From Bodo saltans (lineage: Eukaryota; Euglenozoa; Kinetoplastea; Eubodonida; Bodonidae), in assembly GCA_001460835.1 (NCBI GenBank), contig CYKH01002075.1, positions 1-53,051 of the forward strand: a stretch of DNA of 53,051 nucleotides, written 5' to 3'. The notes beneath the pieces were generated by a model, which worked only from the letters and a program-made list of their open reading frames with translations, made no database searches and was not told where the DNA came from. Of the stretch, positions 1 to 53,051 are shown piece after piece. Positions within the stretch are counted from its first letter, which is position 1, and each line of letters opens with the position of its first letter. The translations under genes were made by a program, and so were the position numbers.

Positions 1-913
1 GCCGGTCCCGCCGGCCGGGCCTTCGGCAGATAAGGTTTTTACCACCAAGAAGTTACAACTTTTCATACCACCAATGAGTGCTGACCGTGTTATTTCTTTA
101 CTTTACTTTTCTTGTGTTTTTGGTACTTTGAACATAGTGAGAGCAGACCCGGAAACAAGAGATAGAACAGCGCCAAAGTTCTTCCGCTGCGAGGAAGAAC
201 AAGAGTCTTCTGTGCTGTTTGATAATCCTTCGACACCCGCCGATATGCTGCCGGTCGTGTGCATTTCTTCTGGGATGACGATGGGAACAGATAGACCCAC
301 GGCGAGAGGCTTGACCACCCTCATCCAGCCTCGACGGCGGCTTTGTAACCAGCCACGTCGGCTGTTGACGGGTCGAAAGGGGACAGAGGTGCAAAATGAT
401 GTTGTTGGGCGACTGGGAAATGTGCGAACGAGTACATCTGCGGTTGTGGTTGTTGTTGGGCCGGTGTAACCGTGAAATGTTGTGGCAGAGACTGCGGAGA
501 TTGTGCGTGAGAATGTTGTGTCGGTGCGAACTGTGCAAACTGCTGTGGCAGAGATTGTTGAGGTTGTGTCTGAGGTTGTGTTGGTGCAAACGGTGTCAAC
601 TGTTGTGGCTGCAGCTAGGCGGCGCAAAAAAGGTGCTGCTGGAATTGTGAGTTGTAAGAAAAAGGCGGATGCTGGTTTTGTGGGTTGTAACCAGAATATC
701 ATAGTCCCAAAACCCTCAAAAATCCACAAAAATAAAAACCGGAAAAGGTTCAGTAAGTTCACGAAGGTGCTCAAGAAGCAACCTTCTCCTACGTTGTCGT
801 TTTGTAGAAAGGGACATTTTTTTGTTTTTGTGTGTCACAGCTACAATTCATCAAAACGACAAAGTTGCACACCGTTTCTTGTTGGTTGTTGGTTTTTTGT
901 AGTTGAGCAGAAG
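1..913. other. Left edge region without a secure gene
   Basis: The first 33 bases could be the tail of an upstream gene: frame 1 reads AGPAGRAFGR then TAA. Frame 2 is open from the window edge to 469 and includes an ATG at 74 followed by a signal-peptide-like stretch, but no family is recognisable. From about 780 to 910 the + strand becomes T/G-rich, which fits the leader and trans-splice zone of the gene starting at 914. The in-frame open stretch 482-913 upstream of that gene is Val/Lys-rich and probably not translated. I cannot name any gene here with confidence. Confidence 0.4.
321..698 (-). other. Possible antisense QP-rich coding relic
   Basis: Read on the minus strand, one frame gives Gln/Pro/His/Phe-rich protein text, including GYNPQNQHPPFSYNSQFQQ and PQSLPQHFTVTPAQQQPQPQ, and ends near 321. 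The frame is interrupted by an in-frame TAG at 615-617 and bounded upstream by a TGA at 699-701, with no ATG at its head. Another minus frame stays open from about 320 down to 103. This could be a decayed gene on the opposite strand or simply a by-product of TGTTG-rich + strand sequence. No homologue is recognised. Confidence 0.2.
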
Positions 914-2050
914 ATGATTGCCCGACGAGTGCAAGTTTTGTTTTTTTTGGGCTTAGTTTGTGGAGCCATTACTGTGTACCAGTATCAAGAACCAAGAGTC
1001 GACACTGTGGCCCTGCGGAGTGAAAAATCGAAAGCAGAGTACCCAAACGAGCCCCTGTACCTCGGTTACGAAAAGATTGGACTTGAGCTTCCCCTTGCTC
1101 CGCAAAAGGCACGAGGTAGACTTTCTATTGCTCTCGTCTTTTTTGGACTCGTCAAAAGCGTAAGCAGTGAACAAATTGAGGCACTGCAAGATAATATTAT
1201 TGCACCACTAAATGAAATCGGAAATGTTGAAATATTTCTTCATACATACCGAGAAGAAAGCTTCTCAAATCCTCGAAACAAGGAAAGTAGTGCGATTGAC
1301 CAACGAGGTGCCATCAAAATGATTAGAAAAGCTCTTTCTCCTCGTCCATTACGTGTTCAAATAGATGATTCATTGGAGGCGCATCGGTACTTTGGACCCA
1401 CCTTGTGGTATCTGCGACACGGTGGAGCCTGGAAGCAGCATTCACTTCTCAGCACTCATTTCTATTTGCGGCAGCAGTACAGCCTTCTCCGCGCAACAGA
1501 TATGTGGACCGGTGTGAACTACAGTTCGCTGCAAGACAGTGCAGCTCGACTTCCTTCAATTGCTTCTCGCTACAGTTGCGTAGTATATGTTCGGCCAGAC
1601 CTCCTTTTCGATTCCCCTCTTCCACGTGACGCGCTGAGGACAGTCTGCCGTCTTCCAAACGAAGGCCATCGCGACGTTGTCATCCCGTTCGTAGAATTTG
1701 GTGGATGGAACGATAGATCAGCTTTCGGCACGCCTGAGGGAATGGCCCTCTACGGTCTTCGAGGTATGAGATTGCGCGCATTCACTGAGGCAAAGCAAAT
1801 TCCTCACGCAGAATCGTACCTTGCGCGCTTCTTATGTGAAAACAACGTCACGGTGCATCTTGCCCCATGGACTGCACGCCGTATTCGTGCAAACGGACAT
1901 CTTGCCGACTTTGCTGCCCCAAAGCAGCTGAGGCGATACTTTGCGAACCAGACACAGTTGTGGGCTGAGTTTACCCGTATCGCACGCGAAGATGACCCGC
2001 TCAAAGCAAATCCTATGAACTGCATGCCCAAATCGATGTGGTCATCATGA
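914..2050 (+). CDS. Type II membrane protein, glycosyltransferase-like
   Basis: The predicted protein has 378 residues. The frame is open back to 482, but the ATG at 914 is preferred because a T-rich tract and AG precede it and because it is followed directly by an N-terminal signal anchor (MIARRVQVLFFLGLVCGAI). The remainder is a lumenal-type domain with three N-glycosylation sequons (NYS, NVT, NQT). Its blocks include a beta-strand start (LSIALVFFGL), a 'VVYVRPDLLFD' block resembling the acidic metal or donor site of GT-A enzymes, a 'GGWNDRSAFG' block, and a later 'HAESYLARFL' helix. The order R-P-D, N-D-R, E-x-x-L is seen in uncharacterised plant and protist glycosyltransferase-like families. 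That makes a Golgi transferase plausible, but acceptor and donor are unknown. The stop lies inside the region that forms the leader of the next gene. Confidence 0.55.
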   Translation: MIARRVQVLFFLGLVCGAITVYQYQEPRVDTVALRSEKSKAEYPNEPLYLGYEKIGLELPLAPQKARGRLSIALVFFGLVKSVSSEQIEALQDNIIAPLNEIGNVEIFLHTYREESFSNPRNKESSAIDQRGAIKMIRKALSPRPLRVQIDDSLEAHRYFGPTLWYLRHGGAWKQHSLLSTHFYLRQQYSLLRATDMWTGVNYSSLQDSAARLPSIASRYSCVVYVRPDLLFDSPLPRDALRTVCRLPNEGHRDVVIPFVEFGGWNDRSAFGTPEGMALYGLRGMRLRAFTEAKQIPHAESYLARFLCENNVTVHLAPWTARRIRANGHLADFAAPKQLRRYFANQTQLWAEFTRIAREDDPLKANPMNCMPKSMWSS

Positions 2051-2103
2051 GAAAATGCCTTGGCGACGACTGTTCTCCCTACCATGTTTTGCATTACAAA
2101 AAA

Positions 2104-2128
2104 TGTCTGTCTCTTCTTGTTCTACAAG
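2104..2128 (+). promoter_or_regulatory. Predicted trans-splice acceptor of the MORN gene
   Basis: A pyrimidine-rich run ends in CAAG at 2128, fifteen bases before the chosen ATG at 2143, and a further T run follows it. It lies just after the stop of the upstream gene, so the spacing fits a compact kinetoplastid intergenic region. The site is predicted from pattern only. Confidence 0.35.
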
Positions 2129-2142
2129 TTCTTTTTTTTCCC

Positions 2143-4932
2143 ATGGCTCCAAAGAGTGTTGCACCTCAGAGGCAACCTCCTGTGCCCCCAACGACACATG
2201 AACCCTTCCCAACATTTTCTTCCACATTGGCCGTGTTACCCCTGTCTCCATTGCGAGAGGGCTACTATGGAAGCGTGCTATTCAATGACATCCAACCAAC
2301 ACATCTTCCTTACTTAGAAGCATCAGCCTTTGAACTCACAGGCTCTGCCCAATTGATCCGATCGCCAAACCGCGGAGTGAACCCAAGCGACATTCCTCGC
2401 CGCAGCGGCAGAGGCCTGATGGTGTATTCAGATCGCACCATGTACGAGGGAGACTGGGTTGATGATGAACGCCATGGCCATGGCATCTGTTACTTTCCTA
2501 GCGGTAACATTTACATCGGATCATTTGCTCATGGCCACATGGAGGGCCCCGGTTCCATGCTGTATCACGATGGTGATTTCTTCACGGGATCTTTTCGGCA
2601 ATCTGTGTGCCATGGGATCGGCGTCTTCTACTCAGGTGGGACAGAAGTACGAGGGGAGTGGCGAAACGGCGTGCGTGTGGCGGTACAGAAGCGACGAGGG
2701 ACATCGATGGAAGATTTTGATGCTCAGCGTCTTCACTATGAATCATTTCGAGCTGTCCTTGGGCAGTTGCATGGCCATTTTGTGTACTACTCATTGTTTG
2801 ACAACCGGTTTCAGCGCTCCACCATTAACAATCCCAGTAGTGATGGGATCAAGGAGCCACTGCGACCAGAAAGTGTGTTGCCAAAGGAATCGCTGCACCT
2901 GTCGAGTGAAGACAAAAAGACGATTCACGACACAATCCCTGCCGTTGATGTCGATCAAGAAGATGCCTCGTCAAGCGCTCCAACCTATCAATCACAACCC
3001 CAATCACCAGGCTCAACCGGCTTTGCTCCATTGTCAACCGGGAAATACGGTCGTGGCTCACATCACCATGCTTCTTTTTCAATTGATGCGGACATTGACA
3101 ATGCAAATATTCAAGCAATCGTGAACGTCAAACGCCGGCTATCGTCGCCACCCCAGTTGCCGCTTGTTGCCCCAGAGTCAACACTGTTGGACCCTCAGCG
3201 CCGTCGTTATCGAAATAAAAGTCTTGACCACACCTTCAACAGCCCAACGAAAAACACAAGTCACCCTAGAGAGCCCATTCCGCCTTTGTTCGCTACAACT
3301 AACGCAAATCACGCACAATCGATCATGGCATCACCTCACCTAACCCAACAGGCAACTGCATTCCCTCAGCCTGCGATTGGAGTGGTTCAGTTGGCCCTTG
3401 ATCACCCTCCACATCGAAGTGGAGAACTGGCATCCTTGAGGATGACAAACGCACGTGTGTTGTTCGCTAGTGCCGGACCAATGGTGAACGAGCATTTCGC
3501 ATTTGGTGAGTACGTAAGGTACGTGATTTCTTTCCTTTTGCCGGTTCTATCGATTCCGCACATTCCTTGGTGTCCCCTTATCATGACCGGCTTGGAGGTG
3601 GAACGTGAGTTTGTTGTGAGTGGTGCTGCCCTGTCACATGACTTCACTCCACCCAAAGGCGCAGTGTACGTCGCGCTCACAGGTTTCCTCGTTCACCTCG
3701 TTGCGATAATCATTGCTGGTGCAACCACGGGAAGCACCGCCTCAATCGGTAATACCGTCCAGCACATTGAGCTGATTGCACCTGCTGTGGCCTGGCTTAT
3801 TTTTGCATTTGTGTGTGCAGGATATCACGGATACTTCCGCGTTGCACACGCTTTGGAGCGCCTTGACCGCCGTCTTGCGCCCAAGTTGGCCGCCTTTGCA
3901 GCGAGTGTCATTGATGCTTCTGCGGATATCTGCGTCTTTACTTGGGATGAAGAAGGCCGAAGTAAGATTACAAATCCGCACTACAAGTATCGTTGGCTCT
4001 TTTACTCATTTATCGTTGGAAGTGCGTGCGCTTTGGCGGTTCCTGTCACACGGTCATCATTCGGGAAAGAGGCATTTCTCTCAAGCCACGATTCAGCGTC
4101 GGTTGTGGTCGCATTGTCGTTTATTGCCATGTTCTTGTTTTCCTCTGGGATAACTTTTTACGTCCTGAAGATAACTGACATGCAGCGACAAGTTACATCA
4201 CAGCTGCAAGTGCTGACAAAGCTCGCATTCTTAGGTGGCGTATCCATGACAGCACCAAGTGAACATCGAAATATAAAGTTTGATTTCGACGCCCCGCTAG
4301 ACCTCTCTGAAGTTTTCTGCGGTTTTGTAGGATGGTGGGTTCATCGAAATTTTATACTTGCAGCGAGCGCATGCTCCAACCACTTCGCACGTGCAACCAG
4401 CCTCACAGCGGTCATATTTGGACAGCTTTTGATATGCCTTGTTGTAATCGGTGATGTGGCTTACGCTGGCGCTAGCGGACAGCTACGGCTAGGAGGCCCA
4501 GGCAGTGATCAGTCTCCTGGTCAAATATATTTTACAGGTGCGCACGGGCTTGCACTTGTGTGGGTGCCCCTGGGCGGGTTTCTAGTGGTACGCTATCTTA
4601 TCGCTTGCGTGGCGACGCAGGACGAGTTAAAGGCCCATCTTAGCATCATGAATGTTGCTTCGCTTTACCACAATATTCAACCCTCTTCCAAAAGACCACC
4701 ATCAGAAGGAAACAGCAACAACAACAACACGGACAGTATCCACGATGTTGTGTGCATCGGGGGAGGTACGTTGATACGATCCTGTTGCACCACTGCAGCA
4801 GAGCACGACCCGTGTCCAACAATAGCGTCAATACCAGTCAACAACTTCGGAGTTGTTTTGCTGTCGGCTGTGTTCGTGCTGGCGTTCTCTGTACTTTGGG
4901 TTTTGTTCGCAGATGCCGTCAACAAGAATTAG
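2143..4932 (+). CDS. MORN-repeat multi-pass membrane protein
   Basis: The predicted protein has 929 residues from the ATG at 2143. The frame opens at 2038, but that overlaps the previous gene and lies upstream of the pyrimidine tract. Three MORN repeats begin near residue 101 (YEGDWVDDERHGHG, YIGSFAHGHMEGPG, FTGSFRQSVCHGIG) and a partial fourth follows (RGEWRNGV). A Ser/Pro/Gln-rich linker occupies roughly residues 240-430. The last half holds about eight hydrophobic segments, for example around 'VISFLLPVLSIPHIPW', 'FLVHLVAIIIAG', 'AWLIFAFVCAGY', 'FGQLLICLVVIGD' and the final 'VLLSAVFVLAFSVLWVLFA'. MORN repeats commonly bind membranes or scaffold cytoskeleton. The membrane half resembles no family I can name. 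Its role is unknown; membrane tethering or sensing is a guess. Confidence 0.75.
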   Translation: MAPKSVAPQRQPPVPPTTHEPFPTFSSTLAVLPLSPLREGYYGSVLFNDIQPTHLPYLEASAFELTGSAQLIRSPNRGVNPSDIPRRSGRGLMVYSDRTMYEGDWVDDERHGHGICYFPSGNIYIGSFAHGHMEGPGSMLYHDGDFFTGSFRQSVCHGIGVFYSGGTEVRGEWRNGVRVAVQKRRGTSMEDFDAQRLHYESFRAVLGQLHGHFVYYSLFDNRFQRSTINNPSSDGIKEPLRPESVLPKESLHLSSEDKKTIHDTIPAVDVDQEDASSSAPTYQSQPQSPGSTGFAPLSTGKYGRGSHHHASFSIDADIDNANIQAIVNVKRRLSSPPQLPLVAPESTLLDPQRRRYRNKSLDHTFNSPTKNTSHPREPIPPLFATTNANHAQSIMASPHLTQQATAFPQPAIGVVQLALDHPPHRSGELASLRMTNARVLFASAGPMVNEHFAFGEYVRYVISFLLPVLSIPHIPWCPLIMTGLEVEREFVVSGAALSHDFTPPKGAVYVALTGFLVHLVAIIIAGATTGSTASIGNTVQHIELIAPAVAWLIFAFVCAGYHGYFRVAHALERLDRRLAPKLAAFAASVIDASADICVFTWDEEGRSKITNPHYKYRWLFYSFIVGSACALAVPVTRSSFGKEAFLSSHDSASVVVALSFIAMFLFSSGITFYVLKITDMQRQVTSQLQVLTKLAFLGGVSMTAPSEHRNIKFDFDAPLDLSEVFCGFVGWWVHRNFILAASACSNHFARATSLTAVIFGQLLICLVVIGDVAYAGASGQLRLGGPGSDQSPGQIYFTGAHGLALVWVPLGGFLVVRYLIACVATQDELKAHLSIMNVASLYHNIQPSSKRPPSEGNSNNNNTDSIHDVVCIGGGTLIRSCCTTAAEHDPCPTIASIPVNNFGVVLLSAVFVLAFSVLWVLFADAVNKN

Positions 4933-5185
4933 GCATAACATCGTGCACAAAAAAAAACACAAACAAACAAAAAAAAAACCCCTCGCAAAAACCAAATTCT
5001 CTGTAACTGCTTCTGATTGATTGAACCGTGTTTTTCTTTCCACTTCTTACACTTTAGCGACGAAGCGACGAGGTTAGTTTTAGGAAACAGGCAACCAACA
5101 CGAACCTACACGAAAGAGGTTGCACTATTTATCTCACTTGTACTTTTACAAAGAACGTTCTTCTATCACCTTTTATCGTAGCTCG

Positions 5186-6559
5186 ATGGGATTTCACGAC
5201 GAGTATGAAGTACTTGAGAAGTTAGGAGCTGGCCACTACGCAGAAGTTTTTAAGTGCAGAAGGCTCTCAGACAACGTCATGCACGCAGTAAAAGTTGTTG
5301 ACAAGAAGCGCACCACAACAAAACAGCAAGGAGACCTTTTGGGAGAGGTGTCCGTTCTGAAGCAGCTGAACCACAAGAATTGCCTGCGCTTGACTGGATT
5401 CTTTGACGAAGGGGAACACGTTTATGTTGTGCTAGAAGTCATCACCGGTGGTGAACTATTCCAGCGCATTTGCAAAGAGCGGCACTTCTCCGAAAAGACC
5501 GCTGCATTCTTCATGCACGAGGTACTGTCGGGCATCGCATACATGCACAGCCTCGGAATAGTGCACCGAGACCTCAAGCCAGAGAACATCCTGATGACCT
5601 CAACAGATGCACAAGCAAGCGTCAAAATTGTGGACTATGGATTTGCAGAAAAGACCAACGGGGATAACCTCACAAAATGCTGCGGCACACCTTTATACAT
5701 CGCACCAGAAGTGCTCAACGCCGGGCTGTTCAAGACAGGCCCACCGTATGGACTAGCGTCGGATATCTGGTCTGCAGGAGTCATTGCGTACATTTTACTT
5801 TGTGGATACCCTCCGTTCCGAGCAAAAACACAAGCAGATCAGTTCAAACGTGTTGTCGAAGCGAAGCTAGAGTTCCCAGAGAGCAAGATGTGGGGTAGTA
5901 TATCCACGGATGCGGTAGACTTCATCAAGAGAATGATTTGCGTAGATACGAAGGCTCGTGCGACTGCCAAAGAACTTCTTGAGCACAAATGGCTTAAGAC
6001 AAATGTGGACAACCCGCTGGTTGGCACTGTGCAGAGACTTTCGGAGTTTAGCGCGTTTGGTACTTGGAGACGCGGCATTTTCGGTGTGGAAGCCATCAAT
6101 CGCATTATTTACTTGAAGAGGTGCACGAAGCTCGGTGTCAAACCCAACACCGCGGTAGAGCGAATGCTGATCGAGGCCCGAGAAGCAATCACGGACATTG
6201 ACCTCAGCAAAAACTACATCGGTCCAAATGGTCTCCTCGCACTGCTTGATGTTGTGGAGCAGAACGCCAACATTGAGAGACTCATCCTTGGCAACAATGG
6301 AGCGAATAATTTAGTCGTTGAGCGACTTTGTGTGATCGCCAGGTCCCATCCGGCTCTCAAAGAAATTGTTCTTGATGACAATCCCTTTTCACACCTTGCA
6401 GGCCGTATGCTGTTGTACACCATCCAAACCAATCCAAAGATTTTGAAGCTCTCGCTGAAGGGGACGGTGTTGCAGCCACAAATGATGGCGCGAATTGCGT
6501 TGCAGCTAAACAGAAATCAAAAAGCTGCTGGCGTGCTGAATACCGCTGAGTCGGCATAG
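5186..6559 (+). CDS. CAMK-like protein kinase with C-terminal leucine-rich repeats
   Basis: The predicted protein has 457 residues, starting at the ATG at 5186. The kinase domain covers about residues 7-290. It shows the glycine loop LGAGHYAEV, Lys36 in HAVK, Glu54, HRDLKPEN from residue 127, an activation segment ending in APE at 173-175, and the DIWSAGVIAYILLCGYPPF block typical of calcium/calmodulin-dependent kinases. The metal-binding DFG is written DYG (residues 150-152). After a linker, residues of about 330-435 contain RI-type leucine-rich repeats (ITDIDLSKNYIGPNGLLALL, IERLILGNN, LKEIVLDDNPF, ILKLSLKGT). All residues for catalysis are present, so an active Ser/Thr kinase is expected; substrates are unknown. 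The LRR tail probably brings partners. No EF hands or obvious calmodulin-binding helix are seen. Confidence 0.9.
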   Translation: MGFHDEYEVLEKLGAGHYAEVFKCRRLSDNVMHAVKVVDKKRTTTKQQGDLLGEVSVLKQLNHKNCLRLTGFFDEGEHVYVVLEVITGGELFQRICKERHFSEKTAAFFMHEVLSGIAYMHSLGIVHRDLKPENILMTSTDAQASVKIVDYGFAEKTNGDNLTKCCGTPLYIAPEVLNAGLFKTGPPYGLASDIWSAGVIAYILLCGYPPFRAKTQADQFKRVVEAKLEFPESKMWGSISTDAVDFIKRMICVDTKARATAKELLEHKWLKTNVDNPLVGTVQRLSEFSAFGTWRRGIFGVEAINRIIYLKRCTKLGVKPNTAVERMLIEAREAITDIDLSKNYIGPNGLLALLDVVEQNANIERLILGNNGANNLVVERLCVIARSHPALKEIVLDDNPFSHLAGRMLLYTIQTNPKILKLSLKGTVLQPQMMARIALQLNRNQKAAGVLNTAESA

Positions 6560-7389
6560 AGAGTGAGGGGGGAGATACACATATCAACCACATGACTTGA
6601 TTGGGAGCGACACACACACACAAAAAAGAAAAAAAGTAGACGAACATGCAGGTGGCGACGAGAGCTCACTGATCGGACTATCCCGTGAAGAAAATCACGA
6701 GAAAGAGACCTTTTCTTTCGATTGTTCTTTTCGTTGTGATTGAAAGCGTTCAACCGCAGCACGTAGCAACAAAACGTACAAAAAACAAAACAGACACATC
6801 GACCGCCACACGTGATACGCGATGTTGTCATACTTCCTCTCTCGAGACGCCGTTGGCGCATTTTTGTGCAGCCTTTTTTTTTTGTTTGCTTGTGTGCTAC
6901 AAGAATTTTTTCTTCTTTCCAATCAGGGGGGATGTTTGCTGATGTTTTTTCACGATGTACTTTATCCACCACCCACCCCATATAGGGCCCTTTTTTTGCA
7001 AATAGCAACCCGTACACATCCTCCCTTTTACCCAAGGTACCCAAGGGCCAGAGAGCTGAGTTAGTGGGTCTCTCCATCTCTACGATGTTTTCCCCTTTCG
7101 CAAGGGACAACCTCAAATGTACTGTCTTGACACACAAACAAAAAACTCCCCAAAACCAAAACGTTCACACAACCAACACATGCAGAAACCAAAAAAAAAA
7201 CAAAAACAAAAACAAAAACAAACAAACAAAACAACACAGACACAAAAAACACCTAAAGAGTGAATTATCAAAGACATCGAACATAACTCTTTTTTTTTGC
7301 ATAAAATAATAATAATGCATGAGGCTGCCTACACGACTTCTTTTTATTTTATGGTTGAAAAAAGAGATCAAAGGAAGTAAGTGAGAGAG
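6560..7389 (+). other. Long intergenic region with no supported gene
   Basis: This 830-base gap holds A-rich and T-rich runs, a CA microsatellite near 6610, and several CAAAAA-type tracts near 7190-7240. Short open frames here translate mostly Lys/Asn or Phe runs and look like composition effects. It probably carries the 3' UTR of the kinase and the leader of the next gene, with a T-rich stretch near 7290 and 7340 before the ATG at 7390. Confidence 0.6.
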
Positions 7390-8700
7390 ATGAGTCGCCG
7401 CCATTGTTCAGGACATGGAGTGCCATTCTCTCCCTCAATCTCGGCATTTCTTGATGCTGCCTCTGCCCGGTATCTGTCGTTGAGCAGCCTTGTGTGGCTA
7501 ACCCCTCACGCTATGGGTGAGCTCGGTGTCTCCTTTAAGACTTCATCACCAACACCAGTGCCGCTTGGACGCAGGCATGTTGTAGCAGCGCATGATGCAA
7601 ATCGTTGCGTGATCAGCAATCACCTTTCCTCGAGTGCTCCAACTTCGTGCCAAAGAGGTGGTTATACCAGTGCCGAGGCTCAGTGCATCCTGTACAATGC
7701 TGCTGAGACGACATGGGAAGAGAGAGAACTGAGCACAGCGGCCACACGACTACCACAGCAGCAGCCATCGCCTTCTACTTTCCAGCAAGGTGCATCCGTG
7801 GAGGAGCTCAACGTGTTTGGCTGCCCATGGCCGCTGCATCTGCAGCAGTTGATTCAATCACAAATACCTCTTCCACACGGCGGAACGACATCAAATCGTT
7901 GCTGGATTTCTCCTGCCCAGTCCCATAGCCTCTGCGGAGTGCCGTGGAGTCTTGAGGAACTAGAAGAAGCCGCAGCAAAAAAGGTGGCCGTGAGAGTGCC
8001 AGTCCTAACGCGGTCGCACATGCATGCTTCTTACCTCGTGCTAATTCCTCCTTCTCAATCAGCGACTGTGGTGGTCTCTTCTGTTGATGACGGACCGACG
8101 ACGGCTGTCATCGGGCGCAAGCGGCAGATGTTGAGCGAGCTCTTCTGTGCACCGTGGGCGAGCCTCTCGTTATCCAGGAGCTGTAATGTTTATGGAGAAC
8201 CGTACGCTTTTTCTACTGCTTCTGCGCTCAAGTGCCATTGGATCCAGCAGGTGTTGCACCTACAAAAGAACCACCGTCATCATGGAAAGCAAATGGGAGA
8301 AGCCGCCGAAAGTTCCATGCAGCGCGTGTTGCGATGTGTTAATGATCCGGATCTAAGTCCTGTGCTGTTTCGTTGGGGAACCATCGAAGCACTACGTGCA
8401 GTTGGCGTTGAGCCCCTTCCTTGGGTGACACCGGCACGCATTGAGCTCGAGGGGATGTCCCCTGTGCTGCTCTACAACGTTGCGCTGACCAATATTGCAC
8501 TGGACCCGCTGTTGCTCAAAACCCACCCGCTGCTCTCCACATATCGATCAGAGGGGTTAGCGGCTTACGACAACCACCACCACCACAAGAAGTACTCAGC
8601 AGCTCATAGCAGCCTCCATTTGGTCGCCTCCGACGATGATCTCGACAACATGAAGATGATAGAGAAACTACGACAAACAGTACTTGAAAGCTACATCTGA
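7390..8700 (+). CDS. Unknown protein with recurring G-x-P-W motifs
   Basis: The predicted protein has 436 residues, starting at the ATG at 7390 nine bases inside the open frame. I recognise no family. A short motif recurs with variation: HGVPF near residue 9, FGCPW near 143, LCGVPW near 181, FCAPW near 252 and YGEPY near 275. Several copies are followed by a leucine-containing helix-like stretch (PLHLQQL, SLEELEE, SLSLSR). The final third (RWGTIEALRAVGVEPLPWVTPARIEL...) has balanced composition and looks folded, followed by a His-rich loop and a charged C-terminal helix. There is no signal peptide and no convincing membrane segment. Codon use and open length support a real gene. Confidence 0.65.
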   Translation: MSRRHCSGHGVPFSPSISAFLDAASARYLSLSSLVWLTPHAMGELGVSFKTSSPTPVPLGRRHVVAAHDANRCVISNHLSSSAPTSCQRGGYTSAEAQCILYNAAETTWEERELSTAATRLPQQQPSPSTFQQGASVEELNVFGCPWPLHLQQLIQSQIPLPHGGTTSNRCWISPAQSHSLCGVPWSLEELEEAAAKKVAVRVPVLTRSHMHASYLVLIPPSQSATVVVSSVDDGPTTAVIGRKRQMLSELFCAPWASLSLSRSCNVYGEPYAFSTASALKCHWIQQVLHLQKNHRHHGKQMGEAAESSMQRVLRCVNDPDLSPVLFRWGTIEALRAVGVEPLPWVTPARIELEGMSPVLLYNVALTNIALDPLLLKTHPLLSTYRSEGLAAYDNHHHHKKYSAAHSSLHLVASDDDLDNMKMIEKLRQTVLESYI

Positions 8701-8844
8701 CATCACACTGTGGTGAAATCACCACACAAAGAAAGTAACCCTTATCCCTGTTGGCGCATTAAAAAAAAAAAAAATACCCCGAAAGAACCGACCGTAACGA
8801 GACACAATTTTTCCCCCCTCCCCCCACGAAAAAATTACACTGCG

Positions 8845-8869
8845 TTCCTTCTTTTTTTTTTTCTTCCAG
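8845..8869 (+). promoter_or_regulatory. Predicted trans-splice acceptor of the carrier gene
   Basis: A run of about twenty pyrimidines (CCTTC, T-tract, CTTCC) ends in CAG at 8869, 42 bases upstream of the ATG at 8911. This is one of the cleanest acceptor patterns in the window. Confidence 0.5.
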
Positions 8870-8910
8870 AAAAGAACTAGAACAAAAAAGAATAGATTTA
8901 GCAGTGTCGG

Positions 8911-9828
8911 ATGTCCAGTAGCACCACAACAACACCATCGTCGTCCAGCGAGACTCACGGGCGGTACCTATCAGCGTCCCTCAATGGCGGTGTGTTTGAC
9001 TACGTTTGTGGTTGTATTTCTGGCATAGGAAAAGTGGTCGCGGGCTACCCGTTTGACACAGTGAAAAGCCGTGTTCAGACTGGCAGGTTCCCAAATAGCA
9101 TTCGCGCATTCTGGGGGACACTGCGCCACGAAGGTCCGCTTGCATTTTATCAAGGTGTTGCGATGCCCGCCGCCTCGGTGTGCTTTGTGGGAGGTATCAT
9201 GTTTTACGTGAATGGATACATCCGCAGGTGGATACAGCCGGATCCAAACGCCAGGCTAACGTACAATGAAATGCTACGTGCGGGTTGCGGTGCTGGGTTT
9301 GCTGTGGGCGTTGTCCTGACACCGATGGAAGTCGTTAAGGTGAGACTGCAAGTTTCCAACAGAGCTACAGGTGGCCACGCAACTGTTCGTGCGGTTCTAC
9401 GTGATGTTCGATTGAGGGATCTGTTTTCTGGTGCCACCCCAACATTAATTCGGGAGGTTTGCACCTTTGGCCTGTTCTTTCCCGTTAACGAGTATTTGAA
9501 AGTTTCTCTTCGCAAGATCTTCTACGGAAAAGATTCCGAGAAGGAAATTCCAACCGCGTCCAACACTCCGCTGTGGATGCGCGTCGTGTCTGCAGGCAGC
9601 GCCGGAATTGTCGGGTGGTTGCCGTGCTACCCAGTAGACGTGGTGAAGTCGCGTATGCAAGTCGTGCCGCAAGGGACGTACCGCACGTGGATGCACTGTA
9701 TGCGCGAGTTATTTGGAAGGGAGGGATACCGCGGATTGTACAAGGGTCTCATGCCATGCCTTACCCGCGCCTTCCCGGCGTACGCTGCACAGTTCTTGCT
9801 TTTTGAATACGCACACGCAAACTGGTGA
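8911..9828 (+). CDS. Mitochondrial carrier (SLC25), carnitine/ornithine-carrier-like
   Basis: The 305-residue protein has the usual size and threefold repeat of the mitochondrial carrier family. Each repeat carries the signature: PFDTVKSRVQT, PMEVVKVRLQV and PVDVVKSRMQV, each followed by a G-x(n)-G element such as GLYKGLMP. Six membrane helices are expected in the inner mitochondrial membrane. The C-terminal 'LTRAFPAYAAQFLLFEY' and the middle 'LIREVCTFGLFFPVNEYLK' closely follow the pattern of the carnitine/acylcarnitine and ornithine/basic amino acid carriers. The substrate is therefore probably in that group, but not proven. The Ser/Thr-rich first 15 residues are not a classical presequence, which is normal for the family. 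Confidence 0.9.
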   Translation: MSSSTTTTPSSSSETHGRYLSASLNGGVFDYVCGCISGIGKVVAGYPFDTVKSRVQTGRFPNSIRAFWGTLRHEGPLAFYQGVAMPAASVCFVGGIMFYVNGYIRRWIQPDPNARLTYNEMLRAGCGAGFAVGVVLTPMEVVKVRLQVSNRATGGHATVRAVLRDVRLRDLFSGATPTLIREVCTFGLFFPVNEYLKVSLRKIFYGKDSEKEIPTASNTPLWMRVVSAGSAGIVGWLPCYPVDVVKSRMQVVPQGTYRTWMHCMRELFGREGYRGLYKGLMPCLTRAFPAYAAQFLLFEYAHANW

Positions 9829-10072
9829 AAGAGTTCTGAGCTGGTGGTGGGTTCTTTAGAGGAACGTGTTTGCTTTTTTGTGTGCCTTTACTCACACACA
9901 CACACACCCCCAAAAAATCGGTGAATGTCAAGAATTTTTTTCCTCCTTTTGCTCACATCATGGCTGTTGTTGTCATTCCTTCGCGAAACTCCTCACTCAA
10001 AGAGACGCCTCAATAAATACTTAAGACAGACAAACGAAAAAAAACTAACGTGTGATCGTTTAACAAAAAAAA

Positions 10073-12358
10073 ATGGGCTCTGGACGTGACAAGCGAAAAA
10101 AGCATGAGGATCCAGCAAAAGCGGCGAAGAGGGCTGTTCGTCAATCAGCAAAATCTAACCGAGGAAAGAAAGGCGAAGAGGAAGGAGAAGGTGCTGGTGG
10201 TGAGGGAGAGAACCCCTTTGAAGATGGTTTCAACAACGAGGAGTCGATTGAAGTGACGCTTAAGAAGCTTCGCAAGTCGGAAGGGAAGAAGATGAGTACG
10301 ATCGAACGAGAAAACGTCCCTCCGCCGTCTCCCCGTGCCAACGTCGTCTTCGTTGTGCATCCAATGAAGGAACAAGAGTTGGTTGTGTTTGGCGGCGAGC
10401 TCTGGAACGGAGTCTCAACAGTCGCATACAATGATCTATTTCTGTACAATACCGTCAAGCAGCGTTGGACCCAGGTGGAAGCGCCTGTAAATCCAAGCCC
10501 TCGCAGCAGCGCGCAGGGCATCGTGTACAAGCAATTCTTGTTTGTGCACGGTGGCGAGTTTGTCTCACAGACACAGTCTCAGTTCTTACACTTTAAAGAC
10601 GTTTGGAGGTTTGACTTCCGCACGATGCAGTGGGATGAGATGAAGAGCCTCAAGGGCGGCCCCTCCAGCAGATCCGGTCATAGAATGTGCTTATGGAAAC
10701 GCCAAGCGGTGGTGTTTGGTGGGTTCTACGACAATGCTCAAGAGTGCCGATACTTCAACGACTTGTGGATCCTTGCCGACTTAGAAGCCAACGGGCGATG
10801 GAGGCCGGTGACGTTTCCAACACACAACGAGCCGCCGCACCCGCGTTCTGGCCACGCGGCGGGTGTCTATCAAGACACGCTCTTCATTTACGGCGGCTAC
10901 TCATCGCAGAAGTTCAATCGATTTAAGAAAAGTGAGGCAACTGTGCACCACGACTTGTGGTCTACGAACTTGGCCGCAGAGCAGCCCGTGTGGACACGCA
11001 TACGTCTCGGCGGCATTCCTCCCCCTATTCGCGCGGGTGTTGGCGCCACAACGAGAGATAAGCAACTGCTTCTTTTTGGAGGTGTAGTGGACATTGAAGC
11101 GCCAGGAGGAAAGATGGTGAGCACGTTTCACAACGATCTCTTTTCCTTCCACATGGATTCTCAGCGATTCTACCCCCTCACGCTGCAAGCGCCCAAAAAG
11201 AAAAGCACAGAAACACGACGGGACGACGGGGGTGCCGCACCTTCTGCCAAAACGACAACGCTGGAAGCCGAGCTCGCGGCCCTCAACTTGAAAGCAGGGG
11301 CGGCAAAGAAGGACGATGTTAGCTCGAGCGATGAGGACGACGACGACGACGATCTTGACGAAGCCCTCCCACTCCCAGCGGAGGAAAAAGAGCGTTTCAG
11401 CTTTGAAACGACGCGTTTAGGACAAGTGATCCCCCACCGCCGCATGGATGCCGCACTGTGCGCAGTAGGCCACACCGTTTACATGTTTGGTGGGCAACTG
11501 GAGAGCGGTAAGAAAGAGATCACGATCACCGATTTGTTTTCCCTCAACTTAAACACTCGTGAGACTTGGACGACATATTGCGCCCAGAACATGCAAGAAA
11601 GTGTATGGGCTGGTCGTGACGATACGAACAGCGACGCTGCCAACTCGTGGGAGAGTGGTAGTACGGTGCTCAGTGGAGTCATGTTCGGTGATCACGGCGA
11701 TGGGAGCGACGAGGAAGAAGAGGAGGACGACGATAAGGCCCACCACCACCGGGACCCTCATGAAGCTCTCCACGACGACACTCCCGCAGAGCTCGATCAA
11801 CATATTACGCCCAGCGTTGATGAGATCGGTGGCGGTGCCGCAACAGCAGGTGGGCGTCTTATGGGCGGCAAGCGTGGTATGCAGGCCCACAAGGCACAGC
11901 TCGTTGCTCAATTGGGAAGCGGATCTGTCGTCCCAACCCCAACGGCAGGCGAGACGTTGTCTGACTTCTTCCGCCGTACTGAAGATTTCTGGATGAAGAC
12001 CGCTGCAGAATGTCTTTTTGGTCTCGCCACAATAGAAGATGTTGACGGTCTTGGCGCGAAGGACGCGCGACGCTGCAGATCCGAAGCGCTCAGCTACTGC
12101 CGCACGCGTCACGACGAAGCCATCGTTCTCATGGAGCAGCTCCGCATTGTGGAGGAGCGGGAAAAGGAAGAGGCTGAGTTCTTTAAAAAGCTCCGGGCAG
12201 AAAAAGAAAAGGTGTGGGAACAGTCGGAGGCTGACGCTCGCGCAGCTGGTGAGGACGACGACGACGCCCCGACACTGGTTCCGAAGAAAGACGTCGACAC
12301 CGCCCTTCCGAAAGGTGCGCTCAAAAGTGCTCTTAAAAAGCAAGCTGTTGACAACAGC

Positions 12359-12390
<32 letters not shown>

Positions 12391-12418
12391 GTCAAACACT
12401 GATGACGATGATGCGTAA
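10073..12418 (+). CDS. KLHDC4/Kel3-type kelch protein with DUF4110
   Basis: The 781-residue protein begins with a Lys/Arg-rich segment (GSGRDKRKKHEDPAKAAKRA). Kelch repeats then run from about residue 85 to 500, with repeated LVVFGGE, FLFVHGGE, AVVFGGFYDN, LFIYGGYSS, LLLFGGVVD and VYMFGGQ strands that should form a beta propeller. From about residue 625 'TLSDFFRRTEDFW' and the following helical region match the DUF4110 tail found in KLHDC4 and yeast Kel3. An acidic insert lies inside the propeller (near 11335) and a ten-Asp tract near the end is coded by perfect GAT repeats. This full architecture is conserved in eukaryotes, so the orthology call is firm, but the molecular role of the family is poorly known. 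Confidence 0.85.
12359..12388 (+). repeat. GAT microsatellite coding poly-Asp
   Basis: Ten perfect GAT units near the 3' end of the kelch gene encode ten aspartates. Perfect repetition without synonymous GAC codons suggests length instability. Confidence 0.9.
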
Positions 12419-12629
12419 CAACATTCCCTCTTTACTTTTCTTGCAGTATAATCAAAAGTACAACAACAACAACAAAAAAAAAACACAAAAAAACAACAAA
12501 AAAAACAACACAACCTCCAAACTACTCTGCTGCTTCCTCTGACGTCATTTGCCTAGTTGTTAGTCACTCCCTTTTCTTGTTTGTTTGTTATGAGAAGACA
12601 GAAGCACACATTTTTTTTTCCTCTGTTGT

Positions 12630-15600
12630 ATGGAAAGTAGCAGCAGTCGACTCATAGGGCTGCAGGGTTTATTAGAGCGTAACTTGCAGCTGCAACAGGC
12701 GTTACAGATCCGCCGAGACAGCCTTTGTGAAACGCTCGGTGGCCTCTGTGACCTTCACTGCGTCCTCCAGCAAGCTTCTCAGTTCTCCTTGGATGAAGAC
12801 ATCAGAACAGACCGTCAAAGTACGAGTCGCAAATCAGCAAGATCAGGCCACGTTGTGCGTGTTGTTGTGCGAAGCAGCAGCAGTCTTCATCATCACCAAG
12901 GTAACACTGGAACTCATGAAAATCCTTCTTCTTCGTCCTCTGCACTTATTGGGCGTTGCTACACGGGCCATCTCGACAACACGCAGCAATTCTCTCTCTT
13001 AGCTCGCACCTCGTTGGTCGCCCTCCACCGTGTGGATGACCATCACGGCCGTGACTTTGGCGGTGAGCCGCATCTGCGCAACGCCGTCGAAGAGCACGCA
13101 CAGCGAGCCGATGCGTTTGCATATGCGTATCTTATTGTCCCACAACAAGCTGATCCATCACAAATAGTCAATGCCGCAACAACGCAAACAACACGACGAG
13201 TCACAATCACGACAATCACGTCTATTGCGGCATCCACCATCGTTGCCATGGGACCACCTCTTGGAGACGATGATCGGAAGCAGCGCTCGACGAATTTAGT
13301 GTTTCCAAGGATCACGCCGATGAGCTGCTATCGCCATCAATGGGACACAGCATTTGACCAAGCACTTTTGCGTCTGCTGATTGCGTATGCCACCGCTGAA
13401 GCAGAAGTTGATGGTGACGAGTCAATGACGACGGTTAGTGAGAGAAGAAAACCTGCGTCTCCGGCTGCTGCTGCTGTTGTGACTACCAAAGCGATGCGGA
13501 GAGTTGCGGACATGTTGACCATGCAGGGGTGGACGCGCATAGCGCAAGAAATGTCTCAACTTCACTTTCGCCACCGAAAATGTCTTTCGATTACGACTCC
13601 TGCACAGAATCTGCATCATCATCATCATCACTCTGAAGAGGACCACAGCGTTTTCCGATTTGACGGAAACACCACTGCTCTACCTGTTTCCGCGAGTTGC
13701 TGTCGCCATCGATGGCACGCCCGCATGAGATCAGTTGTGGAGTCGTTCGAAACATCTCTTCGCAGCGCCGACGAGAGTGCGTCTCTGTTTCTTGAAACGT
13801 TCGCAACTGCACGAGACGGAGGAGGAGCGGATGCTTCAACCGTGGCGTCCTCCAGCTATCGTTGGAGCCCAGAGCTCGATGATAGCTTGCACTCCCATCT
13901 GATCCACAAGTGCGGATATTTGGTGTGTCGACCTGTGTGGGAGTCGCTGGTGTCAGAATTGACATCCGTTGCACACGACCCGACGGCTGCGAGCACGAGT
14001 GCAGTTGCTGCGCATCCACAGCGCCATCGCCGCACATTAGCAAAGCAAGAGCCCCAGGAGGGCGATGCCCCTCACCACTACGAAGGTACGAAGGTGATGG
14101 TGGGAGACCTTAAAGGAAACGGATTGTCAGAGGAGAAACGAATGTTCTTGCAGCACATGCATGTGATCCTACTCCCTCGTCTGAATGCGTTCGAGATCGC
14201 ATCGCATTTCCAGCGCACGATGAATCCTTACCACGTGACAACTTCGACTGAGTCGTCGCGTCGACACTCTGGCATCTTGCGCGCCATGCGTGATCGCGTA
14301 ACAACGCAGCAACGATTCGAAATGTCGAGTGGCGTGGTGTCGCCCTCCCAGCAGCGCATGCTACGTTTGCTTGATGATGCGGCGCTATTGACGCCGCCCT
14401 CATCAGGGTTTTCTATTGATGAAGACACGCGCTTACTTTGGTGTGCGAATGAACTTACCAGGTGCCACGGCATCATCCCCTCGCCGTCCTCCGCTGCTGG
14501 CGACGACAAGGACAACGTTACGGAGGAGAGTGAGTCTCGTGTTGGTACAACGAGCCGCACGATAACTTCGTCTGCAGACTTGACGCTAGCGTTTTACTTT
14601 CGAACTCTCGCAAAAACGTCTCTGCCGTTTGAACCCTCCGAGGAGGACAGCTCATGTATTTCTGCCGGTTCATGGGGCGCATCGCCGTTCTACTACCCGG
14701 GTGTTTCATTTAGGACAGCTGCCCAAATATCACACCGATGGGCTGCGCTGGCGCCTCCTACCACTGCCGTGAGTATCACCGAGGAGAGCGGTGGTGGTGG
14801 TGGAGTCAGGGGCATAGAGGATCAGTTGTCGGAAGGCCACGTCACGCCTCTGTTGCCACTGCACGTTTCAGCCAATTTCACTATTCCAGTTCCTTTGATT
14901 GAGAGAACGTGGTCGGAGACTCGCATAAGGTTTCTGTCCATGTTTGCACTTTGCACTCTGCGCCAAGTGCAGAGCCAAGTGAGGTGGCGGTTTCTGTCCA
15001 TGTTTGCACTTTGCACTCTGCGCCAAGTGCAGAGCCAAGTGAGGTGGCGCGGGGACGTTTCGTTTGTGGAGCGGTACGTGCTGGAAGGCACCGTCCCTCA
15101 CGAGCGTCTGCGCACCATCAGCCGATATCAGTTCACCACGCGACTGCATCAATTCACAAACTCTGTGGCAGTGGAGTCACGGCTAGTTTTTCGAGCACCA
15201 GCGTCAGACGAAGTAAATGGCACTGATGAAGTGGCCACAGTACCGTCAGCACGAAGCGAGCCTGCACCCGACGAAAGCAGCGCCTTTGCACTTGAGGTGG
15301 AAGAGAGGGAGGGTGGAGCTGAGGTCCCGTCCTCCTCCCAAAACATGCATCGACGCCGACCACCGCCTGCAGCCGCCATGTGGACGCCGAGCCTTGACAC
15401 ATTCCTTCTGAGTATCGTGGACCGGGTGCAGGTGCCCTGGCGCTTTGAGATCACCCCAACACGAGGTGAGAAAACAGCGTCACAACAGCAGCGTCACATG
15501 GCGCTCACACTGCAGCCAACGGTTGATGACGGCGAGTGCTGGTGGCGATATGTTGCACGACTGGTTGAAGATGTGGCGGCGCGCTCCTATGCCCCAACCA

Positions 15601-15794
15601 CGCAACGCAGTACGGATCACAACAACAGCAGCAGCGGCAACGGCGAGCCGCACGACGTGTTTACGAGCATGCAATGCTACCTTCGATTTTCGAAACTTAG
15701 ACTACCGCCGACAGCAACGGATGATGAGGAGCTGCAGCAACAGAAGCGGCGGCGGGGTCAATCCCACTCCAGAGTGAGATTGACCAGCAGGTGA
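12630..15794 (+). CDS. Divergent Myb/SANT-like protein
   Basis: The 1054-residue protein starts at the ATG at 12630. Several blocks have the spacing of Myb/SANT repeats. One starts 'CYRHQWDTAFDQALLRLLIAY' and continues to 'GWTRIAQEMS' and 'SCCRHRWHARM'. A second reads 'YRWSPELDDSLHSHLIHKCG'. A third ends 'TAAQISHRWAAL'. The last starts 'MWTPSLDTFLLSIVDRV' and continues to 'WWRYVARLVEDVA' and 'SMQCYLRFSKLRLPP'. The tryptophan-to-'CxxRW/ISxRW' pattern is typical of DNA- or chromatin-binding SANT domains, but each repeat is interrupted by Ser/His/Ala-rich inserts. The gene also carries an exact 60-bp tandem duplication (14929-15048). A nuclear DNA-binding role is inferred; no specific orthologue is recognised. 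Confidence 0.6.
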   Translation: MESSSSRLIGLQGLLERNLQLQQALQIRRDSLCETLGGLCDLHCVLQQASQFSLDEDIRTDRQSTSRKSARSGHVVRVVVRSSSSLHHHQGNTGTHENPSSSSSALIGRCYTGHLDNTQQFSLLARTSLVALHRVDDHHGRDFGGEPHLRNAVEEHAQRADAFAYAYLIVPQQADPSQIVNAATTQTTRRVTITTITSIAASTIVAMGPPLGDDDRKQRSTNLVFPRITPMSCYRHQWDTAFDQALLRLLIAYATAEAEVDGDESMTTVSERRKPASPAAAAVVTTKAMRRVADMLTMQGWTRIAQEMSQLHFRHRKCLSITTPAQNLHHHHHHSEEDHSVFRFDGNTTALPVSASCCRHRWHARMRSVVESFETSLRSADESASLFLETFATARDGGGADASTVASSSYRWSPELDDSLHSHLIHKCGYLVCRPVWESLVSELTSVAHDPTAASTSAVAAHPQRHRRTLAKQEPQEGDAPHHYEGTKVMVGDLKGNGLSEEKRMFLQHMHVILLPRLNAFEIASHFQRTMNPYHVTTSTESSRRHSGILRAMRDRVTTQQRFEMSSGVVSPSQQRMLRLLDDAALLTPPSSGFSIDEDTRLLWCANELTRCHGIIPSPSSAAGDDKDNVTEESESRVGTTSRTITSSADLTLAFYFRTLAKTSLPFEPSEEDSSCISAGSWGASPFYYPGVSFRTAAQISHRWAALAPPTTAVSITEESGGGGGVRGIEDQLSEGHVTPLLPLHVSANFTIPVPLIERTWSETRIRFLSMFALCTLRQVQSQVRWRFLSMFALCTLRQVQSQVRWRGDVSFVERYVLEGTVPHERLRTISRYQFTTRLHQFTNSVAVESRLVFRAPASDEVNGTDEVATVPSARSEPAPDESSAFALEVEEREGGAEVPSSSQNMHRRRPPPAAAMWTPSLDTFLLSIVDRVQVPWRFEITPTRGEKTASQQQRHMALTLQPTVDDGECWWRYVARLVEDVAARSYAPTTQRSTDHNNSSSGNGEPHDVFTSMQCYLRFSKLRLPPTATDDEELQQQKRRRGQSHSRVRLTSR
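14929..15048 (+). repeat. Perfect 60-bp tandem duplication in the SANT-like gene
   Basis: Bases 14929-14988 and 14989-15048 are identical. The unit is 20 codons, so the frame is kept and the peptide FLSMFALCTLRQVQSQVRWR occurs twice. No substitution separates the copies, which suggests a very recent event or an assembly repeat. The predicted helix 'SMFALCTLRQVQSQVRW' would be doubled. Confidence 0.95.
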
Positions 15795-16003
15795 GAGAAG
15801 TTCTCGCAAGAAAAAATTGTTACATAAGCAAAAAACCCGACAACATGCACCGCGTTGGCCTTCGTTTGTTCCCTTTCGCTTGTGCAGCTGCTCTTTGCTT
15901 TGTTTCTTTGGGGGAAAAATCGCTGTGAGGTGCGTAGGACGGCTTTTAGAGGAAGAAAAGGCACTCACAAAAACATAAACAACAACGATACAATAAACAA
16001 ACA

Positions 16004-16561
16004 AAAAAAAGAGCGAATCACAACAACAAGTAAGTTTTATGGAGGAAATGCCGCAACCACAACAACAACACCAACCAGTCACTCCTCACCACCTTCAAAC
16101 GCCAAGCGATGCACTTGGCAGTATTGAAGGGCGAAGTGGCAGCCCACTGCAACAACAACAAGGCTCCTTAACCTTCCCACAGCAACGCATCGGGGGCTCG
16201 ATCGATCTCTCGAACAGCGGCGGCAGTAACAACAACAACAACAACACCAGCAATCGACGAGTGCAGCAACGTATCAATAATGAAAAAAAGAGCGAATCAC
16301 AACAACAAGTAAGTTTTATGGAGGAAATGCCGCAACCACAACAACAACACCAACCAGTCACTCCTCACCACCTTCAAACGCCAAGCGATGCACTTGGCAG
16401 TATTGAAGGGCGAAGTGGCAGCCCACTGCAACAACAACAAGGCTCCTTAACCTTCCCACAGCAACGCATCGGGGGCTCGATCGATCTCTCGAACAGCGGC
16501 GGCAGTAACAACAACAACAACAACACCAGCAATCGACGAGTGCAGCAACGTATCAATAATG
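16004..16561 (+). repeat. Exact 279-bp tandem duplication spanning leader and start codon
   Basis: Bases 16004-16282 and 16283-16561 are identical throughout by eye. The unit is 93 codons long. The first copy begins 35 bases upstream of the ATG at 16039, inside the untranslated leader. In the second copy the same leader bases are read in frame as EKKSESQQQVSF between the two copies of the N-terminal peptide. The second copy keeps its own ATG at 16318. CAA-rich tracts inside the unit could have helped slippage. Confidence 0.95.
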
Positions 16562-18213
16562 GAGGAGGAGCTGCTACAAACACCACCACTAGCAACTTAG
16601 GAAATGGAAACGTGGTTGTCGTACCGATGAGTCACGTTGTCAGCTCTGACGACAGCGACGACGGTTCCACGTTGTTTCTCCACTCTCCCAGCGGTCCTAT
16701 GAGTTCTTCATCATCGAAGTATCACCCTAGGCAACAGTTTACGTTATCGGAATTGCTCGGTCTCTTTGCGGTGTCCTTCAGCTACGCGTTCTGCTTTAAC
16801 ACATTGAACACGATTGTCATTCCGAAGGAAATCGAGCGGCTGACGTCGGCACGGCAGAGTATGTGGGTTGGGCTCGTGATGGCGACCGGGGCAGTCAGCC
16901 AATTAGCAACTCCGATTGTAGGTGCTTGGAGCGATCGCGCTGGAGGACAAAGAACCCCGTATTTAGTGTACGGTACATTTATTGCGATATTAGGAATTGT
17001 GTGCTTCTTATTCGCCGAGAGCTTCCACGAAATTAGTTTTCTCATGGTAGCGCATGTGACGACCACCATCGGCCTCTCCGTGCAGTACAGCATGGTGACG
17101 GCACTGTTGAACGACTACGTCCCAGAGGAGCACACAGGCAAGGGCAGCGGCGCGATGGCCATCTTAGCGATCTTTGGAAGTGGAGCTGGATACGTGTTGT
17201 TCGCGTTGAACGCCCCACTCACGTACAGCTACTGTGCCTATATTTTGGCCTCTGTCGTGTGCCTCGGGATCTGCGTGATTCACATTCCAGTCTCGCCACC
17301 ACAGCTATCGGCTCCACCAGCAGCAGCGTCCTCATCACATCAGCCCTCAGCGATGACAAGTGTCACTGGAGGGGCTGCTGTCGCTGTGCTGCCGCCAACG
17401 GTGCTAACTGGGAACCACTCCGACCACGATGCCGCGGGATCAGATGGAGTTCTGTCTCCTACGACTGGAAGATTGAACGAAGACATTGTGCGAAAGCCCT
17501 CGCATCAACAACCACTGCCACAGGTACTCTCAGGCTCGGTCACAACCGCAGTGGCGCAGAGCTGGATCGATAGTCTCCTATCCCCTCTCAGTATGCCGAG
17601 CCCTTCACGATTCCCTGATTTCTTTTTCGCGTGTTGCGGGAGAGCACTTTTCAACAGCGGCCTTGCAGGTCAGGTCTACCTCGTGTACTACCTCAGGGAT
17701 ATCATCGGCGCCTCGAATCCGGTGCAGATCACGAGCATGGTTGCAGTCATGGCGTTGTTCGGAGGTATTGTGGGGGCCCTCCCCTCCGGTGTCATTTCAG
17801 ATAAAGTCGGCAAGAAACCTGTCATCTACGGAAGCATCACCATCTGCGTGATCACGCTGCTATGCTTCATGATTGTACGTGATGTCACGACTCTTCACAT
17901 GGTCGGTTTTATGTACGGTGTCGGTAACGTCGCGTACTTATCGGTGGATTACGCGCTGGGCGTTCAGGCGCTCCCCAAGAGAAAAGGGTTGCCGATTGAC
18001 CCTGCGAAGGACTTGGGCGTGTTCGCGATGAGCGCAACTGTGGGCCAACTGTTTGGACAAGTGATCTACGGTGCGATCCTCGATCAGTACGGCACGATGA
18101 CGGCAACAGGCACACAGTACAATATTTGGGGTTTTGTAGCGATCTACGCGCTAGGAGGGTTTTGCTTTATTCTGAGCGGAATCTCGACGTCGTACATTCG
18201 CAATGTGAGGTGA
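16039..18213 (+). CDS. Major facilitator superfamily transporter with duplicated disordered N-terminus
   Basis: The predicted protein has 724 residues from ATG 16039, or 631 residues from the equivalent ATG at 16318. About 230 residues of Gln/Asn/Ser-rich disordered sequence come first, made of two 93-residue copies. The transporter core starts near 'FTLSELLGLFAVSFSYAF' and shows an MFS motif A-like loop (GAWSDRAGGQRTPYL). It has about twelve membrane segments in two halves, separated by a Ser/Ala/Pro-rich loop of roughly 110 residues (near 17290-17600). The second half has the matching loop 'GVISDKVGKKPVIYG'. Motif A in both halves supports a functional MFS fold. The substrate cannot be told from sequence; the motif resembles sugar-type transporters. 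The ATG context is identical at both candidate starts because of the duplication. Confidence 0.8.
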   Translation: MEEMPQPQQQHQPVTPHHLQTPSDALGSIEGRSGSPLQQQQGSLTFPQQRIGGSIDLSNSGGSNNNNNNTSNRRVQQRINNEKKSESQQQVSFMEEMPQPQQQHQPVTPHHLQTPSDALGSIEGRSGSPLQQQQGSLTFPQQRIGGSIDLSNSGGSNNNNNNTSNRRVQQRINNGGGAATNTTTSNLGNGNVVVVPMSHVVSSDDSDDGSTLFLHSPSGPMSSSSSKYHPRQQFTLSELLGLFAVSFSYAFCFNTLNTIVIPKEIERLTSARQSMWVGLVMATGAVSQLATPIVGAWSDRAGGQRTPYLVYGTFIAILGIVCFLFAESFHEISFLMVAHVTTTIGLSVQYSMVTALLNDYVPEEHTGKGSGAMAILAIFGSGAGYVLFALNAPLTYSYCAYILASVVCLGICVIHIPVSPPQLSAPPAAASSSHQPSAMTSVTGGAAVAVLPPTVLTGNHSDHDAAGSDGVLSPTTGRLNEDIVRKPSHQQPLPQVLSGSVTTAVAQSWIDSLLSPLSMPSPSRFPDFFFACCGRALFNSGLAGQVYLVYYLRDIIGASNPVQITSMVAVMALFGGIVGALPSGVISDKVGKKPVIYGSITICVITLLCFMIVRDVTTLHMVGFMYGVGNVAYLSVDYALGVQALPKRKGLPIDPAKDLGVFAMSATVGQLFGQVIYGAILDQYGTMTATGTQYNIWGFVAIYALGGFCFILSGISTSYIRNVR

Positions 18214-18411
18214 TGAGACAAGAAGAAAAATAAATGCATGTGGAGAATGGGCGAAACTGTTGTGTTAGAATATTGTTGCTTGGGAAGTCCTTTTGCTTAA
18301 GGTATCGTCATCATTGATTTTCTAAAGAAAAGAATCTTTTTGGAATTGAGTTTGAAACCTCAATTGGCATCCACTCATTTTTTTTATATAAAAAGAGTTG
18401 TAGTGCAGAAC

Positions 18412-20673
18412 ATGGCATCTAACACAATCGCAAACCTTGACGTGAAACGTGTTCGGCGCGGATTTGAACCAGAGCAGAAGAACTGGAACGATGATCTTCT
18501 CGAGACCCCTTGGGAGGATGTCGCACCCCCACTTTCAAAACACACAGTCTTCGCCATGAAGAACATTTTCTTCTTCTCCCACGCGACTTCTGTGCAGGCT
18601 TCTGCAATTCCAAAGTTATCGTCCCCCGGAACCAGCTGTGTGGTCGAGGCCCCGACTGGTTGCGGTAAGACGTTAGCGTTTCTTGTGCCGATTTTGGAGC
18701 GCATCGTGCACCATTGTGATGCTCATGTTGCCGCTCACGGACGCCCGCTGTTGACTCGAAATATCGTGTCGTTGGTACTGAGCCCTTCTCGTGTGTTAGC
18801 GGAACAGACATTTGTGGTGGCTCGTGGACTTGCAGCACGTTTCCCGCATGATATTCGTGTGGCTCTGTGCGACGGTGTTGCTGAAACCCCTGCGTCTGTA
18901 GTGGAGCACCTGTCGAAGGGTTCACGAGGAGGCGGTATTGTGTTGATCTCAACTCCTACGGATGTGCTTGACTTTTTGGCGGCCTTCGACGCACATCGTG
19001 AGAAGCGAGCAGCTAATGGTCTTTCCTCCACAACCTTGACGACCGAGAAGCGAAGCGGCGGCATTGAAGTGACCGATGAACTCCTTGAGGAGCAAGATGA
19101 AGAAACGAAGCGACGATATCTTGCAAAGAAGGCGAGGAAGGAGGCCGAACAAGCTGCACTGGAGCAAAAAGTAGCGAATACGACGACGAAAACAACAACA
19201 ACAACAACGGTAAGTTCATCCTCGTTGTCGTCCTCCTCGTCGTCTGCGAACGGAGAAGAGTTAATCCTGAGGGCTCACGCAGGAACGCCGTTTCTGATGG
19301 TTGTCGATGAGGCAGACGTTGTGCTGAAGGCGACTTCTATGCGCGACGCGGTGGTTCAAGTTGTGCTTCATCGACTTGTCCCCGACCACCGTGAAGCCGC
19401 AGCGCCTTCTTCTGTTGTTTCTACGGAAGACGCCGTGGATGCCTCCGCCAAGAAAAAGGGTTCACGGAACCAAAAGAGGGATCGGGAGGAGGGTAATAAT
19501 GCTGTTGCTGCATCTCAGCCCGCTCTAGTCAAGGCGATGCTCGATGTGGGACTATTCGGTGCGACTGCCGGATACTCGAAGAAAGTGCAACAATTTTCAG
19601 CAGCGGTGGAGGGGCTCTGCCACACAACCTTTGCAAACGTGTTCCTTCGTCGTGAGACCACCGACATGTTCGTGTCGCAGCTATCCAACAAGTACTGCTT
19701 GTGCGAGTCGCACCACGTCCTTCACACCCTCATCCACTTCCTCAACCTTCATCCTTGCAAGAAGCACTTTATTTTCTTCAATAGCTCCGCCGTGCTGATG
19801 TTCGTGAAGACGCTTCTCTCGACGCTGAGTGAAGGAACTCGTCCGACGCTGTACGTGAAACATATCTACGCGATGTACGAAGAAATGAAGGAGTCTACAA
19901 AGTTCGCAGAGTACAACAGCTTTCTGCAGCACACACCTGTTGCCCTGGCTTCCGTTCAAAAAGCAGCACTCGCCAAGAAACAAATGAAAGAAGAAAAGAA
20001 CCCCCACTTCTCGAGCGGATGGAAGCGAGACAGTCACCTTCCTCCAGGCACCGGTGCCATTCTGCTTTGCACCGACGTGGCCGCTTTCGGTCTTGATGTT
20101 CGTGACGTGGATTATGTGTACCATTTTGAACCCCCTGTGTCTCTTCGTTCATATGTCCATCGTATCGGACGTGTGGGGCGTATGGGCATGCGCGGTACTT
20201 CAGTTCTGCTGTTGCCCGTCCCGGCCAAAGATCAACACAATGAAGAACAGCAGAAGTTGAGGGAGCGAGAGCGCAAATCCACCAGTGCGCGATATCACAC
20301 CATTGCCAACACGAAGTCTTCGACGTCTGCGTTGCAAGGGTCAACTGTCGACGAATCAGACTTGGAAGAGGAGAAGGCAAAATATCTTGAGCAGCTTCAG
20401 CAATCTCACAAGCTGGAGCGTCAGGGGCTTCCTCCAGTCGCACCGATCACGTCAATCATTCGAGCGGTCATCGCAGACCACTCGGGCCTTCAGCGGCTTG
20501 GACGAAGTGCTGCAATCAACCTTTGCAAACCACGCGTAGTGGAAGAACCAGCGGACGCAGCTGATGCCGATGATGAAGAACAAGATAATGTGAAGCAGCA
20601 AAAGGACACACCCGCAACGGAAGCTAGCTGGTATGACGCAACTCTGGCCGTGCAAACACTTCTTCTGGATTGA
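18412..20673 (+). CDS. SPB4/DDX55-like DEAD-box RNA helicase
   Basis: The predicted protein has 753 residues, starting at ATG 18412 just after TGCAG. A Q-motif region (FFSHATSVQASAIP) is followed by motif I APTGCGKT at residues 80-87, motif Ia SPSRVLAEQ, a TPTDVLDFL equivalent of TPGR, motif II DEAD at 299-302, GAT in place of motif III SAT, and motif VI HRIGRVGRMG from residue 583. The 'PPLSKHTVFAMKNIFFF...VQASAIP...VEAPTGCGKTLAF' start and the long Lys/Glu-rich C-terminal tail fit the SPB4/DDX55 group of ribosome-biogenesis helicases. An insertion of roughly 80 residues, rich in Glu/Lys then Thr/Ser, separates the TPTD block from the DEAD motif, and another follows DEAD. A nucleolar 60S assembly role is inferred from the family. 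Confidence 0.8.
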   Translation: MASNTIANLDVKRVRRGFEPEQKNWNDDLLETPWEDVAPPLSKHTVFAMKNIFFFSHATSVQASAIPKLSSPGTSCVVEAPTGCGKTLAFLVPILERIVHHCDAHVAAHGRPLLTRNIVSLVLSPSRVLAEQTFVVARGLAARFPHDIRVALCDGVAETPASVVEHLSKGSRGGGIVLISTPTDVLDFLAAFDAHREKRAANGLSSTTLTTEKRSGGIEVTDELLEEQDEETKRRYLAKKARKEAEQAALEQKVANTTTKTTTTTTVSSSSLSSSSSSANGEELILRAHAGTPFLMVVDEADVVLKATSMRDAVVQVVLHRLVPDHREAAAPSSVVSTEDAVDASAKKKGSRNQKRDREEGNNAVAASQPALVKAMLDVGLFGATAGYSKKVQQFSAAVEGLCHTTFANVFLRRETTDMFVSQLSNKYCLCESHHVLHTLIHFLNLHPCKKHFIFFNSSAVLMFVKTLLSTLSEGTRPTLYVKHIYAMYEEMKESTKFAEYNSFLQHTPVALASVQKAALAKKQMKEEKNPHFSSGWKRDSHLPPGTGAILLCTDVAAFGLDVRDVDYVYHFEPPVSLRSYVHRIGRVGRMGMRGTSVLLLPVPAKDQHNEEQQKLRERERKSTSARYHTIANTKSSTSALQGSTVDESDLEEEKAKYLEQLQQSHKLERQGLPPVAPITSIIRAVIADHSGLQRLGRSAAINLCKPRVVEEPADAADADDEEQDNVKQQKDTPATEASWYDATLAVQTLLLD

Positions 20674-20940
20674 GAAGCGTGCGACAAAGGGATGATAACA
20701 GAAAGTTTTAATAAGAAACATATTGAACCCGTTTAAAACAAGTGTACACCAAAAAAAGAGTACACACACACACACGCACACACACAAAACACAAACCAAA
20801 GTCCTTTTTTTCTTTCCGTACGTCGTTTTTTTCACTACCCTTAATTGAGCATTTCGACACCCTTAGTGGTTGCACATCTGTTCCCTCGGTTTCTACTCCT
20901 TACCACAAAATGCGGAAGAGGACCGGAATTGAGAGTTCAA

Positions 20941-20970
20941 GGTTATTTTTTTCTTTTCTTTTCCTCTCAG
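20941..20970 (+). promoter_or_regulatory. Predicted trans-splice acceptor directly before ATG 20973
   Basis: An almost pure pyrimidine tract (T-run, CTTTTCTTTTCCTCTC) ends in AG at 20970, two bases before the ATG at 20973. This strong site supports 20973 as the real start, rather than the ATG of the longer open frame at 21181, which has no such tract. Confidence 0.6.
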
Positions 20971-20972
20971 AA

Positions 20973-21191
20973 ATGTCGAATGGTTCACCACATTTCAACC
21001 CTGATGAAGTCACATCGCCTGATCTCCTCGGTACAACTGGCGAGTTCGAAGCCAACATCAAACATGGGATCTCCTTCTCTTCAAGCGTGACTGCAGTGGC
21101 TGCGACGTGCCGTACCATCCGCAGCGATCTCTCCGAACTACGAGCGCATATCAACAACCTCGATCTCCACCAACGCTCCGATGGCGGATGA
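20973..21191 (+). CDS. N-terminal part of a low-complexity protein, before a frame break
   Basis: This open frame codes for 72 residues (MSNGSPHFNPDEVTSPDLLG...). It has a helical stretch near 'CRTIRSDLSELRAHINNLDL', and ends at TGA 21189-21191. The strong splice acceptor immediately upstream marks it as the head of a transcript. The long frame 21181-23169 overlaps its last bases in the +1 frame and has no acceptor of its own. The simplest reading is one protein of about 730 residues split by a one- or two-base change somewhere in 21130-21190. A short separate protein, or an upstream open frame, is the alternative. Confidence 0.45.
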   Translation: MSNGSPHFNPDEVTSPDLLGTTGEFEANIKHGISFSSSVTAVAATCRTIRSDLSELRAHINNLDLHQRSDGG

Positions 21192-23169
21192 GGACTTACG
21201 CTGGCTTCATCTCGGGTCTGATGTTTCCGGAGGACTTCGCCCCGCCTCCTCAAGCTCGAGCCTCCGAGGAGGACTACCACCGCCAGCAGCAATGTCAGGG
21301 ACATCCCCCTGTCCCTCCAGTGTCGTTGGCTCGCCTGCTGAGGCCGCCATAGGAAATGCACACACCACATTCGAAGCTGCTGCTTCTCACCAAACTCCGC
21401 TACTTCGTGGCGGTGCAGAGCCACCGGCTCCCTCTTCAACGAGTGGTATCGTCAGCAAGCGAGGCAGTGTGTTTGATGCTGCCGACCCGGTGCTGCTTTC
21501 CAAGAATTCCCTCGTATCGCTGCGTGATGGCGCCGGTGGTGGTGGCGGTGGTGGAGGTGGTGGTGGTGGTGGAAGTAGTGCTGCGACGAGGAACATTGCT
21601 TCTGCAGATTCGAGCACCAGCCATTATCCGCATTCCGTGTCGTCTGCAGCTCTACCGCCGCTTATGTTGGTTGCGACTGGCCATCAACAAACCATCGCTG
21701 GAGCCGAGCAGGTTGCGCCTGGTGCAGCGTTGACGACGACAACAGGCGCAAGAACCCCACAGTTACCGCAAGCAACCCCATCCTCCGCGTCACCCAAGTC
21801 GACCACCGGTAGCCCCCGAGGCGCCACATTTGGAAAAACTGGGGCACAGGTGCCCCTTTCATCCTCTGCAATCACAGCACTAGAGGGCCACGCTCAGCAC
21901 CACGCGGAGCAGCACCGTCGGCTGCAACGAGAACGAGAGGAGCCTCAGAGAGTTCAAGGGAGCCGCTTGTGTTCCGCTGGTGGCATCGGCGTTGGACCTA
22001 CTACTGTCGCGACGCCCCCGTCATCGTCTCGTCGCACTCCTGCTCAAGTTCTGCAGAATTTCCACGGAGGGCGAGGGCCTGTCCTTACCATGTCATGCTA
22101 CGGCCAAACAACGACAGATTCAGTTAGCAGCTCAGCAATAGGGCCGAGTTCCCCGCTGCGCATTCAACCACCTCACCACCCGTGGACTATCGGCACCTCG
22201 TCGCGCCATAGCCAGCTCGTGGAGGAGGCTCACCTAGCAACGGCGTTGCAACTCTCCACCGCTCAACTCCGATCCGTATCGCCAACGAAACTGGAGGCGA
22301 TGATTGCTGCGGCGGTGCAAGGGCATCATCACCAAGCCCTGTTGAACTCCGCCGTCGTCGAACATGCATTGAGACCGATCAGTGACGCCGCTATTGTTGG
22401 CGCGTCGCTGTCCGCTCTTGGCTTAGCGGGAGGTCACCACCACCACCACCACCAGCGTACGTCTCCGACGCGGGATACGTCTGTGTCTGTGGTCGGAACG
22501 GATTACGGCGGCACACAAACACTTACTCCATTTACGAGCTACTACCACCAGCAACATCACGCCAACTCCTCCGCCGTGAATAGCGCACTCCGACCGATTG
22601 GGTCGTCGGTGCTACGCTCGACTGGTGCAGCGCACGATCACCACAACCACGGCGTGCCATCAGCGGCGCACTTATCATCTGCGACGTCGCTGGTGATCAC
22701 TGCTGCCACGTCACCTCCCCAGCCAACGTTGGTGGTTGCAAACAGTGGTCCGGCATTCGAAGCAGGAATTGGTGGCGGAGGCGTTGTCCCATCTGTTCCT
22801 GGACCAATACCATTGCGTGTGCCAGTTTCCCCAAGAGTCAAGAAAGGCCTGGTCATCGCGACACCAGAGGGAATCTCAGCATTTAAATCGAGTGGTAGGA
22901 CAACTAACGTCGCCTCGGAGGTGCCTGTGGTGGGCGTTCGTGGCGGCGGGATGATGCAGTCGAATGGAGGAGGTAGTAGACCGATGACAACGATGACGAC
23001 ATCGACCATGGTGGCGAGGGCAACCACTCAAGAAGTCGTTGTCAAGAAAGGAGGAGGAGGAGGAGGAGGAGGAGACGTAGCGAACAGATCGGGCTCAGCT
23101 GTGGGGCTTACGGCATGGACCCCGTCGGCCCCTCCAGGTCCAGGCAGCAATGCTGTCACTGCCCGCTGA
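21181..23169 (+). CDS. Low-complexity Ser/Gly/His-rich protein of unknown function
   Basis: The open frame has 662 residues from ATG 21181, but it is probably the continuation of the frame starting at 20973. The sequence is mostly disordered. It has a 13-Gly tract (21535-21573), a His6 tract near 22440, a second Gly tract from GGA repeats near 23050, and many Ser/Thr/Ala stretches. Two parts look less random. One is 'HHPWTIGTSSR' at 22174-22206, followed by a helical region with 'HLATALQLSTAQLRSVSPTKLEAMI'. The other is 'VSPRVKKGLVIATPEG'. The WTIGTS motif recurs in the protein at 33379. No enzyme domain or membrane segment is seen. Confidence 0.65.
   Translation: MADEDLRWLHLGSDVSGGLRPASSSSSLRGGLPPPAAMSGTSPCPSSVVGSPAEAAIGNAHTTFEAAASHQTPLLRGGAEPPAPSSTSGIVSKRGSVFDAADPVLLSKNSLVSLRDGAGGGGGGGGGGGGGSSAATRNIASADSSTSHYPHSVSSAALPPLMLVATGHQQTIAGAEQVAPGAALTTTTGARTPQLPQATPSSASPKSTTGSPRGATFGKTGAQVPLSSSAITALEGHAQHHAEQHRRLQREREEPQRVQGSRLCSAGGIGVGPTTVATPPSSSRRTPAQVLQNFHGGRGPVLTMSCYGQTTTDSVSSSAIGPSSPLRIQPPHHPWTIGTSSRHSQLVEEAHLATALQLSTAQLRSVSPTKLEAMIAAAVQGHHHQALLNSAVVEHALRPISDAAIVGASLSALGLAGGHHHHHHQRTSPTRDTSVSVVGTDYGGTQTLTPFTSYYHQQHHANSSAVNSALRPIGSSVLRSTGAAHDHHNHGVPSAAHLSSATSLVITAATSPPQPTLVVANSGPAFEAGIGGGGVVPSVPGPIPLRVPVSPRVKKGLVIATPEGISAFKSSGRTTNVASEVPVVGVRGGGMMQSNGGGSRPMTTMTTSTMVARATTQEVVVKKGGGGGGGGDVANRSGSAVGLTAWTPSAPPGPGSNAVTAR
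21535..21573 (+). repeat. GGN repeat coding poly-Gly
   Basis: Thirteen consecutive glycine codons, mostly GGT, form a G-rich tract on the coding strand. A similar ten-codon GGT tract lies at 34495-34524 in the coiled-coil gene, and a GGA tract near 23047-23073. Confidence 0.85.
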
Positions 23170-23489
23170 GTTTTTCTTCCCCCCCATCATTTATTGTTCG
23201 ACATGCGCAATTTATCTGATTCCATCCTTTCTGTGTTTGATGTACTGTAGTGGCAATTTTCATCAAAGTTAACTTGGTTACGGCCATCGTTAGACTTTTT
23301 CGATTTTTGGCACTTTGTGTTTTTTTGTCTCACTGCTGGAAAGTAGGATTTGAGAAGGGATAATCCAGAGGAGAAAACAAGAAAGAGAAAAAGAAAAGAA
23401 AAAACACAGTGGTTTATATCAATCCTTTTAATTTCCCGCTCTAAAAAAAAAAAAAAACGTACGGTGCAAACCTCGACTTCCTGTTTGAG
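23170..23489 (+). other. Intergenic region before the calcium pump
   Basis: This 320-base gap has no gene-like frame. It includes T-rich stretches near 23310 and 23425 and an A14 run near 23443-23456, consistent with a 3' UTR followed by a trans-spliced leader. Confidence 0.6.
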
Positions 23490-26400
23490 ATGATGGAGCG
23501 AAAAGATATGGGAAAACTCACCGAGCTTGGAGGCGTAGAGGGCATCGCCCAGCGACTTCAATGCAGCCTTGAGAATGGAATTCAGTCAGGGACTGCAGGG
23601 AAGCGAGAGGAGTTGTATGGCAAGAATGAGCTATGGCGAAAGGACCCAGTGACATTCTTGGAGTTCTTCGTGGAGGCGCTTTCCGACAAGATCATTATTA
23701 TCCTTGGAATCGCTGCGTGCATCAGTATCATCTTCGGTATGACTCTGCCCGATCCCCACAGCGGTAACGTGGAGCGTTCCAAAGGTTGGATCGAAGGTAC
23801 CGCCATTCTCATCAGTATCATGGTCGTGACCTTGGTCGGCTCCATCAACAACTACGAGAAGGCGAAGAAGTTTGAAGAGATGGAGAACGAGCAAGCCGTC
23901 TTCGATGTTCAAGTCATGCGTGATGGAGAGGAGGTGACCATCAAGAGCAACGAGATTGTGGTGGGAGATATTCTCATGATTGAGGGCCCAGGGTCTCAAC
24001 TTTCTTGCGACGGCTTGTTCGTGTTCGGAAACGATTTGAAGGTGGACGAGAGCGCAATGACAGGTGAGCCGGACGTTATCAAAAAGACGCCAGAGCGCGA
24101 CCCGTTTTTCCTCAGCGGCACGCAGCTGCAGGACGGTATCGGTCGTATGTTGGTCATCCTCGTTGGCCAAACGTCGTACCAAGGAAAGATGAAAGCTGCC
24201 GTCTCTGAAGAATCAGGCGAGACACCTTTGCAAGAGCACTTGGCAATTCTCGCCGACGACGTTGGCAAGCTCGGGGCGGTGGGTGCCGCCGTGCTGATCG
24301 CCGCGCTGTTTATCAAAGAGGGAGTCAAAATCTCTGACGGCAAGGAGGCCACCGCAACTGCCTTCTTGAATTACATCATTCTTGCGATTACTGTTATTGT
24401 CGTGGCAATCCCAGAGGGCCTCCCGTTAGCAGTCACGATCGCCTTAGCGTTCAGCATGAAGGCGATGATGAAGGATAATTGCATGGTGCGTGTTCTGGCA
24501 TCCTGTGAAACCATGGGCGCGGCGACGGCAGTCTGCAGTGACAAGACGGGAACACTCACCACCAATGAGATGACGGTTGTGCAGGGCGTCGTAAACGGCG
24601 AAGAGTTCGTCATCAGCGGTTACGGAGTGAACCCTCGCACTGCCGAAGTTTCAGTGTTTGACCGCAGCCAACCTCAGCTCGGCGTAGACACAGACCTGAT
24701 GATTCGAGCCTTATCGCACAACTCCACCGCGCGCCAACAAATGATCGACGGCCGCCTGCAGTGGGTGGGCAACAAGACAGAGCACGGTTTGTTAGGTTTT
24801 GCTTCCGTCATGCAACGAGATTACTTAGCGGTGCGCAACTCTGTCGCTGAAAAGGAGAAGAAGCAATTCCCTTTCAACTCTACCAAGAAGCGCATGTCAA
24901 CAATTGTGCGCGAGACCAGCGGTGCTGTGCTGTACACCAAGGGCGCTAGTGAAGTGATCCTCGAGGCGTGCGGTCGGTACATTGATCGCCACGGCGCTGT
25001 CGTTGCACTCCCAGGGGAGAAAAAAGAGGAATTTATGGAGATGATCAATGACATGGCGAACCAAGGTAACCGCACAATCGGCGTGGCGTACGAAGAATTT
25101 AGCGGACCCCTACCAGATGAAGAGCCAGAGAGCACCAACCTCATTCTCATCGGTGTGTTCGGAATCCAAGACCCGATCCGCACCGAAGTGCCTGCAGCCG
25201 TGGAGAAATGCAAAATTGCTGGCATCAATGTTCGTATGGTCACTGGCGATAACATCAACACCGCGATTGCGATTGCAAAGAAGTGCGGCATCTACTCCGA
25301 GAACGGGTGGGATAAGGCGCTGACAGGTGTCGAGTTCCGCGCGATGTACAACGACAACAAAGCGGGCCTGATGGAACTTGTGCCACGTCTTCGTGTCCTC
25401 GCACGATCGTCTCCTCAAGACAAGTACATCTTGGTGGGGCTATTGCAAGAGATTGGAGAGGTGGTGGGTGTGACGGGCGATGGCACGAACGATGCCCCAG
25501 CATTGAAGCTTGCCAATGTCGGATTTGCCATGCACATCGGCACGGATATTGCAAAAGGAGCTGCGGATATGGTTCTTCTGGACAACAACTTCGCCTCCGT
25601 GGTGAACGCGGTGAAGTGGGGGCGCGCAGTCAACGACAACATCAAGAAATTCTTACAATATCAACTGGCCATCAACGTGGGTGGTGTGGTTCTTACTGTG
25701 ATCGGATCGTTAGCGTCGGAGACGAGCAAAGAGCCCTTCACCCCAGTGCAACTTTTGTGGTTGAATCTCATTATGGACACGTTAGCCGCGTTGGCGTTGG
25801 CGACGGAGCTGCCGAGCGACGAGCTACTTTTCGACCTGCCTGTGTTCAAGCAAGCACCGCTGATCACCAACAGAATGAAAGTGTTTGTCGGTGCGCACTC
25901 CGCGGCTCAAGTCGCCATTACGTTCATGCACATGTTCTCGTCGTTCACATGGCTAGATACAGTTGAGGGCGACTGCTCTGGGCCGTTCACGAACACCTCA
26001 GCCCCGGAGTACCTCGGATGCCAGCTGCTGTGCAAGGATGAGGGTGGCGTGTTCAATTCCGACGGTGATTGCCAGCAGGGCACCATCCATTCCACCATCA
26101 TTTTCAACACATTCATTTGGATGCAGATTTTCAACATCTTCAATGCTCGCCTCCTGTCCGACACGATTTCACCATTGCACGGGTTGACGCGCTCGTACAT
26201 GCTCGTGGTGGTCGTCTTTATCATCTGCGGGTTCCAAGTTTTTGCTGTGGAGGCGGCGGCAAGCTTCATGCAGACCACCTCGTTGGACTGGCAGAATTGG
26301 TTGATCTGCGTTGCCTTTGGTGCGGCTGAAATTCCGTTCGGTGTGTTAGTTCGACTTGTGCCTGCCAAAAACGAAATTCCCCAAGAGGTACTAGACAAGT

Positions 26401-26528
26401 GGGAGCACGAAAACCGTCTTAGAAGGGCGCTTGGCGTTGCACCTCTCCACATGGTGCCGGAGGCTCAACCTCAACTGTCGCTGATTTCTCACGACCCTTC
26501 GCTGAAAAATGTTCATGTAAGAAAATGA
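23490..26528 (+). CDS. P2B-type (PMCA) calcium-transporting ATPase
   Basis: The 1012-residue protein is complete and carries every P-type ATPase landmark. It has the actuator-domain 'AMTGEP', the P2B-typical 'PEGLPLAVTIALAFSMKAMM' of helix 4 and the phosphorylation site DKTGT at residues 351-355. It also has 'KGASEVIL' in the nucleotide domain, 'MVTGDNINTAIAIAKKCGI', and 'GDGTNDAPALK' at the hinge. Helix 6 'QLLWLNLIMDTLAALALATE' carries the calcium-site Asn/Asp seen in plasma-membrane calcium pumps. It should export calcium from the cytosol, or load acidic calcium stores as some trypanosomatid pumps do. The C-terminal tail after the last helix is short, about 60 residues, and lacks an obvious calmodulin-binding segment. 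An intact reading frame and balanced codon use set it apart from the low-complexity neighbours. Confidence 0.95.
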   Translation: MMERKDMGKLTELGGVEGIAQRLQCSLENGIQSGTAGKREELYGKNELWRKDPVTFLEFFVEALSDKIIIILGIAACISIIFGMTLPDPHSGNVERSKGWIEGTAILISIMVVTLVGSINNYEKAKKFEEMENEQAVFDVQVMRDGEEVTIKSNEIVVGDILMIEGPGSQLSCDGLFVFGNDLKVDESAMTGEPDVIKKTPERDPFFLSGTQLQDGIGRMLVILVGQTSYQGKMKAAVSEESGETPLQEHLAILADDVGKLGAVGAAVLIAALFIKEGVKISDGKEATATAFLNYIILAITVIVVAIPEGLPLAVTIALAFSMKAMMKDNCMVRVLASCETMGAATAVCSDKTGTLTTNEMTVVQGVVNGEEFVISGYGVNPRTAEVSVFDRSQPQLGVDTDLMIRALSHNSTARQQMIDGRLQWVGNKTEHGLLGFASVMQRDYLAVRNSVAEKEKKQFPFNSTKKRMSTIVRETSGAVLYTKGASEVILEACGRYIDRHGAVVALPGEKKEEFMEMINDMANQGNRTIGVAYEEFSGPLPDEEPESTNLILIGVFGIQDPIRTEVPAAVEKCKIAGINVRMVTGDNINTAIAIAKKCGIYSENGWDKALTGVEFRAMYNDNKAGLMELVPRLRVLARSSPQDKYILVGLLQEIGEVVGVTGDGTNDAPALKLANVGFAMHIGTDIAKGAADMVLLDNNFASVVNAVKWGRAVNDNIKKFLQYQLAINVGGVVLTVIGSLASETSKEPFTPVQLLWLNLIMDTLAALALATELPSDELLFDLPVFKQAPLITNRMKVFVGAHSAAQVAITFMHMFSSFTWLDTVEGDCSGPFTNTSAPEYLGCQLLCKDEGGVFNSDGDCQQGTIHSTIIFNTFIWMQIFNIFNARLLSDTISPLHGLTRSYMLVVVVFIICGFQVFAVEAAASFMQTTSLDWQNWLICVAFGAAEIPFGVLVRLVPAKNEIPQEVLDKWEHENRLRRALGVAPLHMVPEAQPQLSLISHDPSLKNVHVRK

Positions 26529-27598
26529 GAAAGAAGTGCACCCCGCCGCGACTCTGTGGATCTTTGGGTGCATTGAGATGAAAGAAGAGAGAGAGAGAGT
26601 GAGAGAGAGGGCCCCAACGACCATCATGTTTGATACCAACGCAAGTCGAAATAGCGCCAAGACGAAACAGCGATCCTTGAGATGGAAGACGAAAGGCACT
26701 CTCTTACTTGTTAAATTCTATTTTCGTGTTTTTTCGGTTCCCTTTTTTTAAAAAAATGTATGTGTATGAAATGTATTCGGGTGTACTCGATTAGGGAGCT
26801 TATGACGGTGAATGTGTGTACAATAATCCTCTCTACTTTTTTGTGTGTGCGACAAAAAGCCGGAATGACAAGGCGATTAAGAAAAAGGGAGGACCTTCTT
26901 TTCGTTCTTCGGGGGTCACCACTACTGCCAATCTGCAGCAGCAGCAATTCTTACATTGTTGTTGTGAGGCGCGAAGTTGGTCGTTTTTATTTGTTGCCCC
27001 CTTTTTTGTGTGACGGCCTCTTTTTTTCTTTTTCTTCGCTTTTTTGTACTGCGTTTGATGTTGCACAGCGGCCCCCTTTCACTGCCACATCCTTCCCTCC
27101 TCATTTGTAAAGAGCTCCTTCAATGGTCGTTCTCAAAGTCGCCGAGTGTATGTTTGTCTTTCCCCCAATCCCCCCGACGTAGAGAACACAACCAACGAAA
27201 CAGGCACGGACAAAAAAAAAAAGAAGGGCCTCAAAGTCAAAAAAAACAAACACAAAAACAACAACAAAAAATTAAGAAAGCAAGACAGAAGAGCAAAAAG
27301 AGAAACAAACAAACAAACACACCAAAAAAAACAACCCAAGGCAATGATCACGCGAAAGCGTGCAAGTCATTTTTTTCGTGCGCCACCAAAGACAAAGTAC
27401 ATGCAATGGAAAAAAAACAACAAAACACCGGTGGGGCACAAGAGAGAAAGGCACGTGACTACTGAGCAACAGAACTCTCAGTGACGACTTGTGCGAAGAG
27501 GCGATCAATCAAACTTTTCCAAAAAAAACAACACAAACACAACAACAACCATCTTTGTCGTGAGCAGTGATGTGTTTTTGACGACACACTTGTCTTCA

Positions 27599-27618
27599 GT
27601 TTTTTTTTTCCCCTTCAG
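27599..27618 (+). promoter_or_regulatory. Predicted trans-splice acceptor of the phosphodiesterase gene
   Basis: A T10 run followed by CCCCTTCAG ends at 27618. That would leave a leader of about 105 bases before ATG 27724. The leader includes the 40-base segment that is found again inside the gene at 31134-31173. Confidence 0.5.
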
Positions 27619-27667
27619 TAGTGCTTTACCCAACCGCCAGGTCGGAGGAAAAGGAGCACACAAACAC

Positions 27668-27707
27668 AAAAAGAAACAACAACAAGAACACAGCTAGTAG
27701 AAAAAAA
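27668..27707 (+). repeat. Leader segment duplicated inside the same gene
   Basis: These 40 bases (starting AAAAAGAAACAACAACAAG and ending GCTAGTAGAAAAAAA) lie in the phosphodiesterase leader, 16 bases upstream of the ATG. An identical copy lies at 31134-31173 in the coding region, 3.4 kb downstream. Confidence 0.9.
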
Positions 27708-27723
27708 TAGTCAGACAATTACA

Positions 27724-30700
27724 ATGAGTGCAACGTTGCCATCCGTGGCACTTGACGTTGCTGGAAGCAGCGGTCTTGTCGGAGACGACAATCCAATCAC
27801 TCTTCGAACGGAGGTGTCAGCAGTGACTCACTCCTCAGCTGCTGCAGACGATGTTGTTGTGGTAGACGTCAACAATATTATTTCAAGTCTGTTAGAAGCC
27901 ATCACGAGTTTGGAGAAAACAGCACAATCAGTGACCTTCCTTGGGGACATGGCGGCGGAGCCGGTACCGGGAAGTGTCTCGCGCCCGTCGTCGAGTGGTC
28001 AGATACCAACGGCGGATCCTCCCACCATATCAGTGAATGCTTCATCAACTCCTCGCGGCAATATGATTGACACCGCTGCAGGAAGCAACACTAACGGCGC
28101 GTCTTGGTTTGTAGACGCGATCCTTTCCAACGGACTCAAAGACCAAGAGATTCGATCAGCTGTCGTCTTAATCCGTAAAGCGGTGGAGTCGCTATCCACT
28201 GCGGCCCGCCTCAATAGCACCAGTGGCTCCGCTCGACAATTGTTGGTTGCCCCAACTCTGGGAGGAAGTGGTGGCAAGCTTGGAGTTCCTTCAGCGCAGT
28301 CGACGTCAGCGGCAGGATCTGCTCGAGGAATGACGCGGTTCGATGAGGTGCCGGCGCTATTGGGAGGGCTGTCGCCCAACGCACCGAGTCGATCCGCCTC
28401 AGTGAGAGGGGGAGCGGACAGTGGTGTCGGCAGTTTCCTTGGCTCTACCACACGCATTCGACAAGGCCAACAGCGGGCATTTGCAGATGTGGACGACATT
28501 GATCTCGCTCAATGGCTCAATGAAAACTACTCGCAAGCCCCAAAGCGCGCCACGAATGGCTTCGAGGTGCAGCTGGACGGTGGACCGGAGATCTCAATGA
28601 ACACGAACCTTGAGCCGTCAGATGAGTTCCTTGCAGATGAAGACAATGCACCTCCGTTACGCCACAACACAGACGCCGTACTGCAGACTGTTCTACCGCT
28701 AGTGGCAGCCTCGGACGCAACGTTACCTGGTGCAGAGGGAGAGGTGAGTGAGGCCCCGACAAGCCCTCTTGTCGCGTCGCCGCTGCCAGTGAAGCAACAA
28801 GAGCATCAGCCCCCATCTGCGCGAGCTGCATCCGTTCCTAACAAGGATTCTCAAGGTGGTGCAGCCTCACCTGCCAAGAAGCAAGGCAGCGTTTCCGCAC
28901 CAACCGCCGGCGCGACGGCAGAGGGCGCAGGGACCAAGTACACTCGTTCCACTCAGCGCTCATTCCCGGCTGCCAGCAGTCACAAGCGCACCTTGGAGTT
29001 ACTAGAACTGATGGACTGCCCCTATCTAGCGGATGTAGACTCCCCTGAGTTCGACGTGTTTTCTGCCCACGAGACGCATGGCAGCAACCTCCTCGTCTAC
29101 GTGGCGGGAAATATTTTTTCTCGGTACAATTTTGTTCGATCTCTTCAATTGGATGTTCCCACACTCCGAATCTTTTTTGAAACGGTGCGCCTCTTCTACC
29201 GCGATGTGAACCCATACCACAATACCATCCACGCCAGCGACGTTCTGCAATCTACACACGTGTATTTGTGTGTTGGAAATGTCAAGGAAAACTTTTCCGA
29301 TGTCGAGTTATTTGCCGTGCTGTTTGCCGCACTCGTACACGATGTGGGTCATCTCGGTATCGCCAACGCTTTTCTGATCAAAATTCGACACCCTTTGGCC
29401 CGACTGTACAACGACATATCGCCCCTCGAGAACTCCCACGCCGCACTTGCGTTCGCGTTGCTTGAACGACCGGAGTGCAACTTCTTCACGTCAAGCACGA
29501 CATTCAACAGGAGATTGTTCGACGACTTTAGAAGCCTTGTGATAGAGGCGTTACACGGGACAGACATGCGCCTGCACGCGGACCAAACGAAGAGTGTCGA
29601 GGGCATTCTAGAAGATGGCGTGATTGAAGACCACGAGGTCGGCAAGCTGCTCAAGGCAATTTTGCACGCTGCTGATTTATCCAACCCGATGAAACCTCTT
29701 TCTATTTACCTTAAGTGGGTCGATCGCGTCATGGCGGAGTTTTGGCAGCAGGGCGACGAAGAAAAGCGTCGGGGGATGCCGATTTCTATCCTGTGCGATA
29801 GGAACGGAACGAACGTGGCCAAGTCCCAAATGGGATTTATTTCATTTGTCGTGAAGCCGTTTGTGAAAGAACTTGCGCCGGTCCTCCCGAAGGTGTGGCT
29901 CGAGCGCCTCGACTCCAACTGGGCGGCACTTCAGCAGCTCACACCGGAAGTTGAGGTTGAGCGCGTTGCCCAAATCTCGTTCTTTGCGTCGAAACCGTGG
30001 GTGGATGTGGATGAGGAGGTCCATCCATCGTGCGTACAAGTGTTGTGCGGCGAGGTGTGCACCAGCATCTCCGATGAGAAGCTTCTTCAACCGAACGAGT
30101 TCGTCGCGAGCATCGAAGCCAACCATGTCCGAGTTGCAGAAGCAGCAGCGTCTGCCGCCGCAGCTGCAGATGCTGAGAGCCGCTGGAGCATGATTGCGCA
30201 TCGCGAAAGCGTTGCCGCCACAGAGACGGACGCCGCGACAACTGCCGACGACAGCCCACGCGAGGGCTCGTTCGAGTCTTCAACGATTCCCCCAGGAATC
30301 CTTGGAGGCGCAGATTCCTCCCAGAGCGAGGGGGATTTGACAAATCAACAGCAACGCTCCCACAGCCGGAACCCGTCAACCGGAGGAGATATCGTGAAGG
30401 CGCGGTTACTTCTCCCATCTGGGAAAAAAGAGCCACGGGCGCACCTTGGACATCATCAAGGCAGCAGCCGGTTGATGTCCGTGGACGTGGATGCGGACAG
30501 CACATCGTTTCATGTCGACACCATCCGGAAACTCACGTCACTCGCCTCCGAAGCATTTGCCAATCCCACTTCTACCACTGAGGCGGAGAAGAACGCGAAG
30601 AAATGGCTGTGCCTGTTGTGCGAGCTGGAACACGACCGCTTGCACCTGAGAGAGCAACTCATCGAACGATGCCAGCGTGGGGAGCGCCGCCCTGCCGTGT

Positions 30701-31305
30701 TGCTTGTTGGAAATGGAAGCCTAAGAGACGACGCAACAGATGCGTCCAGGTTCTCAGTGTTTTCATGCGCTCCTGATGCCGCTGTGGACGCCCTGCTGAA
30801 GGCAATACAACAAAAACAAGAGAATCACAAAGCCACAACAGATGAGGGAAATTCTACTTCCTTGCGTATTAGCACGTCATACTGTGGACCTTTGGCGAAG
30901 AGAATTCAGTTGCTCGAGCTGCTCAAGAGCTCATCGACAGACGCCATTCAAAACCTACTTAGCGCCACCACCACCTCGGCTTCCGTCACCGCCACCAAAC
31001 AACAGCAACATGCAGCGCTAAATATCCTTGCGCTTTTCCAAGCAACTTCTGTTGACCCAACGACTGGCGCCTCTGAGGCGGCGGCGGTCGCGTCCCCAAT
31101 GTCAACGATGTCCAATTCGGGCGGAGGCTTCAAAAAAAGAAACAACAACAAGAACACAGCTAGTAGAAAAAAAAGCTTTTCCAAGCAACTTCTGTTGACC
31201 CAACGACTGGCGCCACTGAGGCGGCGACGATCGCATCCCCAATGTCAACGATGTCCAATTCGGGCGGAGGCTTCAACGGTAAGCGCAAGCGAGTGTTATC
31301 GTTGA
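27724..31305 (+). CDS. Class I cyclic-nucleotide phosphodiesterase, 3' end altered
   Basis: The open frame has 1193 residues. The catalytic HD domain lies at about residues 440-760. It shows the metal ligands YHNTIH (His499), VHDVGH (His539-Asp540), 'LHAADLSNP', and the later 'MGFISFVVKPFVKEL' block that holds the purine-binding glutamine region. It should hydrolyse cAMP and/or cGMP. The HD motif is HDxGH rather than HDxDH, a variant also seen in yeast PDE2-type enzymes. A long Ser/Ala-rich N-terminus has no clear GAF domain. The C-terminus is altered: a 41-base insert at 31134 moves the frame, so the last 57 residues or so are out-of-frame text rich in Lys/Arg. The presumed original continuation is the frame ending at 31958. 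Confidence 0.9.
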   Translation: MSATLPSVALDVAGSSGLVGDDNPITLRTEVSAVTHSSAAADDVVVVDVNNIISSLLEAITSLEKTAQSVTFLGDMAAEPVPGSVSRPSSSGQIPTADPPTISVNASSTPRGNMIDTAAGSNTNGASWFVDAILSNGLKDQEIRSAVVLIRKAVESLSTAARLNSTSGSARQLLVAPTLGGSGGKLGVPSAQSTSAAGSARGMTRFDEVPALLGGLSPNAPSRSASVRGGADSGVGSFLGSTTRIRQGQQRAFADVDDIDLAQWLNENYSQAPKRATNGFEVQLDGGPEISMNTNLEPSDEFLADEDNAPPLRHNTDAVLQTVLPLVAASDATLPGAEGEVSEAPTSPLVASPLPVKQQEHQPPSARAASVPNKDSQGGAASPAKKQGSVSAPTAGATAEGAGTKYTRSTQRSFPAASSHKRTLELLELMDCPYLADVDSPEFDVFSAHETHGSNLLVYVAGNIFSRYNFVRSLQLDVPTLRIFFETVRLFYRDVNPYHNTIHASDVLQSTHVYLCVGNVKENFSDVELFAVLFAALVHDVGHLGIANAFLIKIRHPLARLYNDISPLENSHAALAFALLERPECNFFTSSTTFNRRLFDDFRSLVIEALHGTDMRLHADQTKSVEGILEDGVIEDHEVGKLLKAILHAADLSNPMKPLSIYLKWVDRVMAEFWQQGDEEKRRGMPISILCDRNGTNVAKSQMGFISFVVKPFVKELAPVLPKVWLERLDSNWAALQQLTPEVEVERVAQISFFASKPWVDVDEEVHPSCVQVLCGEVCTSISDEKLLQPNEFVASIEANHVRVAEAAASAAAAADAESRWSMIAHRESVAATETDAATTADDSPREGSFESSTIPPGILGGADSSQSEGDLTNQQQRSHSRNPSTGGDIVKARLLLPSGKKEPRAHLGHHQGSSRLMSVDVDADSTSFHVDTIRKLTSLASEAFANPTSTTEAEKNAKKWLCLLCELEHDRLHLREQLIERCQRGERRPAVLLVGNGSLRDDATDASRFSVFSCAPDAAVDALLKAIQQKQENHKATTDEGNSTSLRISTSYCGPLAKRIQLLELLKSSSTDAIQNLLSATTTSASVTATKQQQHAALNILALFQATSVDPTTGASEAAAVASPMSTMSNSGGGFKKRNNNKNTASRKKSFSKQLLLTQRLAPLRRRRSHPQCQRCPIRAEASTVSASECYR
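31032..31276 (+). repeat. Two 102-bp repeats flanking a 41-base leader-derived insert
   Basis: Bases 31032-31133 and 31175-31276 align over 102 bases (34 codons) with four substitutions. Between them, 31134-31174 matches the gene's own leader (27668-27707) over 40 bases plus one extra A. Without the insert, the two repeats would be in the same frame and both would read LFQATSVDPTTGA...MSTMSNSGGGF. With 41 bases added, the frame is lost. The repeats have diverged slightly while the insert is identical to its source, so the insert looks younger than the repeat. Confidence 0.9.
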
Positions 31306-31958
31306 TTGCAGAGGCATCGGTTTCCCTCGAAGAGGATATGAGCGGTCGGGGCGGTGGTGTGGGCGATCTCAAGTCACCACCGATGAAGACGCCACTTGTG
31401 TCAACTAGCGACCGCAATGCAGACATTTTTAGTTCGCTTGGAGTACTCACCACGCTCATGACCCAACTTCTGATGCACCAGTGGCGCCACCACGACGCAG
31501 CTCACGGTAGACCACATTCAAAGGGAGTCTCTCAGCTTCCGCCGATTACTCATCATACCAATCAACACAACGCATCAAGCAGCAGCAGCAGGGCTACTCA
31601 CGGCAAGCTCAACGCCAGCGCGTACCCGGCGACAGGAACTTACTTAGCCCGCACTGCACTTAATGGGTGGAACCATAACAGCACTGCGACCAACACCAAT
31701 CGCTCTGCCTCAGCGCTCGATTATTCTTCTGTTTCTGAACCGACGGTAAGTGGTGGTGGTGGTGGCGCAGGGAATCACAAAGCCGTCGAGCTGTACGCCA
31801 TGCGGACACGCACGTTGCTTCCGCGGTCTTTCCTAGACAACGGTGTTGATGATGAGAGGCGCGATGAGTCGTCGTCGTTCCGTCGTGGGTTGCCTTCTGT
31901 ATGGATGCGCGAGCTAAAAAGCCGCAGCCCAGAAAATTCAGTTTTGGGAGACATTTGA
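31242..31958 (+). CDS. Displaced C-terminal part of the phosphodiesterase, or separate ORF
   Basis: The open frame from ATG 31242 has 238 residues and starts inside the second 102-bp repeat. Its first residues, MSTMSNSGGGF, are the same as those read in the other frame just before the insert. It therefore continues the original phosphodiesterase reading frame. The text is Ser/His/Asn-rich with a helical stretch near 'SSLGVLTTLMTQLLMHQWRHHD' and a Gly5 tract, without a known domain. It could be translated alone only if a transcript started here; no pyrimidine tract precedes it. I treat it as the detached tail. Confidence 0.5.
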   Translation: MSTMSNSGGGFNGKRKRVLSLIAEASVSLEEDMSGRGGGVGDLKSPPMKTPLVSTSDRNADIFSSLGVLTTLMTQLLMHQWRHHDAAHGRPHSKGVSQLPPITHHTNQHNASSSSSRATHGKLNASAYPATGTYLARTALNGWNHNSTATNTNRSASALDYSSVSEPTVSGGGGGAGNHKAVELYAMRTRTLLPRSFLDNGVDDERRDESSSFRRGLPSVWMRELKSRSPENSVLGDI

Positions 31959-32736
31959 GCGGCTAGAGATTTTTTAAATTTTGTACATGAATATACTGCT
32001 GGAGTGGGAACACTTTTTTTTTTTGTACAGAAGCATATTATTTTTCCGAATTTGGAAGACATTTGACCAAATTGTGAACAAGACAACAAGCACACTCAAA
32101 GGGCCGCGAAGGAGGTTGACAGAAAGGACGGGATGCTCTCTGATGACAACTCGGCACCCGCGTGTGTGTCTTTGAATGGTCGTTCCTTTCGGTTTGGGGA
32201 CAATGAATTTTTTTTGTTGTTGCCGTTCTCTCTCGCCATTCCCCGCCCCCCTTCCGAATGGCTTTCCGCACTATTTCTTCCACTTTCCCTCTGAACAGAT
32301 GTGTTTTTTTTTCCTTTCTGTTTTTTTTTTTTTTAAATAAGATGTTTCTTGTCACCACCTACCTCTCTCTTTTCAAATACATCCACTACTGCGTTTTTTT
32401 TTTTGCCCTCTCATCGCCCAACACCCTTTCACACTCTGTACACTGCTCAACCCGTAGAGAACAAATAAACACGTTTTGCCCCCCTTCAATTCCTGTTGAT
32501 CAAAAACCGATTGCCTCGACGCACTCTAAATGAGAAAAAAAAAAAAAACAACAACCCCGAAGATGAACAGGAAATGTCCTATAGACAAAGCCTTAGATTC
32601 TCTTTTTTTAAAAAATAATTAATTGTTTTCCACTGTTCTTCTTTTATTTCTCTTCTTTTCTGCTGAAGCCCTCAGTCGTCAACACATATTTTATTTTATA
32701 GTACCGAGTTGTGCGTATATTAGCTCAAAAGCGCAA
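31959..32736 (+). other. Intergenic region before the OsmC-like gene
   Basis: This 778-base gap holds T-rich tracts (32011-32022, 32307-32333, 32394-32404) and no convincing gene. The last 110 bases are strongly pyrimidine-rich and end in two candidate acceptors, GCTGAAG near 32669 and TTTTATAG near 32700, upstream of ATG 32737. Confidence 0.55.
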
Positions 32737-33213
32737 ATGCTGCGCCGCTCGTCGCTACGACCATTTATTGGCTCGTTCTTTCGGAATAGCAGCGCTGGAG
32801 GCACTAGCGGGGGGACAACAACAGGTGCCAACACATCTGGATACACCGGGGGAGGTGGTGCCATGCCGGATTTTTTCTCCGCGATGAACAACGGACAGGG
32901 GATCATGACTCCCCTACGAAACGGCGATTTCGGTTTCATTTATGATAAAGCGCTGGAATGGTGCAGCGTCTCGCATGCCCAAACCATCGCTCAACGTATG
33001 AATATTGATATGCGGGACATCAAATTCGAGTCGCAACCAGGCGGGCAGTTGCAGGTCACAGTGGATGCACCGCACGCGACGTCGCAGCAAGTGGAAGAGC
33101 TTGGGCGCGCGGTGATGCAAGAGTGCCCGTTGGCGCGGTTTCGTCAATCGCAAGTAAAGGATCCTCAAAAACAGATGCAGTGGTTGCGCTTGACAGACAA
33201 ATACGATCGCTAA
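32737..33213 (+). CDS. Small mitochondrial-type protein, OsmC-like C-terminal half
   Basis: The predicted protein has 158 residues from ATG 32737; the frame is open upstream, but that part is the pyrimidine-rich leader. The start MLRRSSLRPFIGSFFRNSS is basic, hydroxylated and lacks acids, as expected for a mitochondrial presequence, and a Gly/Thr linker follows. The last 90 residues read 'KALEWCSVSHAQTIAQRMNIDMRDIKFE', a beta-strand stretch, then 'QQVEELGRAVMQECPLARF'. The helix-strand-helix order and the two cysteines (in EWCS and in ECPL) match the second half of OsmC/Ohr peroxide-reductase-like folds. The first half of the OsmC fold is missing, so a partner or homodimer would be needed. 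The assignment is moderate. Confidence 0.5.
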   Translation: MLRRSSLRPFIGSFFRNSSAGGTSGGTTTGANTSGYTGGGGAMPDFFSAMNNGQGIMTPLRNGDFGFIYDKALEWCSVSHAQTIAQRMNIDMRDIKFESQPGGQLQVTVDAPHATSQQVEELGRAVMQECPLARFRQSQVKDPQKQMQWLRLTDKYDR

Positions 33214-33378
33214 AACGAATCATGCAACGCAAGTTTTTTTTGTTGCGATTGGCCGATCGTTTGTTTCTTTTGATCGCTTAAAAGTCTTTCCCCCCTCCTT
33301 TTCTCACTTCTCTTTAATGTTTGTTGTGAGGGCGTCAAAAGAACACAAAAGAGTGACTTTACACTTTTTTCACCGAGG

Positions 33379-36075
33379 ATGAGCTTCTCCTCTCCGCAGC
33401 CGCAAATATTGAACGTCCAACCTACTCCACGTTCTGTTGGACTTCCTCCTGCAGAGCTTCATGGAAACGCCCCCCTAACCTCATCATCGCCACCCCCGGC
33501 GACTCAGTACCTCACTATGCCCCACCCTGCGGCTAGCCCAGGTGGAGGTGGTGGAGGCAGCGGTGGAGTCACGCGCCATCACGTCTGGACTATTGGAACA
33601 AGCAAACGTAACACAAAGTCTGCATTGAGGAGCAGTGCCTTGGCTCGACACCAACAACAGCTACAAGACGGGAGGTCACCAGAGGGCCTTGGCGATGCAA
33701 CAGCAGCAGACAACTCAATGTCGTTTGATCAGCAAGTCCACTACGGTGTTGCCGGGTACCGTGCAGATGGCGGCGGTGTGAGCTTTTATCGTACCAGCGT
33801 TCATCGCAAGGACCCGCAAAATATTGTCCTTAGCCACGGCGTCATGACAAGAGTAGTCGACCTGAACCGCATGTCGATGTCGCCACCGCCTATGTCAGCG
33901 AAACAGCATTCTCGCACTTTATCTGGGGGTTCTATCGGCGACGATGCATCCACGACGCCGCCCCCTCCGATGCTCTCGCGTTACGATCCTCACCAAACAG
34001 TTGCGTTGTCCCCATGGTCCCCACGGGGAGATGACGGCACATTCTCGCTGGAAGAGGGACGCAGTGGCGGTGGTGACCACCTTCGAACGTCTCATCGATC
34101 TCGCTCCCCCGGCGGCGGAAGTAAACCCCGATGGAACACGTCAGCGAGAGTGCCTTCCGCAACACGCGGGGGCTCGCCACCCCCAGCACTTGAAGAAAAG
34201 CGAACAACCGCGCCGCTTCCTAGAACAAGAGCCTCGTCTCAAGGTCCAACCGCCACCACGGCACGTGAGTCGCGGGGTGGCGTCTCGCCACAGGCAATTC
34301 GATCCGCGTTAGCAAGTGGTGGCACCTCGCGTCTAAGTGGGGCTCCCGTCAGCGCGCCATCCGATCCGCAAGGGGCGCCACCTCCACGTGCTGCCAGTGT
34401 CAGTAAAGTAACCGTTTCATCTCCGCCTCGAACCCATCACCTTCAATCGTCGTCTGGCTCACCTCCAGGGCTGGCTATGTGGCAACGAAATGCTGGTGGT
34501 GGTGGTGGTGGTGGTGGTGGTGGCCTGTCGAGCAGAGCATCCAACTCTAGTATCCCCAATGCGTACCACCCACACCACCACAGCGTATCAATGTCACAAC
34601 AACTGACGACACATTCCACCACGGGTGGCGGTGGCGGCGCAGGTGCTGCTGCTGGGGGCAATCGATCCGCGTCCTCGCATGATTGCCGCGATTCTCGGTG
34701 CCTCCACAGCCGTGGCGACATCGTTGAGGTGATAGCTGCCAAGAGCCAAGTCCGTGCAATGGAATCCCACTTGTTGCACGAGGAGATACGCCGAGAGCAA
34801 CTTGCCTCTGCACTCAGCTCTGAGAGAGAACGAACGTTGCAACTCTCCCAGAGCCTTGCAAGGGCAGAGACATCACTACAGGCATCTCAGCAGCAGCTTG
34901 TTGATGGAGAGCATTGGCTGGACGAGTACCAGAGGCGCCACGCAGAGGCCAACGCGTTGGCGGCCAATGTGGAGGTTCTGGAGGCGACAGTAGCTCGGCA
35001 CCAAGCTACGATCGATCAGCAGCGCACGGTCATTCAGCGTCTTGAGAATACAGTGCTGGAACAGTCACGTGAGCTTGACGAGTGGAACATAAGATACCGA
35101 ACGTTGTCGAACCAACTCGCTGAAATGCAACATCACCAACAGCAGGTGCTGCAGCAGCAAGCTCAACAACAACAACAACAACAACATCATCATCATACCG
35201 TGAGTACTCTGGCATCATCGTCATCGCAGCACCATCACCACCCGTCGTCCTCCTCCAGGCCTTCATCACCACACCACCCCCACCATATCAACAACCTGCA
35301 GCAACGCCACGTTCCCCTCACGTCTTCGTCTGCAGACTTAGAAGCAGTACGACAGCGTGTCGCATCTCTCGAAGCGGAGCTAGACAAGGCCCGCGATGAG
35401 AAAACTGCCGATGAGAGGCTTCGAAAAGAGTTGTTGCGAGCTTTGTCGGACAAGGAGAGACAACTGGTAAGCCACGGAATCACTGCAGGGAGTGGCGCAA
35501 CGTCAAGTAGGGCAACTCCGCTTGCACCGACGCACAACTCGTTAGGTCCCACATCCTTCTACATGCAGCACGGTGCTACCTCCCATGACCAACATCTTCA
35601 CTCGACTCCAAAGCTTGCATCACCGCTTCCAGCGCCCTATTCTCCTAGCAGCGCACCGCAGCCTCAGAGTGCGGGCGGGTCGAGCCGCGCAGCACTGGAA
35701 TCAATTGCCACAGTAGGTGTGTCGTCGTACCGTACTTCAACGGTGACCACAGAAACGGTGGAACGCAGCAGTCATTCCGGCAGCGACCGCGGAGTCGCTC
35801 CCACCACCAGTACACGCGTTGGCGCAAGGTCGGCTGCGTCTACAGGGGGAGGTGGGGAACCTCCAGCAGCACTCAACAGCACTGCACCGCGGCATCCGAA
35901 TCATGATCCTGACACTACGATCATTTCCAACGAAACGCCAACAGACTCGATGATGTTGCTGGACGTCACTGGGGGGTCGGCTGGGGGAGACAACGATGAT
36001 GACGACATCAGCGGCGATGGTATTCCGGCTCCACCGCTTCTGGCACGAACGAGTGTGTCTCACAGACTTTTTTGA
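33379..36075 (+). CDS. Low-complexity protein with central coiled coil
   Basis: The 898-residue protein is Ser/Gly/Pro/His-rich at both ends. A coiled coil lies near genomic 34720-35160, from 'EVIAAKSQVRAMESHLLHEEIRREQ' through 'LEATVARHQATIDQQRTVIQRLENTVLEQSRELDEW' to a Gln-rich run. A second heptad block, 'LEAVRQRVASLEAELDKARDEK', lies near 35340. A 'DCRDSRCLHSRGD' patch precedes the coiled coil. Near the N-terminus 'HHVWTIGTSKR' (33577-33609) matches a motif in the protein at 21181. A ten-Gly GGT tract lies at 34495-34524. A structural or cytoskeletal role is plausible for such proteins, but nothing specific is seen. Confidence 0.75.
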   Translation: MSFSSPQPQILNVQPTPRSVGLPPAELHGNAPLTSSSPPPATQYLTMPHPAASPGGGGGGSGGVTRHHVWTIGTSKRNTKSALRSSALARHQQQLQDGRSPEGLGDATAADNSMSFDQQVHYGVAGYRADGGGVSFYRTSVHRKDPQNIVLSHGVMTRVVDLNRMSMSPPPMSAKQHSRTLSGGSIGDDASTTPPPPMLSRYDPHQTVALSPWSPRGDDGTFSLEEGRSGGGDHLRTSHRSRSPGGGSKPRWNTSARVPSATRGGSPPPALEEKRTTAPLPRTRASSQGPTATTARESRGGVSPQAIRSALASGGTSRLSGAPVSAPSDPQGAPPPRAASVSKVTVSSPPRTHHLQSSSGSPPGLAMWQRNAGGGGGGGGGGLSSRASNSSIPNAYHPHHHSVSMSQQLTTHSTTGGGGGAGAAAGGNRSASSHDCRDSRCLHSRGDIVEVIAAKSQVRAMESHLLHEEIRREQLASALSSERERTLQLSQSLARAETSLQASQQQLVDGEHWLDEYQRRHAEANALAANVEVLEATVARHQATIDQQRTVIQRLENTVLEQSRELDEWNIRYRTLSNQLAEMQHHQQQVLQQQAQQQQQQQHHHHTVSTLASSSSQHHHHPSSSSRPSSPHHPHHINNLQQRHVPLTSSSADLEAVRQRVASLEAELDKARDEKTADERLRKELLRALSDKERQLVSHGITAGSGATSSRATPLAPTHNSLGPTSFYMQHGATSHDQHLHSTPKLASPLPAPYSPSSAPQPQSAGGSSRAALESIATVGVSSYRTSTVTTETVERSSHSGSDRGVAPTTSTRVGARSAASTGGGGEPPAALNSTAPRHPNHDPDTTIISNETPTDSMMLLDVTGGSAGGDNDDDDISGDGIPAPPLLARTSVSHRLF

Positions 36076-36393
36076 GGACACCACCCGTGAGCGCTTGCAA
36101 AGCGAACGCGAACGGAAGACAAGAAAATCTTGCGGCGTGCACACCGCACTGTCCACAACGAGGAGAGAATTTAAAAGTTGAAATTTCCTCCTCGTCTGTG
36201 GGAGAAACACAAATAGAGTGGCCCTACTACAATACACAGCCAGACTACATTCAAATTCATTTTCCCCTTTGTTACTTTTATCATTCAAGCTAAAACAAAT
36301 TGACGCTCCGTATTTGCTTTTCTTTTTTTTGTTGTTGTTCGTCTCTCTTGGAAAAAAAAGTAACTCCCAACACTTTCCCCACACCTCAAAAAA
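36076..36393 (+). other. Intergenic region before SEC61B
   Basis: This 318-base gap shows a T/G-rich pyrimidine tract near 36317-36350 followed by an A8 run and AG at 36360, which may be the acceptor for the Sec61 beta mRNA. No other gene-like frame is present. Confidence 0.5.
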
Positions 36394-36561
36394 ATGAAGG
36401 GTATGCAGAAGGGCCGTTTCCGTCAGCAGCAAGGCGGCGCTGTCAGTGATCTCGAGTCCACGGGCTTCGAGGTGCAGCCCATTCACGTGCTCTTTGGAAC
36501 CGTAGCTTTCGTCCTGACCGTGATTCTGCTCCACTTCTACGGAAAGTTCGTCGGTAAGTAA
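36394..36561 (+). CDS. SEC61B: Sec61 beta subunit of the ER translocon
   Basis: This 55-residue protein is too short for usual length cut-offs but is clear. A basic, Gln/Gly-rich cytosolic start (KGMQKGRFRQQQGG) is followed by 'LESTGFEVQPIHVLFGTVAF', one tail-anchor membrane helix ending in HFYGKFVGK, and the stop. The pattern of a short acidic/aromatic turn (GFEVQP, like GLKVDP in animals), the helix, then 'LHFYGKF' (like 'LHIWGKY') is characteristic of Sec61 beta/Sbh1. It is a tail-anchored subunit of the heterotrimeric protein-conducting channel. The protein is shorter than the usual 80-100 residues because the disordered N-terminus is reduced. Confidence 0.9.
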   Translation: MKGMQKGRFRQQQGGAVSDLESTGFEVQPIHVLFGTVAFVLTVILLHFYGKFVGK

Positions 36562-37214
36562 GATTGTGCTTTCCTCCAACCGACGACGGAAGAGAATGCG
36601 TGTCTGTCACAAACATTATTACCGGGGCGATTTGGGGTGTGTGCAAAGTTTGAAATTTTTTTTCTTGCGTGTGTTCTTTCGGATGGGTCGAATTGTGGTG
36701 GCAACGTTACTTTCCTCCATCACTTCTACATGGGCTTATCGTAGGATTGATTCGAAAGTGGACCACATTCGCGCGGGTTGTCGTTCCCGAGGACATTTGC
36801 TCGGAAAAAATGTTCTCTCTGACGGTGGTGTGAGGGGAAACAAACAAACAAAATTCAAAACAAAAACAAGAAAACAAACAAACAGTGCGAAGGATGAGCA
36901 GGCGAGGAAGTAGCGGTTGTGCTTTGAAAGGACGATCTACATGTATTGTTCGTCCCCTTTTTGTGAATCTCTCGTACACACAGTGCTTCCTGTTCGTTTT
37001 GTATTGTGCGATTTTTTTTTTTTGATTGTGAATTGGGATCCAGTTTTCTCCTTCGTTTTGTTTTTTTTGTTTTTATTTTTATGTCAGGGGGGAAATAGCG
37101 AAAAGAAAAAAGACACACAAGTGCAACACAACACGCAAAGACAAAAAAACCCCCTTCGCCCCCTGCAGCCTGAACAAACGAACAGAAACCTTTTTTTTTC
37201 TCATTCTTTTCGCG
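36562..37214 (+). other. Intergenic region before the TFIIIC-like gene
   Basis: A 653-base gap with a CAAACAAA-rich stretch near 36840-36885, T-rich tracts (37011-37023, 37062-37080) and a T9 run ending just before ATG 37215. One short frame (36683-36913) begins with a hydrophobic stretch but ends in Lys/Thr composition text, so it is not called. Confidence 0.55.
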
Positions 37215-38639
37215 ATGAACGACGACCTTGCGACCATCTCGCGCTCGTCTGATAACTCCAAACGAGTCGGACGAAAAGTCAACCCAGAAAATTTCTCGAA
37301 TGAACGGCTCAAGGCAAATTACGATGACTACTTAGCCAAAGCACAAGACCACTTTCTCCACCGACGCTTTGCGTTGGCAAGTGCCTTTGCGTCCCGTGGA
37401 GCGCGAATTTACCCCACCGCTCAAATTTTTGGCCTTCTTGCTGCGATTCAAGAGGGCCTTGGCCATTTTGACCGCGCGAGTGATTTCCGCCTCCTTCAGG
37501 CGTTTTTGGGAAAAGACGCCACCCTATGGCAGGAGCTGTTGGGCGAGTTTCTTCAACAGCAGAAGTTCTTTAAAGCAACTGTTTGCCTCCAGCGCCTCTC
37601 AACACTCGAGCACGCAGACGCGGCCCGCTACCGCTCGCTACAAATTCAACTCGCTGATTTGTTAGTTGGCCTGGGCGAGATCAAACGTGCTTCTGGCATT
37701 TTGATTAATTTATGGCAAAGCAGTCGATATCGAGATTTTGAGGTGTTTGCCAGCCTTGCGTCGATGTTTTTCCAGATTGGGAGGTGGAGTGCACTTAACC
37801 AACTCATCAAAGAAAGCTTCGAGCATGGGTTTCGAAAAAAGAATCATCGCATCGGTTCAGCAGCAGTGGCGCAGCTGCGGAGCAAGGCAGAAGACGACGC
37901 AGAGAGTCCCTCTGCTACCGAATATTCAGCGGAAACGAAGCGCCGACAGTCCAAGAGAATATCCTTCATGGACTCTCTCATGGAAGAAAAAGAGAAGTCT
38001 GACGAAAATAATCAACCGCAACAACAACCCACCACCATCACCACCACCAGCGGCCCCATACTGACATCGACGTCTGCGTCGTCATCATCGGCACAACATG
38101 ACAGTAGCAGTGAGTTTGGATTCGATAACCTTGAAGACTCATCCACAACATCGCTTTCGGCAATGATCAAGAGTAACATGAATGACGACGCATCGAAAAT
38201 AGATTTGTCAACCGGCTCCGCGAAGAAGAACTTCTTGACTCTGGTGAACGTGCAAACGGAACTATTGAACGAACAGGGAAAGTTTGAGAAAACCATCGTC
38301 ATCGTGCAGCGCTGCGCTGCGCATCTCGACGTCCCAGTTCTTGAGCTTCCCCCCGACGTACTCCTGCGCTACGGTGTTGCGTTGGCGTTTATTGGAGGCT
38401 CTCAATTTGATGACGCATGTCACTCCGTGTTTGATAGTTTGTTAATGACATCGTCGCTTGATGTTTATGGAGATGCGCTGTACGACGCTGCCGTGAGCCT
38501 CGAGAGCACCGGCAGGAGAGAGGCTGCAATGAGAATTTTTGAAGCCTTGCGTCGGTTTCAGACGTTTGTTGCCAACAGTGAAGGCCTTGACATTTCTGAC
38601 GACGACGGCGAGGATGCGAGGATGATGATAATCATATGA
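37215..38639 (+). CDS. TPR protein resembling TFIIIC tau131/TFIIIC102, N-terminal part
   Basis: The 474-residue open frame holds TPR-like helical pairs: 'KAQDHFLHRRFALASAFASRGARIYPTAQIFGLLAAIQEGLGHFDRAS', 'LWQELLGEFLQQQKFFKATVCLQRLS', 'LQIQLADLLVGLGEIKRASGILINLW', 'FASLASMFFQIGRWSALNQLI'. The array, and its continuation in the next frame, follow the order seen in the TFIIIC subunit called tau131 (yeast Tfc4) or TFIIIC102 (human GTF3C3), which bridges promoter-bound TFIIIC to TFIIIB for RNA polymerase III genes. An acidic run 'ISDDDGEDA' precedes the end of the frame, which closes at TGA 38637-38639. One missing base near 38613 would join it to the next frame through an acidic 'EDDDNHMTPT' stretch. 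Confidence 0.6.
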   Translation: MNDDLATISRSSDNSKRVGRKVNPENFSNERLKANYDDYLAKAQDHFLHRRFALASAFASRGARIYPTAQIFGLLAAIQEGLGHFDRASDFRLLQAFLGKDATLWQELLGEFLQQQKFFKATVCLQRLSTLEHADAARYRSLQIQLADLLVGLGEIKRASGILINLWQSSRYRDFEVFASLASMFFQIGRWSALNQLIKESFEHGFRKKNHRIGSAAVAQLRSKAEDDAESPSATEYSAETKRRQSKRISFMDSLMEEKEKSDENNQPQQQPTTITTTSGPILTSTSASSSSAQHDSSSEFGFDNLEDSSTTSLSAMIKSNMNDDASKIDLSTGSAKKNFLTLVNVQTELLNEQGKFEKTIVIVQRCAAHLDVPVLELPPDVLLRYGVALAFIGGSQFDDACHSVFDSLLMTSSLDVYGDALYDAAVSLESTGRREAAMRIFEALRRFQTFVANSEGLDISDDDGEDARMMIII

Positions 38640-41443
38640 CGCCTACTGTTGTTGGGGGCTCATCTCGAGTCGAGGAACTTCGAGAGAAGGCAGAGCGCCG
38701 CATCGCAAGCGAAGAGCGCCGAGCTGCTCGTGGGACAGTCAAAACAACATTGGCTGCGCTGACGTTTTACATCGGAAAATGTTTGGTTGGCTTGGGTCGC
38801 GATTCGGATGCCTTCGCAGAATTTCAAGCTGTGCTAGTGCTTGACCCTTCTCACGCAGAGTCACGCGTGGAATTGTCACGCCTCTTCATGGCGCTTGGAG
38901 ACCTTCAAAGTGCGGCCACAGCGGTCACACCACGCGACGCCGATGATGCGTATCAAACCGTTCTCCTAAGTGCCCAACTTCTCCCTGTACTGAAAGCACA
39001 AGGTCGTTTGCTCGAGGCGATTGGCGTTGGTGTGGCGCTGTTCCAGCTGTTCTTAGCGAACCATGATGATGAGGGTGATCGGCTGTCGACGATGTCCGGG
39101 ATGTCTGGCGCGTCTCGGCGACGGTCACGGGCTGGGGGAAGTTTGTACTCGATGCCCACACTTACGCGTGCCTCCTCATCGCTGGTGCCCGCTTCTGCGC
39201 TATCAGACGCGATGAACGTGCCGTTGGGCAGCAGCATTGCCGCCGGCTCGATGGCATCAGCGTCTAGCTTGGCAAGTAAAACATACGGATTCCTCAAGAA
39301 CCGCGACGCAATCGCAGCAACGTTTCGCTCGACGGCAAGTTCAATGAGTGCTGTCACGTTGTCAAAGCGAGGTTCGCTGACCAGCACCTACGCTGGTTCC
39401 GCAGCAGCCGCATCGTCCATCGCAGGTGGTGGCGGTGCGCGTTCGGACATTGGGGGTTTGTGGAATAAAGACACAACGCAGCTCTTCACCTTCAACCGAC
39501 GTCGACAACAACAACCTCCATCATCGTTGGACAACAGCTCCCAACCACCAGCAACAACAAGACAATCAAACACAATGCTGGTGAAGAGGGGAGGTCTTAC
39601 GGCACGGCAACAGCGTCGAAGGGAACAGAAATCTGCTGGGCAGCGACGTATGGAGGAATACGCCCAACGCCTCGCTGCCGACACGGCCAAGAAAGTGAGA
39701 AGCAACCAAAATAATGACGATGAGAATGCCGCGATGATCCTCGACAACGATGCGGTTGACGGTGCCTCAGTTGGAAACCTTGAAGACCTTGAAGAGATGG
39801 AGCGAATGCTCGCTGAAGAAGAAGCACAGCTGTTGTTGGAGAGGCGGCATAGCGACGAGGACGGTGACCCCAACCACATCCCCACGCAACAACATCGCGG
39901 GGGCAGACGCACTGAGTTGCCCACAAACAATGACTATGGAGTTGTAGGGGATGAGGCGGAGGATCACCTGCGCACAATGGATCTCCAACAGATTGCATCT
40001 AACACGTTTGATGACCCCCACATGGCGGCATTGTTTTTGGAGTGCACTGGCAGCAGTGGTCAAAAAGATGGTGGAGGTGAGGGGGGAGGGCCTGTCGGCA
40101 TCAATGCTGCTACCGCGCCCCCGGCACCGCCACCACCACCGCCCAACTCGCACGATATCCTTCGCATGATCGGAAAGAACCAGCTGATCGCCCTTGCCGT
40201 TGATGTTGTGAGCTGCTACTCAGAACTGGAGCGGTACGTGGAGGCGAAGGAGTTTGGACGAATCATCTTGCTGCGCTGGAGTGCGTTACACCATCGCAGC
40301 AAGACGTACTCACACCACGCTCTCGCCCATAAACTGCGCCTTGCCCTTCTGAAGACATCGTTGCTTTCCGGGGAGACTGAGGATGCCGTCACAACGGCAC
40401 TGCAGCTTCTCAGCTCTGCGGGAGACGGGGAGGAGGAGGACATCTTAGGCTGGCGGAATGAATGTTGGGCAGTGCTGGCAACTCTTTCCGAAATCAACTC
40501 CCACGGCACTACACCGCTGCTCTTGCGAATGCTCGTGACCGTGTGCACTTCCGACGATGATGGGGTGGTGCCCCCAAGACAACAGCAAACAACAAACAGT
40601 GGTGGCGGTACGAGTGGTCACATCTTAGGGAGGGACATTTCACTTGCTACTTTATTTCGGCATAAGGCAATTACAGTCCCTGGGCTTTGCAACATCGCAA
40701 ATGCGTCTCTGTCCTCGGGAGTGGTGCGCCCCGCCCTTAACACGTATCTGTTAGCCCTCTCCATGCGACCCCATTGTCCGTTTCTAAATTTCATGGTGGG
40801 GATCAGTTATTGCTGTGCCGCGTCGCAGCGGACGTCTGGTTGTGTGCACGACTTGGTATCTTCAGGTCTGCATTACGTGCAGGAATATCGCCGATTGTCA
40901 CTCGCTTCGTTGTCGTCGCTATCGACTGGCGTGGTTGCCGATTCAGATTCTTTGTCTCATAAGAAGGCGACGCAACGTTATTCCCAAGATGGAGTTGCAG
41001 CCCTTGGCACAGGTGCAGCAGAATCAATGATCGGTGCTGCGTTTTACACGAACGATCTTGTTCATTGCCAACAGAGTGACGCGGTCACGTACCACAACGC
41101 GAAGCGGCTCGAGGTGGAGTACAACACTGCGCGTGTGCTGCATTATCTCAACCTGCACTACCTCTGTGTACCGATGTACGAGGCGCTGATCACCGAGGGC
41201 AAGCGTTTACTGTCATCGTTACTGTCGTCACAGTCATCATCGTTGTCCTCCTCCGCAGCAGCTCAACCGATTCGAATGGCGCAAGGTCAAGAACAAAAGA
41301 AAGAGTCACCCGCACCACCACCGACAACACTGACAGACGCAATCGCTCTCCTTGTACGCTGCGCATCGATCAATCTCTATGTGCTGTACTCAGGTGTTTC
41401 CGAGAATGGACCATTGGCTGTGTCTTGGCTCCCTGAGCTGTAA
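38636..41443 (+). CDS. TPR protein resembling TFIIIC tau131/TFIIIC102, C-terminal part
   Basis: The 935-residue frame overlaps the previous one by four bases. It continues the TPR array ('TLAALTFYIGKCLVGLGRDSDAFAEFQAVLVLDPSHAESRVELSRLFMALGDLQSAAT'), then has a long Ser/Arg/Glu/Gly-rich insert (about 39080-40150), then further helical pairs. The end is the most telling. 'RPALNTYLLALSMRPHCPFLNFMVGISYCCAASQRT' is followed by 'SGLHYVQEYRRL', 'AESMIGAAFYTNDLVHCQQSDA', 'EVEYNTARVLHYLNLHYLCVPMYEALI' and 'NLYVLYSGVSENGPLAVSWL'. That series of blocks, in the same order, ends Tfc4/GTF3C3 proteins. A four-base ATGA overlap is not a natural kinetoplastid arrangement, so one gene with a frame break is favoured. 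Confidence 0.6.
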   Translation: MTPTVVGGSSRVEELREKAERRIASEERRAARGTVKTTLAALTFYIGKCLVGLGRDSDAFAEFQAVLVLDPSHAESRVELSRLFMALGDLQSAATAVTPRDADDAYQTVLLSAQLLPVLKAQGRLLEAIGVGVALFQLFLANHDDEGDRLSTMSGMSGASRRRSRAGGSLYSMPTLTRASSSLVPASALSDAMNVPLGSSIAAGSMASASSLASKTYGFLKNRDAIAATFRSTASSMSAVTLSKRGSLTSTYAGSAAAASSIAGGGGARSDIGGLWNKDTTQLFTFNRRRQQQPPSSLDNSSQPPATTRQSNTMLVKRGGLTARQQRRREQKSAGQRRMEEYAQRLAADTAKKVRSNQNNDDENAAMILDNDAVDGASVGNLEDLEEMERMLAEEEAQLLLERRHSDEDGDPNHIPTQQHRGGRRTELPTNNDYGVVGDEAEDHLRTMDLQQIASNTFDDPHMAALFLECTGSSGQKDGGGEGGGPVGINAATAPPAPPPPPPNSHDILRMIGKNQLIALAVDVVSCYSELERYVEAKEFGRIILLRWSALHHRSKTYSHHALAHKLRLALLKTSLLSGETEDAVTTALQLLSSAGDGEEEDILGWRNECWAVLATLSEINSHGTTPLLLRMLVTVCTSDDDGVVPPRQQQTTNSGGGTSGHILGRDISLATLFRHKAITVPGLCNIANASLSSGVVRPALNTYLLALSMRPHCPFLNFMVGISYCCAASQRTSGCVHDLVSSGLHYVQEYRRLSLASLSSLSTGVVADSDSLSHKKATQRYSQDGVAALGTGAAESMIGAAFYTNDLVHCQQSDAVTYHNAKRLEVEYNTARVLHYLNLHYLCVPMYEALITEGKRLLSSLLSSQSSSLSSSAAAQPIRMAQGQEQKKESPAPPPTTLTDAIALLVRCASINLYVLYSGVSENGPLAVSWLPEL

Positions 41444-41606
41444 AAAAAAACAAAAAACAACGCACAAAAGCGTTTTCCACGATTGAGCATCAGGCCTGCC
41501 ACTCTACGACTTGATTTCTTGTTCCATTTTCTTGATGAAACGCGATTGGTAAAAAGGAAACACACACCCCTTTTCACACAGAGCTAGGGATTTCGTAAGG
41601 CCAAAG

Positions 41607-41622
41607 ATTTTTTTTTTCTAAG
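41607..41622 (+). promoter_or_regulatory. Predicted trans-splice acceptor of the FUSC-type gene
   Basis: A T-run followed by CTAAG ends at 41622, leaving a leader of 59 bases before ATG 41682. Predicted from pattern only. Confidence 0.4.
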
Positions 41623-41681
41623 AAAACGAAGACAAAGGTATCAGAACAAGAAACAGAAAGAAATTCGAGCAACAATAAAAT

Positions 41682-44600
41682 ATGCCACGTCAGCAGCATC
41701 GTCGCAGGCATTCTCTCGGGGGCGACTCGTCCGCCCATTTTGAAATGGCGAGGAGCCTAAACTCGTCTGGGCATCCAAACGAACCCGAACAGCGCCAGTC
41801 TTCCCCTTTGTTTGGAGTGAGCGCTGAGTCCGCCGACTTTTCTCCTTCTAGTCCCGCCATGCAGCTCGGTGAGACACCGCCGTACCTTGGTGCAACAGCA
41901 ACCGGCCGGTTCTTGCTAGGCAACAGTGTTGCGGCAGCAGCGGGTCGTTCTTCTGGCGGTGGCGGTGGAGGAACCGACACCCCCTACGGCGGGGTAAGTG
42001 TGTCGCTATCACCTCCTGACATGGCGCAGTCTAGCTTTCTGTTGCAGCAACATGGTCACAACGCCGCAGCCGTCGCAGCATTCCTAAGAGATTTCAAAGA
42101 AAGCTCCGCAACGCAACAGGGAACCGAGGACGACGACTCAACGTTTCGCGACAACAATAGTCTCGTCTCCCCCCCAAACGGGATGTCGACGACGCAACAA
42201 CAACAACAACAACAGCCGCAATTTATGGTGGGAGGGGGCAGTATTGACAGCGTCGCTACAGTTGGCGGGTCATCTCCACCACGCGCCACTCGATCGAGGC
42301 AGCTACCACCCATGCACACCACAACACTTCTCGCTGCGTCGCCTCCATCGCCACCAACGGGCACCACCACCTCCGCCACCAACACAGGCGGAACACTCAT
42401 AAATTCCCCAATGATGCAACAGCACCCCAATTCCGCGTTCACTGTGGTGTCACCGAACAGCATCTCCACGACACCAAAAGTGACTGCAGCAACCACGCCG
42501 TCAGCGACTGCACCACCCCCACTGGCGTTGGCCGCCTCACGCCCTCCTCCTCCTCCAACAAGTGTGCCACCACCACCACCGCCGGTATCTACGTTTACGC
42601 CAATCGCATTGTCATCACAGCAAACACACCACCAAGACCCTAATGCCAGGAACGAAGTAGTAGATGACAATGCATTTCCACGCCTTCGCACCTCATCATC
42701 AGATCTTCTGCCTCCCGCCAACCCCTCGTCTCAGCGTGGGCGAGCTGCTGCGTCTGCAGTAGAGCTGACAGCAAGCTCGGCACACCAGCGGTCAAGTTCC
42801 GCAGGGAGTGCGTTTCCCAAGTTTAGTGAACTGGAGTCGAGAGGAGGTGGCGCCATGACATCCGCTTCACCGTATTCTCACCGGACTGCAAGTCCTACCA
42901 CCGGTCACACTACTTCTCGACGGTACGTATCCTCTGGCGCCTCTCGGAACTTTGCCGACGTCCGTAATAGTAAAATAGCGCATGGAGGAGTTGGTAACGC
43001 CAGGACAATGTCTTTAGGGGGATTCGAGTCTGTGCACTCCAGCAACAGCTCCCCCCACTACCCCAACCACCAACAACAGCAGCATCAGCAAGACAACACT
43101 CGTTGGGGATCCACAGCCGCTGCGACAACGGCGGCGAATGGCGCAGCGAAAGAACCGTCGGCCTTTAGCCCGTTGCGCAGTAATGGGTTTCACACCAGCA
43201 CCACGACGACAAACGGAGCCACTGGTGGGTTTGGATCGTTTCCTCAGCAGCAGCGCGGCGGAATGCCCCCGTCGTCGTCGTCGTCGCACGGAAGTCCTCA
43301 TCGCTTTGGTGGTGGGAGCCGTGATGGCAACATTATGCCCGCATATCACTCCTACCTCAGCAACCGCGGGGAAGCGAAACGCCAGTTCGACTTCGGCATT
43401 CAGTTGGTGCCCAACAACAGCAATCCTCTGGGCGCTGGGGCGATCTCTGGGCATGCTGCAGGGGACCTTGAGATCGGTGGCGGTGCGCGACATCCGCTGC
43501 TCAAACGACGACACAACTCCACTGACGATTTGATCAAACTGACGGATCCAATGGCATGGAGAGCAGTCTCGCCCACATCACCTGCTGCTCGACGACGCGG
43601 CCAGTTTTCGAACAACAACAACGGTGCAGCAACCCCTGGAGGGTCGAGCGACTTAAGTTTTAGCCCCCATCGAGGGAGCAACCTCGTGCCCAGCGGCAGC
43701 CCAGCCCAATCCTCTGTAGGTGGCGGTGCCGACGCCACCATCTTGCCACTTATCAATTCTGGAGGTGGTGGTGGTGGCGAACACGAAAAGAAACTTCAAG
43801 AAAGACGAAAACGGATGGCTGAAATTGACGAAGACGAGATGCTGGAAAAGCAGCGACGCAACGCTGTCGTGACCTCTGCTCTCCACAATATTCCATGGCT
43901 GCAGAGAACCGTAGAGCCTCACTCTACCTTTGGTGGAGATCAATGCGCTGTGTGCATTGCCCCACGATTTTGGGTTCGGATTGATTGGACTCTCAGAGCG
44001 ACATTCCTCGCGGTACTGCCGGCCACGGTGCTCTCCCTCGACCCATCCACGACTGGGTATTTTGCACTGCCGAGCACCGTCGCTAGTTTTGCGTATTGGA
44101 TTACGGCGCCCACATTCGGCAGCGGCATTCGGGAGTTTGTGATTGTGCTCAAGGGCAGCATCGTGACGCTCATCTTCCTCTCGATTGTGTTAGCGATCGA
44201 CCCCACCTCTAGCCGCGTGTTGTTTATCTTTTTGTACTTCTTGCAGATTCTCTTGATTGCGCTGGTTGCCGAGAGCATCAAGAAGACCGGCGCGTGGTGT
44301 ATTGCGGTGTTTATGGTTCAGCTGTACAGCACGCCTGAGCAAACCGGCTATGCATTCGTGCGAGATTTCCTCGTCTCAGTGATTATTGGAGGTGCGATGG
44401 GAATAGGGGCGTTTCTTTTCCCGCGGATCAACTGGTCCCACAAGCTGGCGACGGGTCTGTGTTCCACCTATGGCGGCGCGCTGAGCATTATCATTCAAGG
44501 CGTCGTCAGTTCTTACTGGTCGAAAACGGAAATGGAGAGAGAATATTGTTTGATTCGAATCAAGCAATTGATGCAAGTGTGCTCTCAGTGTAGTGCGGAC

Positions 44601-46916
44601 CTGGACACGAGAATCGACGAAACGGAGTATGAGCCCCACAGTGGGGAGACCATCGCCAAAATTCGTCGGAGAGCGGTGTTCCTGCGCGACATGACTCGAA
44701 TCGTCGCGTGCATTCTGCAACTTGTCGAGAACATAGCGCTCAAGCCAGAAATATTGGAAACAAGACTTCTTGCTCCATTTTCAGATCGCATTCAAGAGCC
44801 TCTCACCATTCTCGTCTCCGCCATGGACAACACCGTGTTGAAGATTTGTGATTTCAAGCATCCCATCACAGAAACGGAGTTGGAACTATTTCGTAGTGTT
44901 CGAGAAGACTTCCAAGAGAGGTTGTCAGAAATTCGTGACGAGTTGATTTTGACCAACGAAGAGTATGAAACGGAGGAGGCAGATGTGTTCCTTGGAGCTT
45001 TCCTGTTTTGCATTGACGAGATGGCTGAGACGATTGCAACATTCCGTGAACCGACGAACGTCCCGAGCAGAATTTTAGAATGGATCAAGTCTCCTATCGA
45101 TGATTTGTTGAGCTGTTACAAAACACTGCGTGTGATGCTCACCGTTCTCGTCACAGAAGGCGCGTTGATTCGGCGTGCGAAGGAGGCCATCAAACTTGCC
45201 CTGTCCATGACCATTCCTATCCTTATCCAAGTATTTGTTCTCTCCAAAGAGGATGCCACTCCAGTGGCTGGCCCTGCCATTATTGCGTTCGTGGTGCAGC
45301 GCACTGGCGCGGAGAGTTTTCAGTACGCTTCCAACCGTGTCCTTGGCACTGTCATGGGAAGTTTGACGGCATTGTTTGCGGTGCAACTTGCAGACGGAGA
45401 ACTTTGGCAACTGTACATCTACCTTGGCATCCTCTCCCTTGTTGGTAACTTTGTGCAAACAAGCATTCCATTCACCCAAGCAGGCAACGCGATGGTGTTC
45501 AGCGTCATTTCCATTATCTCTCAATACTCCGACCCCAACGCTGCCATGAACCGTATTCAACAAAATATTTTCTCTATCACTGTGTACTTCGCCATCACGT
45601 ACATCTTGTGGCCAATCCGATCGATTGAAAAGTTGAAACTGGAGCTCGATAGCGCCATTCGATCGTACCGAGAGACCATGTACAAGCTGCTCGGTAGCCT
45701 TGACGCACCAATGGACGACATCAGCGACGTCATTCGCATGGCGGAGGAGCACTGGAATGAAAACGCTCGACGAGTGAAGCGAGAAGAGAGCCTCGTCCCA
45801 GCTGCAGTGCGTGAACCCACCATGATCGGTGTTGCGTTTCCAGAACAGCCATGGCTTCGTTTGATCAAATCTCAACAAACGCTGTCGTCGTTAGCATGGA
45901 TGCTGCGGTTTGCGTTTCAAACATTTGAACAAAGCACTTCTGTCTCTCCAGGCGATCGCAGCCTCCACTGGGTCGTCGTCAAGCACATCGCTCCCCAAGC
46001 TCGAGAACTGTCTGAGCTGATTTTCGCCGCGTGCGACTTGTATCTCCTTGCGTTGTCGAACGCAGAGATGGTCCCGGTGCAGCATCTTGTTCGCCTCAGA
46101 ACCCATATGATGGAAGTGTACAAAAAAATGATTGCTCGATACGCCGAGGCTCTCATTCTGAGGCTTGAAAATGAAGACGGTTGGCAGGGGGGCGATCATT
46201 CCTCGAACGGGGACGATAACAATGGGGAGGAGCCACGTGCTCCTTCTGCCGCGGCGGAGGCGGCGGCGGCAGTTCAGAAGGAAACAACACCTCAACGGAA
46301 GGGAGCAGCTAGCAGTACGAAAGAAAAAGAAACATCGCCTCCACAGCAACAACCACCAGCAGCAGCAGCACCACAACAACTACAAACAACCATCCGCGGG
46401 GCATCCGGAACGGTGAATATGAAACAGACAATTCCATCACCGAAGCTGAAGCCACAGCCTGCTGCTGCTGGGAGCGGCGTCAAAAAGTCTCAGAAAGATG
46501 GTGGGGTGGTGACAACGGCGGGGAGCAACAAATCTCAATTGTTGTCGTCTTCTTCTGCTGCCGCGCCACCAGTGGCTGCAGCTACTGCGGAGGCGAGACC
46601 CCCGCATAACTTCTCAGATCTGTCGCTGTCAGCCAATTTGAGCATGTCCATTGAGCCGATGAAGCAGACGATCAAGCCCCCTCCTGCTGCTGGTCCTCCA
46701 CTCTCTGCCTCTACGAAGAAACTACCTCCTCCTGTGCCATCGTCGGCCACTTTCGAATTTCCTTCGTCCCCCAAGCCGCTCCATTCGCCTGCACCGCTCC
46801 CTGGTGGCTCCACCACAACGCTTGAGATGCACCGGCCATCTCCTGTGCGGCTAGCGTCTCCCAGTGGCAGACGTGACGTCACCGCCTGCCGCCGCGCCAC
46901 CTTCACGCAGTCGTGA
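41682..46916 (+). CDS. Giant FUSC/aromatic-acid-exporter-type membrane protein
   Basis: The open frame has 1744 residues. The first 720 or so are disordered and Ser/Gly/Pro/Gln-rich, with Pro tracts ('PPPPPTSVPPPPPPVS') and Gln runs. Two membrane modules follow. The first starts near 'RFWVRIDWTLRATFLAVLPATVL' and has about six helices. The second starts near 'RRAKEAIKLALSMTIPILIQVFVL' and continues through 'GPAIIAFVVQRTGAESFQYASNRVLGTVMGSLTALFAV' to 'YFAITYILWP'. The 'N/S-R-x-x-G-T-x-x-G' segment in the second module is typical of FUSC/ArAE/ALMT-related proteins, which move organic anions across membranes. Between the modules is a roughly 250-residue helical cytosolic region, which is also family-like. 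The last part is Ala/Pro-rich and disordered. The frame seems to break near 46860 (see next entry). Confidence 0.8.
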   Translation: MPRQQHRRRHSLGGDSSAHFEMARSLNSSGHPNEPEQRQSSPLFGVSAESADFSPSSPAMQLGETPPYLGATATGRFLLGNSVAAAAGRSSGGGGGGTDTPYGGVSVSLSPPDMAQSSFLLQQHGHNAAAVAAFLRDFKESSATQQGTEDDDSTFRDNNSLVSPPNGMSTTQQQQQQQPQFMVGGGSIDSVATVGGSSPPRATRSRQLPPMHTTTLLAASPPSPPTGTTTSATNTGGTLINSPMMQQHPNSAFTVVSPNSISTTPKVTAATTPSATAPPPLALAASRPPPPPTSVPPPPPPVSTFTPIALSSQQTHHQDPNARNEVVDDNAFPRLRTSSSDLLPPANPSSQRGRAAASAVELTASSAHQRSSSAGSAFPKFSELESRGGGAMTSASPYSHRTASPTTGHTTSRRYVSSGASRNFADVRNSKIAHGGVGNARTMSLGGFESVHSSNSSPHYPNHQQQQHQQDNTRWGSTAAATTAANGAAKEPSAFSPLRSNGFHTSTTTTNGATGGFGSFPQQQRGGMPPSSSSSHGSPHRFGGGSRDGNIMPAYHSYLSNRGEAKRQFDFGIQLVPNNSNPLGAGAISGHAAGDLEIGGGARHPLLKRRHNSTDDLIKLTDPMAWRAVSPTSPAARRRGQFSNNNNGAATPGGSSDLSFSPHRGSNLVPSGSPAQSSVGGGADATILPLINSGGGGGGEHEKKLQERRKRMAEIDEDEMLEKQRRNAVVTSALHNIPWLQRTVEPHSTFGGDQCAVCIAPRFWVRIDWTLRATFLAVLPATVLSLDPSTTGYFALPSTVASFAYWITAPTFGSGIREFVIVLKGSIVTLIFLSIVLAIDPTSSRVLFIFLYFLQILLIALVAESIKKTGAWCIAVFMVQLYSTPEQTGYAFVRDFLVSVIIGGAMGIGAFLFPRINWSHKLATGLCSTYGGALSIIIQGVVSSYWSKTEMEREYCLIRIKQLMQVCSQCSADLDTRIDETEYEPHSGETIAKIRRRAVFLRDMTRIVACILQLVENIALKPEILETRLLAPFSDRIQEPLTILVSAMDNTVLKICDFKHPITETELELFRSVREDFQERLSEIRDELILTNEEYETEEADVFLGAFLFCIDEMAETIATFREPTNVPSRILEWIKSPIDDLLSCYKTLRVMLTVLVTEGALIRRAKEAIKLALSMTIPILIQVFVLSKEDATPVAGPAIIAFVVQRTGAESFQYASNRVLGTVMGSLTALFAVQLADGELWQLYIYLGILSLVGNFVQTSIPFTQAGNAMVFSVISIISQYSDPNAAMNRIQQNIFSITVYFAITYILWPIRSIEKLKLELDSAIRSYRETMYKLLGSLDAPMDDISDVIRMAEEHWNENARRVKREESLVPAAVREPTMIGVAFPEQPWLRLIKSQQTLSSLAWMLRFAFQTFEQSTSVSPGDRSLHWVVVKHIAPQARELSELIFAACDLYLLALSNAEMVPVQHLVRLRTHMMEVYKKMIARYAEALILRLENEDGWQGGDHSSNGDDNNGEEPRAPSAAAEAAAAVQKETTPQRKGAASSTKEKETSPPQQQPPAAAAPQQLQTTIRGASGTVNMKQTIPSPKLKPQPAAAGSGVKKSQKDGGVVTTAGSNKSQLLSSSSAAAPPVAAATAEARPPHNFSDLSLSANLSMSIEPMKQTIKPPPAAGPPLSASTKKLPPPVPSSATFEFPSSPKPLHSPAPLPGGSTTTLEMHRPSPVRLASPSGRRDVTACRRATFTQS

Positions 46917-47208
46917 AGAAACGAGCAGCCCAGTTCTTAGTGGTACCATTCTAGACGAGGTGAACTTTTCTATCACCGCTGCGAATCTGCAAGGACGGGG
47001 AGGAGAAGGTGGTGGAAACGACCGGATGACCAATGGAAGGGACTGTGGAAGCAGTGCAGGAGGAGCGAACTATGTCCTTCGCAATCGAGATATTCATAGC
47101 CTCGAGGCATTTTTGTTTGGGATTCGCGCCAGTGTGATGGAGATCGCTGAGTTTCAAAAAGCGCTGCTTGAGGTACAGCACGCAGCGGACCTCACCAAGA
47201 AACTGTAG
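46864..47208 (+). CDS. Likely displaced C-terminus of the FUSC-type protein
   Basis: This frame (114 residues, +1 relative to the FUSC gene) overlaps that gene's last 53 bases and ends with a well-formed amphipathic helix, 'DIHSLEAFLFGIRASVMEIAEFQKALLEVQHAADLTKKL'. Its Pro/Ala/Ser-rich start carries on the composition of the preceding gene, whereas that gene's own last 20 residues look like out-of-frame text. There is no splice acceptor between them. A one-base insertion or two-base deletion near 46855-46865 would explain both frames. Independent expression is less likely. Confidence 0.4.
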   Translation: MADVTSPPAAAPPSRSREETSSPVLSGTILDEVNFSITAANLQGRGGEGGGNDRMTNGRDCGSSAGGANYVLRNRDIHSLEAFLFGIRASVMEIAEFQKALLEVQHAADLTKKL

Positions 47209-47242
47209 CATCTTGGAAGGAGGATCGTGAAAGTGACGGGAA

Positions 47243-47259
47243 CCCGTTTTACCCCCTAG
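47243..47259 (+). promoter_or_regulatory. Possible trans-splice acceptor before a small ORF
   Basis: A short pyrimidine-rich stretch with five consecutive C ends in TAG at 47259, seven bases before the ATG at 47266. It is shorter than the other tracts in the window. Confidence 0.25.
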
Positions 47260-47265
47260 GATCTG

Positions 47266-47415
47266 ATGGGAAAAAACTTTTGTTTTCTTTCACCTCTTTT
47301 CGAACGAATCTCTATTTTGGAAGAAACACCACTCATGACACAGTTTCTACTCCAAACACCCCGAGACACAGACAAAATGTTGAGGCAGTTAAATCCTGAG
47401 CTTTTTATGAAGTGA
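47266..47415 (+). CDS. Candidate 49-residue protein, unknown function
   Basis: A short frame begins MGKNFCFLSPLFERISIL and ends QLNPELFMK, with normal mixed composition (Leu, Glu, Arg, Thr), unlike the Lys- or Phe-run frames of other gaps. A small pyrimidine tract with AG lies just upstream. It sits between the FUSC-type gene and the phosphatase-like gene. No homologue is recognised, and at this length chance cannot be excluded. Confidence 0.25.
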   Translation: MGKNFCFLSPLFERISILEETPLMTQFLLQTPRDTDKMLRQLNPELFMK

Positions 47416-47683
47416 AAATTTGACTTGTCTTTCTTTTTGTTCTCGTCGCTCGAGACGTCGTTCTCTTTTCCCTCTCTCTCTCTTTGTACTCCTCCACCTT
47501 CTATGCTAATTGCCGTTGTTGCGCAATCTTTGTTTCTTTTCGCAGGAGGCTCTCGCTTCTCGTGTTCGTTCCTGTCATCGCCTACAGTCGACGCTGATTC
47601 TTTTTTTGTTGAGGTTTCTGTTCTTTTTTTTTTTTTTTTATTTTAAAAAAAAACAAAACCTATAGTTGAAGGAGTGTTTTTGT

Positions 47684-48574
47684 ATGTCTAGCGACAAAGT
47701 TGCTGCCGTGGAAAAGGAAGTTGTTGGCGCAGCAGCACCAGAGGCAGCGGAGAATTCCCAAACCCTCAGCGCTGGATGCACTTGGTTTGTTGCGTTGCTC
47801 GCCGTCGGCGTCGCTGTGGCTGGGTTTCTCGTCGTCGTGCTCACCGCAGGTACGCAACATCCCAAAGGTGTTCCGCGTGCGGCTGTTATCATATTGGAGG
47901 GCTTCAAGGGCACAGCATTCGATGAATTGATGGCCTTGGACAAGTTACCCAATATTGCGTACCTTGCCGCCCAAGGAACCAGGTCGATGTGCACGTCTAT
48001 CGACGACGCTCGATGTGCACGCACTCAGGCAGGATCGATCCTCGGGCCCCAATTTACGTGGGCATCAGGTCCAGGAATCGCATCCATCCTTACCGGTGTG
48101 AACGCGGATAAGCATCTTGTTGGAAATGACACGTTCGATGATTACTCCAAGTTTGCGACCACGAGCAAGACGTACCCTACCATCTTGGCAACTGCTCGCG
48201 CCAACGGCTTCACCACGCAGGTGATTGGTGCATCACATCTCTTGACGTCGCCGTCGACGTCCTCCCAGACCGCAGCATGCACTCTCCTAGGGGTTGCGGA
48301 TTTTGAATGCGGCACGGACGCCATCGGCCGTTGCGCTCAGACTTCTACTTGCAACATCAACCAGCGAGTTTCGACTGTGCCTGTGAACGACTTCTTAGGC
48401 ACGGAGGAGACTGCACTTGAGGCGCTCGTTGCGACTGCTTTTTCTGGAAGTAGCATTGCAGATTTGTTGGTTGTACATTCGAACAAACTCTCTCGATTGG
48501 CAACCGATGCCTCCATCCCAACCGCCACCTTCGACGCCTCTTCTGCTGAGTACGCGGCGGAGGCGTACGTGTAA
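47684..48574 (+). CDS. Alkaline-phosphatase-superfamily membrane protein, truncated by an in-frame stop
   Basis: The open frame from ATG 47684 has 296 residues. A single membrane anchor lies near residues 32-55 (WFVALLAVGVAVAGFLVVVL), and the catalytic-type domain is outside or lumenal. It reads 'AAVIILEGFKGTAFDELMALDKLPNIAYLAAQGTRS', then 'GPGIASILTGVNADKHLVGN', matching the first half of nucleotide pyrophosphatase/phosphodiesterase-like members. The metal-binding Asp of the DG motif is Glu here, and the usual nucleophile block (T-x-P-N-H) reads S-G-P-G, so activity is doubtful even apart from the stop. The TAA at 48572-48574 interrupts 'EYAAEAYV' and the same frame continues at once with the second half of the domain. 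Confidence 0.65.
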   Translation: MSSDKVAAVEKEVVGAAAPEAAENSQTLSAGCTWFVALLAVGVAVAGFLVVVLTAGTQHPKGVPRAAVIILEGFKGTAFDELMALDKLPNIAYLAAQGTRSMCTSIDDARCARTQAGSILGPQFTWASGPGIASILTGVNADKHLVGNDTFDDYSKFATTSKTYPTILATARANGFTTQVIGASHLLTSPSTSSQTAACTLLGVADFECGTDAIGRCAQTSTCNINQRVSTVPVNDFLGTEETALEALVATAFSGSSIADLLVVHSNKLSRLATDASIPTATFDASSAEYAAEAYV

Positions 48575-48901
48575 GACAGCGTGGTGGGCCAGCTCGCCGC
48601 GTACATCACGCAACGCGTGACGAAGTTTCAAGAAAATTGGTTGGTTATCTTAACATCTGACCATGGCGGTGCTGGGAAGTCTTTCGGTTCCCACACAGAT
48701 CAAGATGAAGTCGTCCCTTTTGTGATCGCAACGTTGACTGCAAACGGCAACTTGGCCCTCAAGGCACTGAAGACGCCCACGACGCAGATGGACGTTGCTC
48801 CAACGGTCCTGTCGTGGTTAGGCCTGACCCCTGCTGTTGGCATGGACGGCTCGATTCAGGCGGTTTGCTCGAACGGAATTGTTCCAGCGGACTGTGCGTA
48901 A
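48575..48901 (+). pseudogene. Second half of the phosphatase-like domain after the in-frame stop
   Basis: In the same frame as the gene upstream, immediately after TAA, the text continues 'DSVVGQLAAYITQRV', then 'WLVILTSDHGGAGKSFGSH', the metal-binding SDHG...H block of the superfamily, then 'MDVAPTVLSWLGL', the conserved block that follows it. There is no ATG before the SDHG block, so it cannot be made alone. A single substitution to a sense codon, or stop readthrough, would restore a protein of about 405 residues. Confidence 0.7.
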
Positions 48902-49499
48902 AATATATGACGAGTTCATCATCTTGTGATGAGAGAGAAAAAAAAATGAGAAGGAGGGGGGTGAATGACATACACAGGAAGGCAATCATACAGACACAAA
49001 AGAGACGCAGAGAGGATATAAAAAAACCCCGTACGGAACGGAATGAGAAAGCAACTACTATTGTTGTGCTAGAACTGAACATATTTCAGAATGCACAAAG
49101 TTGTGTGTTTGTTTCTTGTTTTCCCAAATACCGTCCAAAGGTGTGCGTTCTCCGTCTTTTCTGCTTACTTGAGATGAAAATCGGCGTTGCTGTTCTCCCC
49201 GAACATATCTTTCTGAGATCCATGGATAGCGATTACCCTTCATGGAAAGAGAAACAATCGAAATCAAAAACCAAAACAAAGACAGAAACGGAGAAAAAAA
49301 AAGAGGTGTTAGGAGCAGGTGGATTGTTCATCGCGAGGAACGATGAATATGACAATTTTGTTTGTACGAGTGTGCAAAGAGTCAATTCGAAAAAAAAAAA
49401 TCAAAACCCACATAAAAACACAAACGAGAAAATAGAGTTCCTTCTCATTTCATTTTTCTACTTTTTTTTTTTTTTTGTTGAACAGAATATTTTTCTGCG
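48902..49499 (+). other. Intergenic region before the FtsH-type gene
   Basis: This 598-base gap has purine-rich stretches and an open frame running through it (48814-49650), but that frame is Lys/Arg/Thr-rich in the A-rich part and then overlaps the FtsH start in another frame, so it looks like a composition effect. The end is a good pyrimidine tract and acceptor at 49485. Confidence 0.55.
49451..49485 (+). promoter_or_regulatory. Predicted trans-splice acceptor of the FtsH-type gene
   Basis: A pyrimidine-rich tract with a T-run of more than a dozen bases leads to GAACAG ending at 49485, 14 bases before ATG 49500. Confidence 0.55.
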
Positions 49500-51671
49500 A
49501 TGCTCAGAAGACGCATCGTTTCTCAGGGCTCCCGATCGTGTGGTGCCTGTGCCAGAGAGTTTCATCACCGTGAAGGCCCGTACGAGACAACGCCAACCGA
49601 TGCAACATCGTCCACAACTGAAGCGGCGGCTGCGTCGTCGCGACTCCTGAAGGGCGCGATGTTCGCTCCAATTGCTCATTTTGCGGTGCATCAACCAAAC
49701 TGGGCGTACACCGTGTCGCGATCGTGTAGCTCATTGCTCCGCAAATCACTTGGAAAGACATCGATCTCACACCTTCTGCCGTCAACGTGGCAACTGAGAA
49801 CCAGCGGCGGCAAGAAACCACCAACCGGCGGCGAGAAGCCTCCCTCCTCGGACGACAATGACAACGATAAGGGCGGCAAAAATCCAACAGAAGCAGATGA
49901 GCCCGAGGATGAAATGACAGCGAGAGTGACATTTTTTGTCTTTGGCGCCTTCGTTGCATCTTACATCCTGTACCGCTTCGCACTCCCGGCGGGGGAGCTC
50001 ACAGGTTGGAGCACCATTATGGGGATCGCCGACAAGATCACCGACGTGTTTATTTACCAAAACTACATTCAAGTCGTGACAGACGAAAAGAAATACTACC
50101 TTGGTACCTACGATGATGAGCACACGAATGAAAAGCTGACCAAGGTGCACGATCATTACAAGGAGGGTCAACAAGTGAATTTTGAGGTGCTCGGGACGCC
50201 ACTCGCGGAAAAGGTGCTGTATGGGTTTGGTATCGTCGCCTGGATTGTGCCGTTCATTTTCTTCCCATCGTTTGTGATGATCCTCACGCGAGCAATGGGA
50301 ACGGCGGTGACGACTGCTAGTGGTGGTGACGGCCGATCTAAAATCAAACAAATGAACTTTGTCGTTCAATATTCAAGCAAGACAAGATTCCACGATATCG
50401 CCGGTATGAAGGAGGCGAAGAAGGAAATCACTGAGATTGTAGATTTCCTGCGCACCCCACAACGATACACACGCCTTGGTGCGAAAATTCCCACCGGAGC
50501 CCTGCTCCTTGGCCCTCCTGGTACAGGGAAAACGCTCCTTGCAAAGGCAGTAGCAGGTGAGGCGGGCATTGGTTTCATTCCTGTGTGCGGCAGTGATTTT
50601 GTGGAGCTGTACGTTGGTATGGGTGCACTGCGTGTGCGACAACTGTTTGAGCTGGCAAAAAAACAGCGATGCATTGTGTACATTGACGAAATCGATGCGA
50701 TCGGAATGAAGCGTCAAGGTGCCGGCCACGGTGAGAAACAGGAGCAGGAGCACACCCTCAACGAGCTTCTCACCCAACTAGACGGCTTTGGCTCCAACAG
50801 AGGCCAAGTGATGATTCTGGCTTCGAGCAACGTGCCACAGGACCAGCTCGACCCAGCCCTGATTCGCCCAGGTCGATTTGATAGAATTGTCTACGTCGAC
50901 TCACCAGTGGTGAAGGAGCGTATTGAGATCTTCAAGGTCCACCTTTGCAAACTCAAACTAGTGAGCGACGACAGTGATGTCGCCGCTACCGCTGCTGCTG
51001 TTGGCAACGATGACGATATTGCTGCAGCTTCACCGTCATCCTCCACGGACGCTGCATCATCATCTGCGCAACAACCGCAACAAGGGGCAGAAGAACATAT
51101 CAAGAAGGACAATGCACTCGCGATTTGTACCTCACGGGACAGCACCACCACCACCAACACCTCTGGTGTTGGTTCTTCTACTTCTGATGCGAGCGACGGG
51201 GAATCATCTGCTGCGTCAACAATCGGAGCAGAGTTCGACATTGAGAGTCTCCTAAAGACCAAGACAGAGACAGAGCGTCGCCTTATCGACAACTACGCAG
51301 AGCGCATGAGTGGGTTGTGTCCCGGCTTTGTCGGGGCCGATATTGCAAACGTGTGCAACGAGGCCGCCATTCTGGCCGCTCGTGAAAATTGTTCGCATGT
51401 TTCCATCAACCACCTTGAACGGTCAATTGATCGTGTGCTTGCCGGTATCGAGCATCGCTCACGTGTGCTGTCAGACTTTGAGAAGCGCGTCGTTGCCCAT
51501 CATGAAGCGGGCCACGCGGTAGCGGGGTGGTTCCTCAAGCGCGCCGATCCCCTTATGAAGGTGTCCATCGTGCCCCGAGGTGGGAGCGCATTAGGTTACG
51601 CTCAGTACCTTCCGAATGAAAGCAAATCAAGAACGGCCAACGAAATCTTCGACTCGATGTGCGTACGTTAG
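49500..51671 (+). CDS. FtsH/AFG3-type mitochondrial AAA protease, main part
   Basis: The 723-residue frame starts with a basic presequence (MLRRRIVSQGSRSCGACAR), as expected for mitochondrial import. Two membrane helices follow (around 'VTFFVFGAFVASYILYRF' and 'GIVAWIVPFIFFPSFVMIL') with an intermembrane-type domain between them. The AAA module has Walker A GPPGTGKT from residue 338, Walker B 'IVYIDEIDAIG', and an 'IRPGRFDRIVYVD' sensor region. The lid holds an acidic/Ser-rich insert of about 100 residues (near 50960-51220). The M41 zinc site HEAGH is at residues 668-672. The frame ends at 51671, shortly after 'ANEIFDSM', inside the conserved block that normally reads 'MTLGGRVAE'. It would act in quality control at the inner membrane if the frame break is not real. 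Confidence 0.85.
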   Translation: MLRRRIVSQGSRSCGACAREFHHREGPYETTPTDATSSTTEAAAASSRLLKGAMFAPIAHFAVHQPNWAYTVSRSCSSLLRKSLGKTSISHLLPSTWQLRTSGGKKPPTGGEKPPSSDDNDNDKGGKNPTEADEPEDEMTARVTFFVFGAFVASYILYRFALPAGELTGWSTIMGIADKITDVFIYQNYIQVVTDEKKYYLGTYDDEHTNEKLTKVHDHYKEGQQVNFEVLGTPLAEKVLYGFGIVAWIVPFIFFPSFVMILTRAMGTAVTTASGGDGRSKIKQMNFVVQYSSKTRFHDIAGMKEAKKEITEIVDFLRTPQRYTRLGAKIPTGALLLGPPGTGKTLLAKAVAGEAGIGFIPVCGSDFVELYVGMGALRVRQLFELAKKQRCIVYIDEIDAIGMKRQGAGHGEKQEQEHTLNELLTQLDGFGSNRGQVMILASSNVPQDQLDPALIRPGRFDRIVYVDSPVVKERIEIFKVHLCKLKLVSDDSDVAATAAAVGNDDDIAAASPSSSTDAASSSAQQPQQGAEEHIKKDNALAICTSRDSTTTTNTSGVGSSTSDASDGESSAASTIGAEFDIESLLKTKTETERRLIDNYAERMSGLCPGFVGADIANVCNEAAILAARENCSHVSINHLERSIDRVLAGIEHRSRVLSDFEKRVVAHHEAGHAVAGWFLKRADPLMKVSIVPRGGSALGYAQYLPNESKSRTANEIFDSMCVR

Positions 51672-52048
51672 GTGGTCGCGTAGCAGAGAAGATTTTCTTT
51701 GATCACCTGTCCACCGGTGCATCGGACGACTTGCAGAAGGTGTGCAGGATGGCGTATTCCCACGTCACGAGCTTCGGTGGTGTGACGGTGTACCACCCAC
51801 AAGGCTCGGAGGCGACAAGGTACGTAAAACCCTTCGGCTCAGCCATTTCAGATAAGATGGATGACGCCGCTAAGGTGCTTGTCGACAAGGCGTATGATGC
51901 AACCACAAAATTATTGACAGAAAAGAAATTCGAGATGGAGCTGCTGGCGCAACATCTTTTGAAGCATGAGTTGCTGACCTTCGACGACGTGGTGAAGTAC
52001 CTTGGGACTCGTGAAACACGCGATGAGGATCGAAAGCGAGGTATTTAG
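51659..52048 (+). CDS. C-terminal part of the FtsH/AFG3-type protease
   Basis: The frame is -1 relative to the main part and reads 'TLGGRVAEKIFFDHLSTGASDDLQKVCRMAYSHV' from its first residues. This is the M41 block that supplies the third zinc ligand (the Asp in the STGASDDL region), then the usual helical end. One base added between 51660 and 51666 would give the family sequence, with 'SMC' leading into 'TLGGRVAE'. The first codon is GTG with no splice site, so it is not an independent gene. Confidence 0.75.
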   Translation: MRTLGGRVAEKIFFDHLSTGASDDLQKVCRMAYSHVTSFGGVTVYHPQGSEATRYVKPFGSAISDKMDDAAKVLVDKAYDATTKLLTEKKFEMELLAQHLLKHELLTFDDVVKYLGTRETRDEDRKRGI

Positions 52049-52476
52049 TTTGCATTCAGGACACACACACACACTCGCTCTCACGCTCACACTCTCACTC
52101 ACTCGAGCTGAGAGTATCATTCACATCAACGCATCATGCAAAGACCTTCAAAAAACAAAAACAAAAAAACAACAAAAAAGACATCTCCTGCCCCACTTTG
52201 CAACTATTTGTAATGCATTTACACACAGCAAAAACAAAATTGAAGAACAGAAACAAGAAACAAACAAACACAAAGCAAAAAAAAAAAAAAGCAGCGTGTT
52301 ACCTGTGTGTCTGTCACACTTGCCGATTTCTCTGTTGACAGACTCTCAATCTACTGTACATTGTGTCGCAAGTACTTCGCATCTTAAGTTAGTGCATAGG
52401 GACACACTTTTATCGTAGATCATTTTCTCTCCAATAGAGGTCCAGCAAAAACAAACAAACAAATAACAACAACTAT
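52049..52476 (+). other. Intergenic region before the last gene
   Basis: This 428-base gap has a CACACACA/CTCACT-rich pyrimidine stretch at 52060-52104, then A-rich runs with CAAAAACAAA patterns. Open frames in it are Lys-rich composition text. A weak pyrimidine stretch lies near 52300-52360. Confidence 0.5.
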
Positions 52477-53051
52477 ATGAAACAGAAGGCGAGTCAAATG
52501 GGGAGCAGTGCTCGTTCAGTCTTAGGCGTCGTCTGCGTGTTGCTGTTACTGTTGCTGGGGTTTAACTTCAGTCCAGCAGCTTTGCAACGAGCATCGTCAA
52601 CGATGAACCTCCCTCACAATGATAGCGCAGAAGAAGTCACGGACGAAGTGAGACTAGAATTAGCTCGTGAGGACGAAGTGAAGCTGCGTCCAAGAAAACC
52701 TCTTGAAACATCGCCTCGCTGTTCACCTCCCCCCGCAACATCCACTACACTACAATCGCGGCCACCACACGACCAGCAGATGAGCAGCAGTCCCCCCTCA
52801 GCCGTGTTTTCTGTGGGAGAACCCCGAGACATTGGTTATTATTTCGGTGCAGGAGGCCTCACGAAGCGCTTCGGATCAACGCTATCATCTTCCTTGAAAC
52901 TCACCAAGGCCCACTTGAACAATGGAATGGTTGCGCCTTTTGCGCCTGCTGCTGAGCCGCTCCATGATCGAGAAGATAGCACGAGGGGGATGCCGCAGCG
53001 CTATCCAAACCACACAGGATTGTTACACATCGCCCCAACGCTGCCGTTTCC
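52477..53051 (+). CDS. Type II membrane protein, N-terminal part, runs off the window
   Basis: From ATG 52477 the frame stays open to the last base (191 codons and two bases). A short basic start is followed by one hydrophobic anchor (RSVLGVVCVLLLLLLGFNF), then a Ser/Pro/Glu-rich stem with 'DEVRLELAREDEVKLRPRK', and the start of a more structured region (DIGYYFGAGGLTKRFG). Topology and stem resemble Golgi enzymes such as the glycosyltransferase-like protein at 914, but the catalytic part lies outside the window. It has one NHT sequon near the right edge. Confidence 0.65.
   Translation, partial: MKQKASQMGSSARSVLGVVCVLLLLLLGFNFSPAALQRASSTMNLPHNDSAEEVTDEVRLELAREDEVKLRPRKPLETSPRCSPPPATSTTLQSRPPHDQQMSSSPPSAVFSVGEPRDIGYYFGAGGLTKRFGSTLSSSLKLTKAHLNNGMVAPFAPAAEPLHDREDSTRGMPQRYPNHTGLLHIAPTLPF

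Follow-up and report, generated by a model that had tools for sequence, protein, structure and literature searches.

Why does a phosphodiesterase gene of the kinetoplastid Bodo saltans carry, between two nearly identical copies of an internal stretch, a piece of what appears to be its own 5' leader? The window, that is, the whole stretch of DNA analysed here, is one complete contig of 53,051 nucleotides (CYKH01002075.1 of assembly GCA_001460835.1), and the assembly searched with it comprises 934 contigs and 29.3 Mb. As set out below, the lengths of the matching segments argue strongly for an assembly artefact: the insert and the repeat very probably form a short false tandem duplication and not a real feature. 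In the living cell, the phosphodiesterase gene is most likely uninterrupted.

Repeat copies, filler and split reading frames

The features of the locus are collected in Table 1. The open reading frame (ORF) that contains the first repeat copy matches the Pfam profile PF00233 with 241.6 bits (E = 1.2e-71) over profile positions 1-231 of 238, and its product also matches solved human PDE4 chains. From these matches, the gene is predicted to encode a class I cyclic nucleotide phosphodiesterase. Phosphodiesterase matches are also present on seven other contigs, where they cover query residues 335-763 and stop short of the repeat region.

Table 1 Features of the phosphodiesterase locus (positions in the window).
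Feature	Position	Strand	Remarks
Phosphodiesterase ORF as assembled	27724..31305	+	1193 aa; frame shared with copy 1, not with copy 2
PDEase_I catalytic domain	29215..29895	+	Residues 498-724; Pfam PF00233
Piece of presumed 5' leader	27668..27707	+	40 bases, identical to the filler
Copy 1	31032..31133	+	Four mismatches within 21 bp, flanked by 40 (left) and 41 (right) shared bases; read as an allelic arm
Filler	31134..31174	+	40 leader-identical bases plus one A
Copy 2	31175..31276	+	Read as the other allelic arm
Tail frame	31176..31958	+	260 open codons counted from the start of copy 2
Tail ORF with ATG	31242-31958	+	238 aa

The initial annotation had placed a 41-base insert exactly between two 102-bp repeats with four substitutions and had called bases 31134-31173 identical to part of the leader, and all of this is borne out by the letters. 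The copies are 102 nt long with a spacing of 143, and their four mismatches are all confined to 31072-31092, three in the first codon position and one in the third. On the left, this cluster is flanked by exactly 40 identical bases, on the right by 41. The match between the insert and the leader is a maximal exact match of 40 nt with a mismatch at each side, base 31174 being A where the leader has T, so that 40 of the 41 inserted bases match. Judged by its position upstream of the ATG at 27724, the leader piece is presumed to be untranslated; a pyrimidine tract (27600-27616) and then CAG precede it. When up to three mismatches were allowed, the 30-base core of the insert was found at two places in the 29.3 Mb, both in this gene, and its reversed control at none, indicating that the pattern is not due to chance. 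Same-strand exact matches of at least 30 bases in the window measure 279, 61, 41, 40 and 40 nt, the last three being those described here, after microsatellite matches, which were shorter, had been set aside. The insert-leader match is the sole match of at least 24 bases at a distance of 1-9 kb in the window. Both ends of the filler are A runs, and with each seam within or next to such a run, overlap by microhomology and filler are indistinguishable there.

The consequences for the protein are as first annotated: the phosphodiesterase ORF closes with Lys/Arg-rich text, and a tail of 238 residues is detached. Between 31277 and 31958, the tail frame holds a single stop, which is its last codon, against 9 and 11 stops in the other frames. 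Copy 1 is coding-like solely in the upstream frame and copy 2 solely in the tail frame; the tail is coding-like in its own frame and no decay was seen in it, the frame breaking at the seam. Because each frame is coding-like on its side of the seam and free of decay, the gene reads as continuous on either side. Inspection by eye of the sequence upstream of 31242 revealed no convincing pyrimidine tract with AG, and no spliced-leader tail was found within the window, so that an independent start for the tail ORF is not favoured.

Two other tandem copies occur in the window. The ORF at 12630-15794 contains an exact 60-bp tandem copy at 14929-15048 (61 matching bases, spacing 60), which could be an untrimmed 60-base overlap, as would fit k = 61, or a real duplication. 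At 16004-16561 lies an exact tandem copy of 279 bp that includes 35 nt upstream of the ATG at 16039 and places a second leader-like piece inside a coding region, in frame (279 = 93 codons).

Segment lengths and the published assembly word length

In a de Bruijn graph, two alleles of one locus give rise to two branches, each of which overlaps the common sequence by k - 1 bases at both ends. The arm and leader-match lengths given above were measured before the published k was looked up. The B. saltans genome paper names Velvet with k = 41, SSPACE with 500-bp and 3-kb libraries, GapFiller and IMAGE, as well as runs of REAPR and ICORN, for an assembly of 39.9 Mb in 2,402 scaffolds (PMC4728078). 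With k = 41, the expected shared flank is k - 1 = 40 bases. The locus has the two properties of such a bubble, namely adjacent near-identical copies separated by point differences, and identity that ends k - 1 bases beyond the outermost mismatch on the left and one base later on the right; the additional base is assumed to match by chance.

A chain of assembly steps would account for the seam. If the copies are alleles, the two alleles would differ at four sites within 21 bp, and each would appear in a k = 41 graph as a branch with 40 shared bases flanking its outermost differences. The first branch would have ended one contig and the second begun the next, and the two would have been arranged in series instead of being merged, after which the seam would have been closed with a wrong 40-base filler from 3.4 kb upstream. 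We infer this order of software steps, as well as the origin of the present sequence from the k = 41 assembly of B. saltans Konstanz. The differences between the copies resemble two alleles of one stretch, so that the order of events originally proposed, in which the insert arrived after the repeat copies had diverged, is not required.

The filler itself may stem from the 3-kb mate-pair library in the form of a chimeric read, a likely source being one that crosses a circularisation junction. Circularisation of a fragment would join its end at 31133 to its start at 27668, in the same order as in the contig, and the apparent fragment of 27668-31133 measures 3,466 bp; order and distance thus fit the junction of a 3-kb circle. 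Among the matches listed, no second long-range filler was found in the 263 kb scanned, and the other matches at 1-9 kb in the 21 10-kb stretches came solely from L033, L036 and L037. These three hold diverged gene-family copies, which leaves the mate-pair origin without a second example. Homopolymer joining may also contribute to the seam, since three parallels elsewhere in the assembly have fillers of A or T runs and the present filler has A runs at both ends.

Near-tandem pairs elsewhere in the assembly

Arm lengths were surveyed in 32 sequences, namely the window, the 21 10-kb stretches L020-L040 and ten loci of shorter length. L005 and loci overlapping the window were excluded as duplicates; the short spliced-leader stretches L042-L051 were also excluded. 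Three of the shorter loci, L008, L011 and L041, were non-random picks, and the left arm in L008 starts at the first base of the contig. Five rows that belong to a genuine coding array with a 75-bp unit in L023 were removed; within this array, a 40-base segment also occurs at one internal place, where it forms a chain end. Within 1 kb, 27 near-tandem pairs were found, comprising 15 chains with mismatches and 12 single exact matches. Terminal arms were defined as the outermost exact segments of at least 16 bases in the 15 pairs with more than one exact segment (n = 29).

Four terminal arms are 40 bases long, five are 54 and two are 60. Together these lengths make up 11 of 29 terminal arms, whereas none of the 36 internal segments has any of them (Fisher p = 4e-5, or 7e-5 when the present locus is omitted); of the three, 54 and 60 were chosen post hoc and would fit k = 55 and k = 61, values stated by no source. 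Length 40 by itself separates the two groups weakly (4/29 versus 0/36, p = 0.035; 0.074 without the present locus). In a comparison with smoothed draws that uses no chosen values, the observed ties in arm length were reached by 65 of 20,000 draws. Arms of 20 bases, as for k = 21, were considered as well and left unused, three terminal arms yet also two internal segments having this length. Sorted by their remainder modulo three, the spacings of the 27 pairs fall into groups of 13, 8 and 6, which gives a weak hint, as part of the pairs are located outside genes.

Several individual pairs resemble the present one. The pair at 6170/6272 of L025 combines a 40-base left arm with a filler made of a T run. 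At 2824/2890 of L031, 42 bases are common ahead of the first difference, of which the first two may belong to a T-run filler. In the pair at 1369/1498 of L011, the arms measure 20 (left) and 40 (right) and the filler consists of ten A and one C; its copy (1369-1615) sits within the conserved catalytic domain of another phosphodiesterase and is probably the same artefact. Pairs without the signature are also present, with arms of 35 and 88 (L029), 25 and 63 (L031 9264), 57 and 38 (L031 3618), and 39 and 25 as well as 44 and 16 (L037).

Further near-tandem copies with few mismatches or none, 165 to about 520 bp in length, lie at L025 4517-5310, L040 8286-9321 and L031 3492-4334. Their spacings are 397, 517 and 400, respectively, and two of them have a left arm of exactly 54. 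Eight of the 21 10-kb stretches (L020, L022, L023, L024, L030, L032, L035 and L037) hold an N run that begins at the first base of the contig; these runs measure from 968 to at least 10,000 bases and amount to 41,662 N, L030 consisting of N throughout.

The 3' part of the kinetoplastid spliced leader directly precedes gene leaders at no fewer than 25 forward places of the assembly, for example at L022 6785, L043 81-99, L044 106, L046 108, L049 105-123 and L051 1, and has at least two reverse matches. Eleven of 25 forward matches start at or beside N and two at base 1 of a contig; contexts were inspected at ten places and in L022. The same letters are in print under Euglenozoa (PMC3795323). Such tails may reflect RNA-derived sequence that entered the assembly, or retro-inserted leaders.

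Alternative origins and comparison with known systems

The initial annotation offered three origins, templated repair, recombination between gene copies and misassembly on A-rich sequence. The last is favoured by the 40-base lengths, which equal k - 1, and by the similar arms elsewhere. A second gene copy as possible donor was rejected: the stretch matched itself and the leader piece alone in the assembly, the phosphodiesterase matches on the seven other contigs stop short of the repeat region, and the tail, apart from itself and copy 1, had one weak match (E = 0.169), with no other match at E <= 0.001 in the assembly. A mobile or regulatory element was likewise rejected, the core of the piece being present at two places only in the assembly.

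A real templated insertion would mean that end joining, as is possible by polymerase-theta-type repair or template switching, mended a break at the junction of a recently formed tandem duplication by copying 40 bases of the gene's own leader, and that the gene was thereby split. Its donor is identifiable for 40 of 40 bases (27668-27707), is the only one in the assembly, and lies on the same strand of the same gene at a distance of 3.4 kb; the undecayed tail is as expected after a very recent event, and A runs contain or adjoin both seams. However, under this origin the agreement of the lengths 40, 40 and 41 with the published k would be accidental, and the recurrence of these arm lengths in other parts of the assembly would lack an explanation; we regard it as very unlikely. 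Similarly little credence is given to its biological corollary, that a kinetoplastid captured a fragment of its own 5' leader at a fresh duplication seam and so separated the catalytic part from the tail ORF. Slightly less probable still is a real 34-codon duplication, a true coding repeat that the assembler failed to cross, with the filler alone being false. The copies do encode nearly identical 34 residues, each in its own frame, and the 75-bp array of L023 demonstrates that genuine coding arrays exist in this assembly; but the arms stop at 40 and 41 around the mismatch cluster, as in a bubble, and a true repeat needs neither. The spacing does not keep the frame as in a genuine coding tandem repeat, 143 not being a multiple of 3. 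Capture through RNA, in which the gene would have taken up a copied piece of its own mRNA leader, is the most improbable of all and scarcely credible: the piece is in mRNA sense within the presumed leader, and the spliced-leader tails at several places suggest that RNA-derived sequence may be present, but the piece has neither a spliced leader nor either mRNA end, and the k - 1 lengths again go unexplained.

Several points also count against the favoured assembly artefact. The REAPR and ICORN runs should have removed some such errors, the right arm exceeds 40 by one base, no other long-range filler turned up among the matches listed for the 263 kb scanned, and the arm test restricted to k = 41 is weak. 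The assembly searched is also smaller than the published one, which a length filter may explain, as the contigs encountered measured 10 kb or more. As biology, the leader capture most likely does not exist, and the locus is useful as a warning. Near-tandem copies with k - 1 arms recur in this assembly, although not all 27 pairs are artefacts, and such copies can cut gene models short, give rise to spurious small genes and look like duplications, the copy in the catalytic domain of the second phosphodiesterase (L011) being a probable example.

In end joining, short inserts copied from a nearby place are found at rearrangement seams. The present locus resembles these templated insertions in having a short nearby copy at its seam; unlike it, they have no reason to equal an assembler word length. 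Among assembly errors, wrong gap closure has been described for IMAGE, the tool also named for the B. saltans genome, with 4 of 383 closures misassembled in a simulated set, mainly at repeats, and k-mers of 41, then 31, then 21 in the run reported there (Tsai et al. 2010, PMC2884544); a filler from one mate-pair distance away, as proposed here, is not among the closures described in the relevant parts of that paper. A further parallel is haplotype mis-assembly, of which the locus is most likely a short case, in which the two versions of a polymorphic stretch are placed adjacently and mimic a recent duplication, and for which de Bruijn bubbles are named as the short-read counterpart (Kelley and Salzberg 2010, PMC2864568). 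The phosphodiesterase locus shares with those false duplications what appear to be two versions of one stretch side by side, and differs from the cases presented there in its copies of about 100 bp, its k - 1 arms and the foreign filler at its seam.
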